Shown here: piece by piece, positions 1 through 64,000 of the stretch | Layout of the letters: the number at the start of each line of letters is the position of its first letter | Numbering within the stretch: the first letter of the stretch is position 1 | Source: Hyphomonadaceae bacterium | Lineage (GTDB): Bacteria; Pseudomonadota; Alphaproteobacteria; Caulobacterales; Aquidulcibacteraceae | Length of the DNA stretch: 64,000 nucleotides | Reading direction: 5' to 3' | Assembly: GCA_019753105.1 (NCBI GenBank) | Contig: JAIELJ010000006.1 | Coordinates: 434,001 to 498,000 of the forward strand | Program-made: the position numbers and the translations under genes | Notes under the pieces: model-generated | Told to the model about the DNA's origin: nothing | Databases searched by the model: none | What the model saw: the letters and a program-made list of their open reading frames with translations, nothing else

Positions 1-436
1 CATCCGATGCAGTGAGCGCATTCACCGTCAACACGTTCAAAGACGGCGGGCAATCGATCAAAATGTAATCGACACCGAGCTGCGATTCCGAACGAAACTG
101 GTCGATCGCGCGACGCAGAAAATGCTGTGGTTGCGCCTCTCCGAGCAATTCGCCTTCAACACCGGAGAGACGCGCATCGCCCGGCGTGATGTACAAATTG
201 GGCACCTTCGTCGGCAGGATCGCTTTCGCCAGCGGCAGCTGTCCGATGAGCACGTCATAGCTCGTGACGGTGCGGTCGTGCGGATGGATGTCGAGGCCGG
301 TCGAGGCGTTGCCTTGCGGGTCGGTGTCGAAGATGAGCACGCCCTTCCCGGCCGCCGCCAAGGCGGTGCCGAGATTGATCGCGGTCGTCGTCTTGCCCAC
401 GCCGCCCTTCTGGTTGGCGATCGCCAAAACACGCAT
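1..436 (-). CDS. parA: Chromosome-partitioning ATPase ParA (partial, C-terminus outside the window)
   Basis: This is the first 145 codons of a ParA/Soj ATPase, which segregates origin regions together with ParB bound at parS. The start ATG lies at 436-434, and a GGAG Shine-Dalgarno sits just upstream on the minus strand. The deviant Walker A KGGVGKTT is at residues 10-17, DTDPQGN is at about 37-43, and an LIDCPPS Walker B-type segment is near residue 130. It follows rsmG by 30 bp on the same strand, which is the usual rsmG-parA-parB order. The remainder of parA and any parB lie beyond the left edge. Confidence 0.95.
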   Translation of the reverse strand, partial: MRVLAIANQKGGVGKTTTAINLGTALAAAGKGVLIFDTDPQGNASTGLDIHPHDRTVTSYDVLIGQLPLAKAILPTKVPNLYITPGDARLSGVEGELLGEAQPQHFLRRAIDQFRSESQLGVDYILIDCPPSLNVLTVNALTASD

Positions 437-465
437 GTCCCCGTCTCCTGTTCGGAGCCCAGCGG

Positions 466-1101
466 TCAGGCGGCCTTTGTTATGCGAACAATGCGGCCGC
501 GCGGATCGCTGATGCTCTCCAGCACGTCTGCCCGGAACGCCCCACCATTTAGGACGTCTTTCGCGGCGGCCAGCTCGGCTTCCAGGTCTGCGCCTTTGTG
601 GAAGAGCCCAATCGCGCCGCGATCGAGAATCGGCTTCGCATAGGGGATGAGTCGCGGCAAGGGAGCCAAAGCACGGGCGGTAACGACGTCATACCGGCCC
701 TTCCCGGCGCCAAAGTCCTCGATCCGGAGATTGAAGACGGTAGCGGGGAGCCCCGCTTCGGCGGCTACCGCCATCAGGAACTTGGCCTTTTTGCCAATGG
801 ATTCCACGAGGTGGACTTGCGCACCTGGCTGGCCCGCCAGAAAGCTCGCGATCACCAGGGCTGGGAACCCCGCCCCCGAACCCAGATCCACCCAGGATTT
901 CGCCTCAGGGGCGAATTTCAAAAGCTGTGCACTATCGAGTGCGTGACGGGACCAGAAGAGCTCCAGCTCCTTCGGCCCGACCAGATTCATGCGCTCGGAC
1001 CACTCCACCAGCAGCCGGCGATAGGTTTCCAGGCGGTCGATTGTTTCCTGTGAAACGGGCAGGCCAAGGTCTCGGGCGAATTCCTGAGGTCCGTAGCTCA
1101 C
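466..1101 (-). CDS. rsmG: 16S rRNA (guanine-527-N7)-methyltransferase RsmG (GidB)
   Basis: RsmG methylates N7 of G527 in 16S rRNA using SAM. The 211-residue length is normal for the family. The protein has the family segments NLVGP (about 39-43) and RHALDS (52-57) and the SAM-binding loop VDLGSGAGFP (71-80). It lies between mnmG and parA in the conserved origin-proximal cluster. Its start ATG overlaps the stop of the upstream NTF2-like gene by four bases, which suggests translational coupling. A parS-like palindrome is embedded in its 5' part at 1042-1057. Confidence 0.95.
   Translation of the reverse strand: MSYGPQEFARDLGLPVSQETIDRLETYRRLLVEWSERMNLVGPKELELFWSRHALDSAQLLKFAPEAKSWVDLGSGAGFPALVIASFLAGQPGAQVHLVESIGKKAKFLMAVAAEAGLPATVFNLRIEDFGAGKGRYDVVTARALAPLPRLIPYAKPILDRGAIGLFHKGADLEAELAAAKDVLNGGAFRADVLESISDPRGRIVRITKAA
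1042..1057. promoter_or_regulatory. parS-like ParB binding site inside rsmG
   Basis: The 16-mer reads TGTTTCCTGTGAAACG. It differs from the general bacterial parS consensus TGTTTCACGTGAAACA only in the two central bases and the last base, and both half-sites TGTTTC and GTGAAAC are intact. It sits beside parA, where Caulobacter-type genomes cluster parS sites. The call rests on sequence match and location; ParB binding has not been shown. Confidence 0.5.
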
Positions 1102-1454
1102 GGGTGGGGCTCCAAGCCCTGCTGGCGCCTAAAGCTGCCCTCGTCCCAATAACCGCGCTGGAAAACGATCTGGCCGCCAACGACCTGAAAGAACCCGCAG
1201 CCGCGAAGGCCCTTCGGGTCGCGCCACTCAAGGATTGCCCAGTCTCCGTCCTCAAAAAGGTTCTCGCGGATACAGACCATCGTGGCCTGGCCAAACTCGC
1301 GCTCGAACATGGCGCGAATGGCGGCCTTGCCCACCAACGGCTCCCACATGACCTGGTGGTTCACAGCGTCTTCGGCATAAAACGCCGAAAGCGCAGCCGC
1401 GTCCGCTCGGTTGAACGCTTCGATCCAGGCTTCAACGGTCTGGCGCGGACTCAC
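1098..1454 (-). CDS. SnoaL/NTF2-like small protein
   Basis: This 118-residue protein has the look of the SnoaL-like/NTF2 cone fold. An N-terminal helix with WIEAFNRAD is followed by an FYAEDAVNHQ strand, a GKAAIRAMFE helix and C-terminal strands including WAILEWRD. Family members are small hydrolases, isomerases or ligand-binding domains, and no specific substrate can be named here. The gene overlaps rsmG and the upstream DUF3088-type gene by four bases each, so the three probably form one translationally coupled unit inserted between mnmG and rsmG. Confidence 0.75.
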   Translation of the reverse strand: MSPRQTVEAWIEAFNRADAAALSAFYAEDAVNHQVMWEPLVGKAAIRAMFEREFGQATMVCIRENLFEDGDWAILEWRDPKGLRGCGFFQVVGGQIVFQRGYWDEGSFRRQQGLEPHP

Positions 1455-1801
1455 GGATGCGGCCCTGCCCCGCCATAGGTCGCCGCCAGATAGCGCGTGA
1501 TCGGCTTGGGATCGTCCAGGAAGAAAACGCCCTCGAACTCCTTGGCGTCAGCCGGCGGCGTCGAGCCTGCCGCGAGCACCAGGACGGGCATGGATTGGTT
1601 GCCCTCACCGATCATCGCGATGATCTCACTGCGCGGCCGCGGGAACGCGCTGCGGCGGACATCGATGCGCTTCTCCCACTCGGGGTTAGCGAGCAGCGCA
1701 CCCTCCATCGTCGCGCACGATGTGCAGAACCATGCGCCATCGAGCGCCGCGTCTTCGAACGGCGCCGCGATGATGAAGAGCGTGTCGCGGGAGGGCTTCA
1801 T
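1451..1801 (-). CDS. DUF3088-type protein
   Basis: This 116-residue protein resembles DUF3088. It opens with a [12 protein letters not shown] strand-loop, has CTSC at about residues 27-30, and continues with MEGALLANP and a PVLVLAAG strand. Proteins of this family resemble thioredoxin-like folds with a CxxC motif, but no reaction is established. It lies between mnmG and the NTF2-like gene, overlapping both by four bases (ATGA), so it is probably co-transcribed with mnmG. Confidence 0.65.
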
Positions 1802-3666
1802 GCACGTTTCCTTTGTTCGCGTTTGACGTGCGCCAGCAACGCCGTGAGCGCGCCTGGCGTGACGCCTTCGATGCGCGACGCTTGGCCGAGCGTGACAGGC
1901 CGCGCATTGATCAGCTTCTCGCGCACTTCGTTCGAGAGCCCACCAACGCTGGCGTAATCGAGATCGGGTGAGAGACGCAGATCTTCGTCGCGCTTGAACG
2001 CTTCAACATCGAGCGCCTGGCGTTCGAGGTAGCCGGAATAGAGCGCATCGATCTCCAGCTGCTCGCGCGTTTGCTTCGAGAGTGAGGCAAGCTCGGGCCA
2101 GATCGCTGTAAGTTGTTCGAAGTCGATCGTTGGATACGCGAGCAGCGCCAGCGCATCGCGGCGCACGCCGTCCTGATTGACTTTCAGCCCGCGCGCTTCC
2201 GCTTGCTGTGGCGTCAGCTGCAGCGTTTTCGCCAGCGCCCGCGCCGCTTCGATTTCCCGCATTTTATCGGCATATTTGCGCGATCGCTCCGAACCGACGC
2301 AGCCAAGCTCAATGCCCTTTTGCGTGAGCCGTTGGTCGGCGTTGTCGGCGCGCAGCGAGAGGCGATACTCGGCGCGCGAGGTGAACATGCGATAGGGCTC
2401 GGTGACGCCGCGCGTGACGAGGTCATCGATCATCACGCCGATATAGCCTTCAGCGCGCGTGATCTCGAACGGCGCTCCCCCGCCCGCGGCGCGCGCTGCG
2501 TTGAGGCCCGCGATCAAGCCTTGCGCGGCGGCTTCTTCGTAGCCGGTCGTGCCGTTGATCTGGCCGGCGAGATAGAGACCTTTGATGCGCTTCGTCTCCA
2601 GCGTCGGCATCAGTTCGCGCGGATCGACGTAGTCGTACTCGATCGCGTAAGCGTGGCGTTTGATGACGACATTCTCGAGCCCAGGAATCGTGCGGATGAA
2701 GCGCTCCTGCACGTCTTCCGGCAGCGACGTGCTGATGCCGTTTGGATAGACCGTGTCGTCGTCCAGGCCTTCCGGTTCGAGGAAGATTTGGTGCGCGGTC
2801 TTGTCGGCGAAGCGCACGACCTTGTCTTCGATCGACGGGCAATAGCGCGGCCCCCGCCCGCTGATCGCGCCGGAATAGACTGCCGACTTCGAAAGCGACT
2901 CCTCGATGATCTTGTGCGTTTCGGAATTGGTGTAGGTGACGCCGCAAGCGACCTGCTCGTTGGTGATCCGCTCGGTCAGGAACGAGAATGGCGAGGGTTC
3001 GTCGTCGCCGTGCTGCAGCTCCAGCGAAGCCCAATCGATCGAGCTGGATTGCAGCCGCGCCGGGGTGCCGGTCTTCAGCCGCCCCATCGCGAAACCCGCG
3101 CCGTACAAGCGATCTGAGAGCCCGATGGCGGGCGCCTCGTCGTGACGGCCGGCGGGGATGCGCTTGTCGCCGATATGGATGACGCCCTTCAGGAACGTGC
3201 CGGTGGTGAGCACGATGCGAGAGGCGCTGTAGGTGCGGCCGTCTGCAGTGGTGACGCCGACTGCGGCGCCGTCTGCGAGGACCAGATCCTCAACGGCGCC
3301 GGCCTCGATCGTCAGCCCCTCCTGCGCAGCCAACGCAGCCTGCATGGCTTCGCGATAGAACTTGCGATCGGACTGCGCCCGGGGCCCGCGGACAGCCGGG
3401 CCTTTGGAGCGGTTGAGCAGCCGGAATTGGATGCCGCCGGCGTCGGCGACGCGGCCCATGACGCCGTCCAGCGCATCGATCTCGCGGACGAGGTGGCCCT
3501 TGCCCAAGCCGCCAATGGCCGGGTTGCAGCTCATCTCCCCGATCGTCTCGAGCTTGTGCGTCAGCAGCAGCGTACGCGCGCCGAGGCGCGCCGCAGCGGC
3601 GGCCGCCTCGCAGCCAGCGTGGCCACCGCCGATGACGATCACGTCGTAGGAGTGCTCAGAACTCAT
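1798..3666 (-). CDS. mnmG: tRNA uridine-5-carboxymethylaminomethyl modification enzyme MnmG (GidA)
   Basis: MnmG is the FAD subunit that, with MnmE, installs the (carboxymethyl)aminomethyl group on U34 of several tRNAs. The 622 residues match the family length. The FAD-binding GGGHAGCE is at residues 13-20, and [19 protein letters not shown] near 46-64 is a family signature. The C-terminal helical tRNA/MnmE-binding region is present. Its partner mnmE lies 242 bp upstream on the same strand, as is usual near alphaproteobacterial origins. Confidence 0.97.
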
Positions 3667-3733
3667 GTGTTGGGGTTCATATAGGAGGCCCGAGCGCGCG
3701 TCACTTGCGCACTACCGCCAGTGCGCCGCGCCG

Positions 3734-3815
3734 CCCTTCGACAGGCTCAGGGTGACCCGACTTTGGCAGCGCTTGAGGTGGCGGAAATGGCGTCATGCTG
3801 AGCTTGTCGAAGCAC
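3734..3815. repeat. Interrupted inverted repeat in the mnmG-mnmE intergenic region
   Basis: The left arm CCCTTCGACAGGCTCAGGG (3734-3752) is an imperfect inverted match to a right arm ending CTGAGCTTGTCGAAGCA (3798-3814). About 40 bp separate the arms. This CTTCGACAGGCTCAG / CTGAGCTTGTCGAAG pair is a recurrent REP-like motif in alphaproteobacterial intergenic DNA. On transcripts it could fold as a hairpin between mnmE and mnmG. Function is unknown. Confidence 0.6.
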
Positions 3816-3829
3816 GACGCCACGCACCG

Positions 3830-3845
3830 TGCTTCACGCGAAACT
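3830..3845. promoter_or_regulatory. parS-like site between mnmG and mnmE (copy 1)
   Basis: The 16-mer TGCTTCACGCGAAACT has three mismatches to TGTTTCACGTGAAACA. It lies 18 bp from a second match at 3864-3879. Two such sites close together in a gene gap near parA make a ParB-loading role plausible. The claim is pattern-based only. Confidence 0.4.
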
Positions 3846-3863
3846 CGCTAACGCGCCTTCACC

Positions 3864-3879
3864 AGTTTCGCGTGAAACG
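3864..3879. promoter_or_regulatory. parS-like site between mnmG and mnmE (copy 2)
   Basis: The core GTTTCGCGTGAAAC differs from the parS core GTTTCACGTGAAAC at one base. It lies about 30 bp beyond the mnmE stop and next to another parS-like site at 3830-3845. It is the best core match in the window outside the mnmE start region. The interpretation follows ParB/parS knowledge from Caulobacter and Bacillus. Confidence 0.5.
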
Positions 3880-3908
3880 CCGCATAAAATGCGGGTTTTC
3901 GTGCGGAC

Positions 3909-5324
<1,416 letters not shown>

Positions 5325-5344
5325 GTGAAAAACTCTAAGCGCTT

Positions 5345-5605
5345 TTAGGGCTTTTCACGTGGAGCAGCGGCAGACGTCGCTGCGGTGACGCCCGAGGTCA
5401 TCAGCTTCACGAAGGCGTCTTGCGCCTGCGTGCCGACGCTCATCCAGGAGTTCATCATGGCTTCGCCGCTCATCATCTGGAGGTTCTTCTCCATGCGCTT
5501 GCCCATCTCGGACACCAGCGCTTCGTTGATCGGCGTGACATCCGGCAGGCCCATGAAGCGGCGGGCTTCCTCCGGCGAGCACTCGACATTGACCGTGAAC
5601 TTCAT
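5345..5605 (-). CDS. DUF6489-type small protein
   Basis: This 86-residue protein starts MKFTVNVECSPEEARRFMGL and continues with a VTPINEALV segment and a Met-rich amphipathic helix. It resembles the small DUF6489 family of alphaproteobacteria, whose function is unknown. It lies 20 bp upstream of mnmE on the same strand and may head that operon. No signal peptide or metal site is visible. A parS-like site (5351-5366) overlaps its 3' end. Confidence 0.65.
   Translation of the reverse strand: MKFTVNVECSPEEARRFMGLPDVTPINEALVSEMGKRMEKNLQMMSGEAMMNSWMSVGTQAQDAFVKLMTSGVTAATSAAAPREKP
5351..5366. promoter_or_regulatory. Weak parS-like site upstream of mnmE
   Basis: CTTTTCACGTGGAGCA contains the uninterrupted core TTTCACGTG. 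Its right half-site is degenerate, with four mismatches in 16. It is included because it pairs with the site at 5317-5332. Confidence 0.3.
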
Positions 5606-5686
5606 GGCTCCAAATCCCTTCGCTTAAGTCCGCTTGGCCCGTCTATAACGCGGCCAGGCCAGTTGAGACAGGCATTGGAGATCGCG

Positions 5687-6376
5687 ATGGGTGAATGGGT
5701 TGAAGTCGCCGGGCCGGATGGCGCGTTCAAGGCGTACGTGGCGCGGCCCGATGGAACGCCCAAAGGCGCGGTCGTGGTCGTGCAGGAGATTTTCGGCGTC
5801 AACGCGGTGATGCGCGGCAAAGCCGATTGGCTGGCGCGCGAAGGCTTCCTGGCGGTTGCGCCGGATCTCTTCTGGCGCATCAAGCCAGGCATCGATCTGA
5901 CCGACCAAAGCGACGCCGAATGGCAGGAAGCATTCGGCTACATGAATGCGCTCGACAAGAACGCCAGCGTCACGGACGTTCAGGCGACGCTTCAGTGGGC
6001 GCGCAGCCAGGGCGTCAGCAAGGCCGGCGTGATGGGCTATTGCATGGGCGGCTACATCGCGTTCCTGGCGGCGTGCCGGACCGATAGCGACGCGACGGTC
6101 GCGTATCATGGCGGCGGCATCCACACGGCGCTCGGCGAAGCGGGCGGCATCAAGAAGCCGCTCATGCTGCACAACCCGATGAAGGACGGCTTCATCCCGG
6201 TCGAAGCATTGAACACGATCCGTGAGACGCTGAAGAGCAATCCGCTCGTCACCGTGCACGAATACGCCGAGCAGGATCACGCCTTCACGCGCGAAGGCGG
6301 CAAGCACTACGATGCCGACGCGACGAAGATCGCTGATGCGCGCACGGTGGCGTTCTTCGAAGCGAGCCTGGCATGA
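5687..6376 (+). CDS. Dienelactone hydrolase family protein (cytoplasmic)
   Basis: This alpha/beta hydrolase of 229 residues has a cysteine nucleophile in GYCMGG (117-122). It has the family Glu in VQEIFG (about 34) and a catalytic His in DHAF (about 198). The acidic member is probably the Asp in PMKDGFIP. Family members cleave dienelactone or related esters, but the physiological substrate is not evident. The ATG at 5687 follows a GGAG site and is the first start consistent with the conserved N-terminus. The next gene starts inside its stop codon (ATGA). Confidence 0.88.
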   Translation: MGEWVEVAGPDGAFKAYVARPDGTPKGAVVVVQEIFGVNAVMRGKADWLAREGFLAVAPDLFWRIKPGIDLTDQSDAEWQEAFGYMNALDKNASVTDVQATLQWARSQGVSKAGVMGYCMGGYIAFLAACRTDSDATVAYHGGGIHTALGEAGGIKKPLMLHNPMKDGFIPVEALNTIRETLKSNPLVTVHEYAEQDHAFTREGGKHYDADATKIADARTVAFFEASLA

Positions 6377-7281
6377 AGCGCCTGCTCCTCACCGCCGCGT
6401 TTGCGCTCGCTGCTTGCGATCCTGCGACGACGATTGGCGCTGATAGCGATGCGCCAGCGGCTTCGGTCACGGCGCCGCCCGGCAGCCTCGCGGGCTTCTT
6501 CGATTGCTTGCGCGAGAACAGCGCTACAGCGATCTCTGCGCATCGCGGCGGGCCTGGGCCTGGTTTTGCCGAGAACGCGATCCCGACGTTCGAGAACACG
6601 CTCAGCGTCGCGCCGATGACGTTCCTCGAAGTCGATATCGCGCGCACGGCAGATGGCGTTCTGGTGCTGATGCACGACGATCGCGTCGAGCGGACGACGA
6701 CAGGGCGCGGCGCCGTGGCTGAGCTGGACATGGCGCAGCTGCTGGCTTTCATGCTGGAGGACGACAATGGCCGCGCCGTCGATGCGCGCGTTCCGACTTT
6801 GCGCGAGGCGCTGGATTGGGCCGATGGGCGCGCGGTGCTGGAGCTCGATATCAAGCGCGGCGTCGAGTTTGAGGATGTGATCGACGAAGTCCAGGCGGCG
6901 AACGCGATGAGCCGCGTCGTGTTCATCACCTACAGCGTCAACGCCGCGGCCGTACTGGCGCGCCTCGCGCCACAAGCGATGATCTACACGACGATCTCGG
7001 ACGCCCGCGAACTTGAGACGCTGGAGCGGCGCAATGTCGACCTCACGCGCATCGTCGCGTGGGTCGGCACGGATACGCCGGACCCGGCTTTGGTGCGGGC
7101 GCTGGCGGAGCGGGGCGTTGAGACGCGATCGGGCATGTTCGGCGAAGGGCGCGAATATTCGAACGCGCTTCGGCAGGGCGTGCAAATCGTGGCCGTTGAT
7201 GACGCGCGCGAGGCGTTGCGAGACGTCGATGCGGCGGATGGCGAGCAGGGCTTGGCCGCAGCGCAATGCGTCACCCCCTGA
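6373..7281 (+). CDS. Glycerophosphodiester phosphodiesterase-family lipoprotein
   Basis: This 302-residue protein has a lipoprotein signal ending in the lipobox LAAC (Cys15). A GDPD TIM-barrel follows, with HRGG at 57-60, the EN pair just after it, EVDIA and the HDD motif of the catalytic core. GDPD enzymes release glycerol-3-phosphate from glycerophosphodiesters, and this one would act on the periplasmic face of a membrane. It overlaps the upstream hydrolase by four bases and is probably translated from the same mRNA. Confidence 0.88.
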   Translation: MKRLLLTAAFALAACDPATTIGADSDAPAASVTAPPGSLAGFFDCLRENSATAISAHRGGPGPGFAENAIPTFENTLSVAPMTFLEVDIARTADGVLVLMHDDRVERTTTGRGAVAELDMAQLLAFMLEDDNGRAVDARVPTLREALDWADGRAVLELDIKRGVEFEDVIDEVQAANAMSRVVFITYSVNAAAVLARLAPQAMIYTTISDARELETLERRNVDLTRIVAWVGTDTPDPALVRALAERGVETRSGMFGEGREYSNALRQGVQIVAVDDAREALRDVDAADGEQGLAAAQCVTP

Positions 7282-7330
7282 CGCTAGCGCGTGGCGTACC
7301 TATGTCCGGTCGATAGCGAAGGGATCGGCG

Positions 7331-8299
7331 ATGAAAGCGATACGCATCGAGAGCAATGGTGGGCCGGAGGTTTTGGCGTTGGTGGATGTGCCGGAGCCAA
7401 CGCCCGGCCCCGGTCAGATTCGTGTGCGTCATCACGCGCTCGGCGTGAACTTCATCGACATCTATCACCGCACCGGCCTCTACAAAAACCCGCTGCCGAG
7501 CGGATTGGGTTTGGAAGCGGCGGGCGTTGTCGATGCTGTCGGCGCGGACGTGACGCGCTTCAAGGCGGGCGATCGCGTTGCGTATAGCGCGGGGCCGATC
7601 GGCGCGTATGCCGAGGCTAATGTCGTACAACAAACGCAAGCGGTGAAATTGCCGGATGCAATTGGGTTCGACATCGCAGCGGCATCCCTGCTCAAGGGCA
7701 TGACCGCGCGTTTCCTTTTGCGTAAGACGTTTCGCGTGGAACGCGGCCATGACGTCGTCATCCACGCAGCCGCCGGTGGCGTTGGTCAGATCGCGGTGCA
7801 ATGGGCAAAGCATATTGGCGCGCGCGTGATTGCGGTTGTCGGCAGCGATGCGAAAGCTGAGCTCGCGCGATCGCTGGGCGCAGAGCACACGATCATTCAA
7901 GGCCGCGAAGACATCGCTGCACGCGTGAAGGAAATCACCGGCGTTGGCGCGCATGTCGTGTACGACAGCGTCGGCAAAGATACATTCATGGCGTCGCTCG
8001 ATAGCGTGCGGCCGCTTGGGATGTTGGTGTCGTTCGGCAACGCGTCCGGCCCGCCGCCGGATATCAATCCGCTCGAGCTGTCACGACGCGGCTCGCTCTA
8101 TCTCACGCGGCCAACGCTGTTTCACTACACGGCAACGCCGGAGCAATTGGACGAAACGGCGGCGGACTTGTTCGATGTCATCGCCAGCGGCGCAGTGAAG
8201 ATCGCAGCGCCGGCGCGCTACGCGCTAGCTGATGCAGCGCAAGCGCATCGCGATCTGGAAGGGCGCAAGACGACGGGCAGCCTGGTGCTCGTGCCTTAA
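7331..8299 (+). CDS. NAD(P)H:quinone oxidoreductase (zeta-crystallin type, MDR family)
   Basis: This 322-residue medium-chain reductase has a GroES-like N-terminal half with NFIDIYHRTG and a Rossmann half containing AAAGGVGQIAVQWAK. No structural-zinc cysteines are present, as is usual for the quinone-reductase branch. The ATG at 7331 gives the typical N-terminus MKAIRI. Its stop codon lies within the first bases of a perfect 27-bp inverted repeat (8298-8373). A parS-like 16-mer with four mismatches lies inside the gene at 7728-7743. Confidence 0.92.
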   Translation: MKAIRIESNGGPEVLALVDVPEPTPGPGQIRVRHHALGVNFIDIYHRTGLYKNPLPSGLGLEAAGVVDAVGADVTRFKAGDRVAYSAGPIGAYAEANVVQQTQAVKLPDAIGFDIAAASLLKGMTARFLLRKTFRVERGHDVVIHAAAGGVGQIAVQWAKHIGARVIAVVGSDAKAELARSLGAEHTIIQGREDIAARVKEITGVGAHVVYDSVGKDTFMASLDSVRPLGMLVSFGNASGPPPDINPLELSRRGSLYLTRPTLFHYTATPEQLDETAADLFDVIASGAVKIAAPARYALADAAQAHRDLEGRKTTGSLVLVP

Positions 8300-8373
8300 A
8301 GGAGCGCGGGTCTTCAGACCCGCACTTCACCAACCGCTGGAGTTGATGCGGGTCTGAAGACCCGCGCTCCTTT
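8298..8373. repeat. Perfect 27-bp inverted repeat between convergent genes (probable bidirectional terminator)
   Basis: The arms at 8298-8324 and 8347-8373 are exact reverse complements, separated by 22 bp. Each arm also contains its own hairpin, GCGGGTC-TTCA-GACCCGC. The structure begins in the stop codon of the quinone reductase and ends seven bases before the stop of the GST gene. The A-run at the left end and the T-run at the right end make it suitable for termination in both directions. It may also be a mobile REP-type unit. Confidence 0.8.
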
Positions 8374-8379
8374 GGAAGT

Positions 8380-8985
8380 CTACTTCACAGCAGCAGCGCG
8401 CTGAAACGCTGGCCGCTGCCAGAGGTTCTCGATGTAGCTCTTCACGCTCGCCGGTATCTCATCGTCGATGCCGGCGAACTTTGCGCCTGTCGCGATATAG
8501 GCGATCGAGATGTCGGCGGCGGTGAAGCGGTTGGCGGCCACGTAGGGTTTGCCGTCGAGGCGTTGGCCGACGAACTCTAGGCGCTTTAGGATCGCGTTCT
8601 TGAGATAGCCGGCGGTGAAGTTTTGCTTCTGGTCGTCGGGCGCCATGAAGCGGGTGGCGACGAGGGGATTGCCGTAGGCGGCGAGCCCCGCTTCGCCGAA
8701 CATCAAGTATTGCAGGTAGTCCGCATAGCCCGGTTCGCTCGGCTTCACTTCGAGATCAGTCGGGCCGTGCTTCGACATGATGTAGATCATCATCGCGACG
8801 GACTCGATCATGCTGACATCGCCGTCTTGCATTGCCGGCACGGTGCGCAGCGGGTTCACGGTTTTGAACTCGTCGCTGGGTTTGAAGAAGGACGCTTCCG
8901 CCGTCTCGTACGGCACGCCCATTTCCTCGCACAGCCACACCACGCGTAATGAGCGCGCGCCTTGTGAGTGATAGATTTTGAGCAT
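8380..8985 (-). CDS. Glutathione S-transferase family protein
   Basis: This 201-residue protein has an N-terminal thioredoxin-like domain with SQGARSLRV (the usual Ser/Tyr region), TVPAMQDGD with the cis-Pro, and ESVAM for the glutathione-gamma-Glu contact. An all-helical C-terminal domain follows, with FTAADISIAY. Members conjugate or reduce electrophiles using glutathione, and no specific substrate can be inferred. It is convergent with the quinone reductase gene and monocistronic. Confidence 0.9.
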   Translation of the reverse strand: MLKIYHSQGARSLRVVWLCEEMGVPYETAEASFFKPSDEFKTVNPLRTVPAMQDGDVSMIESVAMMIYIMSKHGPTDLEVKPSEPGYADYLQYLMFGEAGLAAYGNPLVATRFMAPDDQKQNFTAGYLKNAILKRLEFVGQRLDGKPYVAANRFTAADISIAYIATGAKFAGIDDEIPASVKSYIENLWQRPAFQRAAAVK

Positions 8986-9028
8986 GGGCGTTCCTCCTGG
9001 TCGGTGGTAACACGGGTCATGCTCAGTA

Positions 9029-9158
9029 CCAACGCTCCCCGGCCGGAGCAGAGCGGAGAGCCGGGGTCCATCGGAGACGGCGTGCAGCTACAACGACGCG
9101 ACTAAGCGGAGGAATGGATCGCGGCTCAGCGCGTGCTGCGCACGCTTGGCCGGGAAGC
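9029..9158. repeat. Dispersed palindromic repeat, copy B, intergenic
   Basis: This segment begins CCAACGCTCCCCGG, contains GAGCCGGGGTCCATCGG, and ends GCGCGTGCTGCGCACGC followed by CCGGGAAGC. The flanking blocks and overall length match the element inside mnmE (4203-4327), while the middle has diverged. It lies between the GST promoter side and the rho terminator. It fills most of the 237-bp gap between these genes. Confidence 0.7.
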
Positions 9159-9165
9159 ATGTAAC

Positions 9166-9202
9166 GAAAGAGGCGCGAGCCCCTTAGACCCGCGCCTCTT
9201 CA
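9166..9202 (-). terminator. Rho-gene transcription terminator
   Basis: AAGAGGCGCG and CGCGCCTCTT form a 10-bp stem (about 9168-9177 and 9191-9200), and the minus-strand product continues into TTTCGTT. It lies about 20 bp downstream of the rho stop codon, in the correct orientation for intrinsic termination. Confidence 0.7.
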
Positions 9203-9222
9203 AATCACCGATTGTGGTGAGC

Positions 9223-10515
9223 TTACGTATTCATGCTCTGGAAGAAGTCGTCGTTGTTCTTCGAGCCCTTGAGCTTGTCGAGCAGGAACTCGATCGCGTC
9301 TTGGGTGCCCATTGGCGAGAGGATGCGGCGCAGAACGTACATCTTCTGCAGGTGCTCCTTCGGCGTGATGAGTTCGTCCTTACGCGTGCCGGATTTGAGC
9401 ACGTCGATGGCCGGGAAGATGCGGCGGTCGGCCACCTTGCGGTCGAGCTGAAGCTCGCTGTTACCCGTGCCCTTGAACTCTTCGAAGATGACTTCGTCCA
9501 TGCGCGAGCCGGTATCGATGAGCGCGGTGGCGATGATGGTGAGTGAGCCGCCTTCTTCGAGGTTGCGCGCGGCGCCAAAGAAGCGCTTCGGACGCTGCAG
9601 CGCGTTGGCGTCGACACCGCCGGTCAGCACCTTGCCCGAAGAGGGCACGACGGTGTTGTAGGCGCGGCCCAGACGCGTGACGGAGTCGAGCAGGATGACA
9701 ACGTCCTTGCCATGTTCGGCGAGGCGCTTGGCTTTCTCGATCACCATTTCCGCGACCGCGACGTGGCGTGTGGCCGGTTCGTCGAACGTGGAGGCGACGA
9801 CCTCGCCCTTCACGGTGCGCTGCATATCGGTGACTTCTTCCGGACGTTCGTCGATCAAGAGAACGATCAGGAACACTTCCGGGTGGTTGGCTTCGATGGC
9901 CTTCGCGATGTTTTGCAGGATGACGGTTTTACCCGTCCGCGGCTGCGCCACGATCAGTGAGCGCTGGCCTTTGCCGATCGGCGCGACGATGTCGATGATG
10001 CGGCCGGTTTTGTCCTTCAGCGTCGGGTCGTCCAACTCCATCTTCAAACGCTCGGTCGGGTAGAGCGGCGTCAGATTATCGAAGTGGACTTTGTGACGGA
10101 CTTTCTCAGGGTCTTCGAAATTGACCGAGTTGACCTTGGTCAGAGCGAAATAGCGTTCGCCATCTTTCGGCGCTTTGATCTGGCCTTCAACCGTATCGCC
10201 GGTGCGCAGGCCGAACTTACGGATCTGCTGTGGGCTGACGTAGATGTCGTCCGGGCCGGGCAGGTAGTTCGATTGCGGCGAGCGTAGAAAGCCGAAGCCG
10301 TCAGAGAGGATTTCGCAGACACCGGCGCCGCCGATCTCGACGCCGCGCTCGGCGACGTTGCGCAGGATCGAGGCCTGCATGTCTTGGATGCGGAGCGTGT
10401 TGGCGCCCTCGATCTCGAGCGATTCCGCAAGCGCCAGCAATTCAGCGGCCGGCTTGCGCTTGAGCTCCTGCAGCGTGAGCGAGGTGAGCCCTTCGAGTGC
10501 TTGTTCTTCAGTCAT
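9223..10515 (-). CDS. rho: Transcription termination factor Rho
   Basis: This 430-residue hexameric RNA helicase causes Rho-dependent termination. The N-terminal Rho_N helix-extension ([18 protein letters not shown]) is followed by an RNA-binding CSD with GFGFLRS and ILSDG. The RecA-like core has the Walker [12 protein letters not shown], the Q-loop/R-loop region and [13 protein letters not shown]. The ATG at 10515 was chosen because it begins the conserved N-terminus. A roughly 190-bp leader separates it from hemJ, as is common where rho is autoregulated. Confidence 0.97.
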
Positions 10516-10701
10516 GATTGTATCTCGGGAGACGGACCTCGCGCGTTGAGCCGCGCGGGCAGGGCCGTCGTTTGGGAAAGAGGTTCCGGCGGATAAGGAG
10601 AATTGAGCAGCGCCGCCGTCGCGCGCATGCCGAAGCACGCCAGCTCTGAACACCACACTGGCCCCAAAGCGTCAAGACGCGGTTAGCGGCCAGAACGGGG
10701 A

Positions 10702-11172
10702 TTAAGGCTCAAGTGTCGCCAGCAACACGGCGGCAATGGCCACGATGAACGGGATTTCGCTCATCAACCGCCAGAACTTCTCGGTGCGCCGACGCTCCCC
10801 CTTGGCGATGCGCCGACCCTCAGAAGTTAGGTAGCCGTGGTAGCCGCTCAAGCCCAGGACCAGCAAAAGTTTGCCCCAGAACCAGTGGGGAACTTGCCCC
10901 AGGACTTCGTTCAGGGGGCGGGTCCAGTCGCCGGCGAGGTAAGTGGCAAACAGAAAGAGGCCGAAGGTCCAGGCCAGCACGAGGCTCGGGCCCAGGATGA
11001 TGAGACGGAGATTTTTGGCCGCTTTCAGCATCGCGGTTTCAAGCTCGCCGCCGGCCTGGCTGGAGGTGACGTAGGCGTAGAAACGCGGCAGCATCAGCAA
11101 ACCGGATATCCAGGCGATCACGGCGATAATGTGCAGGCCTCGGGCGAGGTCGTAGCCGATCACGTGATCCAT
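10702..11172 (-). CDS. hemJ: Protoporphyrinogen IX oxidase HemJ
   Basis: This 156-residue integral membrane protein has four hydrophobic segments and the conserved His in GLHIIAVIAW (about 13). RFYAYVT and the GKLLLVL segment also fit the UPF0093/HemJ family. HemJ oxidises protoporphyrinogen IX to protoporphyrin IX in most alphaproteobacteria that lack HemG and HemY. It directly follows hemH with no intergenic gap, and with hemE and hemH forms the last steps of haem synthesis. Confidence 0.92.
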   Translation of the reverse strand: MDHVIGYDLARGLHIIAVIAWISGLLMLPRFYAYVTSSQAGGELETAMLKAAKNLRLIILGPSLVLAWTFGLFLFATYLAGDWTRPLNEVLGQVPHWFWGKLLLVLGLSGYHGYLTSEGRRIAKGERRRTEKFWRLMSEIPFIVAIAAVLLATLEP

Positions 11173-12261
11173 TTAGCGCCCGCTCCCTTGCGCACAGTAC
11201 CCGAACTGAGCGGGGCAAATGCGCGCCCCGTTTTCAGCCTGCACCTTACCCGGCGCTGACAATGCGCGCTCGGCTTGTTCGGCCAGCGCGTCAATGAAGC
11301 GCGGGGCGGCGCCTGGTGCGGCAGCGCGCAAATAGAAGGGCACATCGAGGCGGCGCGCAAGTTGAGCGTACTCAATATCCAGCTCAACGAGGGTTTCCAC
11401 ATGCTCGGTGACGAATGCGATTGGAGAAACAATTACGCCGGTCTTGTCGTGGCCGGCGCGCTCAATTTCTTCCTCGGTTGATGGCCCGATCCACTTCAAC
11501 GGGCCGACGCGCGATTGGTAGCACGTTCGAATGTCCCACTCGGCGGGCAGGAATTTACGCACCGCGGCGACGCTCTGCTCCACCTGCCACTGGTAGGGAT
11601 CGCCGCGATCGACAACGCGCTGCGGCAAACCGTGGGCCGAGAAAAGAACACGTGGGTTGGGAGGGGAGCCGCCTTCACGCCACGCCTGAAGGATCGCGTC
11701 GGCATGCGTTTCGGCGAAGGCCTTGCCCGCCGGGTAACAGCAGATCGTCGAGCAGGGGATGCGGCTCTGCCGTTTCCATTCGCGAAGCGACGAGGCGGTC
11801 GTTGTGGTTGAGAATTGTGGATAGAGCGGCAGCAGGATCGCGTCCGTTGCGCCCCAGGCTTCTGCCGCTTTAGCCGCATCTTTTGTGAACGGCTTCCAAT
11901 AGCGCATGGCCGGGAAGCACTTGAACGTCACGTTGGCGACGCGCTTGCTCATTTCCTGTTCAAGCGCTTCAGCTTGTTTCAGGGTTTCCGGCAAGATCGG
12001 TGAACCGCCGCCCATCAGTGCGTAATTTGCCTTCGCCAATTCCTCGCGCGAGCCAGAGATGAGCTTCGCGAGAAGAAAACGGAGCGGCTGCGGCAGGCTG
12101 ATGATGGCTTTGTCGTTGAACAGATTGAACAGGAACGGCCGTACGGCGTCCTGATTATCTGGGCCGCCGAGATTGAATAGGATGATCGCCACCCGGCGTG
12201 AGGTCATCACGCGCAGGTTCGGACGCTCTTCTTTCGGTTCGTCTTGAGGGATCGCGCTCAC
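11173..12261 (-). CDS. hemH: Ferrochelatase HemH
   Basis: HemH inserts Fe2+ into protoporphyrin IX. The 362 residues include NLGGP at the N-terminus, FSAHGLPQ with the catalytic His, YQSRVGPLKW and the SPIAFVTEHVETL segment. The C-terminus carries two further cysteines in RICPAQFGYC. Some bacterial ferrochelatases, including that of Caulobacter, hold a [2Fe-2S] cluster, so these Cys residues may be ligands, but that is inference. The start overlaps the hemE stop by four bases. Confidence 0.96.
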   Translation of the reverse strand: MSAIPQDEPKEERPNLRVMTSRRVAIILFNLGGPDNQDAVRPFLFNLFNDKAIISLPQPLRFLLAKLISGSREELAKANYALMGGGSPILPETLKQAEALEQEMSKRVANVTFKCFPAMRYWKPFTKDAAKAAEAWGATDAILLPLYPQFSTTTTASSLREWKRQSRIPCSTICCYPAGKAFAETHADAILQAWREGGSPPNPRVLFSAHGLPQRVVDRGDPYQWQVEQSVAAVRKFLPAEWDIRTCYQSRVGPLKWIGPSTEEEIERAGHDKTGVIVSPIAFVTEHVETLVELDIEYAQLARRLDVPFYLRAAAPGAAPRFIDALAEQAERALSAPGKVQAENGARICPAQFGYCAQGSGR

Positions 12262-13298
12262 ACGCCGCCTTTAACCAAATTCACGAGTTTCGCGACATTT
12301 TCAGGCGTTGCTTGCGGCGTGATGCCATGACCGAGATTGAAGATGTGAGGCCCGTGGCGGAACGCGATCAGCACATCTTGCGCTGCGTCTTCTAGGGCTT
12401 TTCCGCCGACAACGAGTGTCAGCGGATCGAGATTGCCCTGTATCGGCATGCCGATCGGCGCTGCTTCACGCGCCTGGTCAGCGGTCGTTTGGGTATCGAC
12501 GCCGAGTGCCGTCACTTGGGTTTCATGAGCGTATGCGCCGATCTGGGCGCCGGCGCCGCGCGGAAAGCCAATGATCGGAACTGTAACGCCAAGCTCGCGC
12601 ACGCGTGCGACGAGCTTTCGCGTCGGCGCAATAACGACGCGCTGGAACATCTGCGGCGGTAGGCCCTCAGCCCAGCTTTCGAAAATCTGTAGGCAATCGG
12701 CGCCTGCCTTCACTTGCGCGGCAAGGTGCTGCGCTGTCGTCTCGATGAGGACCTCGAGCAGCGCATCGACGTCCTCAGGACGACGATAAACTTCCATGCG
12801 AGCGTCGTCCTTATCGCCGCCGCGGCCTTGCAGCATGTAGGTCGCGACCGTCCAAGGCGCCCCTGCGAAACCGATGAGCGCGGTATCCTTCGGGATCGCG
12901 GCTTTGATACGCTCGACAGCCTCATAGACGGGGGCGAGCCTTTGGATGGCTTTTTCCGTTTCACCGAAACGCCAGTCTTGCTGACCGATCAACGGCTCGA
13001 GCCGGGGCCCTTCACCCTCGACGAACCAGACTTTCTGGCCCAGCGCATCCGGGACCACCAGGATGTCCGAGAACAGGATCGCCGCATCCAGCGGAAAGCG
13101 ACGCAAAGGCTGCATCACCGCTTCGGTCGCCAAAGCGGGCGAGTAGCAGAAATCGAGGAAGTTCTTCGCCCGGGTGCGGAGTTCTCGGTACTCCGGCAGA
13201 TAGCGACCCGCTTGGCGCATGATCCAAATCGGAGGGCGTTCCAGCCTTTCTCCGTTCAAGACGCGCAAGAGGGCAGGGATGTTCTCCTGATCGGCCAT
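12258..13298 (-). CDS. hemE: Uroporphyrinogen decarboxylase HemE
   Basis: HemE converts uroporphyrinogen III to coproporphyrinogen III. The 346 residues include the invariant IWIMRQAGRYLPEYRELR near the N-terminus, GAPWTVATYMLQG, and GFPRGAG near the substrate pocket. The ATG at 13298 begins MADQENIP and precedes the first conserved motif. The gene abuts the gene-poor segment proposed as oriC. In Caulobacter hemE is likewise next to the origin and its promoter lies within it. Confidence 0.97.
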   Translation of the reverse strand: MADQENIPALLRVLNGERLERPPIWIMRQAGRYLPEYRELRTRAKNFLDFCYSPALATEAVMQPLRRFPLDAAILFSDILVVPDALGQKVWFVEGEGPRLEPLIGQQDWRFGETEKAIQRLAPVYEAVERIKAAIPKDTALIGFAGAPWTVATYMLQGRGGDKDDARMEVYRRPEDVDALLEVLIETTAQHLAAQVKAGADCLQIFESWAEGLPPQMFQRVVIAPTRKLVARVRELGVTVPIIGFPRGAGAQIGAYAHETQVTALGVDTQTTADQAREAAPIGMPIQGNLDPLTLVVGGKALEDAAQDVLIAFRHGPHIFNLGHGITPQATPENVAKLVNLVKGGV

Positions 13299-13635
13299 TC
13301 GGTCCTCTAAACCTAATTCTAGAAATTGATTAATGGGGACTCGTTGTTGTGGCGACCAAGTTTGCGGGAGAACTCCGCTCCCCACAGCTTGTCCCCATAC
13401 TTGCCGTTCTCGGCCCCATGCCAAAACAGCTTACGACAGAATGGGTTGGATAGGTCAGCAGAGAGTGCCGATTCGGTTGTGCACAAATTGCCGCGTTGTG
13501 GACAGGGACTGGAGGAATCGGGCGCCAGGTAAGGCAACTTTGACCCAACCGCCAATTTGAGCCGATGTTAGAGGGTCTCCTCATTCCTCCTCAACAGCTT
13601 GTCCACATCGGGCGAAGGCCTGATATGTCAGAACA
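13299..13635. other. Candidate chromosomal replication origin (oriC)
   Basis: This 337-bp segment without a convincing gene lies between divergent hemE and PPSR, the position of the Caulobacter and Rickettsia origins. DnaA-box-like 9-mers are TTGTCCCCA (13389-13397), TTGTGCACA (13477-13485, near-palindromic), TTGTCCACA (13599-13607) and CTGTCCACA on the minus strand (13497-13505). The motif ACAGCTT occurs three times (13384, 13426, 13594). An AT-rich stretch near 13303-13335 could be the unwinding element. GANTC sites, targets of CcrM, are at 13470-13474 and 13515-13519. No perfect TTATCCACA or full CtrA site was seen. Confidence 0.65.
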
Positions 13636-14463
13636 ATGCGCGACCGTCTGGCGATCTATTTCAACGTCCACCTTGTCTCGGACTCCACCGGCGAGACCCT
13701 GGCTGGGGTGATGCGCGCCACGTGCGCCCAGTTCGATAACATCTTGCCTGTGGAGCACTCCTACTTCCTGGTTCGCTCGGTCCGCCAGCTGGAACGGGTG
13801 ATCAAGGAGATCGAGGATGCTCCGGGCATCGTCATGTTCACGTTGTCGAACCTCGAGCACCGGGCCGTGCTCGAGCAGGCATGCGCCGACATGGACATGC
13901 CTTGCGTCGCCGTTCTGGATCCGGTGCTTGACGCAACGTCTCGCTATCTTGGCGTGGAGCTGAACCACCGGGTAGGGGCGGCGCGCAAGCTCAATGCCGA
14001 ATACTTCAAGCGCATAGACGCGCTGGATTTCGCCATGGATCACGATGACGGCCAGTCGGCGATCGAGCTCTCCGATGCTGATGTGATTCTGGTCGGCGTC
14101 AGCCGCACGTCAAAAACCCCGACGAGTGTCTATCTCGCTCATCGTGGTGTGAAGGCGGCGAACGTACCGATGGTGCCGGGCGTACCCTTGCCGCCGGAAT
14201 TGTTCGCGGAGAAGCGGCCGCTGGTTGTCGGCCTACTCATTACCGCCGACCGCCTCATCCACATTCGCCGCAACCGTCTTGTTGCGATGAAGGAGACGCG
14301 CTCCGGCTCTTATACAGACGAAGACGCCGTGCGCCGCGAAGTGATGGATGCGCAAAAATTGTTCGAGCGGGAAGGGTGGCCGACGATCGATGTCTCGCGT
14401 CGTTCGATCGAAGAAACAGCTGCCGCCGTCATGAATTTGCTGGCGGAGCACCGCGGACAGTGA
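13636..14463 (+). CDS. Pyruvate, phosphate dikinase/PEP synthase regulatory protein (PPSR, DUF299)
   Basis: This bifunctional kinase/pyrophosphorylase reversibly phosphorylates a Thr of PPDK or PEP synthase. The 275 residues carry the N-terminal VHLVSDSTGETL signature and the P-loop-like GVSRTSKTPTSVYLA (about 153-167). It is the gene that faces hemE across the replication origin in Caulobacter. Its stop codon overlaps the GTG start of maf, so the two are probably translationally coupled. Confidence 0.95.
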   Translation: MRDRLAIYFNVHLVSDSTGETLAGVMRATCAQFDNILPVEHSYFLVRSVRQLERVIKEIEDAPGIVMFTLSNLEHRAVLEQACADMDMPCVAVLDPVLDATSRYLGVELNHRVGAARKLNAEYFKRIDALDFAMDHDDGQSAIELSDADVILVGVSRTSKTPTSVYLAHRGVKAANVPMVPGVPLPPELFAEKRPLVVGLLITADRLIHIRRNRLVAMKETRSGSYTDEDAVRREVMDAQKLFEREGWPTIDVSRRSIEETAAAVMNLLAEHRGQ

Positions 14464-15050
14464 GCTTGGTCCTGGCATCGGGAAGCGCTGCGCGGCGGCG
14501 CATGCTGGAGGACGCGGGGCTCGTGTTCACCGCGCAATCGCCGCGCGTGGATGAGGAAGCGGCGAAGGCCAGCCTGCGTGCGCAGGGGCTTAAGCCGCGT
14601 GATCAAGCCGATGCGCTTGCCGAGCTAAAGGCGCTTAGTGTTTCACGCGGATCGCCGGATTTCGTCATCGGCGCCGATCAGATGCTGGCGATCGAAGGCG
14701 AGGTGCTGGACAAGCCAAGGGACATCGCCGAGGCGCGCGCGCACTTGCTGAAGCTGCGCGGCCGCACGCATGAGCTGATCACAGCCGCGGTGGTCGCGCG
14801 CGAAGGCGCCATCATCTGGCGTCATATTGATACGCCAAAGCTGAAGATGCGCGCGTTCAGCGATGCGTTTCTCGACGATTATATCGCCCGGGCAGGGGAC
14901 AACACGTTGCGCTCCGTTGGCGCCTATCAGCTTGAAGGTTTGGGGGCGCAGCTCTTCGACCGTGTCGAGGGCGATTACTTCTCCGTGCTCGGCCTACCGC
15001 TGCTTCCGCTCATGGCATTCCTACGTGAGCACAGGATCATCGGCGCATGA
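14460..15050 (+). CDS. maf: Maf family nucleoside-triphosphate pyrophosphatase
   Basis: Maf proteins hydrolyse non-canonical or modified NTPs to the monophosphate. The 196 residues begin MSLVLASGSAARRRMLEDAG, a canonical Maf start, and contain GADQM, LDKPRD and VGAYQLEGLGAQLF. The GTG at 14460 was chosen because it immediately precedes the conserved LASGS segment and overlaps the upstream stop codon. The gene is followed by aroE with a four-base overlap. Confidence 0.93.
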   Translation: MSLVLASGSAARRRMLEDAGLVFTAQSPRVDEEAAKASLRAQGLKPRDQADALAELKALSVSRGSPDFVIGADQMLAIEGEVLDKPRDIAEARAHLLKLRGRTHELITAAVVAREGAIIWRHIDTPKLKMRAFSDAFLDDYIARAGDNTLRSVGAYQLEGLGAQLFDRVEGDYFSVLGLPLLPLMAFLREHRIIGA

Positions 15051-15868
15051 AGATCACCGCCGCAACGAAAGTGCTTGGCGTGATCGGCGATCCGGTTGGC
15101 CACTCGCTCTCGCCGATTATGCACAATGGCTGGATCGCCGATGCTGGGCTTGATGCGGTTTATGTGGCTCTGCCCCTGAAAACCGCCGATGCCGCGAGCG
15201 CCATCAAGGCGATGCGAGGGCTAGGGTTCACGGGTCTAAACGTCACGGTCCCACATAAGGAGGCGGCCGCCTCCGCGGCTGACCGCAGAGAAGGTGCGGT
15301 GGCGAATGTGCTGCGGTGGGAGGAGGATGGTTGGCTTTCTGCGTTCAACACAGATGGCGCAGGCTTCCTAGATTCTCTCGATGAGTCCGCGCCGGATTGG
15401 CGTGGTCGCGTGAAGCGCGCGCTGATCGTCGGCGCGGGTGGAGCGGCGCAAGCGATCGGCCAGGCGCTCTCGCCACACGTGGAGACAGTGCATTTCATCA
15501 ATCGCACGCAAGAGCGGGCCAACACAGTTGCGCGTTCGATCCGTAATGGCCGCATGTTGCGCTGGGATGACATGGAACGCGGCTTCGGCGCTGTTGAACT
15601 GGTGGTGCAAACGACGACGCTCGGCATGAACGGAACGGAAGCGCCAGCTTGGCCTGTTGAGTTTTGTAGGCCGAACGCGATCGTTGCTGACATTGTCTAT
15701 CGGCCGATCGAAACCGAATTACTTGCAGCCGCGCGTGCGCGTGGGCTGCCTGCAATCGATGGTCTCGGCATGCTTATTCACCAAGGCGCGCGCTCATTTG
15801 AGTTGTGGTTTGGCGTGAAACCTGACGTAGCGAAGGCGCGTGAGCGCTTGCTGGCGGCGCTCGCATGA
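15047..15868 (+). CDS. aroE: Shikimate dehydrogenase AroE
   Basis: AroE reduces 3-dehydroshikimate with NADPH in chorismate synthesis. The 273 residues have the shikimate-binding HSLSPIMHN, the catalytic Lys in NVTVPHKE, the Asp in NTDGAGF and the Rossmann loop [10 protein letters not shown]. The NRTQERA segment matches the NADPH-specificity loop. Overlaps of four bases with both maf and coaE suggest one polycistronic mRNA. Confidence 0.96.
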
Positions 15869-16458
15869 TCGTCATCGGGCTCACCGGCTCTATCGGTATG
15901 GGCAAGTCCACCGTCGCTGCGATGTTCGCGGAGGAGGGTGCGCCCTCATTTGATTCAGACGCGGCCGTGCATGCGCTTTATGCACCTGGCGGCGCGGCCG
16001 TGGCGCCAGTAGAGGCGGCGTTTCCGGGCGTGACGCGTGATGGCGGCATCGATCGTACGGCTTTGTCGGCGCGGGTTGTCGGCAATGCAGAGGCGATCAA
16101 GCAGCTTGAAGCAATCGTCCACCCTTTGGTGCGCCAGGCGCAGGCAGACTTTCTACAAAGCAACCGGGATGCTGGAACCGAAGTCGTCGTGCTCGACATT
16201 CCGTTGCTGTTTGAATCAGACAAGTCGGACCTGTTCGACAAGATCGTCGTCGTCTCCGCCCCAGCTGAGGTGCAGCGCACACGGGTTCTCTCCCGGCCTG
16301 GCATGACGGAAGAGAAGTTCGAAGCGCTTTTGGCGCGGCAGACGCCGGATGCCGAAAAACGGGCGCGGGCGGATTTCGTGATCGATACCAGCGGCAGCTT
16401 CGATAACACGCGCGCGCAGGTTCGTGCAGTTCTGGACGCTTTGCGCGAAGCAGTTTAG
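15865..16458 (+). CDS. coaE: Dephospho-CoA kinase CoaE
   Basis: CoaE phosphorylates dephospho-CoA, the last step of CoA synthesis. The 197 residues have the P-loop [12 protein letters not shown] near the N-terminus, the DIPLLFE segment, and a lid region with [15 protein letters not shown]. It is the fourth gene of the PPSR-maf-aroE-coaE unit that reads away from the proposed origin. Confidence 0.96.
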
Positions 16459-16468
16459 CTCCCGAAAC

Positions 16469-17212
16469 ATGCGCGAAATCGTCTTCGACACCGAAACCAC
16501 GGGCGTCTTTCCGGATCACCTGGAAGTCGAGCTGCGCGACCGCATCGTCGAGATCGGCTGCGTCGAGCTCTTCAATCTTGAGCGCACCGGGCGTGAGTTT
16601 CACGTTTATCTAAATCCAGAGCGCAGCGTGCCGGATGAGGTCGTTCGGGTGCACGGCCTGACGCGCGAGTTTCTTTCGAACCACAAGAAGTTCGGTGAGA
16701 TCGTGGACGAGTTTCTTGAGTTCGTCGGCGATGCGCCCCTGGTCGCCCACAATGCCGGGTTCGACCAAGGCTTCATCAATGCCGAACTGCGCCGGCTAAA
16801 GCGGGAAGAGCAAGGCAACGAGCGTTTCATTGATACGCTGCAGATCGCGCGCAAGCGTTTTCCGGGCGCATCTTGTTCATTGGACGCGCTCGCTAAGCGC
16901 TTTCAGCTCGATCGCCACGGCTTCGATTTGACGGCCCGTAAAGGCGCAGGCGGCCACGGCGCCATCATCGACGCGCGCATTCTTGCTGAAGTCTATCTGC
17001 AGCTAAAGGGCGGGCGCGAGCAGCGCTTGGTGTTCGAGCCGGAAACGGCTGCCTCTGAGGCCAACGCCGTTGCTCGCACGGTGCAGTTTGCGCGCCGGCA
17101 ACCGCGCGAAACGCCGCTAGCGCCGCGTATCAGCGCGGACGAAGAGGCGGCACACGCCGCTTTCATCGAAAAGCTTGGTCCGAGCGCGCTCTGGCTAAAG
17201 ACCGGCAGCTGA
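16469..17212 (+). CDS. dnaQ: DNA polymerase III epsilon subunit (3'-5' proofreading exonuclease)
   Basis: DnaQ proofreads during replication. The 247 residues contain Exo I (FDTETTG, residues about 6-12), Exo II (HNAGFDQGF) and Exo III with HGAIIDARILAEVY. The C-terminal part carries the linker for binding the alpha subunit. The ATG at 16469 starts MREIVFDTETTG, directly before Exo I. The gene lies 10 bp after coaE, and the pairing of coaE and dnaQ beside oriC is conserved in alphaproteobacteria. Confidence 0.96.
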   Translation: MREIVFDTETTGVFPDHLEVELRDRIVEIGCVELFNLERTGREFHVYLNPERSVPDEVVRVHGLTREFLSNHKKFGEIVDEFLEFVGDAPLVAHNAGFDQGFINAELRRLKREEQGNERFIDTLQIARKRFPGASCSLDALAKRFQLDRHGFDLTARKGAGGHGAIIDARILAEVYLQLKGGREQRLVFEPETAASEANAVARTVQFARRQPRETPLAPRISADEEAAHAAFIEKLGPSALWLKTGS

Positions 17213-17215
17213 CGC

Positions 17216-17752
17216 TCAGTAATTGCTTGCTTGCGCTGGTGCAGTTGCGAACGGCTGATCATTTGGCGGCGCTTGTTCGCCGCGGTTTTGACGATCGCGC
17301 AGTTCGGCCCAATAGAGCGGCGTGAAATCGATCGGGTTGATCAAGAGCGGCGGATAGCCGCCTTCACGCGTGATCTCCGCCAGGATCTGGCGGCTGAACG
17401 GAAAGAGCAGGCGCGGACACTCGACCCAGATCAGCGGCTCGACATCGTCAGCGCGGACATTCACGAACTGAAAGACGCCCGCATAGATGAGATTGGCCGA
17501 GAACATCATCTCGTCATTACGGCGCGCATTGACGTTGATGCAGAGGTCGACCTCGAAGGCGTCGCCGCGATCGCCCATGGCGCGCGACTTCACCTCGACG
17601 CCCATATCGATGGCGGGCTGGATATCGTACGCCTGGGCGGCTGCTGCCGCAGCGTTACGGAATGACAGCTCCTTCACATATTGCGCGAGCACGCGCAGGT
17701 GAGGGGAATCGGCTGGAACTTGTGCGCCGTCGGGCGCGGACTGCATGGTCAT
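17216..17752 (-). CDS. secB: Protein-export chaperone SecB
   Basis: SecB is the tetrameric chaperone that delivers preproteins to SecA. The protein is about 178 residues, with YVKELSFRN, the LIYAGVF strand and a CPRLLFPFSRQ segment typical of alphaproteobacterial SecB. The start may be at 17752 or the ATG two codons later. It is convergent with dnaQ (three bases apart) and divergent from the Tim44-like gene. Confidence 0.94.
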   Translation of the reverse strand: MTMQSAPDGAQVPADSPHLRVLAQYVKELSFRNAAAAAAQAYDIQPAIDMGVEVKSRAMGDRGDAFEVDLCINVNARRNDEMMFSANLIYAGVFQFVNVRADDVEPLIWVECPRLLFPFSRQILAEITREGGYPPLLINPIDFTPLYWAELRDRQNRGEQAPPNDQPFATAPAQASNY

Positions 17753-17901
17753 ACGCCAGCTTTGCTCCAAAAAGTGATCGTCCGGGGGAGGGCCAGCATG
17801 GGGCGCTGGCCGGATCAAGGCAACCGTGCTGGCGGAACGTACCTGTTGGCACTATCTTGAAAGCTTCGTGACCGGGCCGCCGGTGCGTTGGGAGTCGTCC
17901 G

Positions 17902-18495
17902 TTGGACCAGAATATGATCGAAATGCTCGTGCTGGCGTTCATTGCCGGTTTCGTGCTGTTCCGCCTTTACGTCACGCTTGGGCGCCGGACGGGCGCGGAG
18001 CGTGAGGTGCGCCCGGCCCCCGCTCAGGGCCCCCTGGCGCCGGACGTGCCGATAGCCAAACCAGCCCCCGCGGGATTAGCGGGCGTCGCGGGCGAGGGTA
18101 TCGCAGCCGTGATACGCGCCGATCCAAGCTTTGATCCGGATTTCTTCGCGGCCGGCGCCAAGTCGGCCTACGAGATGATCATCGGCGCCTTTGCGAAGGG
18201 TGATCGCGACACCCTGCAGGGTTTGCTCACGCCGCGGGTTTTTGACTCTTACGCCGCCGCCATAACGGCCCGCGAGGCCACAGGCGATGCGGGCCCTGAA
18301 CTTGTGCGCCTAAAGAGCGCTGAGATCGCCGATGCGGCGATGCAAGGCGATATCGCCCGCGTGACAGTGAAGTTCGAGGCCGAGTTGGCTGAAGGCGCCA
18401 TTGGTGTGCGTGATGCGCGTGAAAAATGGACATTTGAGCGCGATGTGCGTTCACCTGATCCGAACTGGCGTCTGGCGCGCGTCACTGCTGCGTGA
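17902..18495 (+). CDS. Tim44/TimA-type membrane-anchored protein
   Basis: This 197-residue protein has one N-terminal transmembrane segment (about 8-22), a Pro/Ala linker and a Tim44-like domain with FDPDFFAAGAKSAYEMIIGAF and a C-terminal WTFERDVRSPDPNW segment. Alphaproteobacterial relatives lie beside secB and are related to the mitochondrial import motor component Tim44. The role is membrane- or Sec-linked but unproven. TTG at 17902 or ATG at 17914 could be the start. Its stop overlaps the GTG of the Smr gene. Confidence 0.82.
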   Translation: MDQNMIEMLVLAFIAGFVLFRLYVTLGRRTGAEREVRPAPAQGPLAPDVPIAKPAPAGLAGVAGEGIAAVIRADPSFDPDFFAAGAKSAYEMIIGAFAKGDRDTLQGLLTPRVFDSYAAAITAREATGDAGPELVRLKSAEIADAAMQGDIARVTVKFEAELAEGAIGVRDAREKWTFERDVRSPDPNWRLARVTAA

Positions 18496-19013
18496 GCAAG
18501 CGCAAGCGTGATCTCTCTGAGGAAGAGAGTTCTTTGTGGAAGCGCGTTACCGAGCGCGTAAAGCCACGGCGCGCGCCTCCCAAAATAAGCGAGAACAAGG
18601 AAGCCTCGCCGAAGCCCGCGCGGCCTGTGGCGCCGGTCGCATCGCCCGCGCTGGAACGGCCAGCGCCGCTTTCTCGTGCGAGTACAGCGCCTCCAGCCGA
18701 TCGCGGCGGCGAGAAGCGGGTTCGGCGCGGCAAGCTCGACGTCGCGGCCAGTCTTGATCTTCATGGACACACGCAAGAAAGCGCCCGCGCGGCGCTGATC
18801 CGCTTTCTGCAGAGTGCGCAAAGGCGTGGCGACCGCACCGTCATTGTCATCACTGGTGTCGGCAGAGCAGGGGGCGGTGTCCTTAGGCAACGTCTGCCTG
18901 AATGGCTGGGCGATCGTGAGCTTCGTGGCGTCACATCAGGCTTCGCCCAAGCGCATCGCAGTCATGGCGGCGCCGGCGCGTACTACGTTTTCCTGAAAAA
19001 CCGGGCCGAATAG
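18492..19013 (+). CDS. Smr-domain protein
   Basis: This 173-residue protein has a charged, Pro/Ala-rich N-terminal half (about 1-85). A C-terminal Smr domain follows, with DLHGHT, a long helix, VIVITGVGRAGGGVLR and a final GGAGAYYVFLK strand. Smr domains are nucleases or nucleic-acid-binding domains related to the MutS2 C-terminus. The GTG start overlaps the preceding stop. In Caulobacter a lytic transglycosylase gene usually lies between the Tim44 and Smr genes, and it is missing here. Confidence 0.85.
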   Translation: MSKRKRDLSEEESSLWKRVTERVKPRRAPPKISENKEASPKPARPVAPVASPALERPAPLSRASTAPPADRGGEKRVRRGKLDVAASLDLHGHTQESARAALIRFLQSAQRRGDRTVIVITGVGRAGGGVLRQRLPEWLGDRELRGVTSGFAQAHRSHGGAGAYYVFLKNRAE

Positions 19014-19150
19014 CCGCGTTCGTCAACCGGCGCTTAAGCATGCTTGCCGCCGTGTGAACGAAAATCTTCAAATAAACCAACCGCTTTCAGACGCCTCTAA
19101 CCAAATCGCAGACAGAGTTCTCACGCGCGTCCGCGAGCGGAGAGAGACTT

Positions 19151-21256
19151 TTGAGCGAAACCAGCGTCATCGGCTTGCGCCGCCCGAAAGGGCTGGCCGC
19201 GCGCGCGGCGCTGTTCACCTGCGTCTTGCTCATCGTCACGGCGGTGCTATCGGCGGCGACGGTCATGTTCGGCGCACTGCGCGAAAGCGCCCATCACCAG
19301 CTGAACGTCACGCGTGGCCTCGCGGTGCACCTCTCCAACATTTCCGGTGACATGCTCGCCGCCGGCGACATGCAAAGCCTCGCCGTCATGGCGCAGCAAA
19401 CGGCCGCGCGCACCGAAGTGCTTCGCCTGGCGATCTATGATGGCGATGGTGCGGTCATCGTTCAAAGCGAGGGCAATGCAGCGGAAAGCGCGGTCACGCT
19501 GCGTGTTGCGCGCCGTGTCCTGCGAGAGAGCGCGCTGAGCCACGAACGCGCCGCCGGTGGTCTCGCGATCGGCGCGCCGATTGTCCGTGAGGGGCGCGTG
19601 GTTGGCGTCGCCCTCATCATGTGGGACGACATGGCGTATCGGTTCGAGGCGCTGCCCGCGCTTGCGCCGTTCCTGCTCATTCTCGCGTGCTTGGTGCTCG
19701 GCGGCGTACCGATCACGGCGCATTTTGTCCGCCGCGCCGTCGCACCGCTCGACACGCTCTCAGCCTTCGCAGAACGCATTGCCGAGAACGGCGAAGCCGA
19801 ACCGATCGACCTGCGCACCGGTGACGAGTTCGAAACGCTGGCGACGGCGTTCAACAAGATGATCGGACGCTTGAATGCGTCGATGAAGCAGATCCAGGAA
19901 ATCGCATTCGTCGATCCGGTAACACGCCTGCCCAATCACGACCGGTTCGTGCGCGAAGTCGACTACGCCATCATGCAGCGTGGCGAGCAGGGGGCCGGCG
20001 CAGTCGCGGTGTTTGAGCTTCAGCGCTTGCCGAAGCTGCTGCAAACGCTCGATCAGGATGCCGCGCGTGACTTCCTGCGTGTTGTCGCGGAGCGGTTCGT
20101 CGCATCGACGCGCACGGTTGATCGCGTTGTCCGCTTGCGCAGCAAAGAACAACAACAAGCAATGCCGGCGCGCCTCAGCGCCGCGGAATTCGCAGTTTTC
20201 GTGCCGGAAGGTGTTTCGCAGAGCGATGCCGCCCGGTTCGGCCAGCATCTCAACGCGGCGCTCAACCAGACCTTCGAGTGGCGTGGCCATAAGCTGACGC
20301 TCGGCGCCTGCTGTGGCGTTGCGCTTGCGCCGCGCGATGGGCGGGAGGCGGAGACAGTGATCCGTCACGCGCGCATGGCGATCAGCGCCGCGCAAAGCTC
20401 GCCGGCGCGCATCAAGGTGTTCACACAATCGCTCGATCGCGAGGCTGTGGCGCGCGTGACGCTGGAACGCGAAATGCGCGGCGCCTTGGAACGCAACGAA
20501 TTTCGCGCCTACTTCCAGCCGAAGATCAATGTCGCGACCGGGAAGGTTGAGGGCTGCGAGGCGCTGGCGCGATGGATCAGGCCAGACCGTACCATCATCA
20601 GCCCCGGACGCTTCATTCCCGTTGCCGAAGAGAGCGGTCTCATTGGCGCGCTCTCCGATGCGATTATGCGTGAAGCATGCTGGAAGGCGGCGGCATGGTC
20701 GCGCAGTGGGCATCCGGCCAAGGTCGCTGTGAACGTGTCGGCGCTGCAGTTCCGCAGCGATCGCTTTGCCGATCAGGTATTGCGTGTTGTGCAGCACGCG
20801 GGCCTTGCGCCATCGCAGCTCGAATTGGAAATCACCGAATCCGTGGTCATGCAGGATCCCGACCGCGCGTTGCGTGTGATCCATCCGCTGAAGGAAGCCG
20901 GCATCCGCTTGGCCATCGACGACTTCGGTTGCGGCCACTCCAGCTTGGCGACGCTGTCGAAATTGCCGTTCGACGTGATCAAGATCGACCAGCAATTCAT
21001 TCGCGCACTCGAAAAGGACGCAAACGCCGCTGCCATTGTCGAGATGATCCTAGCGCTCTCCCGCACCCTGAATATGGAAGTTGTCGCCGAGGGCGTGGAG
21101 CGCCGCGAAGACATGGAATTCGTCGCCTCGCGCGGCTGCCACTGGGTGCAGGGGTTCCTGTTCGGCGCCGCGATGCCCGCGGCGGAATTCGCGCAAATGC
21201 TGCGCCGCCAAGCCGGCGATGACATCGATGCCGAGGATGCCGAAGACGCGGCTTGA
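19151..21256 (+). CDS. Membrane-bound GGDEF/EAL protein (c-di-GMP phosphodiesterase)
   Basis: This 701-residue protein has two transmembrane helices flanking a periplasmic sensor (about 17-180), a HAMP linker, a GGDEF-fold domain and a C-terminal EAL domain. The GGDEF signature is degenerate, since the region reads EFAVFVPEG. The EAL domain keeps EALARW, DDFGCGHSSL, KIDQQFI and AEGVE, so c-di-GMP hydrolysis is likely. The start is a TTG at 19151 after a purine-rich site. It lies alone between the Smr gene and hslV. Confidence 0.9.
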   Translation: MSETSVIGLRRPKGLAARAALFTCVLLIVTAVLSAATVMFGALRESAHHQLNVTRGLAVHLSNISGDMLAAGDMQSLAVMAQQTAARTEVLRLAIYDGDGAVIVQSEGNAAESAVTLRVARRVLRESALSHERAAGGLAIGAPIVREGRVVGVALIMWDDMAYRFEALPALAPFLLILACLVLGGVPITAHFVRRAVAPLDTLSAFAERIAENGEAEPIDLRTGDEFETLATAFNKMIGRLNASMKQIQEIAFVDPVTRLPNHDRFVREVDYAIMQRGEQGAGAVAVFELQRLPKLLQTLDQDAARDFLRVVAERFVASTRTVDRVVRLRSKEQQQAMPARLSAAEFAVFVPEGVSQSDAARFGQHLNAALNQTFEWRGHKLTLGACCGVALAPRDGREAETVIRHARMAISAAQSSPARIKVFTQSLDREAVARVTLEREMRGALERNEFRAYFQPKINVATGKVEGCEALARWIRPDRTIISPGRFIPVAEESGLIGALSDAIMREACWKAAAWSRSGHPAKVAVNVSALQFRSDRFADQVLRVVQHAGLAPSQLELEITESVVMQDPDRALRVIHPLKEAGIRLAIDDFGCGHSSLATLSKLPFDVIKIDQQFIRALEKDANAAAIVEMILALSRTLNMEVVAEGVERREDMEFVASRGCHWVQGFLFGAAMPAAEFAQMLRRQAGDDIDAEDAEDAA

Positions 21257-21278
21257 TTGAGCGCGTCCGCTCCGCCAC

Positions 21279-21842
21279 ATGAGCGGCATGAGCGAACAGC
21301 AAAACTGGCACGGCACTACAATCGTGTGCGTGCGCAAGAACGGCAAGGTCGTCATCGCAGGCGACGGCCAAGTTTCGGCGGGGCCGACAATCCTCAAGGG
21401 CAATGCGCGCAAGGTGCGCCAGCTGGCGAACGGCGAAGTCATCGTCGGGTTTGCCGGCGCGACCGCGGACGCGTTTTCGCTGTTCGAGCGGCTTGAACAA
21501 AAGCTTGAGCGGTTTCCAAAGCAGCTTGCGCGCGCGTGTGTCGAACTCGCCAAAGATTGGCGCACGGATCGCGCGCTGCGCCGCCTCGACGCCATGCTCA
21601 TCGTCGCCGACGCGAATGAAACGTTCTTGATCACCGGGGCAGGCGATGTGCTCGACCCGGAACACAAAGTGATCGCTGTCGGCTCCGGTGGCAATTACGC
21701 GCTGGCCGCGGCACGGGCGCTCTACGATCACATGGATGACGCCGAAGCTATTGCTCGCAAAGCAATGGCGATCGCCGCCGATATATGCGTCTATACCAAC
21801 GGCAAGCTCACTGTGGAGACGCTCGATGGCGGACCGGTCTGA
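21279..21842 (+). CDS. hslV: ATP-dependent protease subunit HslV
   Basis: HslV is the N-terminal-Thr protease ring of the HslUV complex. The 187-residue precursor has WHGTT, in which a Thr becomes the N-terminal nucleophile after processing, followed by [35 protein letters not shown] is also a family segment. A membrane-protein gene begins inside its 3' end, and hslU follows that gene. Confidence 0.95.
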
Positions 21843-23016
21843 TCTCGAAGCAGCAGCGGCGGCGGGTGTCATAAACGCTGAACAAGTCGCGCCTCTGCAC
21901 GAGTTTCTCGCGACGCGCGCCGTAAGCACGCCGGTAGCGGCGACCATTCCCGCTCTGCCGGGAGAGGAGAACCTCCGCTTCATTCGGAATTTTCACGACG
22001 TGTTTTTGGCGATCGGCATTCTACTGCTCGCCGGTGGCATGGCGACTTCAATCGGCACCATAGTTGCGGGCTCCGCTTCGCCAGAGCAGGGCACGATGAT
22101 GACCGGCGCGCTATGTGCGGTCGCCGTGGTTGTGATGTGGCTGCTCGGCGAATTCTTCGCACGCCGCCGGCGCCTGTTCTTGCCGGCGATCGCCATCGTG
22201 CTGATGATGACGTTGTTTGCCATCGTCGCCGGAGCGACGCTCTATGCCGGGGCTGTGTTGGGCGAGAACTTCGAGACCAGCCCGACCAATCTGGAAGCCA
22301 TGCCGCCAGAGTTGCGTGTTGGCATTTTGTTGGCGATGGCCTTGGCGGTCATTACGCCGCTCGCATTCTATCTGCGTTTCCGATTGCCGTTCTCGCTCGG
22401 TCTGGCTGGCGCTGGCGCCGCGACGTTCGTGGTCGTGGCGTGCCTGATTGCGAACTACGAGGTGACTATCGGCGCATTGCCGGCGCTTTACTTGATTCTC
22501 GGAACGCTGCTCTTTCTGGCAGGCGTCGCTTTCGACGCGCGCGATCCCGAGCGTGCGACTCGGCTTTCTGACAATGGCTTTTGGCTCCATTTTGCTGCGG
22601 CGCCGCTCATTCTGAACGGCGCCTTCGGCCTGATCGGCCAGGTCTTGAATGGCGGGCAAACGAGCACGGCAGGAATGATCGAAGCTGCTGGCAGCAATGA
22701 GGGCGCGGCGGCCGCGGTCCAAGCCAGCGCGACACTCGTCGTCATCCTGGTGCTCGGCGCGATTTCGCTGTTGATCAACCGGCGCGCGCTGATCGTATCA
22801 GCGCTGTTGACCGCAGGTATCGCCATTGGCGCATTGCTAAACGCTGCCGGCTTGGGCGCGGGCGCATTGGCGGCGGCGACGTTGATCACGCTTGGCGCCT
22901 TCGTCCTCATCCTCGGCGCTGGCTGGCACAGTGTGCGCCGCGCTCTGCTTGGCTGGGTCAAGCCCGATGGCGTGTGGGCGCGGATATTCCCACCGGAGCA
23001 GCCCTCAACCGCATAA
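21826..23016 (+). CDS. Polytopic membrane protein between hslV and hslU
   Basis: This 396-residue protein has a short cytosolic N-terminus followed by about ten to twelve hydrophobic helices. There are no obvious catalytic motifs. The general pattern resembles DUF2157/DUF4401-type membrane proteins, but the assignment is weak. The ATG at 21826 lies within the last 17 bases of hslV in another frame, so the gene is probably translationally coupled to hslV. It separates hslV from hslU by over 1.2 kb. Confidence 0.75.
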
Positions 23017-23070
23017 TGCGGCTCAGCGACGCCCTTCACGTACGCAAGTCGCGCGCTTAAGTCAGGGTCC

Positions 23071-24375
23071 ATGACCACATACTCGCCGCGCGAAATCGTC
23101 TCGGAGCTTGATCGTTACATCGTTGGGCAGGGCGACGCCAAACGCGCCGTGGCCATTGCGCTGCGCAATCGCTGGCGTCGCAAGCAATTGCCGGAAAATC
23201 TTCGCGAAGAAGTCACGCCGAAAAACATCCTCATGATCGGGCCGACGGGCGTCGGCAAAACCGAGATCGCGCGGCGCCTAGCAAAGCTCGCAAATGCGCC
23301 GTTTCTCAAAGTGGAAGCGACGAAGTTCACCGAAGTGGGCTATGTCGGCCGCGACGTCGAACAGATCGTGCGCGATCTGGTGGAAGTCGCGCTCAACATG
23401 GTGCGCGAGCAGCGGCGCAAAGAAGTGCGCGCGCGTGCGGAGGCGGCAGCCGAAGAGCGCGTACTCGATGCGCTCGTAGGGCAGGGTTCATCTGCGGCGA
23501 CGCGCGACAGCTTCCGCAAGAAACTGCGCAACAACGAACTCAGCCAGAGCCAGATCGAGATCGATCTGGAGGATAATGCTTCGCCAATTGGCCAGCTCGA
23601 TATTCCCGGACAGCCCGGCGCCGGCATGGTCAACATTGGCGACCTTTTCGGCAAGGCGTTCGGCAAGCGCACCAAGCGTGTGCGGACAACGGTGGATGAG
23701 GCGTATGAGCCGCTGCTGCGCGAGGAGAGCGATAAGCTGCTCGATCAGGATGCGCTGCTGAAAGAAGCGCTGCGCATCACTGCCGAGGACGGCATCGTGT
23801 TCCTTGACGAGATTGACAAGATCGCTTCGCGCTCAGATCGGGTCGGCGGCGGCGATGTCAGCCGCGAAGGCGTGCAGCGAGATTTGCTGCCGTTGATCGA
23901 AGGTACGATCGTCAACACCAAGCACGGCCCGGTGAAGACGGATCATATTCTGTTCATCGCGTCCGGCGCGTTTCACGTCGCCAAGCCTTCGGATTTGCTG
24001 CCTGAATTGCAGGGCCGTTTGCCGATCCGCGTCGAACTGCGCGCGCTCACACGCGAGGACTTCCGGCGCATTCTGACAGAGCCGGAAGTTAGCCTGGTCA
24101 CGCAATATAAGGCGCTGATGCTGACCGAGGGGGTCACGCTCGACATAGGCGAAGATGCGGTTGAGGCGATTGCAGCGCTTGCTGCCGACGTGAATGCCAG
24201 CGTCGAGAATATCGGCGCCCGCCGTTTGCAGACAGTGATGGAACGCCTGCTCGACGAGATCAGTTTCTCCGCGCCGGATCGTAACGGCGAAACGGTGAAG
24301 ATCGACGCGGCTTACGTCAAAACCGCTGTCGGCGATCTGGCCAAGAACACCGATCTCTCGCGCTTTATTCTCTAG
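23071..24375 (+). CDS. hslU: HslUV protease ATPase subunit HslU
   Basis: HslU is the AAA+ unfoldase that feeds HslV. The 434 residues contain the N-terminal [20 protein letters not shown] Walker A, the I-domain (about 105-240), the Walker [13 protein letters not shown], the sensor region and a C-terminus ending in LSRFIL. It ends convergently with the PfkB kinase gene, with a four-base overlap of the two stop codons. Confidence 0.97.
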
Positions 24376-25370
24376 ACGCGAAAACCGCTCGTGAGCGCAA
24401 GCGCCCGAAGGTTCTGCTCCGGTCGGGGCCCGATGTGCGAAATGACCTCGGCAGCCGCAAGCGATGCGAGGGCGCCGCATTCCGCAAGCGAACGGCCCTT
24501 GGCGTAGCCGAACAGGAAGCCGGCCGCGTACTGGTCGCCAGCGCCGGTTGAGTCGACGATCCTCGACGTCGGCATCGCCTCTACCTCAACCGTCTCGTCA
24601 CCGGCGGCGATGAGCGATCCATATTCGCCACGCGTAACGATGACGAGCGGACATTCCTTGCGAGCAAGCTCCAATGCGCCGCCGAGATCGTCATTCTCGT
24701 AAAGTCCGGTGATCTCGCTCTCATTCGAAAACAGGATGTCGATATGGCCCTTCACGAGGTGGCGGAAGCTGTCGCGGTGGCGATCGACGCAGAAGCGATC
24801 CGAAAGCGTGATCGAGACTTTCCGCCCGGCTGCGCGGGCAATTTCCGATGCGCGCACAAACGCAGCTTTCGCTTCGTCGCGATCGAAGAGGTAGCCTTCC
24901 AGAAAAAGCGTGGCGCCTGATTGGATCAGCGGCGCATTGATGTCCTTCTCGGAGAGGAGGGTGGAGGCGCCGAGATATGTGTTCATTGAACGCTGGCCGT
25001 CGGGCGTCACCGCGATCAGCGAACGCGCTGTGCTGGGATGTCCCGGACGTGGGGGCGTATCGAACGCAACACCGGCTGCTCGAAACTCCTGCGTGAAACG
25101 CGCGCCGAGCTCATCCTGCGCGACCTTGCCGATATAGGCGGCTTTTCCGCCGAAGCTTGCGACGCCTGTCATGGTGTTGGCGGCTGAACCGCCTGCCGCG
25201 ACTGTTGCGTTGGTCATCCGCGCGGTCAGGTGCTCAGCGCGGTCCTCGTCGATCAGCGTCATCGCGCCCTTGGCGATGTTCTCCTCGGCGAGAAACGCAT
25301 CCGGAACGGCGGCGATAACGTCGATGATGGCATTGCCGACGGCGACGACGTCGTAGGTCGATTGGGTCAT
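24372..25370 (-). CDS. PfkB-family sugar/adenosine kinase
   Basis: This 332-residue ribokinase-fold kinase has the N-terminal [18 protein letters not shown] and the C-terminal signature [13 protein letters not shown] with the catalytic Asp. Close relatives in alphaproteobacteria are annotated as adenosine kinase, but nothing visible here fixes the substrate. It reads toward hslU and is separated by about 60 bp from a divergent lipoprotein gene. Confidence 0.88.
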
Positions 25371-25431
25371 CCCGCCTTAAAGCGCGGGGGCGCCCGTCGC
25401 GCAAGCATTGCGGGCGCGGCAATTGGGCGGC

Positions 25432-25830
25432 ATGGTCCGATCTATGCGATTCATGGCTTCTCTCGCGGCTCTGCTGCTGATCTCCGCGTGCGCAACCGCT
25501 GCGCCGAGCACCCCAGCGTCGCCCTCTACGCCGTCAGTGCGGCCAGCGGATACGTCGCGCGCGAGCCAATTGCTGGCGGCTGCGGGGCGCGCGAACGCTC
25601 CGGCGCGTGCCGAGATCGAGCGTGAGTTCGGCGCGCCGGATATCGCACGTCAGGATGGCGCGGGCACGGCTTTGACGTATCGGTTGCAGAGCTGCGCGTT
25701 GCTGCTGGTGTTTACGGCCGATGACCGCAACGTGATGCGTCTGGCACAAGCGCACCCGAGCGCGCGACGCGGGGGAGAAGCGGCGCCGAGCTTGGAGCAG
25801 TGCGCAGCGGAAGCCGCGGCGCGCCGGTAA
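25432..25830 (+). CDS. Small predicted lipoprotein
   Basis: This protein of about 132 residues has a lipoprotein signal (LLLISAC). A Pro/Ser/Thr-rich linker follows, then a small domain with REFGAPDIARQDGAGTALTYRL resembling SmpA/OmlA-type folds in general layout. ATG at 25432 or 25444 could be the start. The stop TAA overlaps the ATG of the next gene (TAATG). No function can be assigned. Confidence 0.7.
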   Translation: MVRSMRFMASLAALLLISACATAAPSTPASPSTPSVRPADTSRASQLLAAAGRANAPARAEIEREFGAPDIARQDGAGTALTYRLQSCALLLVFTADDRNVMRLAQAHPSARRGGEAAPSLEQCAAEAAARR

Positions 25831-26714
25831 TGGCGCGCGTAGCCTATCTTTCGTGCCGAACCTATCGCGGCAAGGCCATCGCGCCAGGCGCCGTTCCTCC
25901 GTTGGAAGAGAAGAGCAGGGAGCTGATCCTTGCGGCGGGCGCTGAACGCGGCATTGCGTTCGATGTTGTTGCTTGGGACGAGCCTGGACTCGAGACACGC
26001 GGCTACGATGCCGCCGTGATCCGCACGACGTGGGATTATCACGAGCGCCCCGATCAATTCGTCTCGACACTTGAATCGTTCGCGCGCTCCGGCTTGCCGG
26101 TGTTCAATTCTCCGGACGTCGTGCGCTGGAACATGCGCAAGACATATCTGAAGGAGCTCGGCCCATCCGCGATCGAGACGATCTGGGCCGATAAGGCCGA
26201 TGCGGTCACGATTGCGCAGGCGTTCGATACGTTGGGTGCAGCCGAGATCGTGGTGAAGCCACAAGTCGGCGCGGGATCGATCCGCACTGTGCGCCTGAAG
26301 AAGAACGCGTGGAGCGATGCGGACTTGATCGATGCGCCGCTCGGCGCGGCGATGATACAGCCCTATCTGCAGTCCATCGAAACAGAAGGGGAGCGCTCGC
26401 TGTTTTGGTTCGGCGGCAAATACTCGCACGCGATCCGCAAAGTGCCGCACAACGGCTCGTGGCTCGCAAACATTCCGGGCCAAACGAAATTCGTCGCCGA
26501 AACACCGCCGCCTGCGACGATCGAGGCTGCGGAAGCGGCGCGCGCGCATGCGCCGAAGGATCTGCTCTATGTGCGCATCGATCTTGTGCTGGGCGATGAC
26601 GGCAAGTGGCGCGTAATCGAGATCGAAGCGATCGAGCCCTATCTCTTCTTCGATTTCGCGCCCGAGGGCGCGCGCTTCTTCGTTGACGCGATCGCTGGCG
26701 TCTTGGCGCGATAG
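25830..26714 (+). CDS. ATP-grasp domain protein (RimK/glutathione-synthetase-like)
   Basis: This 294-residue protein has the ATP-grasp layout. VVKPQVGAGSIRTVRL supplies the phosphate-binding Lys and Gly-rich loop, MIQPYLQSIETEGERSLFWFGG the central strand, and VRIDLVLGDDG and VIEIEAIEPYLFF the metal-binding Glu residues. Such enzymes ligate a carboxylate to an amine or thiol, and the substrate is unknown. The last 76 bp overlap the convergent nth gene. Confidence 0.88.
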   Translation: MARVAYLSCRTYRGKAIAPGAVPPLEEKSRELILAAGAERGIAFDVVAWDEPGLETRGYDAAVIRTTWDYHERPDQFVSTLESFARSGLPVFNSPDVVRWNMRKTYLKELGPSAIETIWADKADAVTIAQAFDTLGAAEIVVKPQVGAGSIRTVRLKKNAWSDADLIDAPLGAAMIQPYLQSIETEGERSLFWFGGKYSHAIRKVPHNGSWLANIPGQTKFVAETPPPATIEAAEAARAHAPKDLLYVRIDLVLGDDGKWRVIEIEAIEPYLFFDFAPEGARFFVDAIAGVLAR

Positions 26715-27337
26715 AGACAGATGTCGGCGATGACGCAGCGCGGGCATTCGGGCTTGCGCGCGATGCAAGTGTAGCGACCGTGCAGGATCAACCAATGATG
26801 TGCGCCGTGCAGATATTTCTGCGGCGTGATGCGCATGAGCTGCTCTTCGACGGCCTCGGGCGTTTTGCCATCGGCTAGCCCAGTTCTGTTGGCGACGCGG
26901 AAGACGTGTGTGTCCACAGCGATCGTGCCTTCGCCAAAGATTTCCATCAGCACGACATTCGCGGTCTTGCGGCCAACGCCAGGCAACGCCTCAAGCGCGT
27001 CGCGCTCGCGCGGGACCTCGCTGTTGTGTTCGGCGATCAAAGCCTGCGAGAGCGCGATGGTGTTCTTGGCTTTGTTGCGCCAGAGGCCGATGGTTTGGAT
27101 ATACTTGCCGACCTTTTCTTCGCCGAGCGCGACCATCTTCTCCGGCGTGTCGGCGATTTTGAAGAGCTCCGCAGTCGCCTTATTGACGCCCTTGTCCGTC
27201 GCTTGCGCGGAGAGCACGACGGCGACGAGGAGGGTGTACGGGTTGATGTATTCGAGTTCGGTCTTCGGATCGGGCCGGACATGCGCGAGGCGCGCATAGA
27301 GCTCTTCGGCTTTGGCTTTGGTCAGGCGTTTCGGCAT
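26639..27337 (-). CDS. nth: Endonuclease III
   Basis: This is a base-excision-repair DNA glycosylase/AP lyase for oxidised pyrimidines. The 232 residues contain the helix-hairpin-helix LPGVGRKTANVV with the catalytic Lys, AVDTHVFRVANR with the catalytic Asp, and the [4Fe-4S] ligands in C-x6-C-x2-C-x5-C (CIARKPECPRCVIADIC). The C-terminus is Lys/Ser-rich. The ATG at 27337 starts MPKRLTKAKAEEL. It overlaps the ATP-grasp gene tail-to-tail by 76 bp. Confidence 0.96.
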   Translation of the reverse strand: MPKRLTKAKAEELYARLAHVRPDPKTELEYINPYTLLVAVVLSAQATDKGVNKATAELFKIADTPEKMVALGEEKVGKYIQTIGLWRNKAKNTIALSQALIAEHNSEVPRERDALEALPGVGRKTANVVLMEIFGEGTIAVDTHVFRVANRTGLADGKTPEAVEEQLMRITPQKYLHGAHHWLILHGRYTCIARKPECPRCVIADICLYRAKTPAIASTKKRAPSGAKSKKR

Positions 27338-27380
27338 CGGACTCTTGGGCGTGTGGCGGCTCTGCGCTAGTCTTAAGCGC

Positions 27381-27875
27381 ATGAACCCGACCTGGGAACG
27401 CACGCCAAGCGCGCCCGATATGGATGGCGCGCTTTACATGGACGCCGTGCTGCGCCCGCACCGCAGCCTGAGCGGCGCTGCGTTTAAGGCGATGCTGATA
27501 GTGATGATCGTGTTCAATGCGGCCGTCGGCATTTTGTTCTGGTTGCAAGGCGCGTTTCCGGTGGCGGCTTTCTTGGGACTCGATGTGCTGGCGCTTTATC
27601 TGGCGTTTCGCTGGAATTATCGCGCGGCGCGGGCGGCGGAGCGGGTGCGGATTGGGCCCGGGCAGGTGCATGTTGCGAGCATTGATGCGGGCGGACGCGA
27701 GAAACACTGGGTGCTCAATCCGGTTTGGGCCCGCGTCGTGCGCGAAGGCGCCGGTGTGTTGATCCGCGCGGGCAAGATTCAGATCAGGCTGGGCGCCTTT
27801 CTCTCGCCGGATGAGTGCGCCGACTTTGCACAAGCGCTCGATGCGGCGCTCTATCGTGCAAAACGTGGCGGCTAG
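27381..27875 (+). CDS. DUF2244 membrane protein
   Basis: This 164-residue protein has two hydrophobic helices (about residues 35-75). They are followed by a soluble C-terminal domain with WVLNPVWARVV and LGAFLSPDECADFAQAL, the usual DUF2244 pattern. Function is unknown. The ATG at 27381 gives MNPTWERTP. It is divergent from nth and converges with dapB, with which it shares four terminal bases. Confidence 0.8.
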   Translation: MNPTWERTPSAPDMDGALYMDAVLRPHRSLSGAAFKAMLIVMIVFNAAVGILFWLQGAFPVAAFLGLDVLALYLAFRWNYRAARAAERVRIGPGQVHVASIDAGGREKHWVLNPVWARVVREGAGVLIRAGKIQIRLGAFLSPDECADFAQALDAALYRAKRGG

Positions 27876-28678
27876 AGGCCGAGCACGTCTCTCATGCTGT
27901 AGAGGCCCGGCGGCTTGTCGCTGACCCAGAGCGCTGCTTCGAGCGCGCCATCGGCGAAGACGGCGCGATCGAGCGCACGGTGCCCGAGCGTGACGACCTC
28001 TCGTTCGGAGATAAACGCTACATCGTGATCGCCAACGATGCCGCCGCCGCGCGTCGATGAAAAACCGATGCTGCCCTCGGCGCGCTCGCCGGTGATGCCG
28101 TCATAGGGTTTAGCGCGAATTTCGCTGAGTGGCTTGCCGCGGCCCGCTGCGGCTGCTTCTCCGAGGAGGAGGGCGGTGCCGGAGGGGGCGTCTACTTTGC
28201 GGCGATGATGCGCTTCCGCGATCTCGATGTCCCAACCCTTGCCGAGCTTCGACGCCGCTTGCTCGACGAGCGCTGCAAGCAGGTTGACGCCCAAGCTGAA
28301 ATTGCCTGAGCGCACGATGGCGAGACGCTTGGCGGCGTCGGCGATGCGCGCGTCTTGCGCGGCGCTGAACCCGGTCGTGCCGATGACGGTGGCGCGGACT
28401 TGCGTCGCGGAGAGTGCATCCAGAGCGTCGAGCGTGGCTTCCGGCGTCGTGAAATCGATCCAGACATCAGCGCTGGTCGCGGCGGTGTGGACGCTATCGG
28501 CCGCATCGATGCCAAAGCCGCCAGCGCCCGCAAGCGCGCCAAGATCCATGCCGAGCGCGCGCGAGCCTGTGCGTTCGGTGCCGCCGGCGATGCGAAAGCG
28601 TGAATCGGCGGAAGCAGCGCGGATTAACGCGCCGCCCATGCGGCCGCCTGCGCCGGCGATTGCGATTGCGATGGTCAT
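27872..28678 (-). CDS. dapB: 4-hydroxy-tetrahydrodipicolinate reductase DapB
   Basis: DapB reduces the dihydrodipicolinate intermediate in lysine/meso-DAP synthesis. The 268 residues contain the nucleotide loop GAGGRMGGAL at the N-terminus, WIDFTTPE, GNFSLGVN, and the substrate motif HHRRKVDAPSGTAL with the catalytic His and Lys. It is divergent from the UrcA-family gene and is not in an obvious lysine operon. Confidence 0.96.
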   Translation of the reverse strand: MTIAIAIAGAGGRMGGALIRAASADSRFRIAGGTERTGSRALGMDLGALAGAGGFGIDAADSVHTAATSADVWIDFTTPEATLDALDALSATQVRATVIGTTGFSAAQDARIADAAKRLAIVRSGNFSLGVNLLAALVEQAASKLGKGWDIEIAEAHHRRKVDAPSGTALLLGEAAAAGRGKPLSEIRAKPYDGITGERAEGSIGFSSTRGGGIVGDHDVAFISEREVVTLGHRALDRAVFADGALEAALWVSDKPPGLYSMRDVLGL

Positions 28679-28809
28679 GGCACTGTCATGGCCCGAGGTA
28701 AGTGAGGCGGCAAGTGGGTTGGTCGAGGCGTGACCGCCGTCATGTCGGTGTTTTCCGACGCGCGTATAGATCGCGCTGCCGCACCAGCGCGGCTCAATCG
28801 GGGAAGACC

Positions 28810-29130
28810 ATGAAACGTCAAATCTCGCTCGCTCTCGCTTCCGTTATCGCTCTCGCCTTCGTGACCGCTTCGCCCGCCGCCGCCGATACGCCGCGCCGCG
28901 CGTCGCTCAGCTATGCCGAACTCAACCTCAACAGTGACGCCGGCGCTCAAGTCCTGGAACGCCGCATCCGCTACGCCGCGCGCCAAGCCTGCGGTTTCCG
29001 CCGTGGCCCGATGGATCTCTACGAGCGCGCGGAGATCCGCCGCTGCATGCGTGACGCGCTCGCGCAAGGCGCGAGCGAAGTTGCAGCGTTACGCGATAGC
29101 CGCACCGTGGCGCTCGCCTCCGCAAGCTAA
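28810..29130 (+). CDS. UrcA family secreted protein
   Basis: This 106-residue protein has a signal peptide (about 1-25, cleaved after AAA). The mature part carries the UrcA pattern, with SYAELNLNSDAGAQVLERRIRYAARQACG and a second Cys in RRCMRDAL, probably disulfide-bonded. The family is common in Sphingomonadales and Caulobacterales and is of unknown function. The ATG at 28810 follows GGGAAGACC. Confidence 0.82.
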   Translation: MKRQISLALASVIALAFVTASPAAADTPRRASLSYAELNLNSDAGAQVLERRIRYAARQACGFRRGPMDLYERAEIRRCMRDALAQGASEVAALRDSRTVALASAS

Positions 29131-29142
29131 GTGACTGCGCCG

Positions 29143-29163
29143 GCGGCGGTTGCGCACCGCCGC
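29143..29163. terminator. Possible bidirectional hairpin between the urcA-family gene and dnaJ
   Basis: GCGGCGGT (29143-29150) and ACCGCCGC (29156-29163) form a perfect 8-bp stem with a five-base loop between convergent genes. No clear U-tract follows on either strand, so termination by this hairpin alone is uncertain. Confidence 0.35.
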
Positions 29164-29179
29164 TGGCGCTGCTTCGCCG

Positions 29180-30331
29180 CTACCGGCTCGGGCCTTCAGC
29201 GCCTTCGAAGAACTTTTTCACGCTGTCGAAGAAGCCTTGTGTTTGCGGATGGGCTTCTTCGCCGCAATCTTTGGCGAACTCTTCGAGAAGTTTGCGTTGC
29301 TTGGCGCTCAAATTCACCGGCGTTTCCACCAAGAGCTCGATGTGCAGGTCGCCGCGGTCTTTGCCGCGCAGGTGCGACATGCCTTTGCCTTTGATGCGGA
29401 AGCGGCGGCCGGTTTGTGCGCCGGCGGGGATCGTGACCTTGGCGCGATCGCCGTCGATGGTCGGCACTTCGATCTCGCCGCCGAGCGCTGCTTTGCACAT
29501 CGGCGTCGGCGCGCGGCAATAGAGATCGGGGCCGTCGCGTTCGAACAGATTGTGCGGCTTCACCGAGAGGAAGAGATAGAGATCGCCGGGCGGGCCGTTG
29601 CGCGCGCCGCTATCGCCTTCGCCGGCTAGGCGGATGCGCGTGCCATCTTCGACGCCCGGCGGAATCTTCACGGAGAGCGTACGCTCTTTCTGCACTTGTC
29701 CGCGTCCGCCGCAGCTTTTGCACGGCGACTTGATCGATTGGCCTCGGCCGTGACAGGCAGGGCAGGTGCGCACGATGCGGAACATGCCTTGGCTGGCGCG
29801 CACTTGGCCGACGCCATTGCAAGTTCGGCATTGCTCGAGCGGGGCGTTGCCTTCCGAGCCTGAGCCGCTGCACGGCTCGCACGCTTGCGCGCGCGGCACG
29901 ACGATTTCGCGCTCCATGCCGCGGAAGGCTTGTTCGAGCGTAATCTCAACGTCGTAGCGCAGATCGGCGCCGCGTTGCGGGCCGTTGCGGGCGCGGCCGC
30001 CGCCACGCGCGAACATGTCCTCGAAGCCGCCGCCGAAAATCTCGTTGAAGATATCGGAGAAGTCTGCCGCGCCTGCGCCGCCGAACGGGCCTTGGCCGCC
30101 GCCTTGGAAGGCGGCTTTGCCGAAGCGATCATACTGAGCGCGTTTCTCGGGATCGGAGAGCACCGAATAGGCTTCGCCGATTTCCTTGAATTTCTCTTCG
30201 GAAACCTTGCAGCCCGGATTTTGATCCGGGTGCAGCTTCATCGCGAGTTTGCGAAAAGCGGACTTGATCGTCGCCTGATCGGCGTCGCGGGCGACGCCCA
30301 GAATCTCGTAATAGTCGCGACCGGCGCTCAT
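29180..30331 (-). CDS. dnaJ: Chaperone DnaJ
   Basis: This DnaK co-chaperone has 383 residues. It has a J-domain with HPD in KLHPDQNPG, a Gly/Phe-rich region, four CxxCxGxG-type zinc-finger repeats (CEPCSGSG, CRTCNGVG, CPACHGRG, CKSCGGRG) and C-terminal substrate-binding domains. The ATG at 30331 starts MSAGRDYYEILGV. It follows dnaK on the same strand with a gap of about 100 bp, forming the usual dnaKJ operon. Confidence 0.97.
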   Translation of the reverse strand: MSAGRDYYEILGVARDADQATIKSAFRKLAMKLHPDQNPGCKVSEEKFKEIGEAYSVLSDPEKRAQYDRFGKAAFQGGGQGPFGGAGAADFSDIFNEIFGGGFEDMFARGGGRARNGPQRGADLRYDVEITLEQAFRGMEREIVVPRAQACEPCSGSGSEGNAPLEQCRTCNGVGQVRASQGMFRIVRTCPACHGRGQSIKSPCKSCGGRGQVQKERTLSVKIPPGVEDGTRIRLAGEGDSGARNGPPGDLYLFLSVKPHNLFERDGPDLYCRAPTPMCKAALGGEIEVPTIDGDRAKVTIPAGAQTGRRFRIKGKGMSHLRGKDRGDLHIELLVETPVNLSAKQRKLLEEFAKDCGEEAHPQTQGFFDSVKKFFEGAEGPSR

Positions 30332-30435
30332 GATTGCACCGACATGAGAAAGAGGCGGGCGACCCGCAAGGAGTAGCACCGCCTCAGCTCAGTTTGAAAG
30401 GCACGCTGACGCATCGTTCAAACCCCGACGCGGCG

Positions 30436-32349
<1,914 letters not shown>

Positions 32350-32644
32350 ATCTCAGTCCTCATTCATTCCAGCGACGTGGTTTCGGCTCTCGGACCCCTT
32401 GTGAGGCATCCCCGTAGCCGCGTCCTGTTCCAATCAAAAGCCAATGATCAGCCCGTCGCCCCCTCAAGCTTCGGACCGTGATCGTTACGCCGTCATGTGG
32501 TGTATCGACTTCGTGGTGCAAGGCTTTTGGGGCGTGCTATCCGCATTCGTTTTGAGGAAATAGCCCCCTGCGGCTGGTCCATTGATTTGCCTCAACCATT
32601 CAGCGGAACAAAAAAGAAACCGAATAGGCAAAGAACACACTGCC

Positions 32645-33271
32645 ATGACCCGTCCGGCCTCCGATCTCGATGGCTTCAAGCTGTGGCCTGGTCTGCTCGA
32701 CCGGGCCGCACAGGAGGCCCTGCGCGACGAGGTGTTCGCGCGGATGCGCCAGGCGCCGCTCTACATTCCGCGCATGCCGAAAAGCGGCGTGCCGATGCGG
32801 GTGCGGATGACGAATTTCGGCGCGCTCGGTTGGGTGACGGATAAGGAGCAGGGGTACCGCTATCAGGCGGGCCATCCGGAGAACGGCAAGCCGTGGCCGG
32901 ATATTCCAGAGAGCGTGCTGGCGCTCTGGCGCAAGTACTCGGGCTATCCGGCTGATCCAGAGGCGTGCCTCGTCAATTACTACGAAGGCGATGCGCGCAT
33001 GGGGCTGCACGTCGATAGTGACGAGGACGATTGGGATGCGCCGGTGCTCTCGATCTCGCTCGGCGATACGGCGATCTTTCGCGTCGGTGGCGTCGTGCGC
33101 TCCGATCCGACGCGCAGCGTGCGGCTCGCATCAGGCGATGTGTGCATGCTCGCCGGCCCAAGCCGGCGAGCATTTCACGGTGTCGACCGCATCTTGCCCG
33201 GCACCTCGCGGCTGTTGCCGAAAGGCGGCCGGATCAATCTCACGGTGCGGCGGGTGACGGTGCCGCGCTAG
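32645..33271 (+). CDS. alkB: AlkB-type 2-oxoglutarate/Fe(II) dioxygenase
   Basis: AlkB enzymes oxidatively remove alkyl groups from DNA or RNA bases. The 208 residues contain LVNYYEGDARMGLHVDSDE with the iron-binding HxD, FRVGG, the second His in RRAFHGVDRI, and the 2-oxoglutarate-binding Arg in RINLTVRRV. The ATG at 32645 begins MTRPASDLDGF. The 3' end overlaps the convergent peptidase gene by 32 bp. Confidence 0.93.
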   Translation: MTRPASDLDGFKLWPGLLDRAAQEALRDEVFARMRQAPLYIPRMPKSGVPMRVRMTNFGALGWVTDKEQGYRYQAGHPENGKPWPDIPESVLALWRKYSGYPADPEACLVNYYEGDARMGLHVDSDEDDWDAPVLSISLGDTAIFRVGGVVRSDPTRSVRLASGDVCMLAGPSRRAFHGVDRILPGTSRLLPKGGRINLTVRRVTVPR

Positions 33272-34631
33272 CGGCAGGCGCCGGCGCTTCCGCGGGCGCC
33301 GCAGCTGGCGCCGGCGCTGGTGCTTGGCGATCGCGCACGAAATCCGGAACCCAACCCGGAGGAGGGCCGCCGGGCGTGTTGGGATGGCGGCCAGCCGCGA
33401 TCTCATTGGCCTTCCACACCATCGAATTGTGCACGCGATTCCAGCCCGACGGGTGGGTGTAGAAGATGATCTCTTCGAGCAGACCGGGCTCCATCTTACG
33501 ATATTCGCTGAGCATCAGCGCCGCTTCGGCGAAGCCATCTGGCTCGCGCGCGGCGTTCAAGCCGAACATGTCCGCTTGTTGCTCGTTGAAGCGCGTGAGG
33601 TTGCGCTGCATCGGGCCGGTGACGATGCCGATGGCGGCGATAATCGCCATGATCAACGGCAATCCGGCGGGATCTGCGATGTCGCGTATGCCCCACCGTT
33701 CGTTCTTCGCGACCGCTCTAAAGATGAAATGCACTGCGGCGAACGTGAACAGGATAACGATCGAGCCTAGCAGCAAGCCCGAGACGTTATGCCGGAGCGT
33801 GTAGTGGCCGATCTCGTGACCCATAACGGCGCGCACGGCTTCAGGGCTGCCGCGTTCAAGCAATGTGTCTGCGAGTGAGATGCGCGTTGTCGGGCCGAAG
33901 CCGGAGACGTTGGCGCTGATCGAATTGGTTTGCCGCGAACGGTCATACACCATGACGTCTGTCGCCGGCACGCCATTGGCTTGCGCCATCGCGAGAATAG
34001 AGTCGCGCAGCTCGCCTTGCTCCATCGGCGTGTAGGTGTTGAACATCGGCGCGATGAACACGGGATAGAGCGTGCTCATCGCGGCGCCGAAGGCGATCGT
34101 CACCACCGAGCCCCAGATCCACCATGTGTTTCGCGCCGCGCGCACGATTAGGTAGAGCACGGTGAGGAAGAGCGAGCCGACGATTAGCGCAATCGCGAAG
34201 CCTTGCGCCTGTTCACCAAGCCATTGCGGCAGCGTTTGAGTGGAGAGGTCGTAGCGATGCTCGCGCACGAAGCCGACATAGTAAGCGACCGGGAACGTGA
34301 GCAGGGTTGATACGAAGATGTAGAAGAACGACGTGCCGAGAGCGACGAGTGGAAACCACTTCACCGTCCGCTCAAGCCAGCTACGCACGCCGCGCGCCCA
34401 GCCGAGCACCAAGAACAAGCCCGCGACGATGATCGAGATTGCGATTTCGGCGTAGCCGATAATGTAGCCGCCTTCGAAGTACGCGTTCGAGCGGTCGGTC
34501 GCCTCACCCGCCATCGTGTCGAGCCAAGCGCGTGTGGCTTGCTCGGGATCGAAGGGCAGGGGCTGTGCGGCGAACGCCGGTCCCGCAGCTGCGAACACCG
34601 CGGCGAACGCGGCTAGGCTCAACAAGCGCAT
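33240..34631 (-). CDS. M48 family (Ste24-type) membrane metallopeptidase
   Basis: This 463-residue protein has a signal peptide (about 1-21) and several transmembrane helices. It has the zinc motif HEIGH in VMGHEIGHYTLRH and a distal Glu in the NEQQADMFGL region. The C-terminal tail of about 40 residues is almost wholly Pro and Ala. CAAX protease homologues in bacteria act in membrane protein quality control. The start at 34631 follows a GGGGGAAG ribosome site. Confidence 0.92.
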   Translation of the reverse strand: MRLLSLAAFAAVFAAAGPAFAAQPLPFDPEQATRAWLDTMAGEATDRSNAYFEGGYIIGYAEIAISIIVAGLFLVLGWARGVRSWLERTVKWFPLVALGTSFFYIFVSTLLTFPVAYYVGFVREHRYDLSTQTLPQWLGEQAQGFAIALIVGSLFLTVLYLIVRAARNTWWIWGSVVTIAFGAAMSTLYPVFIAPMFNTYTPMEQGELRDSILAMAQANGVPATDVMVYDRSRQTNSISANVSGFGPTTRISLADTLLERGSPEAVRAVMGHEIGHYTLRHNVSGLLLGSIVILFTFAAVHFIFRAVAKNERWGIRDIADPAGLPLIMAIIAAIGIVTGPMQRNLTRFNEQQADMFGLNAAREPDGFAEAALMLSEYRKMEPGLLEEIIFYTHPSGWNRVHNSMVWKANEIAAGRHPNTPGGPPPGWVPDFVRDRQAPAPAPAAAPAEAPAPAASAAPSPAAP

Positions 34632-34745
34632 TTTGATCTTCCCCCGAAGACTTAAATCCGAAGATTTGACTGGTCGCGACCCTGCGCCCGCTCCAAATGA
34701 CACGCAAGGGGACGCGCGTGAGGCGCGATCCATGAGGGAGCGCGC

Positions 34746-35618
34746 ATGAGACTGGACACGCCTGAGGGCAATTTTCCGCCGACCCGCCGCAACGTCGCGG
34801 CTTCGCTGTTCTTCGCCGGTTACGCAACCGCGGCGGTGTCTTCGTGCGCCAGCCCTGTGACCACACCTGGCGATGCGCTGATCGAAGAAGACGTGCACGT
34901 CAACGGCGCCGGCGGCTATCGCTTGCCCGCTTACGTTGCGCGGCCGAGCGCGCGCGGGCGCCGCGGCGCAGTGATCGTCGTCAATGAGATTTTCGGCATC
35001 CACAATTACATCAAGGATGTCTGCCGCCGCCTTGCACGCGAAGGTTATGTCGCTATCGCGCCGGACTATTTCGATCGCGCCGGCGATCCCGCGCCCATGA
35101 CTGACTTCGCGCAAATCCGCGAGATCGTTGCCACGGCCAACCACGCACAAGTCATGGGCGACACCGGCGGAGCGATTGATTGGCTTCGTGCACAAAGCTT
35201 CGTCGCCGGCGATCGCATCGGCATCACCGGCTTTTGCTGGGGCGGCACGGTTGTCTGGATGGCGGCGGCGCAGGCGCCAAACATCAAGGCGGGCGTCGCG
35301 TGGTACGGGCGCGTTGTGCGGCCTGCACCAGGTTCATGGGGCTCAGACGAAGATCGGCCCTGGCCGCTCGATGTTGCCGCTAGCATCAACGCGCCAGTGC
35401 TTGGTCTCTACGCGGAGAACGACAACGGCATTCCACTCGAAGGCGTGGAGCGTTTTCGCGCGGCGTTGATCGCCGCGAACCGGCCGTCGGAAATCATCGT
35501 TTATCCTGGCGTTCAGCATGGTTTTCACGCTGATTATCGCCAAAGCTACAACGCGGAAGCGGCGGCTGATGGCTGGTCGCGCGCGCTAGCGTGGTTCCGT
35601 CAGCACGGCGTTTCGTAA
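34746..35618 (+). CDS. Dienelactone hydrolase family protein with a Tat/lipoprotein-like leader
   Basis: This 290-residue protein has an N-terminal TRRNVAASLFFAG segment like a twin-arginine signal, followed by SSCASP that could be lipidated. The hydrolase domain has VVNEIFG, the nucleophile motif GFCWGG and the catalytic Asp and His in AENDNGIP and VQHGFH. It is thus a likely exported paralogue of the enzyme at 5687-6376. The ATG follows ATGAGGGAG and is divergent from the M48 peptidase gene. Confidence 0.9.
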   Translation: MRLDTPEGNFPPTRRNVAASLFFAGYATAAVSSCASPVTTPGDALIEEDVHVNGAGGYRLPAYVARPSARGRRGAVIVVNEIFGIHNYIKDVCRRLAREGYVAIAPDYFDRAGDPAPMTDFAQIREIVATANHAQVMGDTGGAIDWLRAQSFVAGDRIGITGFCWGGTVVWMAAAQAPNIKAGVAWYGRVVRPAPGSWGSDEDRPWPLDVAASINAPVLGLYAENDNGIPLEGVERFRAALIAANRPSEIIVYPGVQHGFHADYRQSYNAEAAADGWSRALAWFRQHGVS

Positions 35619-35659
35619 CGCTCACGTTGCCAAAATCGGAAACTTGTGCTACACAATTG

Positions 35660-35689
35660 AAGCCGCGCCGGGAAACCGCGCGGCTTTTT
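35660..35689 (+). terminator. Intrinsic terminator after the exported dienelactone hydrolase
   Basis: AAGCCGCGC (35660-35668) pairs perfectly with GCGCGGCTT (35678-35686) and is followed by a run of five T. It lies about 40 bp after the hydrolase stop codon and before the aldo/keto reductase gene. Confidence 0.85.
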
Positions 35690-35808
35690 CCGATCTGCGT
35701 CTCGCATATTTCTCATTTCAGACACGCGCATCGCGCGCGCTGCCGCGTGGACCGGACTTGTTTTGAATTGACCACTTCATAGCGGGCGTCACGCCCAAAG
35801 GATTGCTC

Positions 35809-36873
35809 ATGCGTTATCGCAAACTTGGCCGTACCGGTCTTGCCGTATCCGAAATCTGCCTCGGCACCATGACGTTTGGCGGCGATGGATTCTGGAAAGT
35901 CATCGGCGCGCTCGAACAGGAAACGGTGACGAAGCTCACCAAGACTGCGTTCGATCAGGGTGTCACTTTCATTGACACCGCCAACATCTATTCAAACGGC
36001 ATGTCGGAGCAGGTTCTCGCCGGCGCGATCAAGGATCTCCCGCGCGATGAATTGGTGATCGCGACGAAGCTCTTCGGCCGCATGGGTGCTTATGGCGCGG
36101 CCGATACGCCGGACGAGAAGCGCCGCGCCAAGAACACCAATCTCTGGGGCCTGTCGCGCAAGCATGTGTTCGATGCCATCGATGCGAGCCTCGAGCGCTT
36201 GGATCTCGATTATGTCGATCTCTACCAAGTCCACGCCTTCGATCCGCTGACGCCGCTCGAAGAGACGCTTGAGGCGCTTGATGAAGTCGTGCGGTCGGGG
36301 AGAGTGCGCTATATCGGGCTCTGCAACTACGCGGCATGGCAGATCGCAAAGGCGCTGGGCGTATCGGAGCGCAGCGGCTTGGCGCGGTTTGAATCGGCGC
36401 AGATGTATTACTCGATCGCCGGCCGCGATCTCGAACGCGAAGTCGTGCCGCTCGCCGTCGATCAGCAACTCGCCATCTTGCCGTGGAGCCCGCTTGCGGG
36501 CGGCTTCCTCTCGGGCAAATATACACGCGATGGGGCGCCAACCGATGGCTCGCGCCGCATCGCCTTCGACTTCCCGCCGGTCGATAAGGAGAAGGCCTAC
36601 GACATTATCGATGTCATGAAGGCGATCGGCGATGCAAAGAATGCGAGCGTCGCCCAAGTCGCGCTCGCGTGGCTCTTGCACAAGAAGCACGTCACCAGCG
36701 TCATCATCGGCGCGAAGACGGAAAAGCAGCTGATCGACAATATCGCCGCGACGAACGTCGAACTGACAAGCGAGGATATGGCCAAGCTCGATGACGTCTC
36801 GAAGCTGAAGCCTGAGTATCCAGGCTGGATGCTGGAGCGCCAAGGTGGCGATCGCACGAGCGGTATCTCGTAA
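35809..36873 (+). CDS. Aldo/keto reductase
   Basis: This 354-residue NADPH-dependent oxidoreductase starts MRYRKLGRTGLAVSEICLG. It has the catalytic Asp and Tyr in FIDTANIYSNGMSE, the Lys in VIATKLFG, the His in YQVHAFDP and SVIIGAKTEKQL for cofactor binding. The substrate is unknown. The ATG at 35809 follows AAAGGA. The gene ends in front of a strong bidirectional hairpin. Confidence 0.94.
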   Translation: MRYRKLGRTGLAVSEICLGTMTFGGDGFWKVIGALEQETVTKLTKTAFDQGVTFIDTANIYSNGMSEQVLAGAIKDLPRDELVIATKLFGRMGAYGAADTPDEKRRAKNTNLWGLSRKHVFDAIDASLERLDLDYVDLYQVHAFDPLTPLEETLEALDEVVRSGRVRYIGLCNYAAWQIAKALGVSERSGLARFESAQMYYSIAGRDLEREVVPLAVDQQLAILPWSPLAGGFLSGKYTRDGAPTDGSRRIAFDFPPVDKEKAYDIIDVMKAIGDAKNASVAQVALAWLLHKKHVTSVIIGAKTEKQLIDNIAATNVELTSEDMAKLDDVSKLKPEYPGWMLERQGGDRTSGIS

Positions 36874-36882
36874 ACGCGCACG

Positions 36883-36917
36883 AAAAAGCGGCGGCGCTCT
36901 TGTCCAGCGCCGCCGCT
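36883..36917. terminator. Bidirectional intrinsic terminator between aldo/keto reductase and the PPC-repeat gene
   Basis: AGCGGCGGCGCT (36887-36898) is the exact reverse complement of AGCGCCGCCGCT (36906-36917), with a seven-base loop. An A-run at 36883-36887 gives a U-tract on the minus strand, so it mainly ends the PPC-repeat gene. It can also block read-through from the reductase. Confidence 0.85.
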
Positions 36918-36943
36918 CCCACGTGCGTCCCCCGGCGTTCTGC

Positions 36944-39121
36944 CTACTGACGCGCGATCGTTACTTGATACCAGCCGATGGTGCCGCCAAGGCCGCTCGC
37001 CTGGATGAGGTATGAGCCCGATTGTTCTGGCGTGAAGCGCAAGCGCGCATCGCGACCCGGGCCGCTGTCGTCGTCACTGCCGAGAACTGAGTTGTCCTCA
37101 AGCACAACGGCGACGAACGGATCCGCGAGCGGCCGCTCGCCATGACCGCTCACCGTAATCGTGTAGGTGACGCCGCCTTCGAGATCGACACGGAAGCTGT
37201 CGAGATCGCCTTCGATGTCGATCCGGCTGACCCGTTCATCGCCCGCTTGGTCGAGTATTTCGTCGGTGTAGGCGTGGCCAGGCACATCCGTATCGACGGC
37301 GCGAAGGCTGTACCGGCCGGTGCTCTGGCCGTCATAAGACGACACGGCGAGGAAGTACGGCCCGCCCGTCACAGGAACGTGCGTGAGGTAAGAGTTCAGG
37401 CCCACGCCGCCGTCATCGTCTCGTGCGATCTCCTGGCCTTGTTGATCGTAGAGAACGAGCAGGGGATCGGCCAAGGTGTTGCCCGTGCCGTCATCCCAAC
37501 CATCGACATAATAGCGGTACGTGCGGCCTTCGATGGCTTCGAGCACAAACCAGTCGACATCGCCGGCTGCGCCGATCGTGCTGACGCGGCCTTCGAAGCC
37601 AGCCTGCACATACTCCGCACCTTCAGCTGAGTCGCCGACTTCGCCGGCGACAAGCATGAGGCTGTAGCGGCCAGCCGCATCTTCGCCGAAGCCGCGTGCT
37701 TCAATGTAATAGGCGCCAGCCGTCGGTGCGACGAATTCAGCCCAGGCGTTGAGGCCTTCACCGCCATCGTCGTCGCGCAGCAGCTCCGTACCGTTGGCAT
37801 CATAGAAGACCAGGTAGGGGTCGCCCAACGCGTCGGCCGCGCCTTCGGCCGAGTTCAAGCCAACGCGCACGCCTTCGCCTTGCGCAAGCTCGATGCGATA
37901 CCAATCGCGGTCGCCGGCCGGAGAGAGATTGCCTTCACGATAATCGCCCGCGCTGCTGAGGCTTGCATCGGTGCTCGTGTCGCCGGGGATGTCGCCGGCG
38001 CGTGCGCTGAGCGTGTAGTTGCCGGTGTAGGCGTCAGCGAAGGCTTGAGCGGCAATGAAGTACGTGCCGGTGCTCGGCGCGCTGAACTCGAGATACGAAT
38101 TCAAATTGCCGCCGCCATCGTCATCGACAGCGATATCTTCGCCTTGCGCATTGTGCACGCGGAGCAGGGGATCACCGACGGGGGTGTCGCCCTCGCCGCG
38201 CAGCGCGAAGCGATAAGTCTGGCCTGCTTCGAGGCGCAGACGATACCAATCCTGATCGCCTTCGGTCTCAAGTGATCCGTTGACGTCCTGGCCGAGCGTG
38301 ATGCGGCCGCGCGTATTGCGGTTCGCCGCCAAGCCGTCGTCCGGAACGCGTTCTGAAGTGACGTTCAACGCATAGCCGCCAGTGTAGGCATTGGCGTAAG
38401 CGCTGGCCTCGATGAACACTTCCGTGTTTTCGCGAACGGTGAACTGAAGCGCGGAGTTCAAACCCTCTGCGTCGTCATTTGCGGCGATCTCATTGCCGTC
38501 GCTATCGACGACGCGGAGATAGGTATCGCCGACGGCCGGGTCGCCACTGCCGTTTAGCGTCACGGAATAGCGAGTGCCAGTGCGGGCGCTCAGGCGGTAC
38601 CAATCGACATCGCCTTCATATTCAAGCTGCCCATTAACGGCGCGGCCGATGTTCAAGCGGCTGCGCGTGCCGGCGTCATTGCCGGCGTCATCGGCCGGGA
38701 GTTCGGTCGAAGCGACCGCCAAGCGATACTGGCCGGTCTCACCTTCGGAATAGGCACGCGCTTCGACGAACACGTCGCCGCTTTGCGACGCGACGTAAGT
38801 GAGCGCGGAGTTGAGGCCATTGGCGTCGTCATTGAAGGCAAGCTGGTTGCCGGCGGCGTCGTAGACGGAAAGCACCGGATCGACCGCCAAGCCTTCGGCA
38901 TTCGGCACGCCCTCGAGAGTAAGGCTATAGCGCCGGCCTTGCTCGACGCGCAGACGATACCAATCGCCATCGCCCGCTGGATTGATCTCACCATCAACGG
39001 TCGCGCCATCGCGGACGCTCGACGTTGTGTTGGCGTCAGCTGACGGATCGGTTTGCGCCAGCGCCGGCGCGCCCATGAGCAACGCGACCGCAGCCGCGCC
39101 AAAAAATAGTTTCCCCCGCAT
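36944..39121 (-). CDS. Secreted protein with six tandem PPC-like beta domains
   Basis: This 725-residue protein has a signal peptide (about 1-22, ALA-Q). Six repeats of about 100-115 residues follow. Each has a GD.DWYRL-type strand, a YSLTL-type strand, an Asp/Gly turn like DDDGG.GLNS, and a Y.L terminal strand, resembling bacterial pre-peptidase C-terminal domains. No enzymatic domain is present, which is unusual for PPC domains. The Asp-rich turns suggest Ca2+ binding. The start at 39121 was chosen because it begins the signal peptide. Confidence 0.87.
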   Translation of the reverse strand: MRGKLFFGAAAVALLMGAPALAQTDPSADANTTSSVRDGATVDGEINPAGDGDWYRLRVEQGRRYSLTLEGVPNAEGLAVDPVLSVYDAAGNQLAFNDDANGLNSALTYVASQSGDVFVEARAYSEGETGQYRLAVASTELPADDAGNDAGTRSRLNIGRAVNGQLEYEGDVDWYRLSARTGTRYSVTLNGSGDPAVGDTYLRVVDSDGNEIAANDDAEGLNSALQFTVRENTEVFIEASAYANAYTGGYALNVTSERVPDDGLAANRNTRGRITLGQDVNGSLETEGDQDWYRLRLEAGQTYRFALRGEGDTPVGDPLLRVHNAQGEDIAVDDDGGGNLNSYLEFSAPSTGTYFIAAQAFADAYTGNYTLSARAGDIPGDTSTDASLSSAGDYREGNLSPAGDRDWYRIELAQGEGVRVGLNSAEGAADALGDPYLVFYDANGTELLRDDDGGEGLNAWAEFVAPTAGAYYIEARGFGEDAAGRYSLMLVAGEVGDSAEGAEYVQAGFEGRVSTIGAAGDVDWFVLEAIEGRTYRYYVDGWDDGTGNTLADPLLVLYDQQGQEIARDDDGGVGLNSYLTHVPVTGGPYFLAVSSYDGQSTGRYSLRAVDTDVPGHAYTDEILDQAGDERVSRIDIEGDLDSFRVDLEGGVTYTITVSGHGERPLADPFVAVVLEDNSVLGSDDDSGPGRDARLRFTPEQSGSYLIQASGLGGTIGWYQVTIARQ

Positions 39122-39288
39122 TGGGCTTCTCCCTCCAAAATCCCGAAACACGCAGGCGCTTGAAGCACGGCGAGCGCTGTTCGTCGCTATGGTTAACAAT
39201 CATTCATGTTCGAGGCAAAGCCGCATTCAGGCGGAACGGCGCCCTGTTACCCGCGCCGACGCATAGCGCCGCCAGTTTTGTGGATAGC

Positions 39289-39861
39289 TCAGACTTTGAT
39301 GTCGACCGTGGACGGGCTCGCGCCGGCATTGGCTTGGCCGGATGAGACCAGCACCATTGCGGCGCGCACTGTGCGGTCACCCAGAACATAGCCTGGCTGC
39401 ATCACCTCAGCGACGACGCCAGCCGGGTGGGCGGACGGCGCTTGTGCGACGGCTTGGTGGAGCTTCGGATCGAACGTCTCGCCGATGGCGCCGACGCGCT
39501 TCAAGCCGTGGCGCGAGAAGGCATCGACCAACGCGCGCTCGGTGAGTTCGAGCCCAGTGAGCAGGTTTTTCACCGCTTCATCGCTGCTGTCACGCGGCGC
39601 GGCTTGAAGCGCGCGGCTTAGTGTGTCGGCGATGGGCAACAGGTCGGACGCGAAGCGGTCAATCGCGTAGGTGCGCGCATCTTGCGCTTCACGTTGGGCG
39701 CGGCGGCGCGTGTTCTCAGCATCGGCCATCGCGCGCAGAACATCTTCGCGCGCCTTGGCGAGTTCGGTTTGAAGGCCGTCAATGACGTCACGGACATCGA
39801 TGCCTGCGTCGGCGGCGTTTTCCGGCGTAAGATTCGGCTGGGCGTTTGTTTCGTCCGACAT
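39289..39861 (-). CDS. grpE: Nucleotide exchange factor GrpE
   Basis: GrpE is the DnaK nucleotide exchange factor. The 190 residues have an N-terminal acidic region, a long coiled-coil containing MADAENTRRRAQREAQDA, and a C-terminal beta domain with GLKRVGAIGETFDPKLHQAV. It follows hrcA on the same strand, and their ends overlap near the ATG. dnaK and dnaJ lie about 8 kb away. Confidence 0.96.
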   Translation of the reverse strand: MSDETNAQPNLTPENAADAGIDVRDVIDGLQTELAKAREDVLRAMADAENTRRRAQREAQDARTYAIDRFASDLLPIADTLSRALQAAPRDSSDEAVKNLLTGLELTERALVDAFSRHGLKRVGAIGETFDPKLHQAVAQAPSAHPAGVVAEVMQPGYVLGDRTVRAAMVLVSSGQANAGASPSTVDIKV

Positions 39862-39863
39862 TC

Positions 39864-40952
39864 TCATCCTCGTTCGCGGTCTTGCCCGCGTCCGTCGAGC
39901 ACTCTGCCGACGACGCGTGCGGTGTAATCAACAACCGGGATAACCCGGGCGTAGTTCAAGCGGGTAGGGCCGATCACGCCGAGCGCGCCAACCACCTTCC
40001 GTTCGGCATTCATATAGGGCGATACGATCAAACTCGACCCCGACAATGAAAACAGTGCGTTTTCAGAGCCAATAAACACACGAACCGCCTCGCCAGCCTT
40101 GGCGAGATCGAGCACCTGGATGAGTTCCCGGGTCTTTTCCAGGTCGTCAAACAGACGCCGCGCCCGTTCAAGGTCCGCGACGGCTTGCGAATCCTGCAGG
40201 AGATTGCCGCGCCCGCGCACGATCAACGAACGGCCTGAAGTCGGATCCTCGCCGGACCACTCCACCAAGCCGTTCTGCACCAGCTTCGCCGCGGCTGCAT
40301 CGAGCTCTGCGCGGTCGCGCGCCAAAGCGTCGGTCGCGGCGTTGCGGGCTTCGGCCAGGGTTTTGCCCTTGAAGCGCGCATTCAAATAGTTCGCCGCTTC
40401 CGCCAACGCGCCGGGCGGCAGATCGGCGGGCGTCGCCAGAATGCGGTTCTCGATCTGATTGTCTTCGAAGACCAGCACGAGCAGCGCTTGGCCTGGGCCG
40501 ATCGCGACAATCTCGGCGTGGCGCACCGGCGCTTCGCGTTCAGGCGTCACAACAAGGCCCGCGCCGCCGGCGAGGCCTGAGAGCAATTCGGACGCAGCGC
40601 CCAGCACTTCTTGCGGATTGGCGCCGGCATTGCCGATGCGCGCGTCGATCTCGCGCTTCTCATCCTCCGGCAGATCGCCGAGTTGCAGCAGGCTATCAAC
40701 GAAGAAGCGCAAGCCTGCCTGTGTCGGGCGCCGGCCGGCCATGGCGTGCGGCGCTTCGAGCAGGCCGAGACCAACCAGATCGGCCATCGTGTTGCGGATG
40801 GAAGCGGGCGAAAGGGTTACGCCGCCGAGGCGCGAAAGCGTGCGCGAGCCCACCGGCTCGCCAGTGGTGAGGTACGATTCGACGATCTCGCGGAAGATGT
40901 CGCGCGCCCGGGCGTCGAGCGTCGAAAGGTCGGAGGAGGGTGGCAGAACCAT
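39864..40952 (-). CDS. hrcA: Heat-inducible transcription repressor HrcA
   Basis: HrcA binds CIRCE elements to repress groESL or dnaK. The 362 residues contain the N-terminal winged helix ([33 protein letters not shown]), [14 protein letters not shown] and the C-terminal [21 protein letters not shown]. The ATG at 40952 begins [18 protein letters not shown]. No CIRCE inverted repeat was found in this window, so its operator is probably elsewhere. Confidence 0.96.
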
Positions 40953-40995
40953 GCGGGCCTTTAGGTAGCGACCGGGGCGAAGGGTGCAAGCGCGG

Positions 40996-42180
40996 CTAGC
41001 TCTTCGTGGGACGCTTGGATTTGCCGGACGGTTGGCGGCGCAGATACTCGTCGAACTTCGGCACAGTAAAGCCAATAAGGCCGCGCTCCGGCGAATAGGC
41101 CATGCCTTTCTTGATGAGTTCGTCGCGGATTGGCGCTGCCTGGCTCAGGCTCAGGTTCATCGCATTGGCGACATCGGACGAATTCACCGGTTCCGGGCCG
41201 AACTCCGCCATCGCGCGGGCATATGCTTTTTGGCGCTCCGTCAGGCGGGCGAGCCGCACTTTGAAGATGCCTTCGTCGAGCGCCTCGACCGCAGCGATGC
41301 TGGCCTGCTTCGCGTCCGTCAGGGTGATCGGAGACTTCGCCGCCGTCTCCCAACAATGCGCGCCCCAGACTTGCAAGAAGAACGGATACCCGCCGGTCTG
41401 ATCGATGATGTAGTCGATGGCCTCCTTGGAGTATTTCACGCCTTCGCGCGCCGCCGGCTCCGCCAGCGCTTGGCGCGCGCCCTCGGCGGAGAGCGGGCCG
41501 ATCGGCGGATAGTCGAAGAGCCGCTCTGCATACGACTTCGCATCGCCCGCGAGCTTTGCGAGCTGCGGCAGGCCGGCGCCAAAGAGCAATAACGGCAACT
41601 GGCGTTGCGAGATTTTGTGCAGCGCCATGATCAGTGCGGAGAGATCGCCTTTCTGCACGTACTGAATTTCATCGATCAGCAGCACGATGGCGGTGTCGCG
41701 CTTCTTGGCCGCTTCTGCGATGGCGACGAAGAGGTCGGTGAGATCGATGGCGAGATCGCCGGTCGCTGCCGGTGCGACAAAACCGAAATCGACATCGCCA
41801 ACCGTCGCCTTGAACATCGCGGCGAAGGCGCGCAGTGAGCCAAACGCCTTCTGCATGTCGGCGCCGGCTTTCTTTATCCGGTCGAGGCGATGGAGAATGT
41901 GCTGAAGCTGCGGCGCAAGTTGTTGGGCGAGCGGCTTGTCGGGATCGATTTCGAGCAGCGCTGTCTGGCAACCTTCCGTTTCGGCGATGGCTTCGAAGTG
42001 ATTGAGCAGCACCGTCTTGCCAACGCCGCGCAACCCCAGCATCAGCGCGCTCTTTGCCGGCCGCCCGGTCTTGGCGCGCACGACAGCCACGCGCGCAGAC
42101 TCGATCAAATCATCGCGCCCTGCGAGCTCGGGGGGAGGGACCCCGGCGCCGGGATTGTAGGGGTTGAGGGTGGCCTTCAT
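40996..42180 (-). CDS. AAA ATPase with a C-terminal winged helix (Orc/Cdc6-like archaeal ATPase type)
   Basis: This 394-residue protein has the Walker A GLRGVGKT (49-56), Walker [12 protein letters not shown] and sensor [15 protein letters not shown]-binding-like C-terminal domain with [23 protein letters not shown] follows. Such single-gene ATPases are often found in mobile or defence contexts but also as solitary genes. It reads leftward toward hrcA. An AT-richer 220-bp gap separates it from the next divergent gene. Confidence 0.8.
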
Positions 42181-42400
42181 CGGATTGTTTGCTCAAGTTA
42201 GGCCATATCGGCATAATACTGGTATTGTGTCCTATCGGCTTCTTTTAGGGCGAGTCGTCCAAACAGCCGCGAACTTTCGTATGAGGCTGTTCGACCTGTT
42301 AGGTAAGGCGGCACTAACTTTTCCTAACAAGCAGATAAGCGCGTATGCCGCTCTTTCGCCTTTATCGTATATCGATATGCGCCGAACTTAAGGGGGTGAT

Positions 42401-43270
42401 ATGCGGCGGCTGTTTTTCATTCTGAGCGCTTTGGTCGCGAGTTTCGCGGGCCCCGCTTGGGCGCAGGACTCGATCACGCTTCAAGCCGCCGGACCGATCA
42501 TCGACGCGGAGATCAACCGGCGGCCGGTCCGGCTTGAGGTCGATTTACGCTTTTTTCGCGCGCTGGCGCTGAGCACCGAAGCTGCGGAACGGCTGCGTGT
42601 GCGCCGCATCCCCTTCGCTGGCGCCAGGATAGGTATCGAAGGCAGCGATGACACGCTGTCGGGGCGCATTGCGCGGCCTCGCGTCGTGTTCGAAGGCGAG
42701 GAAGACGAGCGCGCCTTCGCGGCCATCTTCGGCGTTCCGGTGACACGACGCGCCGACGGCGTCGTTGGCCCCGGCGTGCTGCCCTACAACACGATCATTG
42801 TGCGCCTCGGGCCGGATCAGCCTGGTGCGCGCGACATCGTCTTTCCGATGGAAGACGCCGATGTGTGGCGCGTGAACGCGGAGGTCGGCGGCGAAACGCT
42901 GCAAGTGATGTTCGACGTGAGCGCCGGCCCGACGATCTTCAACCGTACGGCGTCGCGGCTGTTCGATCGCCCTGGCGGGCTCGTGCCCGTTGGTGACGTT
43001 GTGCGTCTGCCGCTCATTCTCGGCTTGGAGACGATGATGCAGCCGGTCGACACCGAACTCACCGTGGCGGGACTCGATCTCGGCGCCACGTATGCGCGCA
43101 CCAACGCCGCGCTCCTCGGCGCGACGGAGCCGGATGCGATTGTCTCCGAAACGCAAGCCCGCAATCCGCCGCCGCCCATCATCACGCTGGGCCGCGATGC
43201 GCTTTCCACGTGCTCGTCCATTACTGTCGATCGACGTGCGCGGCGGCTCACCCTGCGCTGCGCCAGCTGA
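42401..43270 (+). CDS. Secreted protein with aspartyl-protease-like features
   Basis: This 289-residue protein has a signal peptide ending AWA (about 1-21). Two halves of similar length follow, each rich in beta strands. [18 protein letters not shown] in the second half resembles the Asp-Ser/Thr-Gly turn of retropepsin-like proteases, although the motif is not canonical. [11 protein letters not shown] may be the degenerate counterpart in the first half. The ATG follows an excellent AAGGGGGTGAT site. Function is uncertain. Confidence 0.65.
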
Positions 43271-43326
43271 GCGCTAGACGCGCGCGCCGCGATCGGTCAT
43301 GGCTCTGCGCTTCAAATCTGGAGACG

Positions 43327-44043
43327 ATGATGCGCCCTTCTGGCCGCGCCGCTGATGCGCTGCGCGAGATTTCACTTGAGACGACAGTCTCGCGGTACGC
43401 TGAAGGCTCGTGCCTGGCGAAGTTCGGGCAAACGCATGTGCTGTGCACCGCCAGCGTAGAGCAGGGCGTGCCCGGTTGGCTGAAGGGCCAAGGCCGCGGC
43501 TGGGTGACGGGCGAGTACGGCATGCTGCCGCGCGCCACCCATACGCGTGGGCGCCGCGAGGCTGCGCAAGGCAAGCAATCGGGCCGCACGCAAGAGATAC
43601 AGCGTTTGATCGGCCGAAGCTTGCGCTCTGTCGTTGATACAAAACTGCTCGGCGATCGCACCATCACGCTCGATTGCGACGTGATCCAAGCCGATGGCGG
43701 CACGCGCACGGCGGCGATCACCGGCGCCTGGGTCGCGCTAGCCAAAGCGTGCGCGTATCTGGTCGAAGAGAAAGTGATCAAGGAAAACCCGATCACTGGC
43801 CAAGTGGCGGCGATTTCGTGCGGCGTGTTCGAAGGCGCGTCGGTGCTCGACATCGATTATGCTGAAGATTCAAACGCCGAAGTCGATTGCAACTTCATCA
43901 TGTCGGGCGATGGCCGCATCATCGAAATCCAAGCGACGGGGGAGAAGCGCCCGTTCGCCGAAGATGAATTCGCCGAGATGATGCGCTTGGCGAAGCTTGG
44001 CTGCGGGCAATTGTTCCATCTGCAGCGCGCGGCTGTCGGGTGA
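43327..44043 (+). CDS. rph: Ribonuclease PH
   Basis: RNase PH is the phosphorolytic 3'-5' exoribonuclease that trims tRNA precursors. The 238 residues contain [36 protein letters not shown] with the phosphate-binding Arg residues, [19 protein letters not shown], and the DFIMSGDG-like segment [16 protein letters not shown]. The start is the ATG at 43327 or 43330. It is followed by a GTG-start gene overlapping its stop. Confidence 0.96.
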
Positions 44044-44504
44044 CGCTCGCAGCTTTGATCGCCGCGGGACCGATCGCGCGTCTTGCGCGCGTCGGCCATG
44101 CGCCGTTTGAGGGCGACGATCCGATCGAGATCACATTCGCGAACGGCCGCATATTTCACATCGATATCGGCGTCCAAGCGGCGACCGACATTCAGATCGG
44201 CGAGGGGCCGTTGCTCGAAGCGGCGTACGGCCACTTGCGCACTGAAGAGCCGCAAACGTTTGCGGCGATCGCGCGCGATTGGTCCAGCGAAGACATGGAC
44301 TTGCCGTGGCTCATGGGCGCTACGCTCGCAAACCCACGCCGCTTGGCGATGACCAACCCTTATAGTGTCGATGTGGGTTATGTGTTTGACGCGGGCGGAC
44401 GTCAGTTCGCGCTGTTCGGTGAGGCCGATTACATCTGGGCTGCTGATTTGGCGGACGAAGAGCTGGAGCAGTTTCGTTTGCAGATCGGCGCGCCGCCGAC
44501 CTGA
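44040..44504 (+). CDS. Conserved-looking protein of unknown function downstream of rph
   Basis: This 154-residue protein starts at a GTG that overlaps the rph stop codon. It has alternating beta strands ([32 protein letters not shown]), a conserved-looking [10 protein letters not shown] turn and no transmembrane segment or signal. I do not recognise the family. The tight overlap suggests co-translation with rph. It ends one base before the convergent XRE gene. Confidence 0.6.
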
Positions 44505-44753
44505 CTACTCGGCGGCCTTATCAGCCGCTTCTTCAATCGCATCATGTTCGCTTGGCTCGAAGCTGAGCAACTCGCCGGGCTGGCATTCCAGCACACGGCA
44601 CAAGGCGTTGAGCGTCGAGAAGCGGATCGCTTTGGCTTTGCCGGTTTTCAGGATCGAGAGGTTGGCCAGCGTCACGCCGACCTTTTCGCTGAGGTCAGTC
44701 AGCGACATGCGTCGTTCGAGCAGGATGCGGTCGAGGGTGACGCGGATCGCCAT
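44505..44753 (-). CDS. XRE-type helix-turn-helix regulator
   Basis: This 82-residue DNA-binding protein has an HTH of the Xre/Cro type, with MSLTDLSEKVGVTLANLSILKTGKAKAIRF followed by NALCRVLECQPGELL. It directly follows and shares one base with a DUF2975 membrane-protein gene. That pairing recurs widely in bacteria, and the regulator probably controls the pair. Its target is not evident. Confidence 0.88.
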   Translation of the reverse strand: MAIRVTLDRILLERRMSLTDLSEKVGVTLANLSILKTGKAKAIRFSTLNALCRVLECQPGELLSFEPSEHDAIEEAADKAAE

Positions 44754-45364
44754 CAGATCGTGAGCTCCTGCTCTTCCTTGAGGCGCGCGCCTTCACGGAA
44801 GACTTCCGACAGCACGATCAGAATGAGAATCGATCCCCACGTCGAGATGCGTTCGCCATCGAGCGATAGAGAAACACCGCCCAGCGAAGGATCGCGCGCC
44901 TGATAGAGCAGAACCGCCGTCAGCCCCATCAGCACGTAGCGCGAGAGTTCGATCGCGATCATCGTGATCCAGATCACGCGCAGATGGTTGGCGTTCTCGC
45001 GCCGGAACGGTTCGCCGGAGCGGAAGCTGTCGAACATCAAACGAAGCTGCGTCACGATGATGAGCGAACCGCCGATCCCGACGCCCGCGATCAGCAAGGC
45101 AGGCACGATGAAGTGCCAGTCCGTCCAGCTGACGTCCTCGACTGCGTTGCCGTCGAGGCCGATGATGCGGATGTGGAGGTTCTGGCTGTCGCCGACATTG
45201 GCCAGCGAAGGATCCAGTATCCCTGCGCCCATCAAGCCAATGAAGGCCAGATAGGCGACAAAAGCCGCCGCCCAGAGCCCGACCAGGGCCCAGAGCACGA
45301 TCCGGGCAATGCCGAGGCCGGCTTCGACGATCGAAGCGATGGAGCCTTTGCCGAGCGCTTTCAT
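44753..45364 (-). CDS. DUF2975 membrane protein
   Basis: This 203-residue protein has about four transmembrane helices. The conserved DUF2975 elements are visible in the SFRSGEPFRRENANHLR loop and the ILILIVLSEVFREGARLKEEQELTI terminus. Function is unknown. It overlaps the XRE regulator gene by one base in the usual DUF2975-HTH arrangement and is divergent from rdgB. Confidence 0.85.
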   Translation of the reverse strand: MKALGKGSIASIVEAGLGIARIVLWALVGLWAAAFVAYLAFIGLMGAGILDPSLANVGDSQNLHIRIIGLDGNAVEDVSWTDWHFIVPALLIAGVGIGGSLIIVTQLRLMFDSFRSGEPFRRENANHLRVIWITMIAIELSRYVLMGLTAVLLYQARDPSLGGVSLSLDGERISTWGSILILIVLSEVFREGARLKEEQELTI

Positions 45365-45447
45365 CTAAGTTGGACTACCTCTACCGGACCAGCCTATCCG
45401 GTGTTTATTGATAAACGATATAGACCGGCCGGGGCTTAGTCAAACAA

Positions 45448-46053
45448 GTGTCGCGTATCATGCTCCGTCTCTCCGGCCGCCTCGTCGTGGCCAGCCACAA
45501 TGCCGGAAAAGTCCGAGAGATCGGGTCGCTGCTGGCCCCGCTTGGGGTCGAGGCAATTTCGGCCGGGTCGCTCGGTCTGCCGGAGCCGGACGAGACCGAG
45601 ACCACCTTCGCCGGCAATGCGCGCCTCAAGGCGGAAGCCGCGGCGAGTGCTTCGGGGCTGCCGGCGCTTTCCGACGATTCAGGGCTGGAAGTGTTCGCGC
45701 TCGGCGGCGACCCCGGCGTTTATTCGGCGCGTTGGGCGGGGCCTGGCAAAGATTTCGGCGTGGCGATGGAGCGGATCTGGCGCGAACTGACAGAGAAGGG
45801 CGCAACCGATCTGTCAGCGCGTTTCGTCTGCGCGCTGGCGTTGGCGCGGCCCGGTGAAGCGACTCAGGTGTTCGAGGGCGAGGCGCGGGGGGTGATCGTG
45901 TGGCCGCCGCGCGGCGAGAAGGGCTTCGGCTACGATCCCATCTTTCTCGCCGATGGCCAGACCCGCACGTTCGGCGAGATGACGCACGAAGAGAAGCTGC
46001 CGATGACGCATCGCGCGCGCGCGTTTGAGCTTTTGCTTGCCGCGCTCAAATGA
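45448..46053 (+). CDS. rdgB: RdgB/HAM1 non-canonical purine NTP pyrophosphatase
   Basis: RdgB hydrolyses dITP, XTP and similar NTPs to protect DNA. The 201 residues contain [37 protein letters not shown] and GFGYDPIF. The start is GTG at 45448 or ATG at 45460. It shares four bases with the downstream hemW gene, so the two are likely one operon. Confidence 0.95.
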
Positions 46054-47183
46054 GCGGCTTTGGCATTTACGTTCACTGGCCGTATTGCGCGGCGATCTGT
46101 CCGTACTGCGATTTCAACGTCTACCGCGCGCGCGGCGCCAGCAACGAGCCGCTACTCGCGGCCATCGAAGCAGATCTCGCCGGGCACGCAGCGCGCTTCG
46201 GACAGCGCAATGCAGAGAGCTTGTTTCTCGGCGGCGGCACGCCGTCCTTGTTGCGCGGCGAGGAAGTCGCCCGCTTGATTGAAGCTGCGCGTCGAAGTTT
46301 CGGCCTGACTGCAGACTGCGAGATCACGATCGAAGCAAATCCGGAGGATGCGGCGCTCTTTGCGGAGCAAGCCGCAGCGGGCGTTAATCGCTTCTCCGTT
46401 GGCGCCCAGGCGTTTGATAACGCGGCGCTGAAAGCGCTCGGTCGCCATCATGATGCTGCCTCGGGTTTGCGTGCGGTGGAGGCGGCGGTCGCCACTGGTC
46501 AGCGCGTGTCGCTCGATTTGATCTATGCGCGAGAAGGGCAGAGCGCCGAAGCGTGGCGGGCTGAGCTTGAAGCGGCGTTCAAACTGCCGATCGAGCATGT
46601 CTCGCTCTATCAGCTCACGATCGAGCCGCAGACCGCGTTCGCGCGCCGCGTTTCGCGCGGCCAGCTTACGCCGCCCGATCAAGAAGAAGCGGCGACCCTC
46701 TATGAGCTGACGCAGGATGTTTGCGCCGCTGCTGGTTTCAACGCGTACGAAATCTCCAATCACGCCCGCAGCGATGCGGCGCGCGCGCAGCACAATCTGA
46801 TTTATTGGCGGAGCGGCGATTGGATTGGCGTTGGCCCCGGCGCGCACGGGCGTGTCAGCCACGATGGCGTGCGTGTCGCCATTGAGGCGCAACGCCGCCC
46901 CAGCGATTACATCGATGCGGTCAACGCGCACGGTGTTGGCTGGGTCAGCGAAGCGAGGCTAACCGGCGAAGAGGCCGCTGACGAACTGCTCATCATGGGG
47001 TTGCGCACGCATGAGGGCGTTCAGCGCGAGCGCTTTGAACAAGCGCGGGGCCGCGCCATCAGTGATCAGGCGATCGCCTGGTTGTTGGAGGAGGGCTTCA
47101 TCACATACGCCTCCGGCCGCCTGCGTCTCACGCAACGCGGGCGCATCGTCGCGAACACGATCGCGGCGGAGCTTGCAGCTTAG
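46050..47183 (+). CDS. hemW: Radical-SAM haem chaperone HemW-like protein
   Basis: This 377-residue protein is of the HemN/HemW type. It has the radical-SAM cluster motif CAAICPYC (C-x3-C-x2-C) near residues 14-21, [12 protein letters not shown] and YEISNHAR. It lacks the extended N-terminus of coproporphyrinogen dehydrogenase HemN, so the HemW role of haem delivery is preferred. It overlaps rdgB by four bases and converges with the LpoA-like gene. Confidence 0.92.
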
Positions 47184-48436
47184 CTTGAGCGCGGGAAACG
47201 TCGCGGCGCCGCCTCGAGGATCGTCACTTCGTTCGGCCGCACTTCGATAATCGCCAGGCCGCGCTCGATCGCGCCTGTTGAGCGGAACCGGAAGAGACCG
47301 TCCGAGCCTGCAAAGCCTTCGCCGTTTTCGATCGCCGAGCGTGAGAACCCGCGCGGGCCGGCGTCGCGCGAGAGCAGGGCGGCGAGTGCGACCGCATCAT
47401 AGCCCAAGCTCGAAAGCCGCGTCGGCGCCTGGCCGAACGTGGCTTGATAGCGCGCTTCGAAATCGGTGCGCGCGCCCGGATCTGGCGCGACATACCAGCC
47501 GCCCGCCAGAGAAGGCTCACGCTGCGCATCGCCGGCCCAGACGCTGGTGCCCATGAAGCGCGTGCTGGATTGATTGACGCCGCGCTGCACCAGCGCCGTG
47601 CCGATGGCGCGCAGCGGCCCGCCATTGTCAGCGATGATGATGCCTTGCGCGGGCGAAGGCTGCAGCGTCGCGGCGAGCGCGTTTGCTGCAGCTGTCGCGT
47701 CGGCGTCAGTGCGATTGTAGAGCTGTGACGTGACGATGGTGACGCCGCTAGATGCCGCTTCGGCGCGCAATGCGCTTTCGATCCGCCGTCCATACTCGTT
47801 AGACGGCGCCAGCAGCGCGATGGTGCGAATATTCTGGCTGGCCGCATAGGAGACAATGCGCGCGACTTCGTCCTCAAGTTGGAAGCTCAAAAGATAGACG
47901 CCATTGCCCGCGACGTCGCGATCCGACGAAAACCCGATTACCGGCACGTTCTGTCCGCGCGCGACGTTGCCCGCGCCGGCGACGCCTTCGCGCAGCACTG
48001 GTCCAATAATGATGTCGGCCCCATCCTCATTGACGAGCGCGCGTGCGGCGGCGCTTGCCGACGCTTCGTCAGAGCCGGCGTCGCGCGGAATGAGCAGGGT
48101 GTTTTGGTTGCCGTGATCAAAGAGGGCCAGCTCGGCCGCGTTGTAGAGCGCCGCGGCATCCTGCGGGCGTAGCGAGAACGGGAGCAGCAGGCCGACGCGC
48201 ACGATCGGGCGGCTAGCCATGAAGGGCGGGGTGATGCCTTCCGCCGTCGATGTGGGCGGGGCAGGCGGCGGCAGGACGGGCGACGGTTCAGCCGTGGGCC
48301 CACCGGGGCCTGGCGCGGCAGGGCCGGGGGCCGGTGCAGTGGCGCACGCGGCCATGAAAGCAGCAAAGCCGATCGCTGCGCCCGTCTTCAGGCTTGGCGC
48401 GGCGAGCTTCCGGCCCGATGATTTAACGGCGCCCAT
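47180..48436 (-). CDS. Penicillin-binding-protein activator LpoA-like lipoprotein
   Basis: This protein of about 418 residues has a lipoprotein signal (FMAACAT), a long Pro/Gly-rich linker and a type-I periplasmic-binding-protein fold. IVRVGLLLPFS, GADIIIGPVL, VPVIGFSSD and SLGYDAVALAALL are typical of the LpoA C-terminal domain. The TPR-type N-terminal domain of enterobacterial LpoA is absent. The ATG at 48436-48434 and the rsmI ATG at 48435-48437 lie in one CATG. Confidence 0.85.
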   Translation of the reverse strand: MGAVKSSGRKLAAPSLKTGAAIGFAAFMAACATAPAPGPAAPGPGGPTAEPSPVLPPPAPPTSTAEGITPPFMASRPIVRVGLLLPFSLRPQDAAALYNAAELALFDHGNQNTLLIPRDAGSDEASASAAARALVNEDGADIIIGPVLREGVAGAGNVARGQNVPVIGFSSDRDVAGNGVYLLSFQLEDEVARIVSYAASQNIRTIALLAPSNEYGRRIESALRAEAASSGVTIVTSQLYNRTDADATAAANALAATLQPSPAQGIIIADNGGPLRAIGTALVQRGVNQSSTRFMGTSVWAGDAQREPSLAGGWYVAPDPGARTDFEARYQATFGQAPTRLSSLGYDAVALAALLSRDAGPRGFSRSAIENGEGFAGSDGLFRFRSTGAIERGLAIIEVRPNEVTILEAAPRRFPRSS

Positions 48437-49337
48437 GACCAATTCCTCATCCGATCCTGAAACGAACGCGCGCGACCGTATCGGCGCCCGTTCCCCCAGT
48501 CCACCGCCCGAACCGGGCCTTTATGTGGTGGCGACGCCGATTGGGAACCTGCGCGACATCACATTGCGAGCGCTCGATATATTGAGCGGAGTTAATCGTG
48601 TGTTTGCGGAAGACACGCGTGTCGCGCGCAAGCTGCTCGATGCTTACGGGCTGAAACCGAAGCTCGCCGCCTATCACGATCACAGCGGCGAAGGCGCGCG
48701 TGACGAAATTCTGGCGGCGCTGGAAGCAGGCGAGAGTGTTGCACTGATCTCCGATGCGGGCACGCCGCTGGTTTCCGATCCCGGCTTTAAGCTTGCGCGC
48801 GCTGTGATCGAGGCAGGGCATCGCGTGTTTCCAATTCCTGGCGCATCCGCGTTGCTCGCGGGCCTCGTTGTCTCGGGCCTGCCAAGCGACCGCTTTCTGT
48901 TCGCGGGTTTCTTGCCGAACAAGCAGCACGCAAGACGTGAGACACTCACCGAGCTGAGCGACGTCACCGCGACGCTGGTGTTCTACGAGACAGGCCCGCG
49001 CTTGGCGGAATCGCTTGCTGACATGGCGGATGTCCTTGGCGCCCGGCCGGCTGCTGTTGCGCGCGAGCTGACGAAGATGTTCGAGGAAACGCGGCGCGAT
49101 ACGCTTGATGCGCTTGCCGCGCACTATGCTGAAGTGGGTGGTCCGAAAGGGGAGATTGTCGTGGTCATCGGCCCGCCCTTGGCGCAAGCGGAGGTCAGCG
49201 ATGAAGCGCTCGACGCGTTTCTGCTCAAAGCGCTGCCGCGCGGCGTGAAAGATGCGGCGAGCGAAGCCGCACGCGATCTCGGCGTGCCGCGCAAGCGTGC
49301 TTATGCACGTGCGCTTGAATTGAAGGACCGCGCGTGA
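48435..49337 (+). CDS. rsmI: 16S rRNA (cytidine-1402-2'-O)-methyltransferase RsmI
   Basis: RsmI methylates the 2'-OH of C1402 in 16S rRNA. The 300 residues contain LYVVATPIGNLRDIT, AEDTRVARKLL, SDAGTPLVSDPG and FPIPGASALLAGLVVSGLP. The ATG at 48435 shares two bases with the oppositely oriented lipoprotein gene start. Linkage of rsmI to yraN and an lpoA-like gene is usual in proteobacteria. Confidence 0.96.
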   Translation: MTNSSSDPETNARDRIGARSPSPPPEPGLYVVATPIGNLRDITLRALDILSGVNRVFAEDTRVARKLLDAYGLKPKLAAYHDHSGEGARDEILAALEAGESVALISDAGTPLVSDPGFKLARAVIEAGHRVFPIPGASALLAGLVVSGLPSDRFLFAGFLPNKQHARRETLTELSDVTATLVFYETGPRLAESLADMADVLGARPAAVARELTKMFEETRRDTLDALAAHYAEVGGPKGEIVVVIGPPLAQAEVSDEALDAFLLKALPRGVKDAASEAARDLGVPRKRAYARALELKDRA

Positions 49338-49696
49338 GCCGGGCCCGCGCCGAACGGCGCGGCCGCGTCGCCGAATGGGCGGCGATGATTTTCCTGATGT
49401 GCAAAGGCTATCGCATCCTCGGCCATCGTTTGCGCACCCCTTACGGCGAAGTCGATGTAGCAGCCTGGAAGAGCGGGGTTCTCGTCATCGTCGAAGTGAA
49501 GGCGCGCAATACATATGACGCCGGCGCTTATGCAGTCACGCCCATGGCGCAACAACGCATCACGCGCGCCGCACAAGCGCTTGCCGGCCGCTGGCGGCTC
49601 ACCAGCGCGCCGATCCGTTTCGATCTGGTAGTGGTTGGTTCATCTCTGTTGCCAAGACATCAACGCGCCGCCTGGTACGATGAGGCGCGGCTTTAA
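49334..49696 (+). CDS. yraN: YraN/UPF0102 family protein
   Basis: This 120-residue restriction-endonuclease-like-fold protein contains GYRILGHRLRTPYGEVDVAAWK, and VLVIVEVKAR provides the ExK catalytic-like pair. Function is unproven. The GTG start overlaps the rsmI stop (GTGA), consistent with the rsmI-yraN gene pair seen widely. Confidence 0.92.
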   Translation: MSRARAERRGRVAEWAAMIFLMCKGYRILGHRLRTPYGEVDVAAWKSGVLVIVEVKARNTYDAGAYAVTPMAQQRITRAAQALAGRWRLTSAPIRFDLVVVGSSLLPRHQRAAWYDEARL

Positions 49697-49732
49697 GCGT
49701 CCCGAAATGATCCAGCGCGCACACTCGCGCGC

Positions 49733-50404
49733 ATGCGTAGAATAATCCCCGCCCTCATGGTCCTCGTCGCCAGCACCGCCGTCAGCGGATGCGTCACCGC
49801 CGCGATCGGCACCGCTGCCAGCGTCGGCGTGTACGCCGCGCAAGACCGCACCATCGGCGAAGGCATCGACGATGCGACGGCTTCGAACCAAGTAAAGCTG
49901 CGCCTGCTCGCCGCCGATCGCGCGGCCTTTCAGGAAGTCGACGTCGAAGTCGCCAACGGCAATCTTTTGCTCTCGGGCGCCGTGCCGACGGCTGAGCATC
50001 GCCAGGCCGCCGAAACGATCGCGCGCGGCATCGGCAATATCGACAACGTGTTCAACGAGATTTTCATCGGCCCGCGCTCGGGTTTCGTGCGCAGCGCGCA
50101 AGACGAACTCATCACCGCGCAGATCCGCACGCGCCTCACCGCAAGCCCTGCCGTGCGCGCGATCAACGTCAACATCGAGACGTTCCACGGCAACGTCTAT
50201 CTGATGGGCACGGCGCGTTCGGAGCAGGAGTTGCAGCGCGCGGCCGAGATCGCCAGCGTCGTCGGCGGCGTGCGCCGGGTCGTGTCGTTCATGCAGGTGC
50301 GCCAGCCGCCCGTGCCGTACTATGCGCAGAGCGCGAGCCCGCCACAGCCCGAGTATCGCGCCCCGGAATCGAGCGATCAGACGCTCGCGGGCGCGCCTTA
50401 CTAA
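49733..50404 (+). CDS. BON-domain lipoprotein (OsmY/DolP type)
   Basis: This 223-residue lipoprotein has the lipobox VSGC at about residues 17-20. Two BON domains follow, with NLLLSGAVPTAEHRQAAETIA and NVYLMGTARSEQELQRAAEIA, and then a Pro-rich tail. DolP-like proteins bind phospholipids at the outer membrane and support envelope integrity. It follows yraN by 36 bp, the position dolP has relative to yraN in gamma-proteobacteria. Confidence 0.9.
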   Translation: MRRIIPALMVLVASTAVSGCVTAAIGTAASVGVYAAQDRTIGEGIDDATASNQVKLRLLAADRAAFQEVDVEVANGNLLLSGAVPTAEHRQAAETIARGIGNIDNVFNEIFIGPRSGFVRSAQDELITAQIRTRLTASPAVRAINVNIETFHGNVYLMGTARSEQELQRAAEIASVVGGVRRVVSFMQVRQPPVPYYAQSASPPQPEYRAPESSDQTLAGAPY

Positions 50405-50562
50405 AATTCGCTTCATGCCCGCCTGGCCCGTAGCCGCGGCGCGGTCGTGGGGGTAACTTTGCACATATTCACATCGACCGCGCACGCGTGTTCGATTTTT
50501 GTTGCGCATTTGTTCTAACTCTGTATTGAATTTTGCTCGGCCTGTGGATAAAGGCGGGGCTC

Positions 50563-51203
50563 ATGCAGACGTGCGCCAACGTACTCACCGTAGCTTTTGC
50601 TGGCCTCGAAGCGCGCCGCATCGAGGTCCAGGTGCAGATGACCGGCGGCACGAACGGCATCGTCATTGTCGGCCTGGGCGACAAGGCAGTCTCTGAATCC
50701 CGCGAACGCGTCCGTGCTGCCTTTGCCTCGATCGGATTGGCGATCCCGGCAGGCCGCTTGGTGGTGAACCTTGCGCCTGCCGATCTGCCGAAAGAGGGGA
50801 CGCATTACGATCTGCCGATCGCGCTCGCGATGATGGCGGCCATTGGCGCGCTGCCGGTCGATGCGCTCGATGGCATTGTCTGCTTCGGCGAACTTGGTCT
50901 CGACGGTTCGCTCGCGCCTGCGCCGGGCGCGTTGCCCGCGGCGATGGCCGCGCACAGCATGGATGCTGGGTTCGTTTGCCCTGAAGCGTGTGGCGCTGAG
51001 GCGGCGTGGGCAGGTGGCGAGGTGATTGCAGCGCCGACTTTGCTGTCGCTGGTCAATCATTTCCGTGGTGGCGCAGCGATCAAGCCGCCCGAACGGGGCG
51101 ATCTCATTTCCGCGGAGGCTGCGCCAGATCTGCGCGACGTGCGCGGACAAGAACAAGCCAAGCGCGCTTTGGAAATCGCAGCAGCCGGATCGCACAACAT
51201 TCT
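50563..51203 (+). pseudogene. comM: comM 5' fragment, interrupted by the serine-recombinase element
   Basis: ComM/YifB is an AAA+ helicase that drives branch migration during natural transformation. The fragment begins MQTCANVLTVAFAGLEA at the ATG at 50563. It includes the Lon-protease-like fold with GLGDKAVSESRERVR and PADLPKEGTHYDLPIALA, and the RGQEQAKRALEIAAAG entry to the AAA domain. It stops at GSHNIL, just before Walker A. The native frame continues at 63590. Read-through into the element adds 14 codons before a stop at 51246. Confidence 0.93.
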
Positions 51204-51217
51204 TCAGTTATGGCCAA
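51190..51217. other. attL junction of the integrated element
   Basis: The chromosomal comM sequence CGCACAACATT is followed by CT (51202-51203) and then element sequence TCAGTTATGGCCAA. The same CT occurs at attR (63590-63591), and a two-base core is what large serine recombinases use. The inner arm TCAGTTATGGCCAA is an inverted match to the attR inner arm TTGGCTACAACAGG (10 of 14). Confidence 0.75.
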
Positions 51218-51251
51218 ATAAAAACTGCGTAATATCAGCTATCTAGCCTGT

Positions 51252-51953
51252 ATGGTGAGCGTGACTCGCATCGTTGCTTGGAACTGTGCGGGCAAGTTCT
51301 CGCGAAACGCGGCGGCTCTCGCGGCGCTTGATGCGGACATCTGCATCGTGCCGGAAGCGCTCGAAGGCCATGCGGATGCGTTAGGCGCGAACTACTCGGT
51401 TCATTGGCACGGCGACGAAGGTCAGCGTGGACTCCTGATCGCGGCAAAACGCGACTGGCGCATCGAGGTGGTGCAGGCCGCTCCGCAGAGACACATGGCT
51501 TTGACGACGCTCCAAGGGCCAACGACATCTCTGTCGGTGATCGGTGTCTGGGCGATGCGCGGCCCCAAAGGCTGCACGGGCGCAGTGATCGATGGGCTAG
51601 ACACATTGCTTCCGCTCGCCGCCGCATCACCGAACGTGTTCGTCGCCGGTGACTTCAACGCCTCGCCCGTGTTCGACTCTTCAAGTCCACCGGCACTTCG
51701 CTTCGCGGAAATATCTGGCCGCCTACAAGACGCGGGCCTTGTGAGCCTTTGGCACGACAGGGCAGGCGAGGCATTCGGCGCGGAGTCTTGCGCGACCTAC
51801 CATCATCAATGGAAGCAAGAGCAACCGTTTCACATCGACTTCGCATTTGCTTCCAAGGCACTCGCGGCTCGGTGTCGCCACTTCGAGATCGGTAAGTTCG
51901 ATCCGTGGTGCCAATCGAGTGACCACGTGCCGCTTGTTGCGGATTTCGATTAG
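51252..51953 (+). CDS. Endonuclease/exonuclease/phosphatase (EEP) family protein
   Basis: This 233-residue Mg2+-dependent phosphoesterase keeps the EEP motifs. These are IVAWNCAG with the Asn ligand, VPEALEG with the metal-binding Glu, FVAGDFNAS, FHIDFAFAS and SDHVPLVADFD with the catalytic Asp-His pair. Homologues cut DNA or RNA or hydrolyse phosphoesters, and this one has no signal peptide, so it acts in the cytosol. It is the first gene of the element on the left and is followed 28 bp later by the SRAP gene. Confidence 0.88.
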   Translation: MVSVTRIVAWNCAGKFSRNAAALAALDADICIVPEALEGHADALGANYSVHWHGDEGQRGLLIAAKRDWRIEVVQAAPQRHMALTTLQGPTTSLSVIGVWAMRGPKGCTGAVIDGLDTLLPLAAASPNVFVAGDFNASPVFDSSSPPALRFAEISGRLQDAGLVSLWHDRAGEAFGAESCATYHHQWKQEQPFHIDFAFASKALAARCRHFEIGKFDPWCQSSDHVPLVADFD

Positions 51954-51981
51954 CGCTTGCGGATTCAAGAAGGGACGGGAC

Positions 51982-52665
51982 GTGTGCAACCGATACGCAG
52001 CGGACATCCGCAAAGCCGGTCTTGAGAAAGAGTTTTACGGCTTCGAGGAATGGAGCGAGACGCGGATTACGCCCGTGCTCGGAAACGCACTGCTCGAAGT
52101 GTTTCCGAAAAGCTTCGGTCCTGTGATTGTGCGTGCGGAAAGCGGTGCGCTTGAGTGGATACGAATGCGTTGGGGCTTGCCCGGACCAGCGACGATGGGT
52201 GGTGCACCTGTCACGAACATTCGGAACGTCGCAAGCGGTCACTGGCGGCCCGTGTTCGGCGTCGAGCATCGCTGCTTGGTGCCGTTCACGGCCTTCAGCG
52301 AGTATGAGGATTCATCGCCAAAGGGTGCGAAAGTCATTCGCTGGTTCGCACCGCGAGATCGCGGGATGTTGTTCTTCGCGGGCGTTTGGCGTGTGTGGTC
52401 AGGCGACTACGGCTCAAAAAAGGAGCCGAACGTCGGTGAGCATCACCTGTTCAGCTTCTTGACGACTGAAGCGAACGATCTTGTGAGGCCAGTCCACGCC
52501 AAGGCGATGCCAGTGGTGCTTGCGACGCCAGAAGCGCGGGAAGAGTGGCTCACGGCCCCGGCATCTTCAGTGGCCGATATTCAATCGCGAGTCTTGCCCG
52601 CAGACGTGCTTGAGATCGTGCCCGATGATGAAGCCGCACAGTTTGTTGGCGGGTATTTGAAGTGA
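51982..52665 (+). CDS. SRAP family protein (YedK/HMCES)
   Basis: SRAP proteins form a covalent crosslink with abasic sites in single-stranded DNA through Cys2. The 227-residue protein starts at a GTG with MCNRYAAD, so Cys2 is available after Met removal. It also has VTNIRNVASGHWRPVF, FTAFSEYED with the Glu, and PVHAKAMPVVL with the catalytic His (the usual variant is HxRMP). On the island it may protect ssDNA intermediates or act as a nuclease/peptidase-like factor. Confidence 0.93.
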   Translation: MCNRYAADIRKAGLEKEFYGFEEWSETRITPVLGNALLEVFPKSFGPVIVRAESGALEWIRMRWGLPGPATMGGAPVTNIRNVASGHWRPVFGVEHRCLVPFTAFSEYEDSSPKGAKVIRWFAPRDRGMLFFAGVWRVWSGDYGSKKEPNVGEHHLFSFLTTEANDLVRPVHAKAMPVVLATPEAREEWLTAPASSVADIQSRVLPADVLEIVPDDEAAQFVGGYLK

Positions 52666-52693
52666 TCTCAAGGTGTCCCACCATGAGCCGTGG

Positions 52694-53302
52694 TCAGAGT
52701 GTTGGTAGATGTCCGGTCAGTGAAAAGACAGGCCACGTCTCGGAGTAGCCGGGGTGATATCTCATCAGTAAGAAAGACGACCCAATATTGTGCGGGACAC
52801 GGAAGCTAAAGGTGGGAAGCCACTTTTCCACGTCAAACGGCGAAAGCCACGTCTCGGCTGTATGAATGATCAGGACATCCACGCAGATGCGTCCGTCATA
52901 GCGTGCATTTTTGTCGGTGATCCGATCTTGGATGCCGGACTGCAAAAGGTCAGGCGTCCACTGTGCAGCATCGAACAGTTCATCTGACGCTGTAATACGT
53001 TGGCCGTTCTTTCGGGCGGCATCGATGGCGCGAAGAATCTTCGGGTTCACAAGCTCGGTAAGCTCAATCGAAATCTCATTGCCTGCCAACAACCCGATGC
53101 AGTCTGGTGGATCATGGTCGCTACTGCGGATGTTTGTTACGGATAGGCCGAATTTGGATCGGCTGGACGTGGCCCATTCTACCGCAGTCAGTCGTTCCAT
53201 GGCCTTGCGATCAAGCGCCGTCTCGACCGCAAACTCATGGGAGTGGCCGCGCCGGTTCATCATGTCGATGACGCGGCGAAGTTCGTGGTTTTCTTGCGTC
53301 AC
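52694..53302 (-). CDS. Unknown protein with a possible PD-(D/E)xK nuclease core
   Basis: This 202-residue cytosolic protein has no clear family. It contains DHDPPDCIGLLAGNEISIELTEL, where a PD followed by an ELTE segment resembles the metal-binding strand of PD-(D/E)xK-type nucleases with T replacing K. An N-terminal helical region and a C-terminal W-rich part complete it. Its reading direction opposes the SRAP gene, whose stop lies 28 bp away. The nuclease assignment is tentative. Confidence 0.5.
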   Translation of the reverse strand: MTQENHELRRVIDMMNRRGHSHEFAVETALDRKAMERLTAVEWATSSRSKFGLSVTNIRSSDHDPPDCIGLLAGNEISIELTELVNPKILRAIDAARKNGQRITASDELFDAAQWTPDLLQSGIQDRITDKNARYDGRICVDVLIIHTAETWLSPFDVEKWLPTFSFRVPHNIGSSFLLMRYHPGYSETWPVFSLTGHLPTL

Positions 53303-53342
53303 GGGCCAACTTGTCCTCTGGCGCGACGTTCGGTGGCGAATA

Positions 53343-53651
53343 TCACCATTCGAGCAAAGACACTGACACGAGTCGGTCGTTTATGGCTCGCGCCAGTTCA
53401 GCCGCTTCGTCCATGCTTGTGCCCGCTCGCATTCCAAGCGCCACGAAGCTCTGGGTGCTGCCCGGTTCCTTGAGGTGCGACAGGCCGATAAGCAGCGACA
53501 GCGCACCATTGCCGTCATTGCGTATGTAAGCCTTGTCAATTGGGTGCTTCGGGGTTTTGGGCACGAACGTCTCCGAATCAAGGCTTAGTCGCTCATACCG
53601 ATTTGGGGTGGCTTCGACTTCCATCAAGATTCCTGGCCGCAATCGCGCCAC
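53343..53651 (-). CDS. Unknown small protein of the element
   Basis: This 102-residue acidic protein has no signal or membrane segment. It shows an alternating pattern with ALSLLIGLSHL, SFVALGMRAG and DEAAELARAINDRL, suggesting a small alpha/beta fold. No family is recognised. It lies between the six-helix membrane protein gene and the PD-(D/E)xK-like gene, all on the minus strand, and could be part of one transcript. Confidence 0.45.
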   Translation of the reverse strand: MARLRPGILMEVEATPNRYERLSLDSETFVPKTPKHPIDKAYIRNDGNGALSLLIGLSHLKEPGSTQSFVALGMRAGTSMDEAAELARAINDRLVSVSLLEW

Positions 53652-53676
53652 GATGCCGGTTGAGGGCTGCGCCGGG

Positions 53677-54450
53677 CTAATCGCGTTTCGCCCGAACTCC
53701 GAAGACGGGCACCTTCAATCCGAAATGCAGGATCGCGCCAGCGAGCATTACGGCGGGAATGCCGACGAACATCGATAGCTGAAGTGCGTCGATCAACTGC
53801 TTGTCCGCAAGGCTCACGTAGACCGTATGTCCGTGGTTGGTGAGTGGCTCTGTGTGTGTGGCGGTTGGTGAGGATGAGCCGTCGCGCATTCCGACGCCGA
53901 AGAAGTAAAACGACGCGACGCCAGCAATCCAGACAAGCATGAAGACGACGCCGTATGCCGTGCGAAGGGTGCGCTTCCACCCATCTTCGGACGGCTTGGT
54001 TTCCAAGGGTGACGCAGGCGCGGGCGGTTCGCCGCATTGCGTGAGAAACTCTTCCTCTGAAAGCGTTACAAGTTTGAGGGCGTTCGCGGTGTTAAAGACA
54101 CCGATGCCTGCAATCGCCAAGAACCATGGCAGCATGTCGGGTGACGTGGGTGAAGCCAAAGGCGTCAGGGCGAAGGCGAACAGTGCCGTCGCTGCCGCCA
54201 TGAAGCTCGCGTTGGCTATTTCTTTGATGCCAATGCCGGGCCATCGCCAATGCGCGGCACGTTTGCGTAGCGCTGAAATGACGATGGCGATGCTCATGAG
54301 AGCGCCAGCGATTACAAGTTCAGCCGCTACGCCCAAACCTCCGCCGATGATCATGAGGATCATCATGCCACCGTGGAAGCCCATCATGAGCTTGAAGTCG
54401 GTAGACATCTCCGACCAATTGCGTGGATGAGGGTGTTTGTTGCTGAACAC
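53677..54450 (-). CDS. Polytopic membrane protein of the element
   Basis: This 257-residue protein has about six hydrophobic segments (roughly 22-52, 84-108, 110-126, 168-190 and 224-246, the first region counting twice). A hydrophilic loop near 132-166 is Glu/Pro-rich. Met-rich GFHGGMMILMIIGGGLG at the first helix is notable. No transporter signature was recognised. It lies upstream of two small minus-strand genes and downstream of the Rep-like gene. Confidence 0.65.
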   Translation of the reverse strand: MFSNKHPHPRNWSEMSTDFKLMMGFHGGMMILMIIGGGLGVAAELVIAGALMSIAIVISALRKRAAHWRWPGIGIKEIANASFMAAATALFAFALTPLASPTSPDMLPWFLAIAGIGVFNTANALKLVTLSEEEFLTQCGEPPAPASPLETKPSEDGWKRTLRTAYGVVFMLVWIAGVASFYFFGVGMRDGSSSPTATHTEPLTNHGHTVYVSLADKQLIDALQLSMFVGIPAVMLAGAILHFGLKVPVFGVRAKRD

Positions 54451-54595
54451 GTTCTAGGTTTCTGATGGCGTGGAGACCAAGGCAAGTTCGATAGTCTTAA
54501 GCAATGCTTCGCACACAAGCCCTTCCGCCTGTTTAGATCAGATGCGTGATGATTCAAAGCTGTGGCTATCGACCCGACCACCACAAGGTCATGAT

Positions 54596-55195
54596 CTAGG
54601 TGAGCGAGACGTTATCCAGGTCGATGTGATCGAAGAAGTGTCCGGTGGGCTTCTTCTTGAGCGAATACGAAAGAGCGCCGTCGCTCCATGCCGGTTTAAC
54701 GTCAGCGTTATCAGCAAACGCCAATCTCTCCCACGCCGCTTTGACAATCTCGCAAAAGTCACCGCGTTCTTGCTCCGGTATCTCGATCCAGCCGTGATAG
54801 TGAAGGCCAACCAGAGCACCGGCTTCGCAAGCGAATGCATGTCTTAGTTTTTTACCGCGCCGAACTTCGCGTCCCTTAAAGTAGCGGCGGCTCAATCGCT
54901 CCATGAAGACCGTTACAGTGCGAGATAGTTCAGCCGCCGAGAGTTTGTAGAACCTTCCTTTGATGCGAGCTTTGTCCGTGGCGCGGAGCGTGACGAAGAC
55001 CTTTGGCACGTCAGGAATCCAGAGCCACTCCATGACTTCACGGCGCATCTGCGCCAGAAGTTCTTTCCTGGGCAGATCAATGTGTGCACTGTTGAATATG
55101 GATGGCTCCAACGTTTGGAGCGGCGACGGGCAGGGTCTCAAGTTTTCTCGATCATCTGGTTTTATTGATCCGTAGCCATGCGTTGAGCCGATCAA
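54596..55195 (-). CDS. HUH endonuclease, rolling-circle Rep-like protein
   Basis: This 199-residue protein has GLHYHGWIEIP, in which H132-Y-H134 fits the His-hydrophobe-His metal motif. Further on, Y177-S-L-K180 in LSYSLKKKP fits the YxxK nicking motif of single-tyrosine Rep proteins. Such enzymes nick DNA at a replication origin or transposon end. It is likely to serve replication or transfer of the excised element. Its start overlaps the upstream HTH gene by 44 bp, so the true start may lie inside. Confidence 0.7.
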   Translation of the reverse strand: MIGSTHGYGSIKPDDRENLRPCPSPLQTLEPSIFNSAHIDLPRKELLAQMRREVMEWLWIPDVPKVFVTLRATDKARIKGRFYKLSAAELSRTVTVFMERLSRRYFKGREVRRGKKLRHAFACEAGALVGLHYHGWIEIPEQERGDFCEIVKAAWERLAFADNADVKPAWSDGALSYSLKKKPTGHFFDHIDLDNVSLT

Positions 55196-55364
55196 GTCGA
55201 TAGCGCACGCTACGTCCTACCTTCATAAAGGGCGGGCCGATGCCAGTTGAGCGCCAGTTGCTCAAGGTGCCCACGGCCAGCTTCAACAGGGATGCCGTTT
55301 CGTTGGGAGTGAGAAGTATTAGGCCAGGCAAGGTTGTTCGTGATCTCCAATGTGATGCGTGCAC
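55152..55364 (-). CDS. AlpA/excisionase-type helix-turn-helix protein
   Basis: This 70-residue protein has a MerR-like HTH. It includes LTPNETASLLKLAVGTLSNWRS, the wing IGPPFMKVGRSVRY and the final RLDRLNAWL helix. Proteins of this type include the AlpA regulators and excisionases of integrative elements. It lies upstream of the Rep-like gene and may control it or assist excision by the serine recombinase. The usual start may be downstream of the long N-terminus. Confidence 0.75.
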   Translation of the reverse strand: MHASHWRSRTTLPGLILLTPNETASLLKLAVGTLSNWRSTGIGPPFMKVGRSVRYRLDRLNAWLRINKTR

Positions 55365-55654
55365 CAGCTATTTAGGTGCGTGACGACTTTGGTTCGGTGG
55401 GATCAAAGGCTCACGACCTTAGTCGGAGCTTGCGGGGCGAACGATGTTCAACAGCCGCCATTACAATGAGCTACATACTACACCGGATCGATGCGCGGTG
55501 CGAGGCGATTTTCGCGATCTCGCGGTTCTCGCGCAGTGAGTTTGTGTGACTCAAGAACGAGTTAGTTCTTGGATGATTCAGGAATGTTCGAGGTTTTGGA
55601 GCACTTGCACGCGAACGGCCTTGGTAGGAATGTTCGCTCTGGATCACATCGCGC
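55365..55654. other. 290-bp noncoding segment before the TIR gene
   Basis: Neither strand has a convincing gene. The segment separates the minus-strand Rep/HTH genes from the plus-strand TIR gene, so it should hold promoters for both. A short direct match is seen (GGAATGTTCG at 55581-55590 and GGAATGTTCGCTCTGGA from 55626). Its base composition looks less GC-rich than the chromosomal core. Confidence 0.5.
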
Positions 55655-56449
55655 ATGAAATGGGAGTGGGCAGAGTTGGGGGCGGTGTTCATTTCATACC
55701 GACGTGGAGATTCGTCGGGTGTCGCAGGACGCTTGTTTGATCGCTTAGAGCAAGCCCTGGGGCATAACAGCGTCTTCATGGACGTTGATTCAATCGAACC
55801 CGGCCTGGACTTCCTCGACGTGTTGAATCGTCATCTAGGGCAGTGTGACGTGATGCTCGCGGTTATCGGCCCTAGTTGGCTGACGACCAAAGACAGTCAT
55901 GGTCGTCGCAGGCTGGATGACGACGCTGATTTTGTTCGCATGGAAGTCGCAACCGCACTGGCACGCGGTATTCGTGTTATTCCGATCCTAGTGGATGGTG
56001 CTGCGGCCATGGCCGCATCTGATCTCCCAGATGACCTAAAGGCGCTGGCTCGCAGGCAGGCGATTGAGATTCGACATGATCGATTTGGCTCGGACGCGGA
56101 GCAACTCGCAGCGACGTTGAGAGGGATAGTGGCCAACGTCACCCAAGCGTCGCTCCCGCAGAGTGGCGTGATTGGCACTTGGCGCGGGGAATTGCGCTAT
56201 GCGGCGGACAACGTTGTGGCTCGAACATGGGTGCTACACCCGAACGGACAACTGGTTTCCCCGCACAATGAGTTTGGCTTTTCCGAAGAGGGCGCTTGGA
56301 GGCTTGAGAACGGCGAACTGATCGTGACGTTCCCGTGGGGGACGATTTTTCGAGGAAGGGTCGTGGGCCAAGCGTGTCGGGGAACGTCTCGTTTTCCTGA
56401 GACGGGGGTTGAGGGGACCTTTGAGATGCATAAGGTCGAATCGCCTTAG
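55655..56449 (+). CDS. TIR-domain protein with a beta-rich C-terminal domain
   Basis: This 264-residue protein has a TIR domain (about 8-160). It has the box-1 VFISYRRGD, the DVDSIEPG loop, VIGPSWL and a putative catalytic Glu97 in FVRMEVATALARG. Many bacterial TIR domains cleave NAD+ during anti-phage defence. Residues about 170-264 form a second, Gly/Trp-rich beta domain (IGTWRGELRY, GAWRLENGELIVTFPWG) resembling a lipocalin-like sensor fold. It stands alone on the plus strand in the element, so it may be a self-contained sensor-effector. Confidence 0.85.
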   Translation: MKWEWAELGAVFISYRRGDSSGVAGRLFDRLEQALGHNSVFMDVDSIEPGLDFLDVLNRHLGQCDVMLAVIGPSWLTTKDSHGRRRLDDDADFVRMEVATALARGIRVIPILVDGAAAMAASDLPDDLKALARRQAIEIRHDRFGSDAEQLAATLRGIVANVTQASLPQSGVIGTWRGELRYAADNVVARTWVLHPNGQLVSPHNEFGFSEEGAWRLENGELIVTFPWGTIFRGRVVGQACRGTSRFPETGVEGTFEMHKVESP

Positions 56450-56476
56450 CGCTGGGCGTTCGCTCGCGACAAAAAA

Positions 56477-56680
56477 TTAGAAGCCGAGCAATCTCTTCAC
56501 CGCGAAGATGATCAGCGCGATCACCAGCCCGCCAGCCAAAGCTTCCATCGCCACGGAGAACGTCGATTGCCGATGCCGATTGCGGCGGGGAGGCGGTCGC
56601 CAGCCATCGTTGGGATCGTAGTTCCTGAGCACGACGTTAGCGTGGATCAAAGCGAACCGGCGGCGGCGCCTTGGCGACAT
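56477..56680 (-). CDS. Small single-pass membrane protein
   Basis: This 67-residue protein has an Arg-rich cytosolic N-terminus and one C-terminal helix (ALAGGLVIALIIFAVKRLLGF). Its first 44 bp overlap the end of the patatin-like remnant. No family is recognised. It could be a leftover coding potential of the patatin gene's 3' region, so confidence is low. Confidence 0.35.
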   Translation of the reverse strand: MSPRRRRRFALIHANVVLRNYDPNDGWRPPPRRNRHRQSTFSVAMEALAGGLVIALIIFAVKRLLGF

Positions 56681-57629
56681 ATATGGTCCCCGCGCGATGG
56701 CCGAGTTGCTCCAATAAATCTAGGTTGCCTTGGCCCACGCTCGACATGTCCGCAATCGAGCGAAGTTCGCGGTCGCTGAGTCTTCGCTGAAGAAGCGAGC
56801 TTGCCTTAAACTCGCTACCCTCATCGGAAAACTCATGAGCGTTCTCAAGTCGAACGTCGCAGCGTTGATAGTGCAGTAGAGGTGCTGGACAGTAGGGTGC
56901 CGCGAATTGGTCTTTCTTCTCGCTGTTGATCCACCACTTCAGAGGACATTCCGACAACGCTTGCAGGTATGCGACTTGCTGAAGCCCAACGTCGTTTATC
57001 ACTCCGCGAAGGGAATCGATTGTCAGCCCGGCGTAGATGGCCGCCTTCGAGCGTTGTCGTATGAGACCAGTGCCCACCGACATGAGGTAGATGTTTTCCG
57101 CACTAAGTCGCCAACCAAATCCGTAAGCTGGGTCAGACGCGATCATCACAAGCTCAAGTGCAGGGTTGTTCAAACCAGCTACCGCGCCATCAACGAGAAC
57201 GGCTTTGTGTTTCCCGATTTTGCTGACCGGATCGAAGTAGTGGGGAGCCGCAGCGCTGGCCTGCACCAATTTGCGGAGGCGTAAGTCGGCGTTAGACAGG
57301 TATGTGGGGTCAGGTGTGATAGACTGGAAGTAATACCAGCCGGGATTATTCGTCAGCGCCCAAGGCATGCCGGTGTCGAGGCGTTTCGCGAAAAGCGCTA
57401 ATCCAGTGCGAAGCTTCTCTGACTTCAAAGTTTCGTCGGCGAACGCTTCGTTGAGAGCGTCGCGAAGAGGCCGATTGTCGAAGCGAGACCCAAAGATTCC
57501 AAGTGATCGGGCTCTACGAAATAGGCGCGGCAGCACCAGTTTGTAGAACGCCGAAATTTCCGCGACTGACATCCCCATCGCAAGTCCGGTAGCAATAATC
57601 GCTCCGGTTGCGAACGGTGAGCGAGTTTC
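56637..57629 (-). pseudogene. Patatin-like phospholipase, truncated at the catalytic serine
   Basis: The reading frame from 57629 encodes ATGAIIATGLAMGMSVAEISAFY, which matches the segment right after the GxSxG nucleophile of patatin/CapV-type phospholipases. It continues through VQASAAAPHYFDP and LVDGAVAGLNNPA, the catalytic Asp-Gly motif. Upstream the frame reads RSPF and then a stop, so the oxyanion hole and the serine are absent. The first ATG would be at 57578. The gene therefore appears broken at about 57609-57617, next to the divergent PLD-like gene. Confidence 0.75.
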
Positions 57630-58714
57630 TCAACGTCTCCCTAGTTCTCCAACCTCACTGGAAACAGCTATTCGTGCTCGGCATGATTTTCGTGGCGAGT
57701 TACGCACGCACGGCTTGGCGCGGCGGGCAGCGTTTGGCTGCGGTGCGGGAAATCGCTTCAGGCGACAATCCCCGATTCGCGGTTGCGTTTTGGGGACGTG
57801 GAGCGCCAGAAGCTCTCGGTTTGAAAGATGGCCGCTACAAGATCATCTGCAACTTAGAAATGGGCGGCACCAACCCGCACGTCATACGAGCGCTAGACGC
57901 GGCAGAAATTGAACGAACTGGCTTCACCAAGCGCATTCGCCAACGCGATGATCTGCACGCCAAAGTCTTTATCTGCGACCATCTTGCGCTGGTTGGTTCG
58001 GCCAATGCTTCCGCGAACGGTCTAGGTTTTGAAGGAGCGGAAGCCAAAGGATGGCTCGAAGCAGGCATTCGGATAGACGATCCAACCACGCTGAAGACAA
58101 TAGCCGATTGGTTCGCGAATACGTGGAAGAGTGCGGACCGGATTAGCGGTGACGACATCGAGCGGGCGGTGTTGGCTTGGAAACAAAGGCGTCGCGCCAA
58201 GCCCACTTTGCTCGGCCTGAACAAGCTCGACCCCGATGCCGATGATGTCCCGCTGATAAACTGGTGGGGCGATGGCGACTATGAGGTTGCGGAAAGCGTG
58301 AACGACGACGACAGGCTGCTTATCGACGATAGCGTGGAGATCGAGCACGACGACGACAGGGCAGTCCTGTTTCCGGGGCGGTGGGTGCTTTATTGGAAAC
58401 GCAACTTGCGAAGCTCTCTTCCAAACAAATCTGCCAAACTGGAATTAGTGCAGTTGGGACGTGTCGCTGCGAGCGCCGTCCGAATGGAAGGGGGGACCAA
58501 GTTTCTTGACGTTGCCCTTCGTGCGGATGAACCAGGACCGCCCCCGTTCGAGATCACGGATGAGTTCACTCGGACATTCAAGCGCCTGATCGCTCAACCC
58601 AAATACGCTTTCCTACGGCGCGATGAGTATGACGCTTTCTTTGCCCCAGCAATTCCTCAAATGCGTGAGTTGTGGCGCGAACTGAAATCTTCATTGAACC
58701 AAACCGAGGGATAG
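57608..58714 (+). CDS. Phospholipase-D-like (HKD) protein
   Basis: This protein of up to 368 residues has one HKD motif, H117-A-K119-V-F-I-C-D124, followed by GSANASANG (130-138). Single-HKD proteins usually dimerise to act as nucleases or phospholipases. The N-terminal 40 residues are hydrophobic and join to the patatin-remnant breakpoint, so the native start may be lost or lie further on (ATG 57683). The C-terminal region is probably a family-specific domain. Relatives occur in restriction and defence loci. Confidence 0.7.
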   Translation: MRTVSEFLNVSLVLQPHWKQLFVLGMIFVASYARTAWRGGQRLAAVREIASGDNPRFAVAFWGRGAPEALGLKDGRYKIICNLEMGGTNPHVIRALDAAEIERTGFTKRIRQRDDLHAKVFICDHLALVGSANASANGLGFEGAEAKGWLEAGIRIDDPTTLKTIADWFANTWKSADRISGDDIERAVLAWKQRRRAKPTLLGLNKLDPDADDVPLINWWGDGDYEVAESVNDDDRLLIDDSVEIEHDDDRAVLFPGRWVLYWKRNLRSSLPNKSAKLELVQLGRVAASAVRMEGGTKFLDVALRADEPGPPPFEITDEFTRTFKRLIAQPKYAFLRRDEYDAFFAPAIPQMRELWRELKSSLNQTEG

Positions 58715-58716
58715 CG

Positions 58717-59574
58717 ATGTGGTCCAAAATTGCCCGCGACATGCTGCTTTCGTTGGCGATCTGGATGCTCGCCGCGCCGACACAATCGGCATTCGCTTGG
58801 AGCGGCGACGCTCACCAGCTTGTTGCAGACCTTGCCTATGAGCGCCTGACCCCCGCTGCGCGGTCCGAAGCTGACCGCCTGATCGCAACGCAGAGCGCAA
58901 ACGTGGAGGGCTGCATGATCGAGAACTTCGCTCGCGCTTCGACGTGGCCAGACTGTGTGCGACGCCGTTCGGGATACACTCAGACCGCGCCGTATCACTA
59001 CATCAATGTCCCGATCACTGGTTCGACGACCGTTCAGGACGATTGCCAAGAAGTCGGATGCATCAGGGAAGCGATAGGCCGCTACGAACGCACGCTCGCT
59101 AACCGCCGTGCATCAGATCGGGAGCGCCTAGAGGCACTGGCGTTTCTCGCGCACCTCATCGCGGACCTTCATCAACCGCTACACGTCTCCAACAACTGTG
59201 ATCGTGGCGGCAATGCCATTGACTTGATCTTGCCGAGCGGTGCGACGCCTGACTTGCATGAAGCGTGGGACGACCACTTGGCGCGGAACGCCATGCGTGG
59301 GCGGGGACGCCGTGCAATTGCAACGTTGGTGACGCAGAACGCCACTCGCTGGTCTGGCGGCGATGTCGAAGCATGGTCGCTCGAAGGCAATGAGATTGCG
59401 CGGAGCTTCGCCTACGGTGCGCTGCCGGTGCGACTGGCGTGTGGAGAGACGCCAGATGCGCCGTTGATGATCTCGAACGCCTACGTGCAGCAATCCGTGC
59501 CGATTATTCGCCAACAGTTGGCGAGTGCAGCCGTTAGGCTATCGGAACTGCTGAACACTACTCTTTCGCGTTGA
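58717..59574 (+). CDS. Secreted S1/P1-type nuclease
   Basis: This 285-residue nuclease has a signal peptide MWSKIARDM...AFA. The mature protein begins with Trp (WSGDAHQLVADLAYERL), and the N-terminal Trp is a zinc ligand in this family. The other metal-site segments are present, including YHYINVP and LAHLIADLHQPLHVSNN. The ATG at 58717 was chosen over an upstream frame extension because it starts the signal peptide. Such enzymes cut single-stranded DNA and RNA outside the cytosol. Confidence 0.93.
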   Translation: MWSKIARDMLLSLAIWMLAAPTQSAFAWSGDAHQLVADLAYERLTPAARSEADRLIATQSANVEGCMIENFARASTWPDCVRRRSGYTQTAPYHYINVPITGSTTVQDDCQEVGCIREAIGRYERTLANRRASDRERLEALAFLAHLIADLHQPLHVSNNCDRGGNAIDLILPSGATPDLHEAWDDHLARNAMRGRGRRAIATLVTQNATRWSGGDVEAWSLEGNEIARSFAYGALPVRLACGETPDAPLMISNAYVQQSVPIIRQQLASAAVRLSELLNTTLSR

Positions 59575-59575
59575 A

Positions 59576-59875
59576 CTAAGGCTTGTTCAAGCACGGCGAC
59601 TTCAGCGGGTAAGGAGCCTTTGCACCTCTTTCGAGCGCGGCGTTGACTTTATCGATGACACGACTTTCAAGGTCGGCCCATACGATGATTGCATCAGTCT
59701 CCGTTTTGAATTCGAGAGTGACGCAACCACATCGAAATTCTCGATGAATGAGCAATTCCACCCCATGGTCCGCGATGACGCTCGATAGCTCGCACAACCA
59801 ACTATCCGGGAAACGAACCTTCCAGGTTCCGGCCTGCTGGTCTACGGCGGGCGGGCGTCCGTCGTTTGTCATCAC
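59576..59875 (-). CDS. Unknown small protein paired with an XRE regulator
   Basis: This 99-residue protein has no signal or membrane segment. It contains DSWLCELSSVIADHGVELLIHREFRCGCVTLEFKTETDAIIVW, an alpha/beta-looking core, and a Lys/Pro-rich tail. Its start overlaps the stop of the XRE gene by four bases, so the two are co-translated. The arrangement is like a small regulator-effector or toxin-antitoxin pair, but no toxin motif is recognised. Confidence 0.6.
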   Translation of the reverse strand: MMTNDGRPPAVDQQAGTWKVRFPDSWLCELSSVIADHGVELLIHREFRCGCVTLEFKTETDAIIVWADLESRVIDKVNAALERGAKAPYPLKSPCLNKP

Positions 59876-60132
59876 ACCTCGAATTGCTTTGGCAACTGCC
59901 GCAGCACCCTTCCGAGAAGGTCACGCGGCTCGATCTTCAGTGCTCTCGCGATCATGACGAACTCTAGCACGTCCACTCGACGTTCGCCGCTTTCGATCCG
60001 CGACACGAACTGTTGGCTCTTGTTCAGGCGTTCCGCCAACTCGGTTTGAGATACGTCGGCGGCCTTGCGAGCCTTCACCAAGACCGCAACTAGGGCCTTG
60101 TTCTCATCGGAGTGAAGGGAAGACTTGGACAT
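59872..60132 (-). CDS. XRE family transcriptional regulator
   Basis: This 86-residue Cro/C1-type HTH protein has ADVSQTELAERLNKSQQFVSRIESGERRVDVLEFVMIARAL and a basic C-terminus. It is probably autoregulatory. It is divergent from the membrane-protein gene starting at 60219, so a shared operator in the 86-bp gap is plausible. Confidence 0.9.
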   Translation of the reverse strand: MSKSSLHSDENKALVAVLVKARKAADVSQTELAERLNKSQQFVSRIESGERRVDVLEFVMIARALKIEPRDLLGRVLRQLPKQFEV

Positions 60133-60218
60133 TGCCGGGCCAGAACCGGCACCCCACCTATACCGGCTTTTCCGTTACACAGTTTCCCGGTAACGTTGCG
60201 GTTGGGTGGGGGTGACAA

Positions 60219-61070
60219 ATGCGTCTACTGGTCGTGTTGGGCCTATGGGTGGCCGTGTTCATTGGTGTCGGTGTGGTCGCCAGCGAATGGCGTGAAGACC
60301 CGACATTTGCCTACATCGTTGCCGGTGCGGGCTTCATCTATTTCCTTCCCACCAGCATCGGCTTCATTCGCAAGCATCGCTATCGCTGGATGATCCTTCT
60401 CGCGAACCTGTTCGTCGGCTGGACGGGTCTTGGTTTGCTCGCGCTCTTTGCGTGGTCCGTTTGGCCTAAGAACACGCCGCTCAACCCGCCTCTTGAGCGC
60501 TCGCTGATGGCCCCGCTCGGTGACGGTTCAGACGAAGCGCCCCTGGCCACACAAAAGGGGAGTCCGTGGCCTGCCGTGATCGGCGTTGCGGGCGTCGTGA
60601 TGGTGTTGGCGGCGCTTGGTTGGGGGTGGACGCAGTTCCAGGCCGGGCAGGCAGTGCAGCAAGAGGCTACGGTGCCCGTGCAGGCCGTAGAGACATCTCC
60701 AACCCCCGAAGCACCCGCGCCCGTCAGCGAGCCTGCCACGACGCTTACTTTGGGTGTTGTGCGAGACGACGTGCTTGACGCCGGTGCGGGGTGCGTCGCG
60801 ACCAATCTCGCGGGTGAGAGCGTGTTCGTGACGGACTTCCAAGCGGCGGCGGTCGCCTTCAACGGCGGCACGACGATGCTTGCGAAGGCGGGTGAGCAAC
60901 AGGGCGTCGAGACTTATGCAGATGCCGCCAACGAAGTTCGCGTCTCTCTAACACGAACGGGTGAGCCGGTTGAGGCAGGCGTGGAATCCTCTGCGTGGCC
61001 CGCCATCCTCACGCTGTCAGCCTTGGGGCGCGAAACGACCCTGGCTGTCACGCTGACTTGCGGATCGTAG
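60219..61070 (+). CDS. Membrane protein with an extracytoplasmic domain
   Basis: This 283-residue protein has three N-terminal transmembrane helices (about 3-18, 27-43 and 53-75), a cytosolic loop and a fourth helix near 118-140. The C-terminal 140 residues are Thr/Val/Ala-rich with a beta-rich domain and two Cys residues (GAGCVATN and LTCGS). No family is recognised. Its stop codon directly precedes the GTG of the next gene, so they are co-transcribed. Confidence 0.65.
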   Translation: MRLLVVLGLWVAVFIGVGVVASEWREDPTFAYIVAGAGFIYFLPTSIGFIRKHRYRWMILLANLFVGWTGLGLLALFAWSVWPKNTPLNPPLERSLMAPLGDGSDEAPLATQKGSPWPAVIGVAGVVMVLAALGWGWTQFQAGQAVQQEATVPVQAVETSPTPEAPAPVSEPATTLTLGVVRDDVLDAGAGCVATNLAGESVFVTDFQAAAVAFNGGTTMLAKAGEQQGVETYADAANEVRVSLTRTGEPVEAGVESSAWPAILTLSALGRETTLAVTLTCGS

Positions 61071-61466
61071 GTGCCGCGCATCTACCATCCCGAAGGGGAG
61101 AGGCCGCCGCGCCTTCCTGCTTTGGTGTTTGTCTTCGGGTCTAACCTTGAAGGTCATCACGGCAGCGGTGCGGCACGCATCGCACGGGAAGAGTTTCAGG
61201 CCGAGCGGGGCGTTGGTAAGGGCCGAACGAACATGGCCTACGGCATACCCGTGAAGTCCCAGCACCAAACGCTTCCGCTAGATGCCATCGCGCAAAGTGT
61301 GAGGGAGTTTGTGGCCTACGCCGACGCCAACCCGTCGCTCACGTTTTACGTGGTTCGCGTTGGGTGCGGGCAGGCCGGATACGCGGACGCTCAAATCGCA
61401 CCGCTGTTTGCCGGTGCTGGCGCGAACTGCATTTTCTCCGAGAAGTGGAAGCCTTGGTTAGACTGA
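61071..61466 (+). CDS. Phage-type protein with a macro-like fold (A1S_2505-like)
   Basis: This 131-residue protein contains ALVFVFGSNLEGHHGSGAARIA, AYGIPVKSQHQTLPLDAI and YVVRVGCGQAGYADAQIAPLF. The pattern matches small proteins found in phages and islands, including the A1S_2505 family, whose FGSNLxGxHGxGAA and GCGxAGY motifs resemble nucleotide-binding loops of macro-type domains. The assignment is by motif only. The GTG start touches the preceding stop. Confidence 0.65.
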   Translation: MPRIYHPEGERPPRLPALVFVFGSNLEGHHGSGAARIAREEFQAERGVGKGRTNMAYGIPVKSQHQTLPLDAIAQSVREFVAYADANPSLTFYVVRVGCGQAGYADAQIAPLFAGAGANCIFSEKWKPWLD

Positions 61467-61479
61467 TACGGAGCCTTCG

Positions 61480-61707
61480 ATGACACCAGACGAAATCTCG
61501 AAGCTTTCACGCGATGAGCTTCTCGACACGATGCGTCGTGAGGGCATTCCCGTGGTGATGTCACTTTTTGCCACGGTGCACCACAAGTCCGCTGAAAGGC
61601 CGGGGGGATTTGATGCGTCTGACCTGGACCAGATCAGCGACGACTTGGAAGACGGCGATGTGCGTCGTTGGCGTGCCGAGCTTGTGGCGCACTTTGCCAA
61701 ACGGTGA
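61480..61707 (+). CDS. Unknown small protein of the element
   Basis: This 75-residue acidic protein (MTPDEISKLSRDELLDTMRREGIPVVMSL) begins 14 bp after the phage-type gene. A long N-terminal helix dominates, with DLDQISDDLEDGDVRRWRAEL at the end. No family is recognised. It converges with the recombinase gene. Confidence 0.5.
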   Translation: MTPDEISKLSRDELLDTMRREGIPVVMSLFATVHHKSAERPGGFDASDLDQISDDLEDGDVRRWRAELVAHFAKR

Positions 61708-61711
61708 ACGA

Positions 61712-63550
61712 TCAGTGTTCGTGTGGCGACCAGTAGATGTATTCCGCTTCTGGTTCGAGGAAGACAGGTTCACCGTCTCTTCCGCGCACCGCTCGCCTGT
61801 AAGCGCTCTTGTCGAAGTCGGCGTGGTTGGCCGGTCGAGTGGGGCACAAGAAGCGATAGACTGCGAGGTTCGATGGGTTGGGCTGAACTACTTTGCCTCC
61901 CATCCAGTCTCGAAACTCGATGCTGAATGCAGGCGCATCGATCATCGAGTCGCTCGGATCAAACAGGCCGTATTCTTCAGCCTCTTCAGTTGAGCCATCG
62001 AGGCGGTCACGCCAAGGATCAGCAAAGAAACAAGCAAGTCCGTCCGTGCTGATGTCGATGCGCCTAACAACGACCCGGATTTGCTGGGCCGCCAGCGCCC
62101 GTTTGTTCTCCACGTCGGTTTCGCTCGCGTGGTCATACATTTCCTGGAAGTTGGTGGGCATGAGTTCTTGGGAGCGCAGCGCCCGCACGTCGGAGCGCTC
62201 CACTTCCAGCGCTTTCAAAGTCTCTTCCGCTTCCTTTAGTTCGTCGTCCAACTCGGCGCGGCGATTCAGTGTGGTTTCGGAAGGGCCATCCTTCATTCGG
62301 CGGAAGGACTCATCCATGATCTTCGCTTGGTTCTTCAAGCCATCGAGCCGCTCTTGGGCCACAGCAATCTTGCCTTCCAAAGTCGGAAGCAAACGCTCGC
62401 TGGCTTCGAGTGCATCGCGAATGCCGAGATGGAGTTCGGCATGGTGAAAGAACGCACGCTCGAAATGGTCGTAACGCCAAACCTTCTTGACGCAGGACAT
62501 GCCACGATTTCCCGCCTCGCAAACCAAATAGCGAGCGCCTTTGGGTGGTGCGCCTTTGTTCAGTAGCCGCATCGTTGCGCCGCAATGAGCGCAAAACAAA
62601 AGGCCCTTGAAGAGATTCGCGTGGTTTTCGCCAGTTCTGCCTCCCCCGCCGTTCTTTGGCTGGCGTGACCTAATCGCGGCGTTTGCGGCAGCAAATACTT
62701 CTTCGGAGATGATGGCGGGATAGTAACGGGGGAGGGGATCACCCAGCGGCTTTCGCTTCCCACCTACAAAGTGGTGAGGTTGATACTCGCCAAGAACCGA
62801 TCTGCTTCCGAGAATCTTTTTGATGTAGGATGGTTGCCAGCCTTTCGAGCGCCCAAACGTCGGCACCGCATCAGCGTTTAGTCGGCGGGCGATTGTGAAC
62901 GCTCCAAGTCCGCTCCCGCTCTCGCGGAAGATACGCCGGACGATTTGCACCCGCCCATCGATCTCCCTGAATGAAGCGATCTTTTTGTCCTTCGCTCGCA
63001 CCGGCTCAAGCCATTTGGGTGCCACTGATGTGACTGGTTTCTCATCGGCCTTGGCACGACGGTTCTTCCATGAAGCTTGCAGTCGCTCTTGTTTCGTTTT
63101 CGATTCTTCGTGCGCTCGCTGAAAGGTTAAGACGGACAACAACAACTGCATGTGGTTGTTGTTCAGGTCCGTATATTTCTGACCGTCGATCAAAGTGACG
63201 ACCGTGATGCCGTGCCGACAAATCGACTGAAGAAGTGTCACCGCAGGGAGAGGTTGATCTCTTGAAAGACGGTCCAGGTTCTCAACCAGCAAGTAGGACC
63301 CTGCCGGGATGTCGCCGTTCTCGATGCGCTGCAAAAACACGCCGAGCACGCCTTCGGACAGATGCTTCCCTTTGAAGGCGCTCTTTCCGATGTCCTTCAG
63401 TTCATCGCCTTCGACCAAATCAAGGTCGTGGCGCTTCGCGTAGTCGCGTGATTTTTCTAGCTGGCGTCGCAGACTGTCGCCCCGCAACTGATGCTGGGTG
63501 CTCATCCGAAGGTAGGAATAAGCACGGGGGCGGGGTGTATCAGGCTTCAT
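61712..63550 (-). CDS. Large serine recombinase (site-specific integrase)
   Basis: This 612-residue enzyme has an N-terminal resolvase domain with YLRMSTQHQ (catalytic Ser17) and [10 protein letters not shown] recombinase domain with [27 protein letters not shown] follows, then a zinc-ribbon with [10 protein letters not shown] and further Cys. A long Glu/Arg-rich coiled coil lies at about 380-450. Such enzymes join attP and attB through a two-base core. Its start lies 40 bp from attR, the usual position next to the integration site. It is transcribed toward the inside of the element. Confidence 0.97.
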
Positions 63551-63573
63551 CTGTCTGATTTTACACGAAAAAG

Positions 63574-63605
63574 ATTTGGCTACAACAGGCTGTTTGTTGG
63601 GCCTC
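63574..63605. other. attR junction of the integrated element
   Basis: Element sequence TTGGCTACAACAGG is followed by CT (63590-63591) and then the comM sequence GTTTGTTGGGCC. Ligating the outer comM arms at CT gives the continuous reading [14 protein letters not shown]. The inner arms of attL and attR together would form an imperfect dyad, as expected for attP. Confidence 0.75.
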
Positions 63606-64000
63606 CAGGCGCCGGCAAGTCGATGCTTGCGCAGCGTTTGCCTGGTTTGTTGCCGCCGTTATCGAGCGAAGAATTGCTCGAAGTTTCGATGCTGCATTCC
63701 GTCGCCGGATTGCTGCAGCGCGGTCAACTCACGCGCACGCGCCCGTTCCGCGCTCCGCATCATTCCGCATCAATGGCCGCACTTGTCGGCGGCGGTTTGC
63801 GCGCAAGACCGGGCGAAATCTCGCTGGCGCATCAGGGCGTGCTCTTTTTGGATGAGCTTCCAGAGTTCTCGCAGCAGGCGCTTGATGCGCTGCGTCAGCC
63901 GCTTGAGACCGGAAACGTGCTGATCGCGCGCGCAAATCATCACGTCACCTATCCCGCGCGTATTCTGCTCGCGGCGGCGATGAATCCGTGCCGGTGCGGC
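63590..64000 (+). pseudogene. comM: comM 3' fragment (continues past the window)
   Basis: This segment continues the comM frame interrupted at 51203. It encodes [17 protein letters not shown] (Walker A), [34 protein letters not shown] (Walker B) and AAMNPCRCG, all typical of the ComM/YifB AAA domain. It has no start codon of its own in a good position and depends on excision for expression. The gene runs past base 64000, so its end is unseen. Confidence 0.92.

Follow-up and report, generated by a model that had tools for sequence, protein, structure and literature searches.

The gene comM of a Hyphomonadaceae bacterium (assembly GCA_019753105.1) lies in two pieces, on either side of an island that encodes a large serine recombinase (LSR). 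The question is how the island came to lie at this point, and whether the break is lasting, reversible or of benefit to the element. The stretch analysed, called the window, is 64,000 nucleotides long (contig JAIELJ010000006.1, positions 434,001 to 498,000, forward strand); coordinates are those of the window. A precedent is the comK prophage switch of Listeria, with a phage LSR insertion in a competence gene and exact excision. A switch of this kind, acting on natural transformation, was part of the original prediction for the locus. The island was very probably integrated by an LSR, site-specifically, at CT in the HN(x)L codons before the Walker A motif, and keeps comM broken.

Structure of the interrupted gene

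The 5' piece of comM (50563–51201, plus strand) encodes the ChlI/Lon-like domain and stops at HNI, ahead of Walker A (PF13541, E 1.7e-35, and the start of PF01078). It matches comM of a same-genus genome at 84% (tblastn). The 3' piece (63590–64000, plus strand) comprises Leu-Phe-Val and Walker A onward (PF01078, E 5e-65), runs past the window end and ends at about position 498465 of the same contig. The break follows the codons for HNI, beside Walker A, and separates the pieces by 12,388 bp (51202–63589). Of six matches to the comM profile in the genome, two are these pieces (E 3.2e-92 and 9.5e-48, respectively); the others, four in number, have E values of at least 3.1e-5. No second comM was found by profile search in this genome, which is 99.98% complete.

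Deletion of 51202–63589 in silico leaves a stop-free frame across the Walker A site. The native reading at the junction is HNILFV in 20 of the 21 same-genus loci matched by pattern and HNILLV in the remaining one; a 22nd locus (G016) reads HNILFVGPLG, escaped the pattern and stands outside the 21. It had been predicted that comM is split by a serine-recombinase island and would be restored by its excision, with the native reading to be sought in relatives. Both parts are borne out, by two profile-matched pieces, a three-domain LSR beside attR and the native reading across the joined frame.

The sites attL (51177–51228, plus strand) and attR (63565–63616, plus strand) have CT in common at the cut, at 51202–51203 and 63590–63591, respectively. 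Six bases just upstream, ACAACA, are also common to both. As crossover core, ACAACA would yield HNRLFV, present in 0 of the 21 same-genus loci, and was rejected; CT is for this reason the better core. The ACAACA repeat is longer than CT, and its length was counted against the CT reading. The putative attP has an inverted-repeat arm GCCAAAT (51213–51219, plus strand) with its partner ATTTGGC at 63574–63580. Its symmetry around CT extends over 13 of 25 positions, a value equalled or bettered at 503 of 63940 centres in the window. The proposed arms sit at opposite island ends, and a search for inverted repeats at each junction found none. In viral contigs the attP junction sequence has 0 matches; the P0001 pattern has two, neither of them a relative.

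The split is not due to chance: a break at the Walker A codon with an adjoining LSR is present in six other genomes of the order. In five (G308, G086, G307, G343, G367) comM is broken at the same codon with the LSR beside the right half, and in G073 at the same codon with the LSR beside the left half. Six other junction pairs (G308, G086, G367, G307, G319, G343), judged by eye, also allow a CT core at this Leu codon, where CT lies inside longer common stretches.

Gene content of the island

The per-kb G + C content of the integrated island (51202–63589) is about 0.54–0.62, below the 0.61–0.66 of the preceding 7 kb of host DNA. The first half encodes an endonuclease/exonuclease/phosphatase family protein (51252–51953, plus strand; PF03372), a SRAP (SOS response-associated peptidase) domain protein (51958–52665, plus; PF02586), a protein without match in Pfam, PHROGs, PADLOC or NCBIfam (52694–53302, minus), a protein faintly like a replication protein (54596–55195, minus; PF23343, E 0.0085, under the Pfam cut-off) and a TIR-domain protein (55655–56449, plus; PF13676), a possible defence gene with a ThsB-like PADLOC match (E 3.1e-12). 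The patatin-like phospholipase that follows (56637–57578, minus) lacks the first third of its profile (PF01734, positions 64–190 only) and is probably truncated; it matches a phospholipase effector of PADLOC (E 2.3e-14). The PLD-like protein (57608–58714, plus) lacks the profile start (PF13091, positions 39–132, 26.6 bits against a cut-off of 27). These two proteins face apart, both with their starts absent, and are possibly the scar of a deletion. Next are an S1/P1 nuclease family protein (58672–59574, plus; PF02265, E 2.6e-48), an HTH regulator (59872–60132, minus; PF01381), a superinfection-immunity domain protein (60219–61070, plus; PF14373, phrog_1039) and an A1S_2505-family phage non-structural protein domain (61071–61466, plus; NF049995, E 2.1e-38). 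Two phage-associated non-structural domains are present in the island.

The LSR (61712–63550, minus strand, 612 aa) reads inward from attR, its gene starting about 40 bases inside. Resolvase, Recombinase and zinc-ribbon domains (PF00239, PF07508, PF13408) are all above cut-off. Its alignment to the solved resolvase-family chain 3guv is weak (E 3.4e-5).

No phage structural protein is recognised among the island proteins scanned (17 with Pfam, 10 with PHROGs), and no conjugation protein among the 17 scanned with Pfam. The scanned proteins include no recognised excision or directionality factor, a weak negative given how small and divergent these factors are. TniA/TnsB-type transposase and TniQ domains are likewise absent from the 17 proteins scanned with Pfam, in agreement with the prediction that the island is unlike AbaR and its Tn7-like transposase. 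Against plasmids, the sole match of positions 51202–59200 is 67 bases at an SRAP gene (four records), and the LSR matches 19 records, each at less than 60% identity.

Related recombinases

The order is Caulobacterales in the broad (GTDB) sense, which we take to unite Brevundimonas and Maricaulaceae, placed by NCBI in Caulobacterales and Maricaulales, respectively. LSR relatives are present in 21 of its 398 genomes (E up to 1e-15). Twenty loci of the order were scanned (1.5 kb flanks, the locus of the window included), and in 7 of them the LSR adjoins a comM break at Walker A. A comM fragment lies in the locus of 48 of the best 80 of 137 confirmed named relatives. The break is at codons 205–236 in 44 of these best 80, near codon 37 in three and near 297 in one; codons are numbered after the intact comM of G023 and may err by 1–2 residues. 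The same recombinase type in comM of other genomes, suggested beforehand as a check, is therefore found. By record title the named relatives include Alphaproteobacteria, Vreelandella and Pseudomonas, which we take to be Gammaproteobacteria, and Desulfoluna and Trichlorobacter, presumably Desulfobacterota.

The LSR tree has 100 rows, of which 96 are different and 94 carry a label. On this tree the Walker A label is clustered: it needs 14 changes, where shuffled labels need 31.2 on average and 0 of 500 shuffles are as low. The Walker A recombinases are not one clade: well-supported branches force at least eight changes. No comM lies within the locus flanks compared in 39 of the 94 labelled relatives. 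Locus L055 (G073) is labelled 'other comM' by rule, though broken at Walker A; L055 was left out of set A1 and L126 out of set A2. The LSR of the window is divergent, with a best identity of 43% to any relative in the tree and no relative at E 1e-20 in 59 other genomes of the family. Its activity as a recombinase is predicted from the sequence.

Insertions in comM across the order and the class

The comM profile matches in 362 of the 398 genomes of the order, over the cut-off in 313. Genomes with weak or multiple matches (46) and the broken ones of the genus were re-examined, and element genes at the breaks were tested by tblastn on fetched stretches; G198, G222, G265 and G290 (weak or double matches) and the 36 genomes without match stand outside this set. 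A mobile-element gene lies at the comM break in at least 34 of the 398 genomes, G007 belonging to two classes; 29 of the 34 come from the 46 re-examined genomes and 5 from the genus, which has 30. The 17 uncounted genomes of the 46 are G319 and G059 (breaks at recurrent sites), G193 (weak transposase match) and contig breaks or unresolved cases; the contig breaks G018, G021, G212 and G380 are excluded from the insertion count.

All but two of the 34 are at four recurrent codons. Walker A is occupied by an LSR in seven genomes (G000, G308, G086, G307, G343, G367, G073), VGGG by a TniA/TniQ-type element in two (G026, G172), LPEF after Walker B by an IS1595-type element in 18, and MNPC/RC by a second LSR lineage in six (G006, G007, G148, G165, G325, G039). 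The two that are not simple insertions there are G311, classed with LPEF, with its left break at VGGG and its right break at LPEF, and G134, with an IS1595-type element at codon 247. The LPEF elements have their left end at one identical comM base in 18 of 18. Their transposases are diverse (36–63% identity to that of G019, where G019 is the best reference), and DDE_Tnp_IS1595 is present in the four tested with Pfam. Such exact targeting, if confirmed as a property of this clade, is not known to us from any other clade of the IS1595 family. Literature searches on IS1595, comM, Walker B and site-specific transposition gave no report of IS1595-type elements tied to comM, so far as the accessible parts of the sources extend.

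In a sample of the class (389 genomes, at least 95% complete) comM matches in 338, over the cut-off in 316. Among 22 broken comM genes looked at in it, five breaks are at Walker A (G408, G533, G662, G676, G677), four at LPEF (G400, G729, G732, G749) and two at VGGG (G590, G747), these 11 being placed at a recurrent site by break position alone. The gene of G558 in this sample looks like a frameshift, and the ten others of the 22 stand outside the recurrent-site count.

State of comM and of the competence genes

Compared with 16 intact genes from 15 genomes (L053 being from the same genome as L015), the joined halves have pN 0.080–0.112 and dN/dS 0.06–0.10. Their mean pN (0.089) and pN/pS (0.148) are within the range of the six intact genes for which these were computed (pN 0.074–0.114, pN/pS 0.119–0.187). 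Therefore either the insertion is recent or comM is sometimes restored. One LSR-split relative, G086, has its left comM half in two frames. Halves of comM split by transposons at LPEF are mostly open too.

The host genome has a ComEC match (E 8.6e-34) and dprA above cut-off. ComEC matches in 27 of the 30 genomes of the genus, over the family cut-off in 0 of 30. With no ComEC match over that cut-off here or elsewhere in the genus, host competence is putative, and these matches are weak evidence on it. All five genus genomes counted with an element in comM (G000, G006, G007, G019, G026) keep the ComEC match and dprA over cut-off. In G002 and G022, with decayed comM, ComEC and dprA are absent or present as traces only. 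Exceptions to a clean rule linking comM and competence genes are G001, with decayed comM, which keeps dprA, and G005, with intact comM, where dprA is a trace only; G020, with most of comM deleted, still matches both ComEC and dprA. In G020 comM is gone from the Walker A leucine almost to its end, and in G204 a 150-base LSR-like fragment lies inside comM. Such scars point to lasting loss of comM as a possible outcome of insertion, which would argue against a stable switch.

Interpretation

The island's own LSR would have carried out the crossover at CT, within the conserved codons HN(x)L that immediately precede Walker A. The split is observed; loss of ComM function would follow from it for as long as the island is present. 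Its conservation and single copy, together with the dispensability of comM, would make the site favourable for landing. ComM is taken to aid the recombination of incoming DNA that is long and heterologous, and in this way transformation could remove the island; breakage of comM may benefit the island through reduced removal by transformation, an advantage that has been put forward in the literature for other elements. Rare excision is possible; it would need a directionality factor and could give back an exact comM.

It is possible, though rather doubtful, that the insertion brings the island no benefit and that comM simply offers a landing site that is conserved and dispensable. Strong conservation marks the motifs that hold the recurrent sites (Walker A, VGGG, LPEF after Walker B, MNPCRCG), as expected for targets present in many hosts, and of nine further insertions examined for relatives of the IS1595-type clade, three are in a different conserved gene. 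However, several unrelated element classes converge on comM, and competence genes are enriched among LSR targets according to the corresponding passages of a survey (Durrant 2022, PMC10083194). The island as a regulated, reversible switch, excising under competence conditions and restoring comM like the comK prophages of Listeria, is improbable. Like those prophages it is an LSR element in a competence gene whose frame could be restored exactly, and neither half of comM shows a stop or decay. Such halves fit a recent insertion equally well, and transposon-split copies mostly keep open halves too, so that open halves are no argument for a switch and were set aside as evidence. Unlike the prophages, the island has no recognised phage structural genes and no sign of regulated excision. 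The element was not found excised in any relative, the scanned proteins include no recognised directionality factor, and viral contigs hold 0 matches to the attP junction. The switch proposed in the original prediction is thus possible but unsupported.

Very little probability is given to a comM that functions in its split form, as two polypeptides. A frame through the right half, with Walker A kept, opens at an ATG in the island (63491), but this ATG is antisense within the recombinase gene and the N-terminal domain would form a chain of its own. An assembly artefact is practically negligible. Splits of this origin probably occur in G018, G021, G212 and G380, where contigs break with comM ends overlapping by about 110–126 bases, whereas here both halves and the island lie within one 596-kb contig and the same kind of junction is present in the one-contig genomes G307, G308 and G367. 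Site-specific integration by the LSR, with comM broken, is retained.

Relation to known systems and significance

The window island belongs to an already known kind of insertion, contrary to the novelty implied at first. In the relevant passages of the LSR survey, 12.4% of site-specific LSRs target a magnesium chelatase gene (Durrant 2022, PMC10083194), an annotation that, in our own reading, is usually borne by ComM-family genes. Those LSRs are alike in enzyme type, in a target gene of the same annotation and in the use of one target by several divergent LSRs; they differ in that the passages name neither this codon nor these hosts (PMC10083194), and the LSR of the window is at most 43% identical to its tree relatives. 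Elements other than AbaR that break comM are also known. Tn6022-like and Tsy elements are described as inserting site-specifically in comM, with TnsF targeting Walker B (Mol Cell 2023, PMC10293859); that selector is tyrosine-recombinase-like and acts at Walker B, whereas the island has a serine recombinase at Walker A. According to the sections concerned of a further paper, comM is inactivated in 22% of Acinetobacter baumannii strains by AbaR islands and others, this inactivation is proposed to lower the removal of mobile elements, and recombination salvages comM no more often than chance (PLoS Biol 2024, PMC11472951). There too, the elements that break comM are unrelated to one another, and some carry defence genes; organisms and elements are different, and recurrent codons do not appear in those sections (PMC11472951). 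A 2026 paper, in the part concerned, gives comM as the most frequent target of mobile elements among genes of DNA integration and recombination.

The gene may be a convergent target, perhaps one whose loss blocks curing by transformation. A wider reading is put forward tentatively, with slightly more doubt than belief: comM of Caulobacterales would be an arena of intragenomic conflict, in which at least four unrelated mobilisation systems, namely two LSR lineages, Tni-type transposons and the site-exact IS1595-type clade, have each become specific for a different conserved motif because loss of comM shields them from removal by transformation. The IS1595-type clade would then be the first in its family known to us to target a single base of one gene. 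Already familiar as a hotspot in Acinetobacter and in LSR surveys, comM is a strong one also in this order of environmental Alphaproteobacteria, where different enzymes use a few exact codons. The insertions yield further recombinases and transposons that are site-specific and whose targets are well defined. It also becomes possible to test, in harmless bacteria, whether transformation is disarmed by mobile elements.

IS1595-type transposons

The LPEF codons of comM, located after Walker B, carry IS1595-type transposons at 18 loci (L124-L138, L143, L038 and L039). The elements are about 3.4-8.1 kb in size, with termini resembling GGCATTATGTAGCAAACACACC. The left end of all 18 lies at the identical comM base, across different genera. 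The clade occurs as a single copy in 53 of the 59 genomes that match it. Three relatives (L229, L234 and L235) are all within one gene other than comM, inserted near its LGGTSN motif and accompanied by duplications of 8-9 bases; judged by eye, the target is a putative glycosyltransferase gene. A transposase of the same clade is also present outside comM in the window's own genome (L224, G000:C2:146277-147245).

Other insertions and unusual copies of comM

The MNPCRCG motif (codons MNPC/RCGG) is the insertion site of a second lineage of large serine recombinases (LSRs), represented by proteins of 509 and 502 aa (L049 and L039; 88% identity). In genome G007, one comM contains both a second-lineage LSR and an IS1595-type element. 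The comM of genome G204 (L143) includes a 150-base fragment (positions 701-850) with 66% protein-level identity to one of the Walker A LSRs, probably the scar of an old insertion. In genome G016 (L015/L053), Walker A reads GPLGAGKS, not GPPGAGKS, in an otherwise intact gene.

In the window's island, a patatin-like phospholipase gene (56637-57578, minus strand) and a gene for a PLD-like protein (57608-58714, plus strand) are arranged head to head, the profile start missing in both, as if fused by a single deletion.

At VGGG, comM of genome G026 (L040, contig C24) is occupied by a TniA/TniB/TniQ element, with GGCGG on either side. One cargo gene, assigned to Pterin_bind in Pfam, encodes a dihydropteroate synthase and has a sul-like look. 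The element resembles the AbaR-type insertions.
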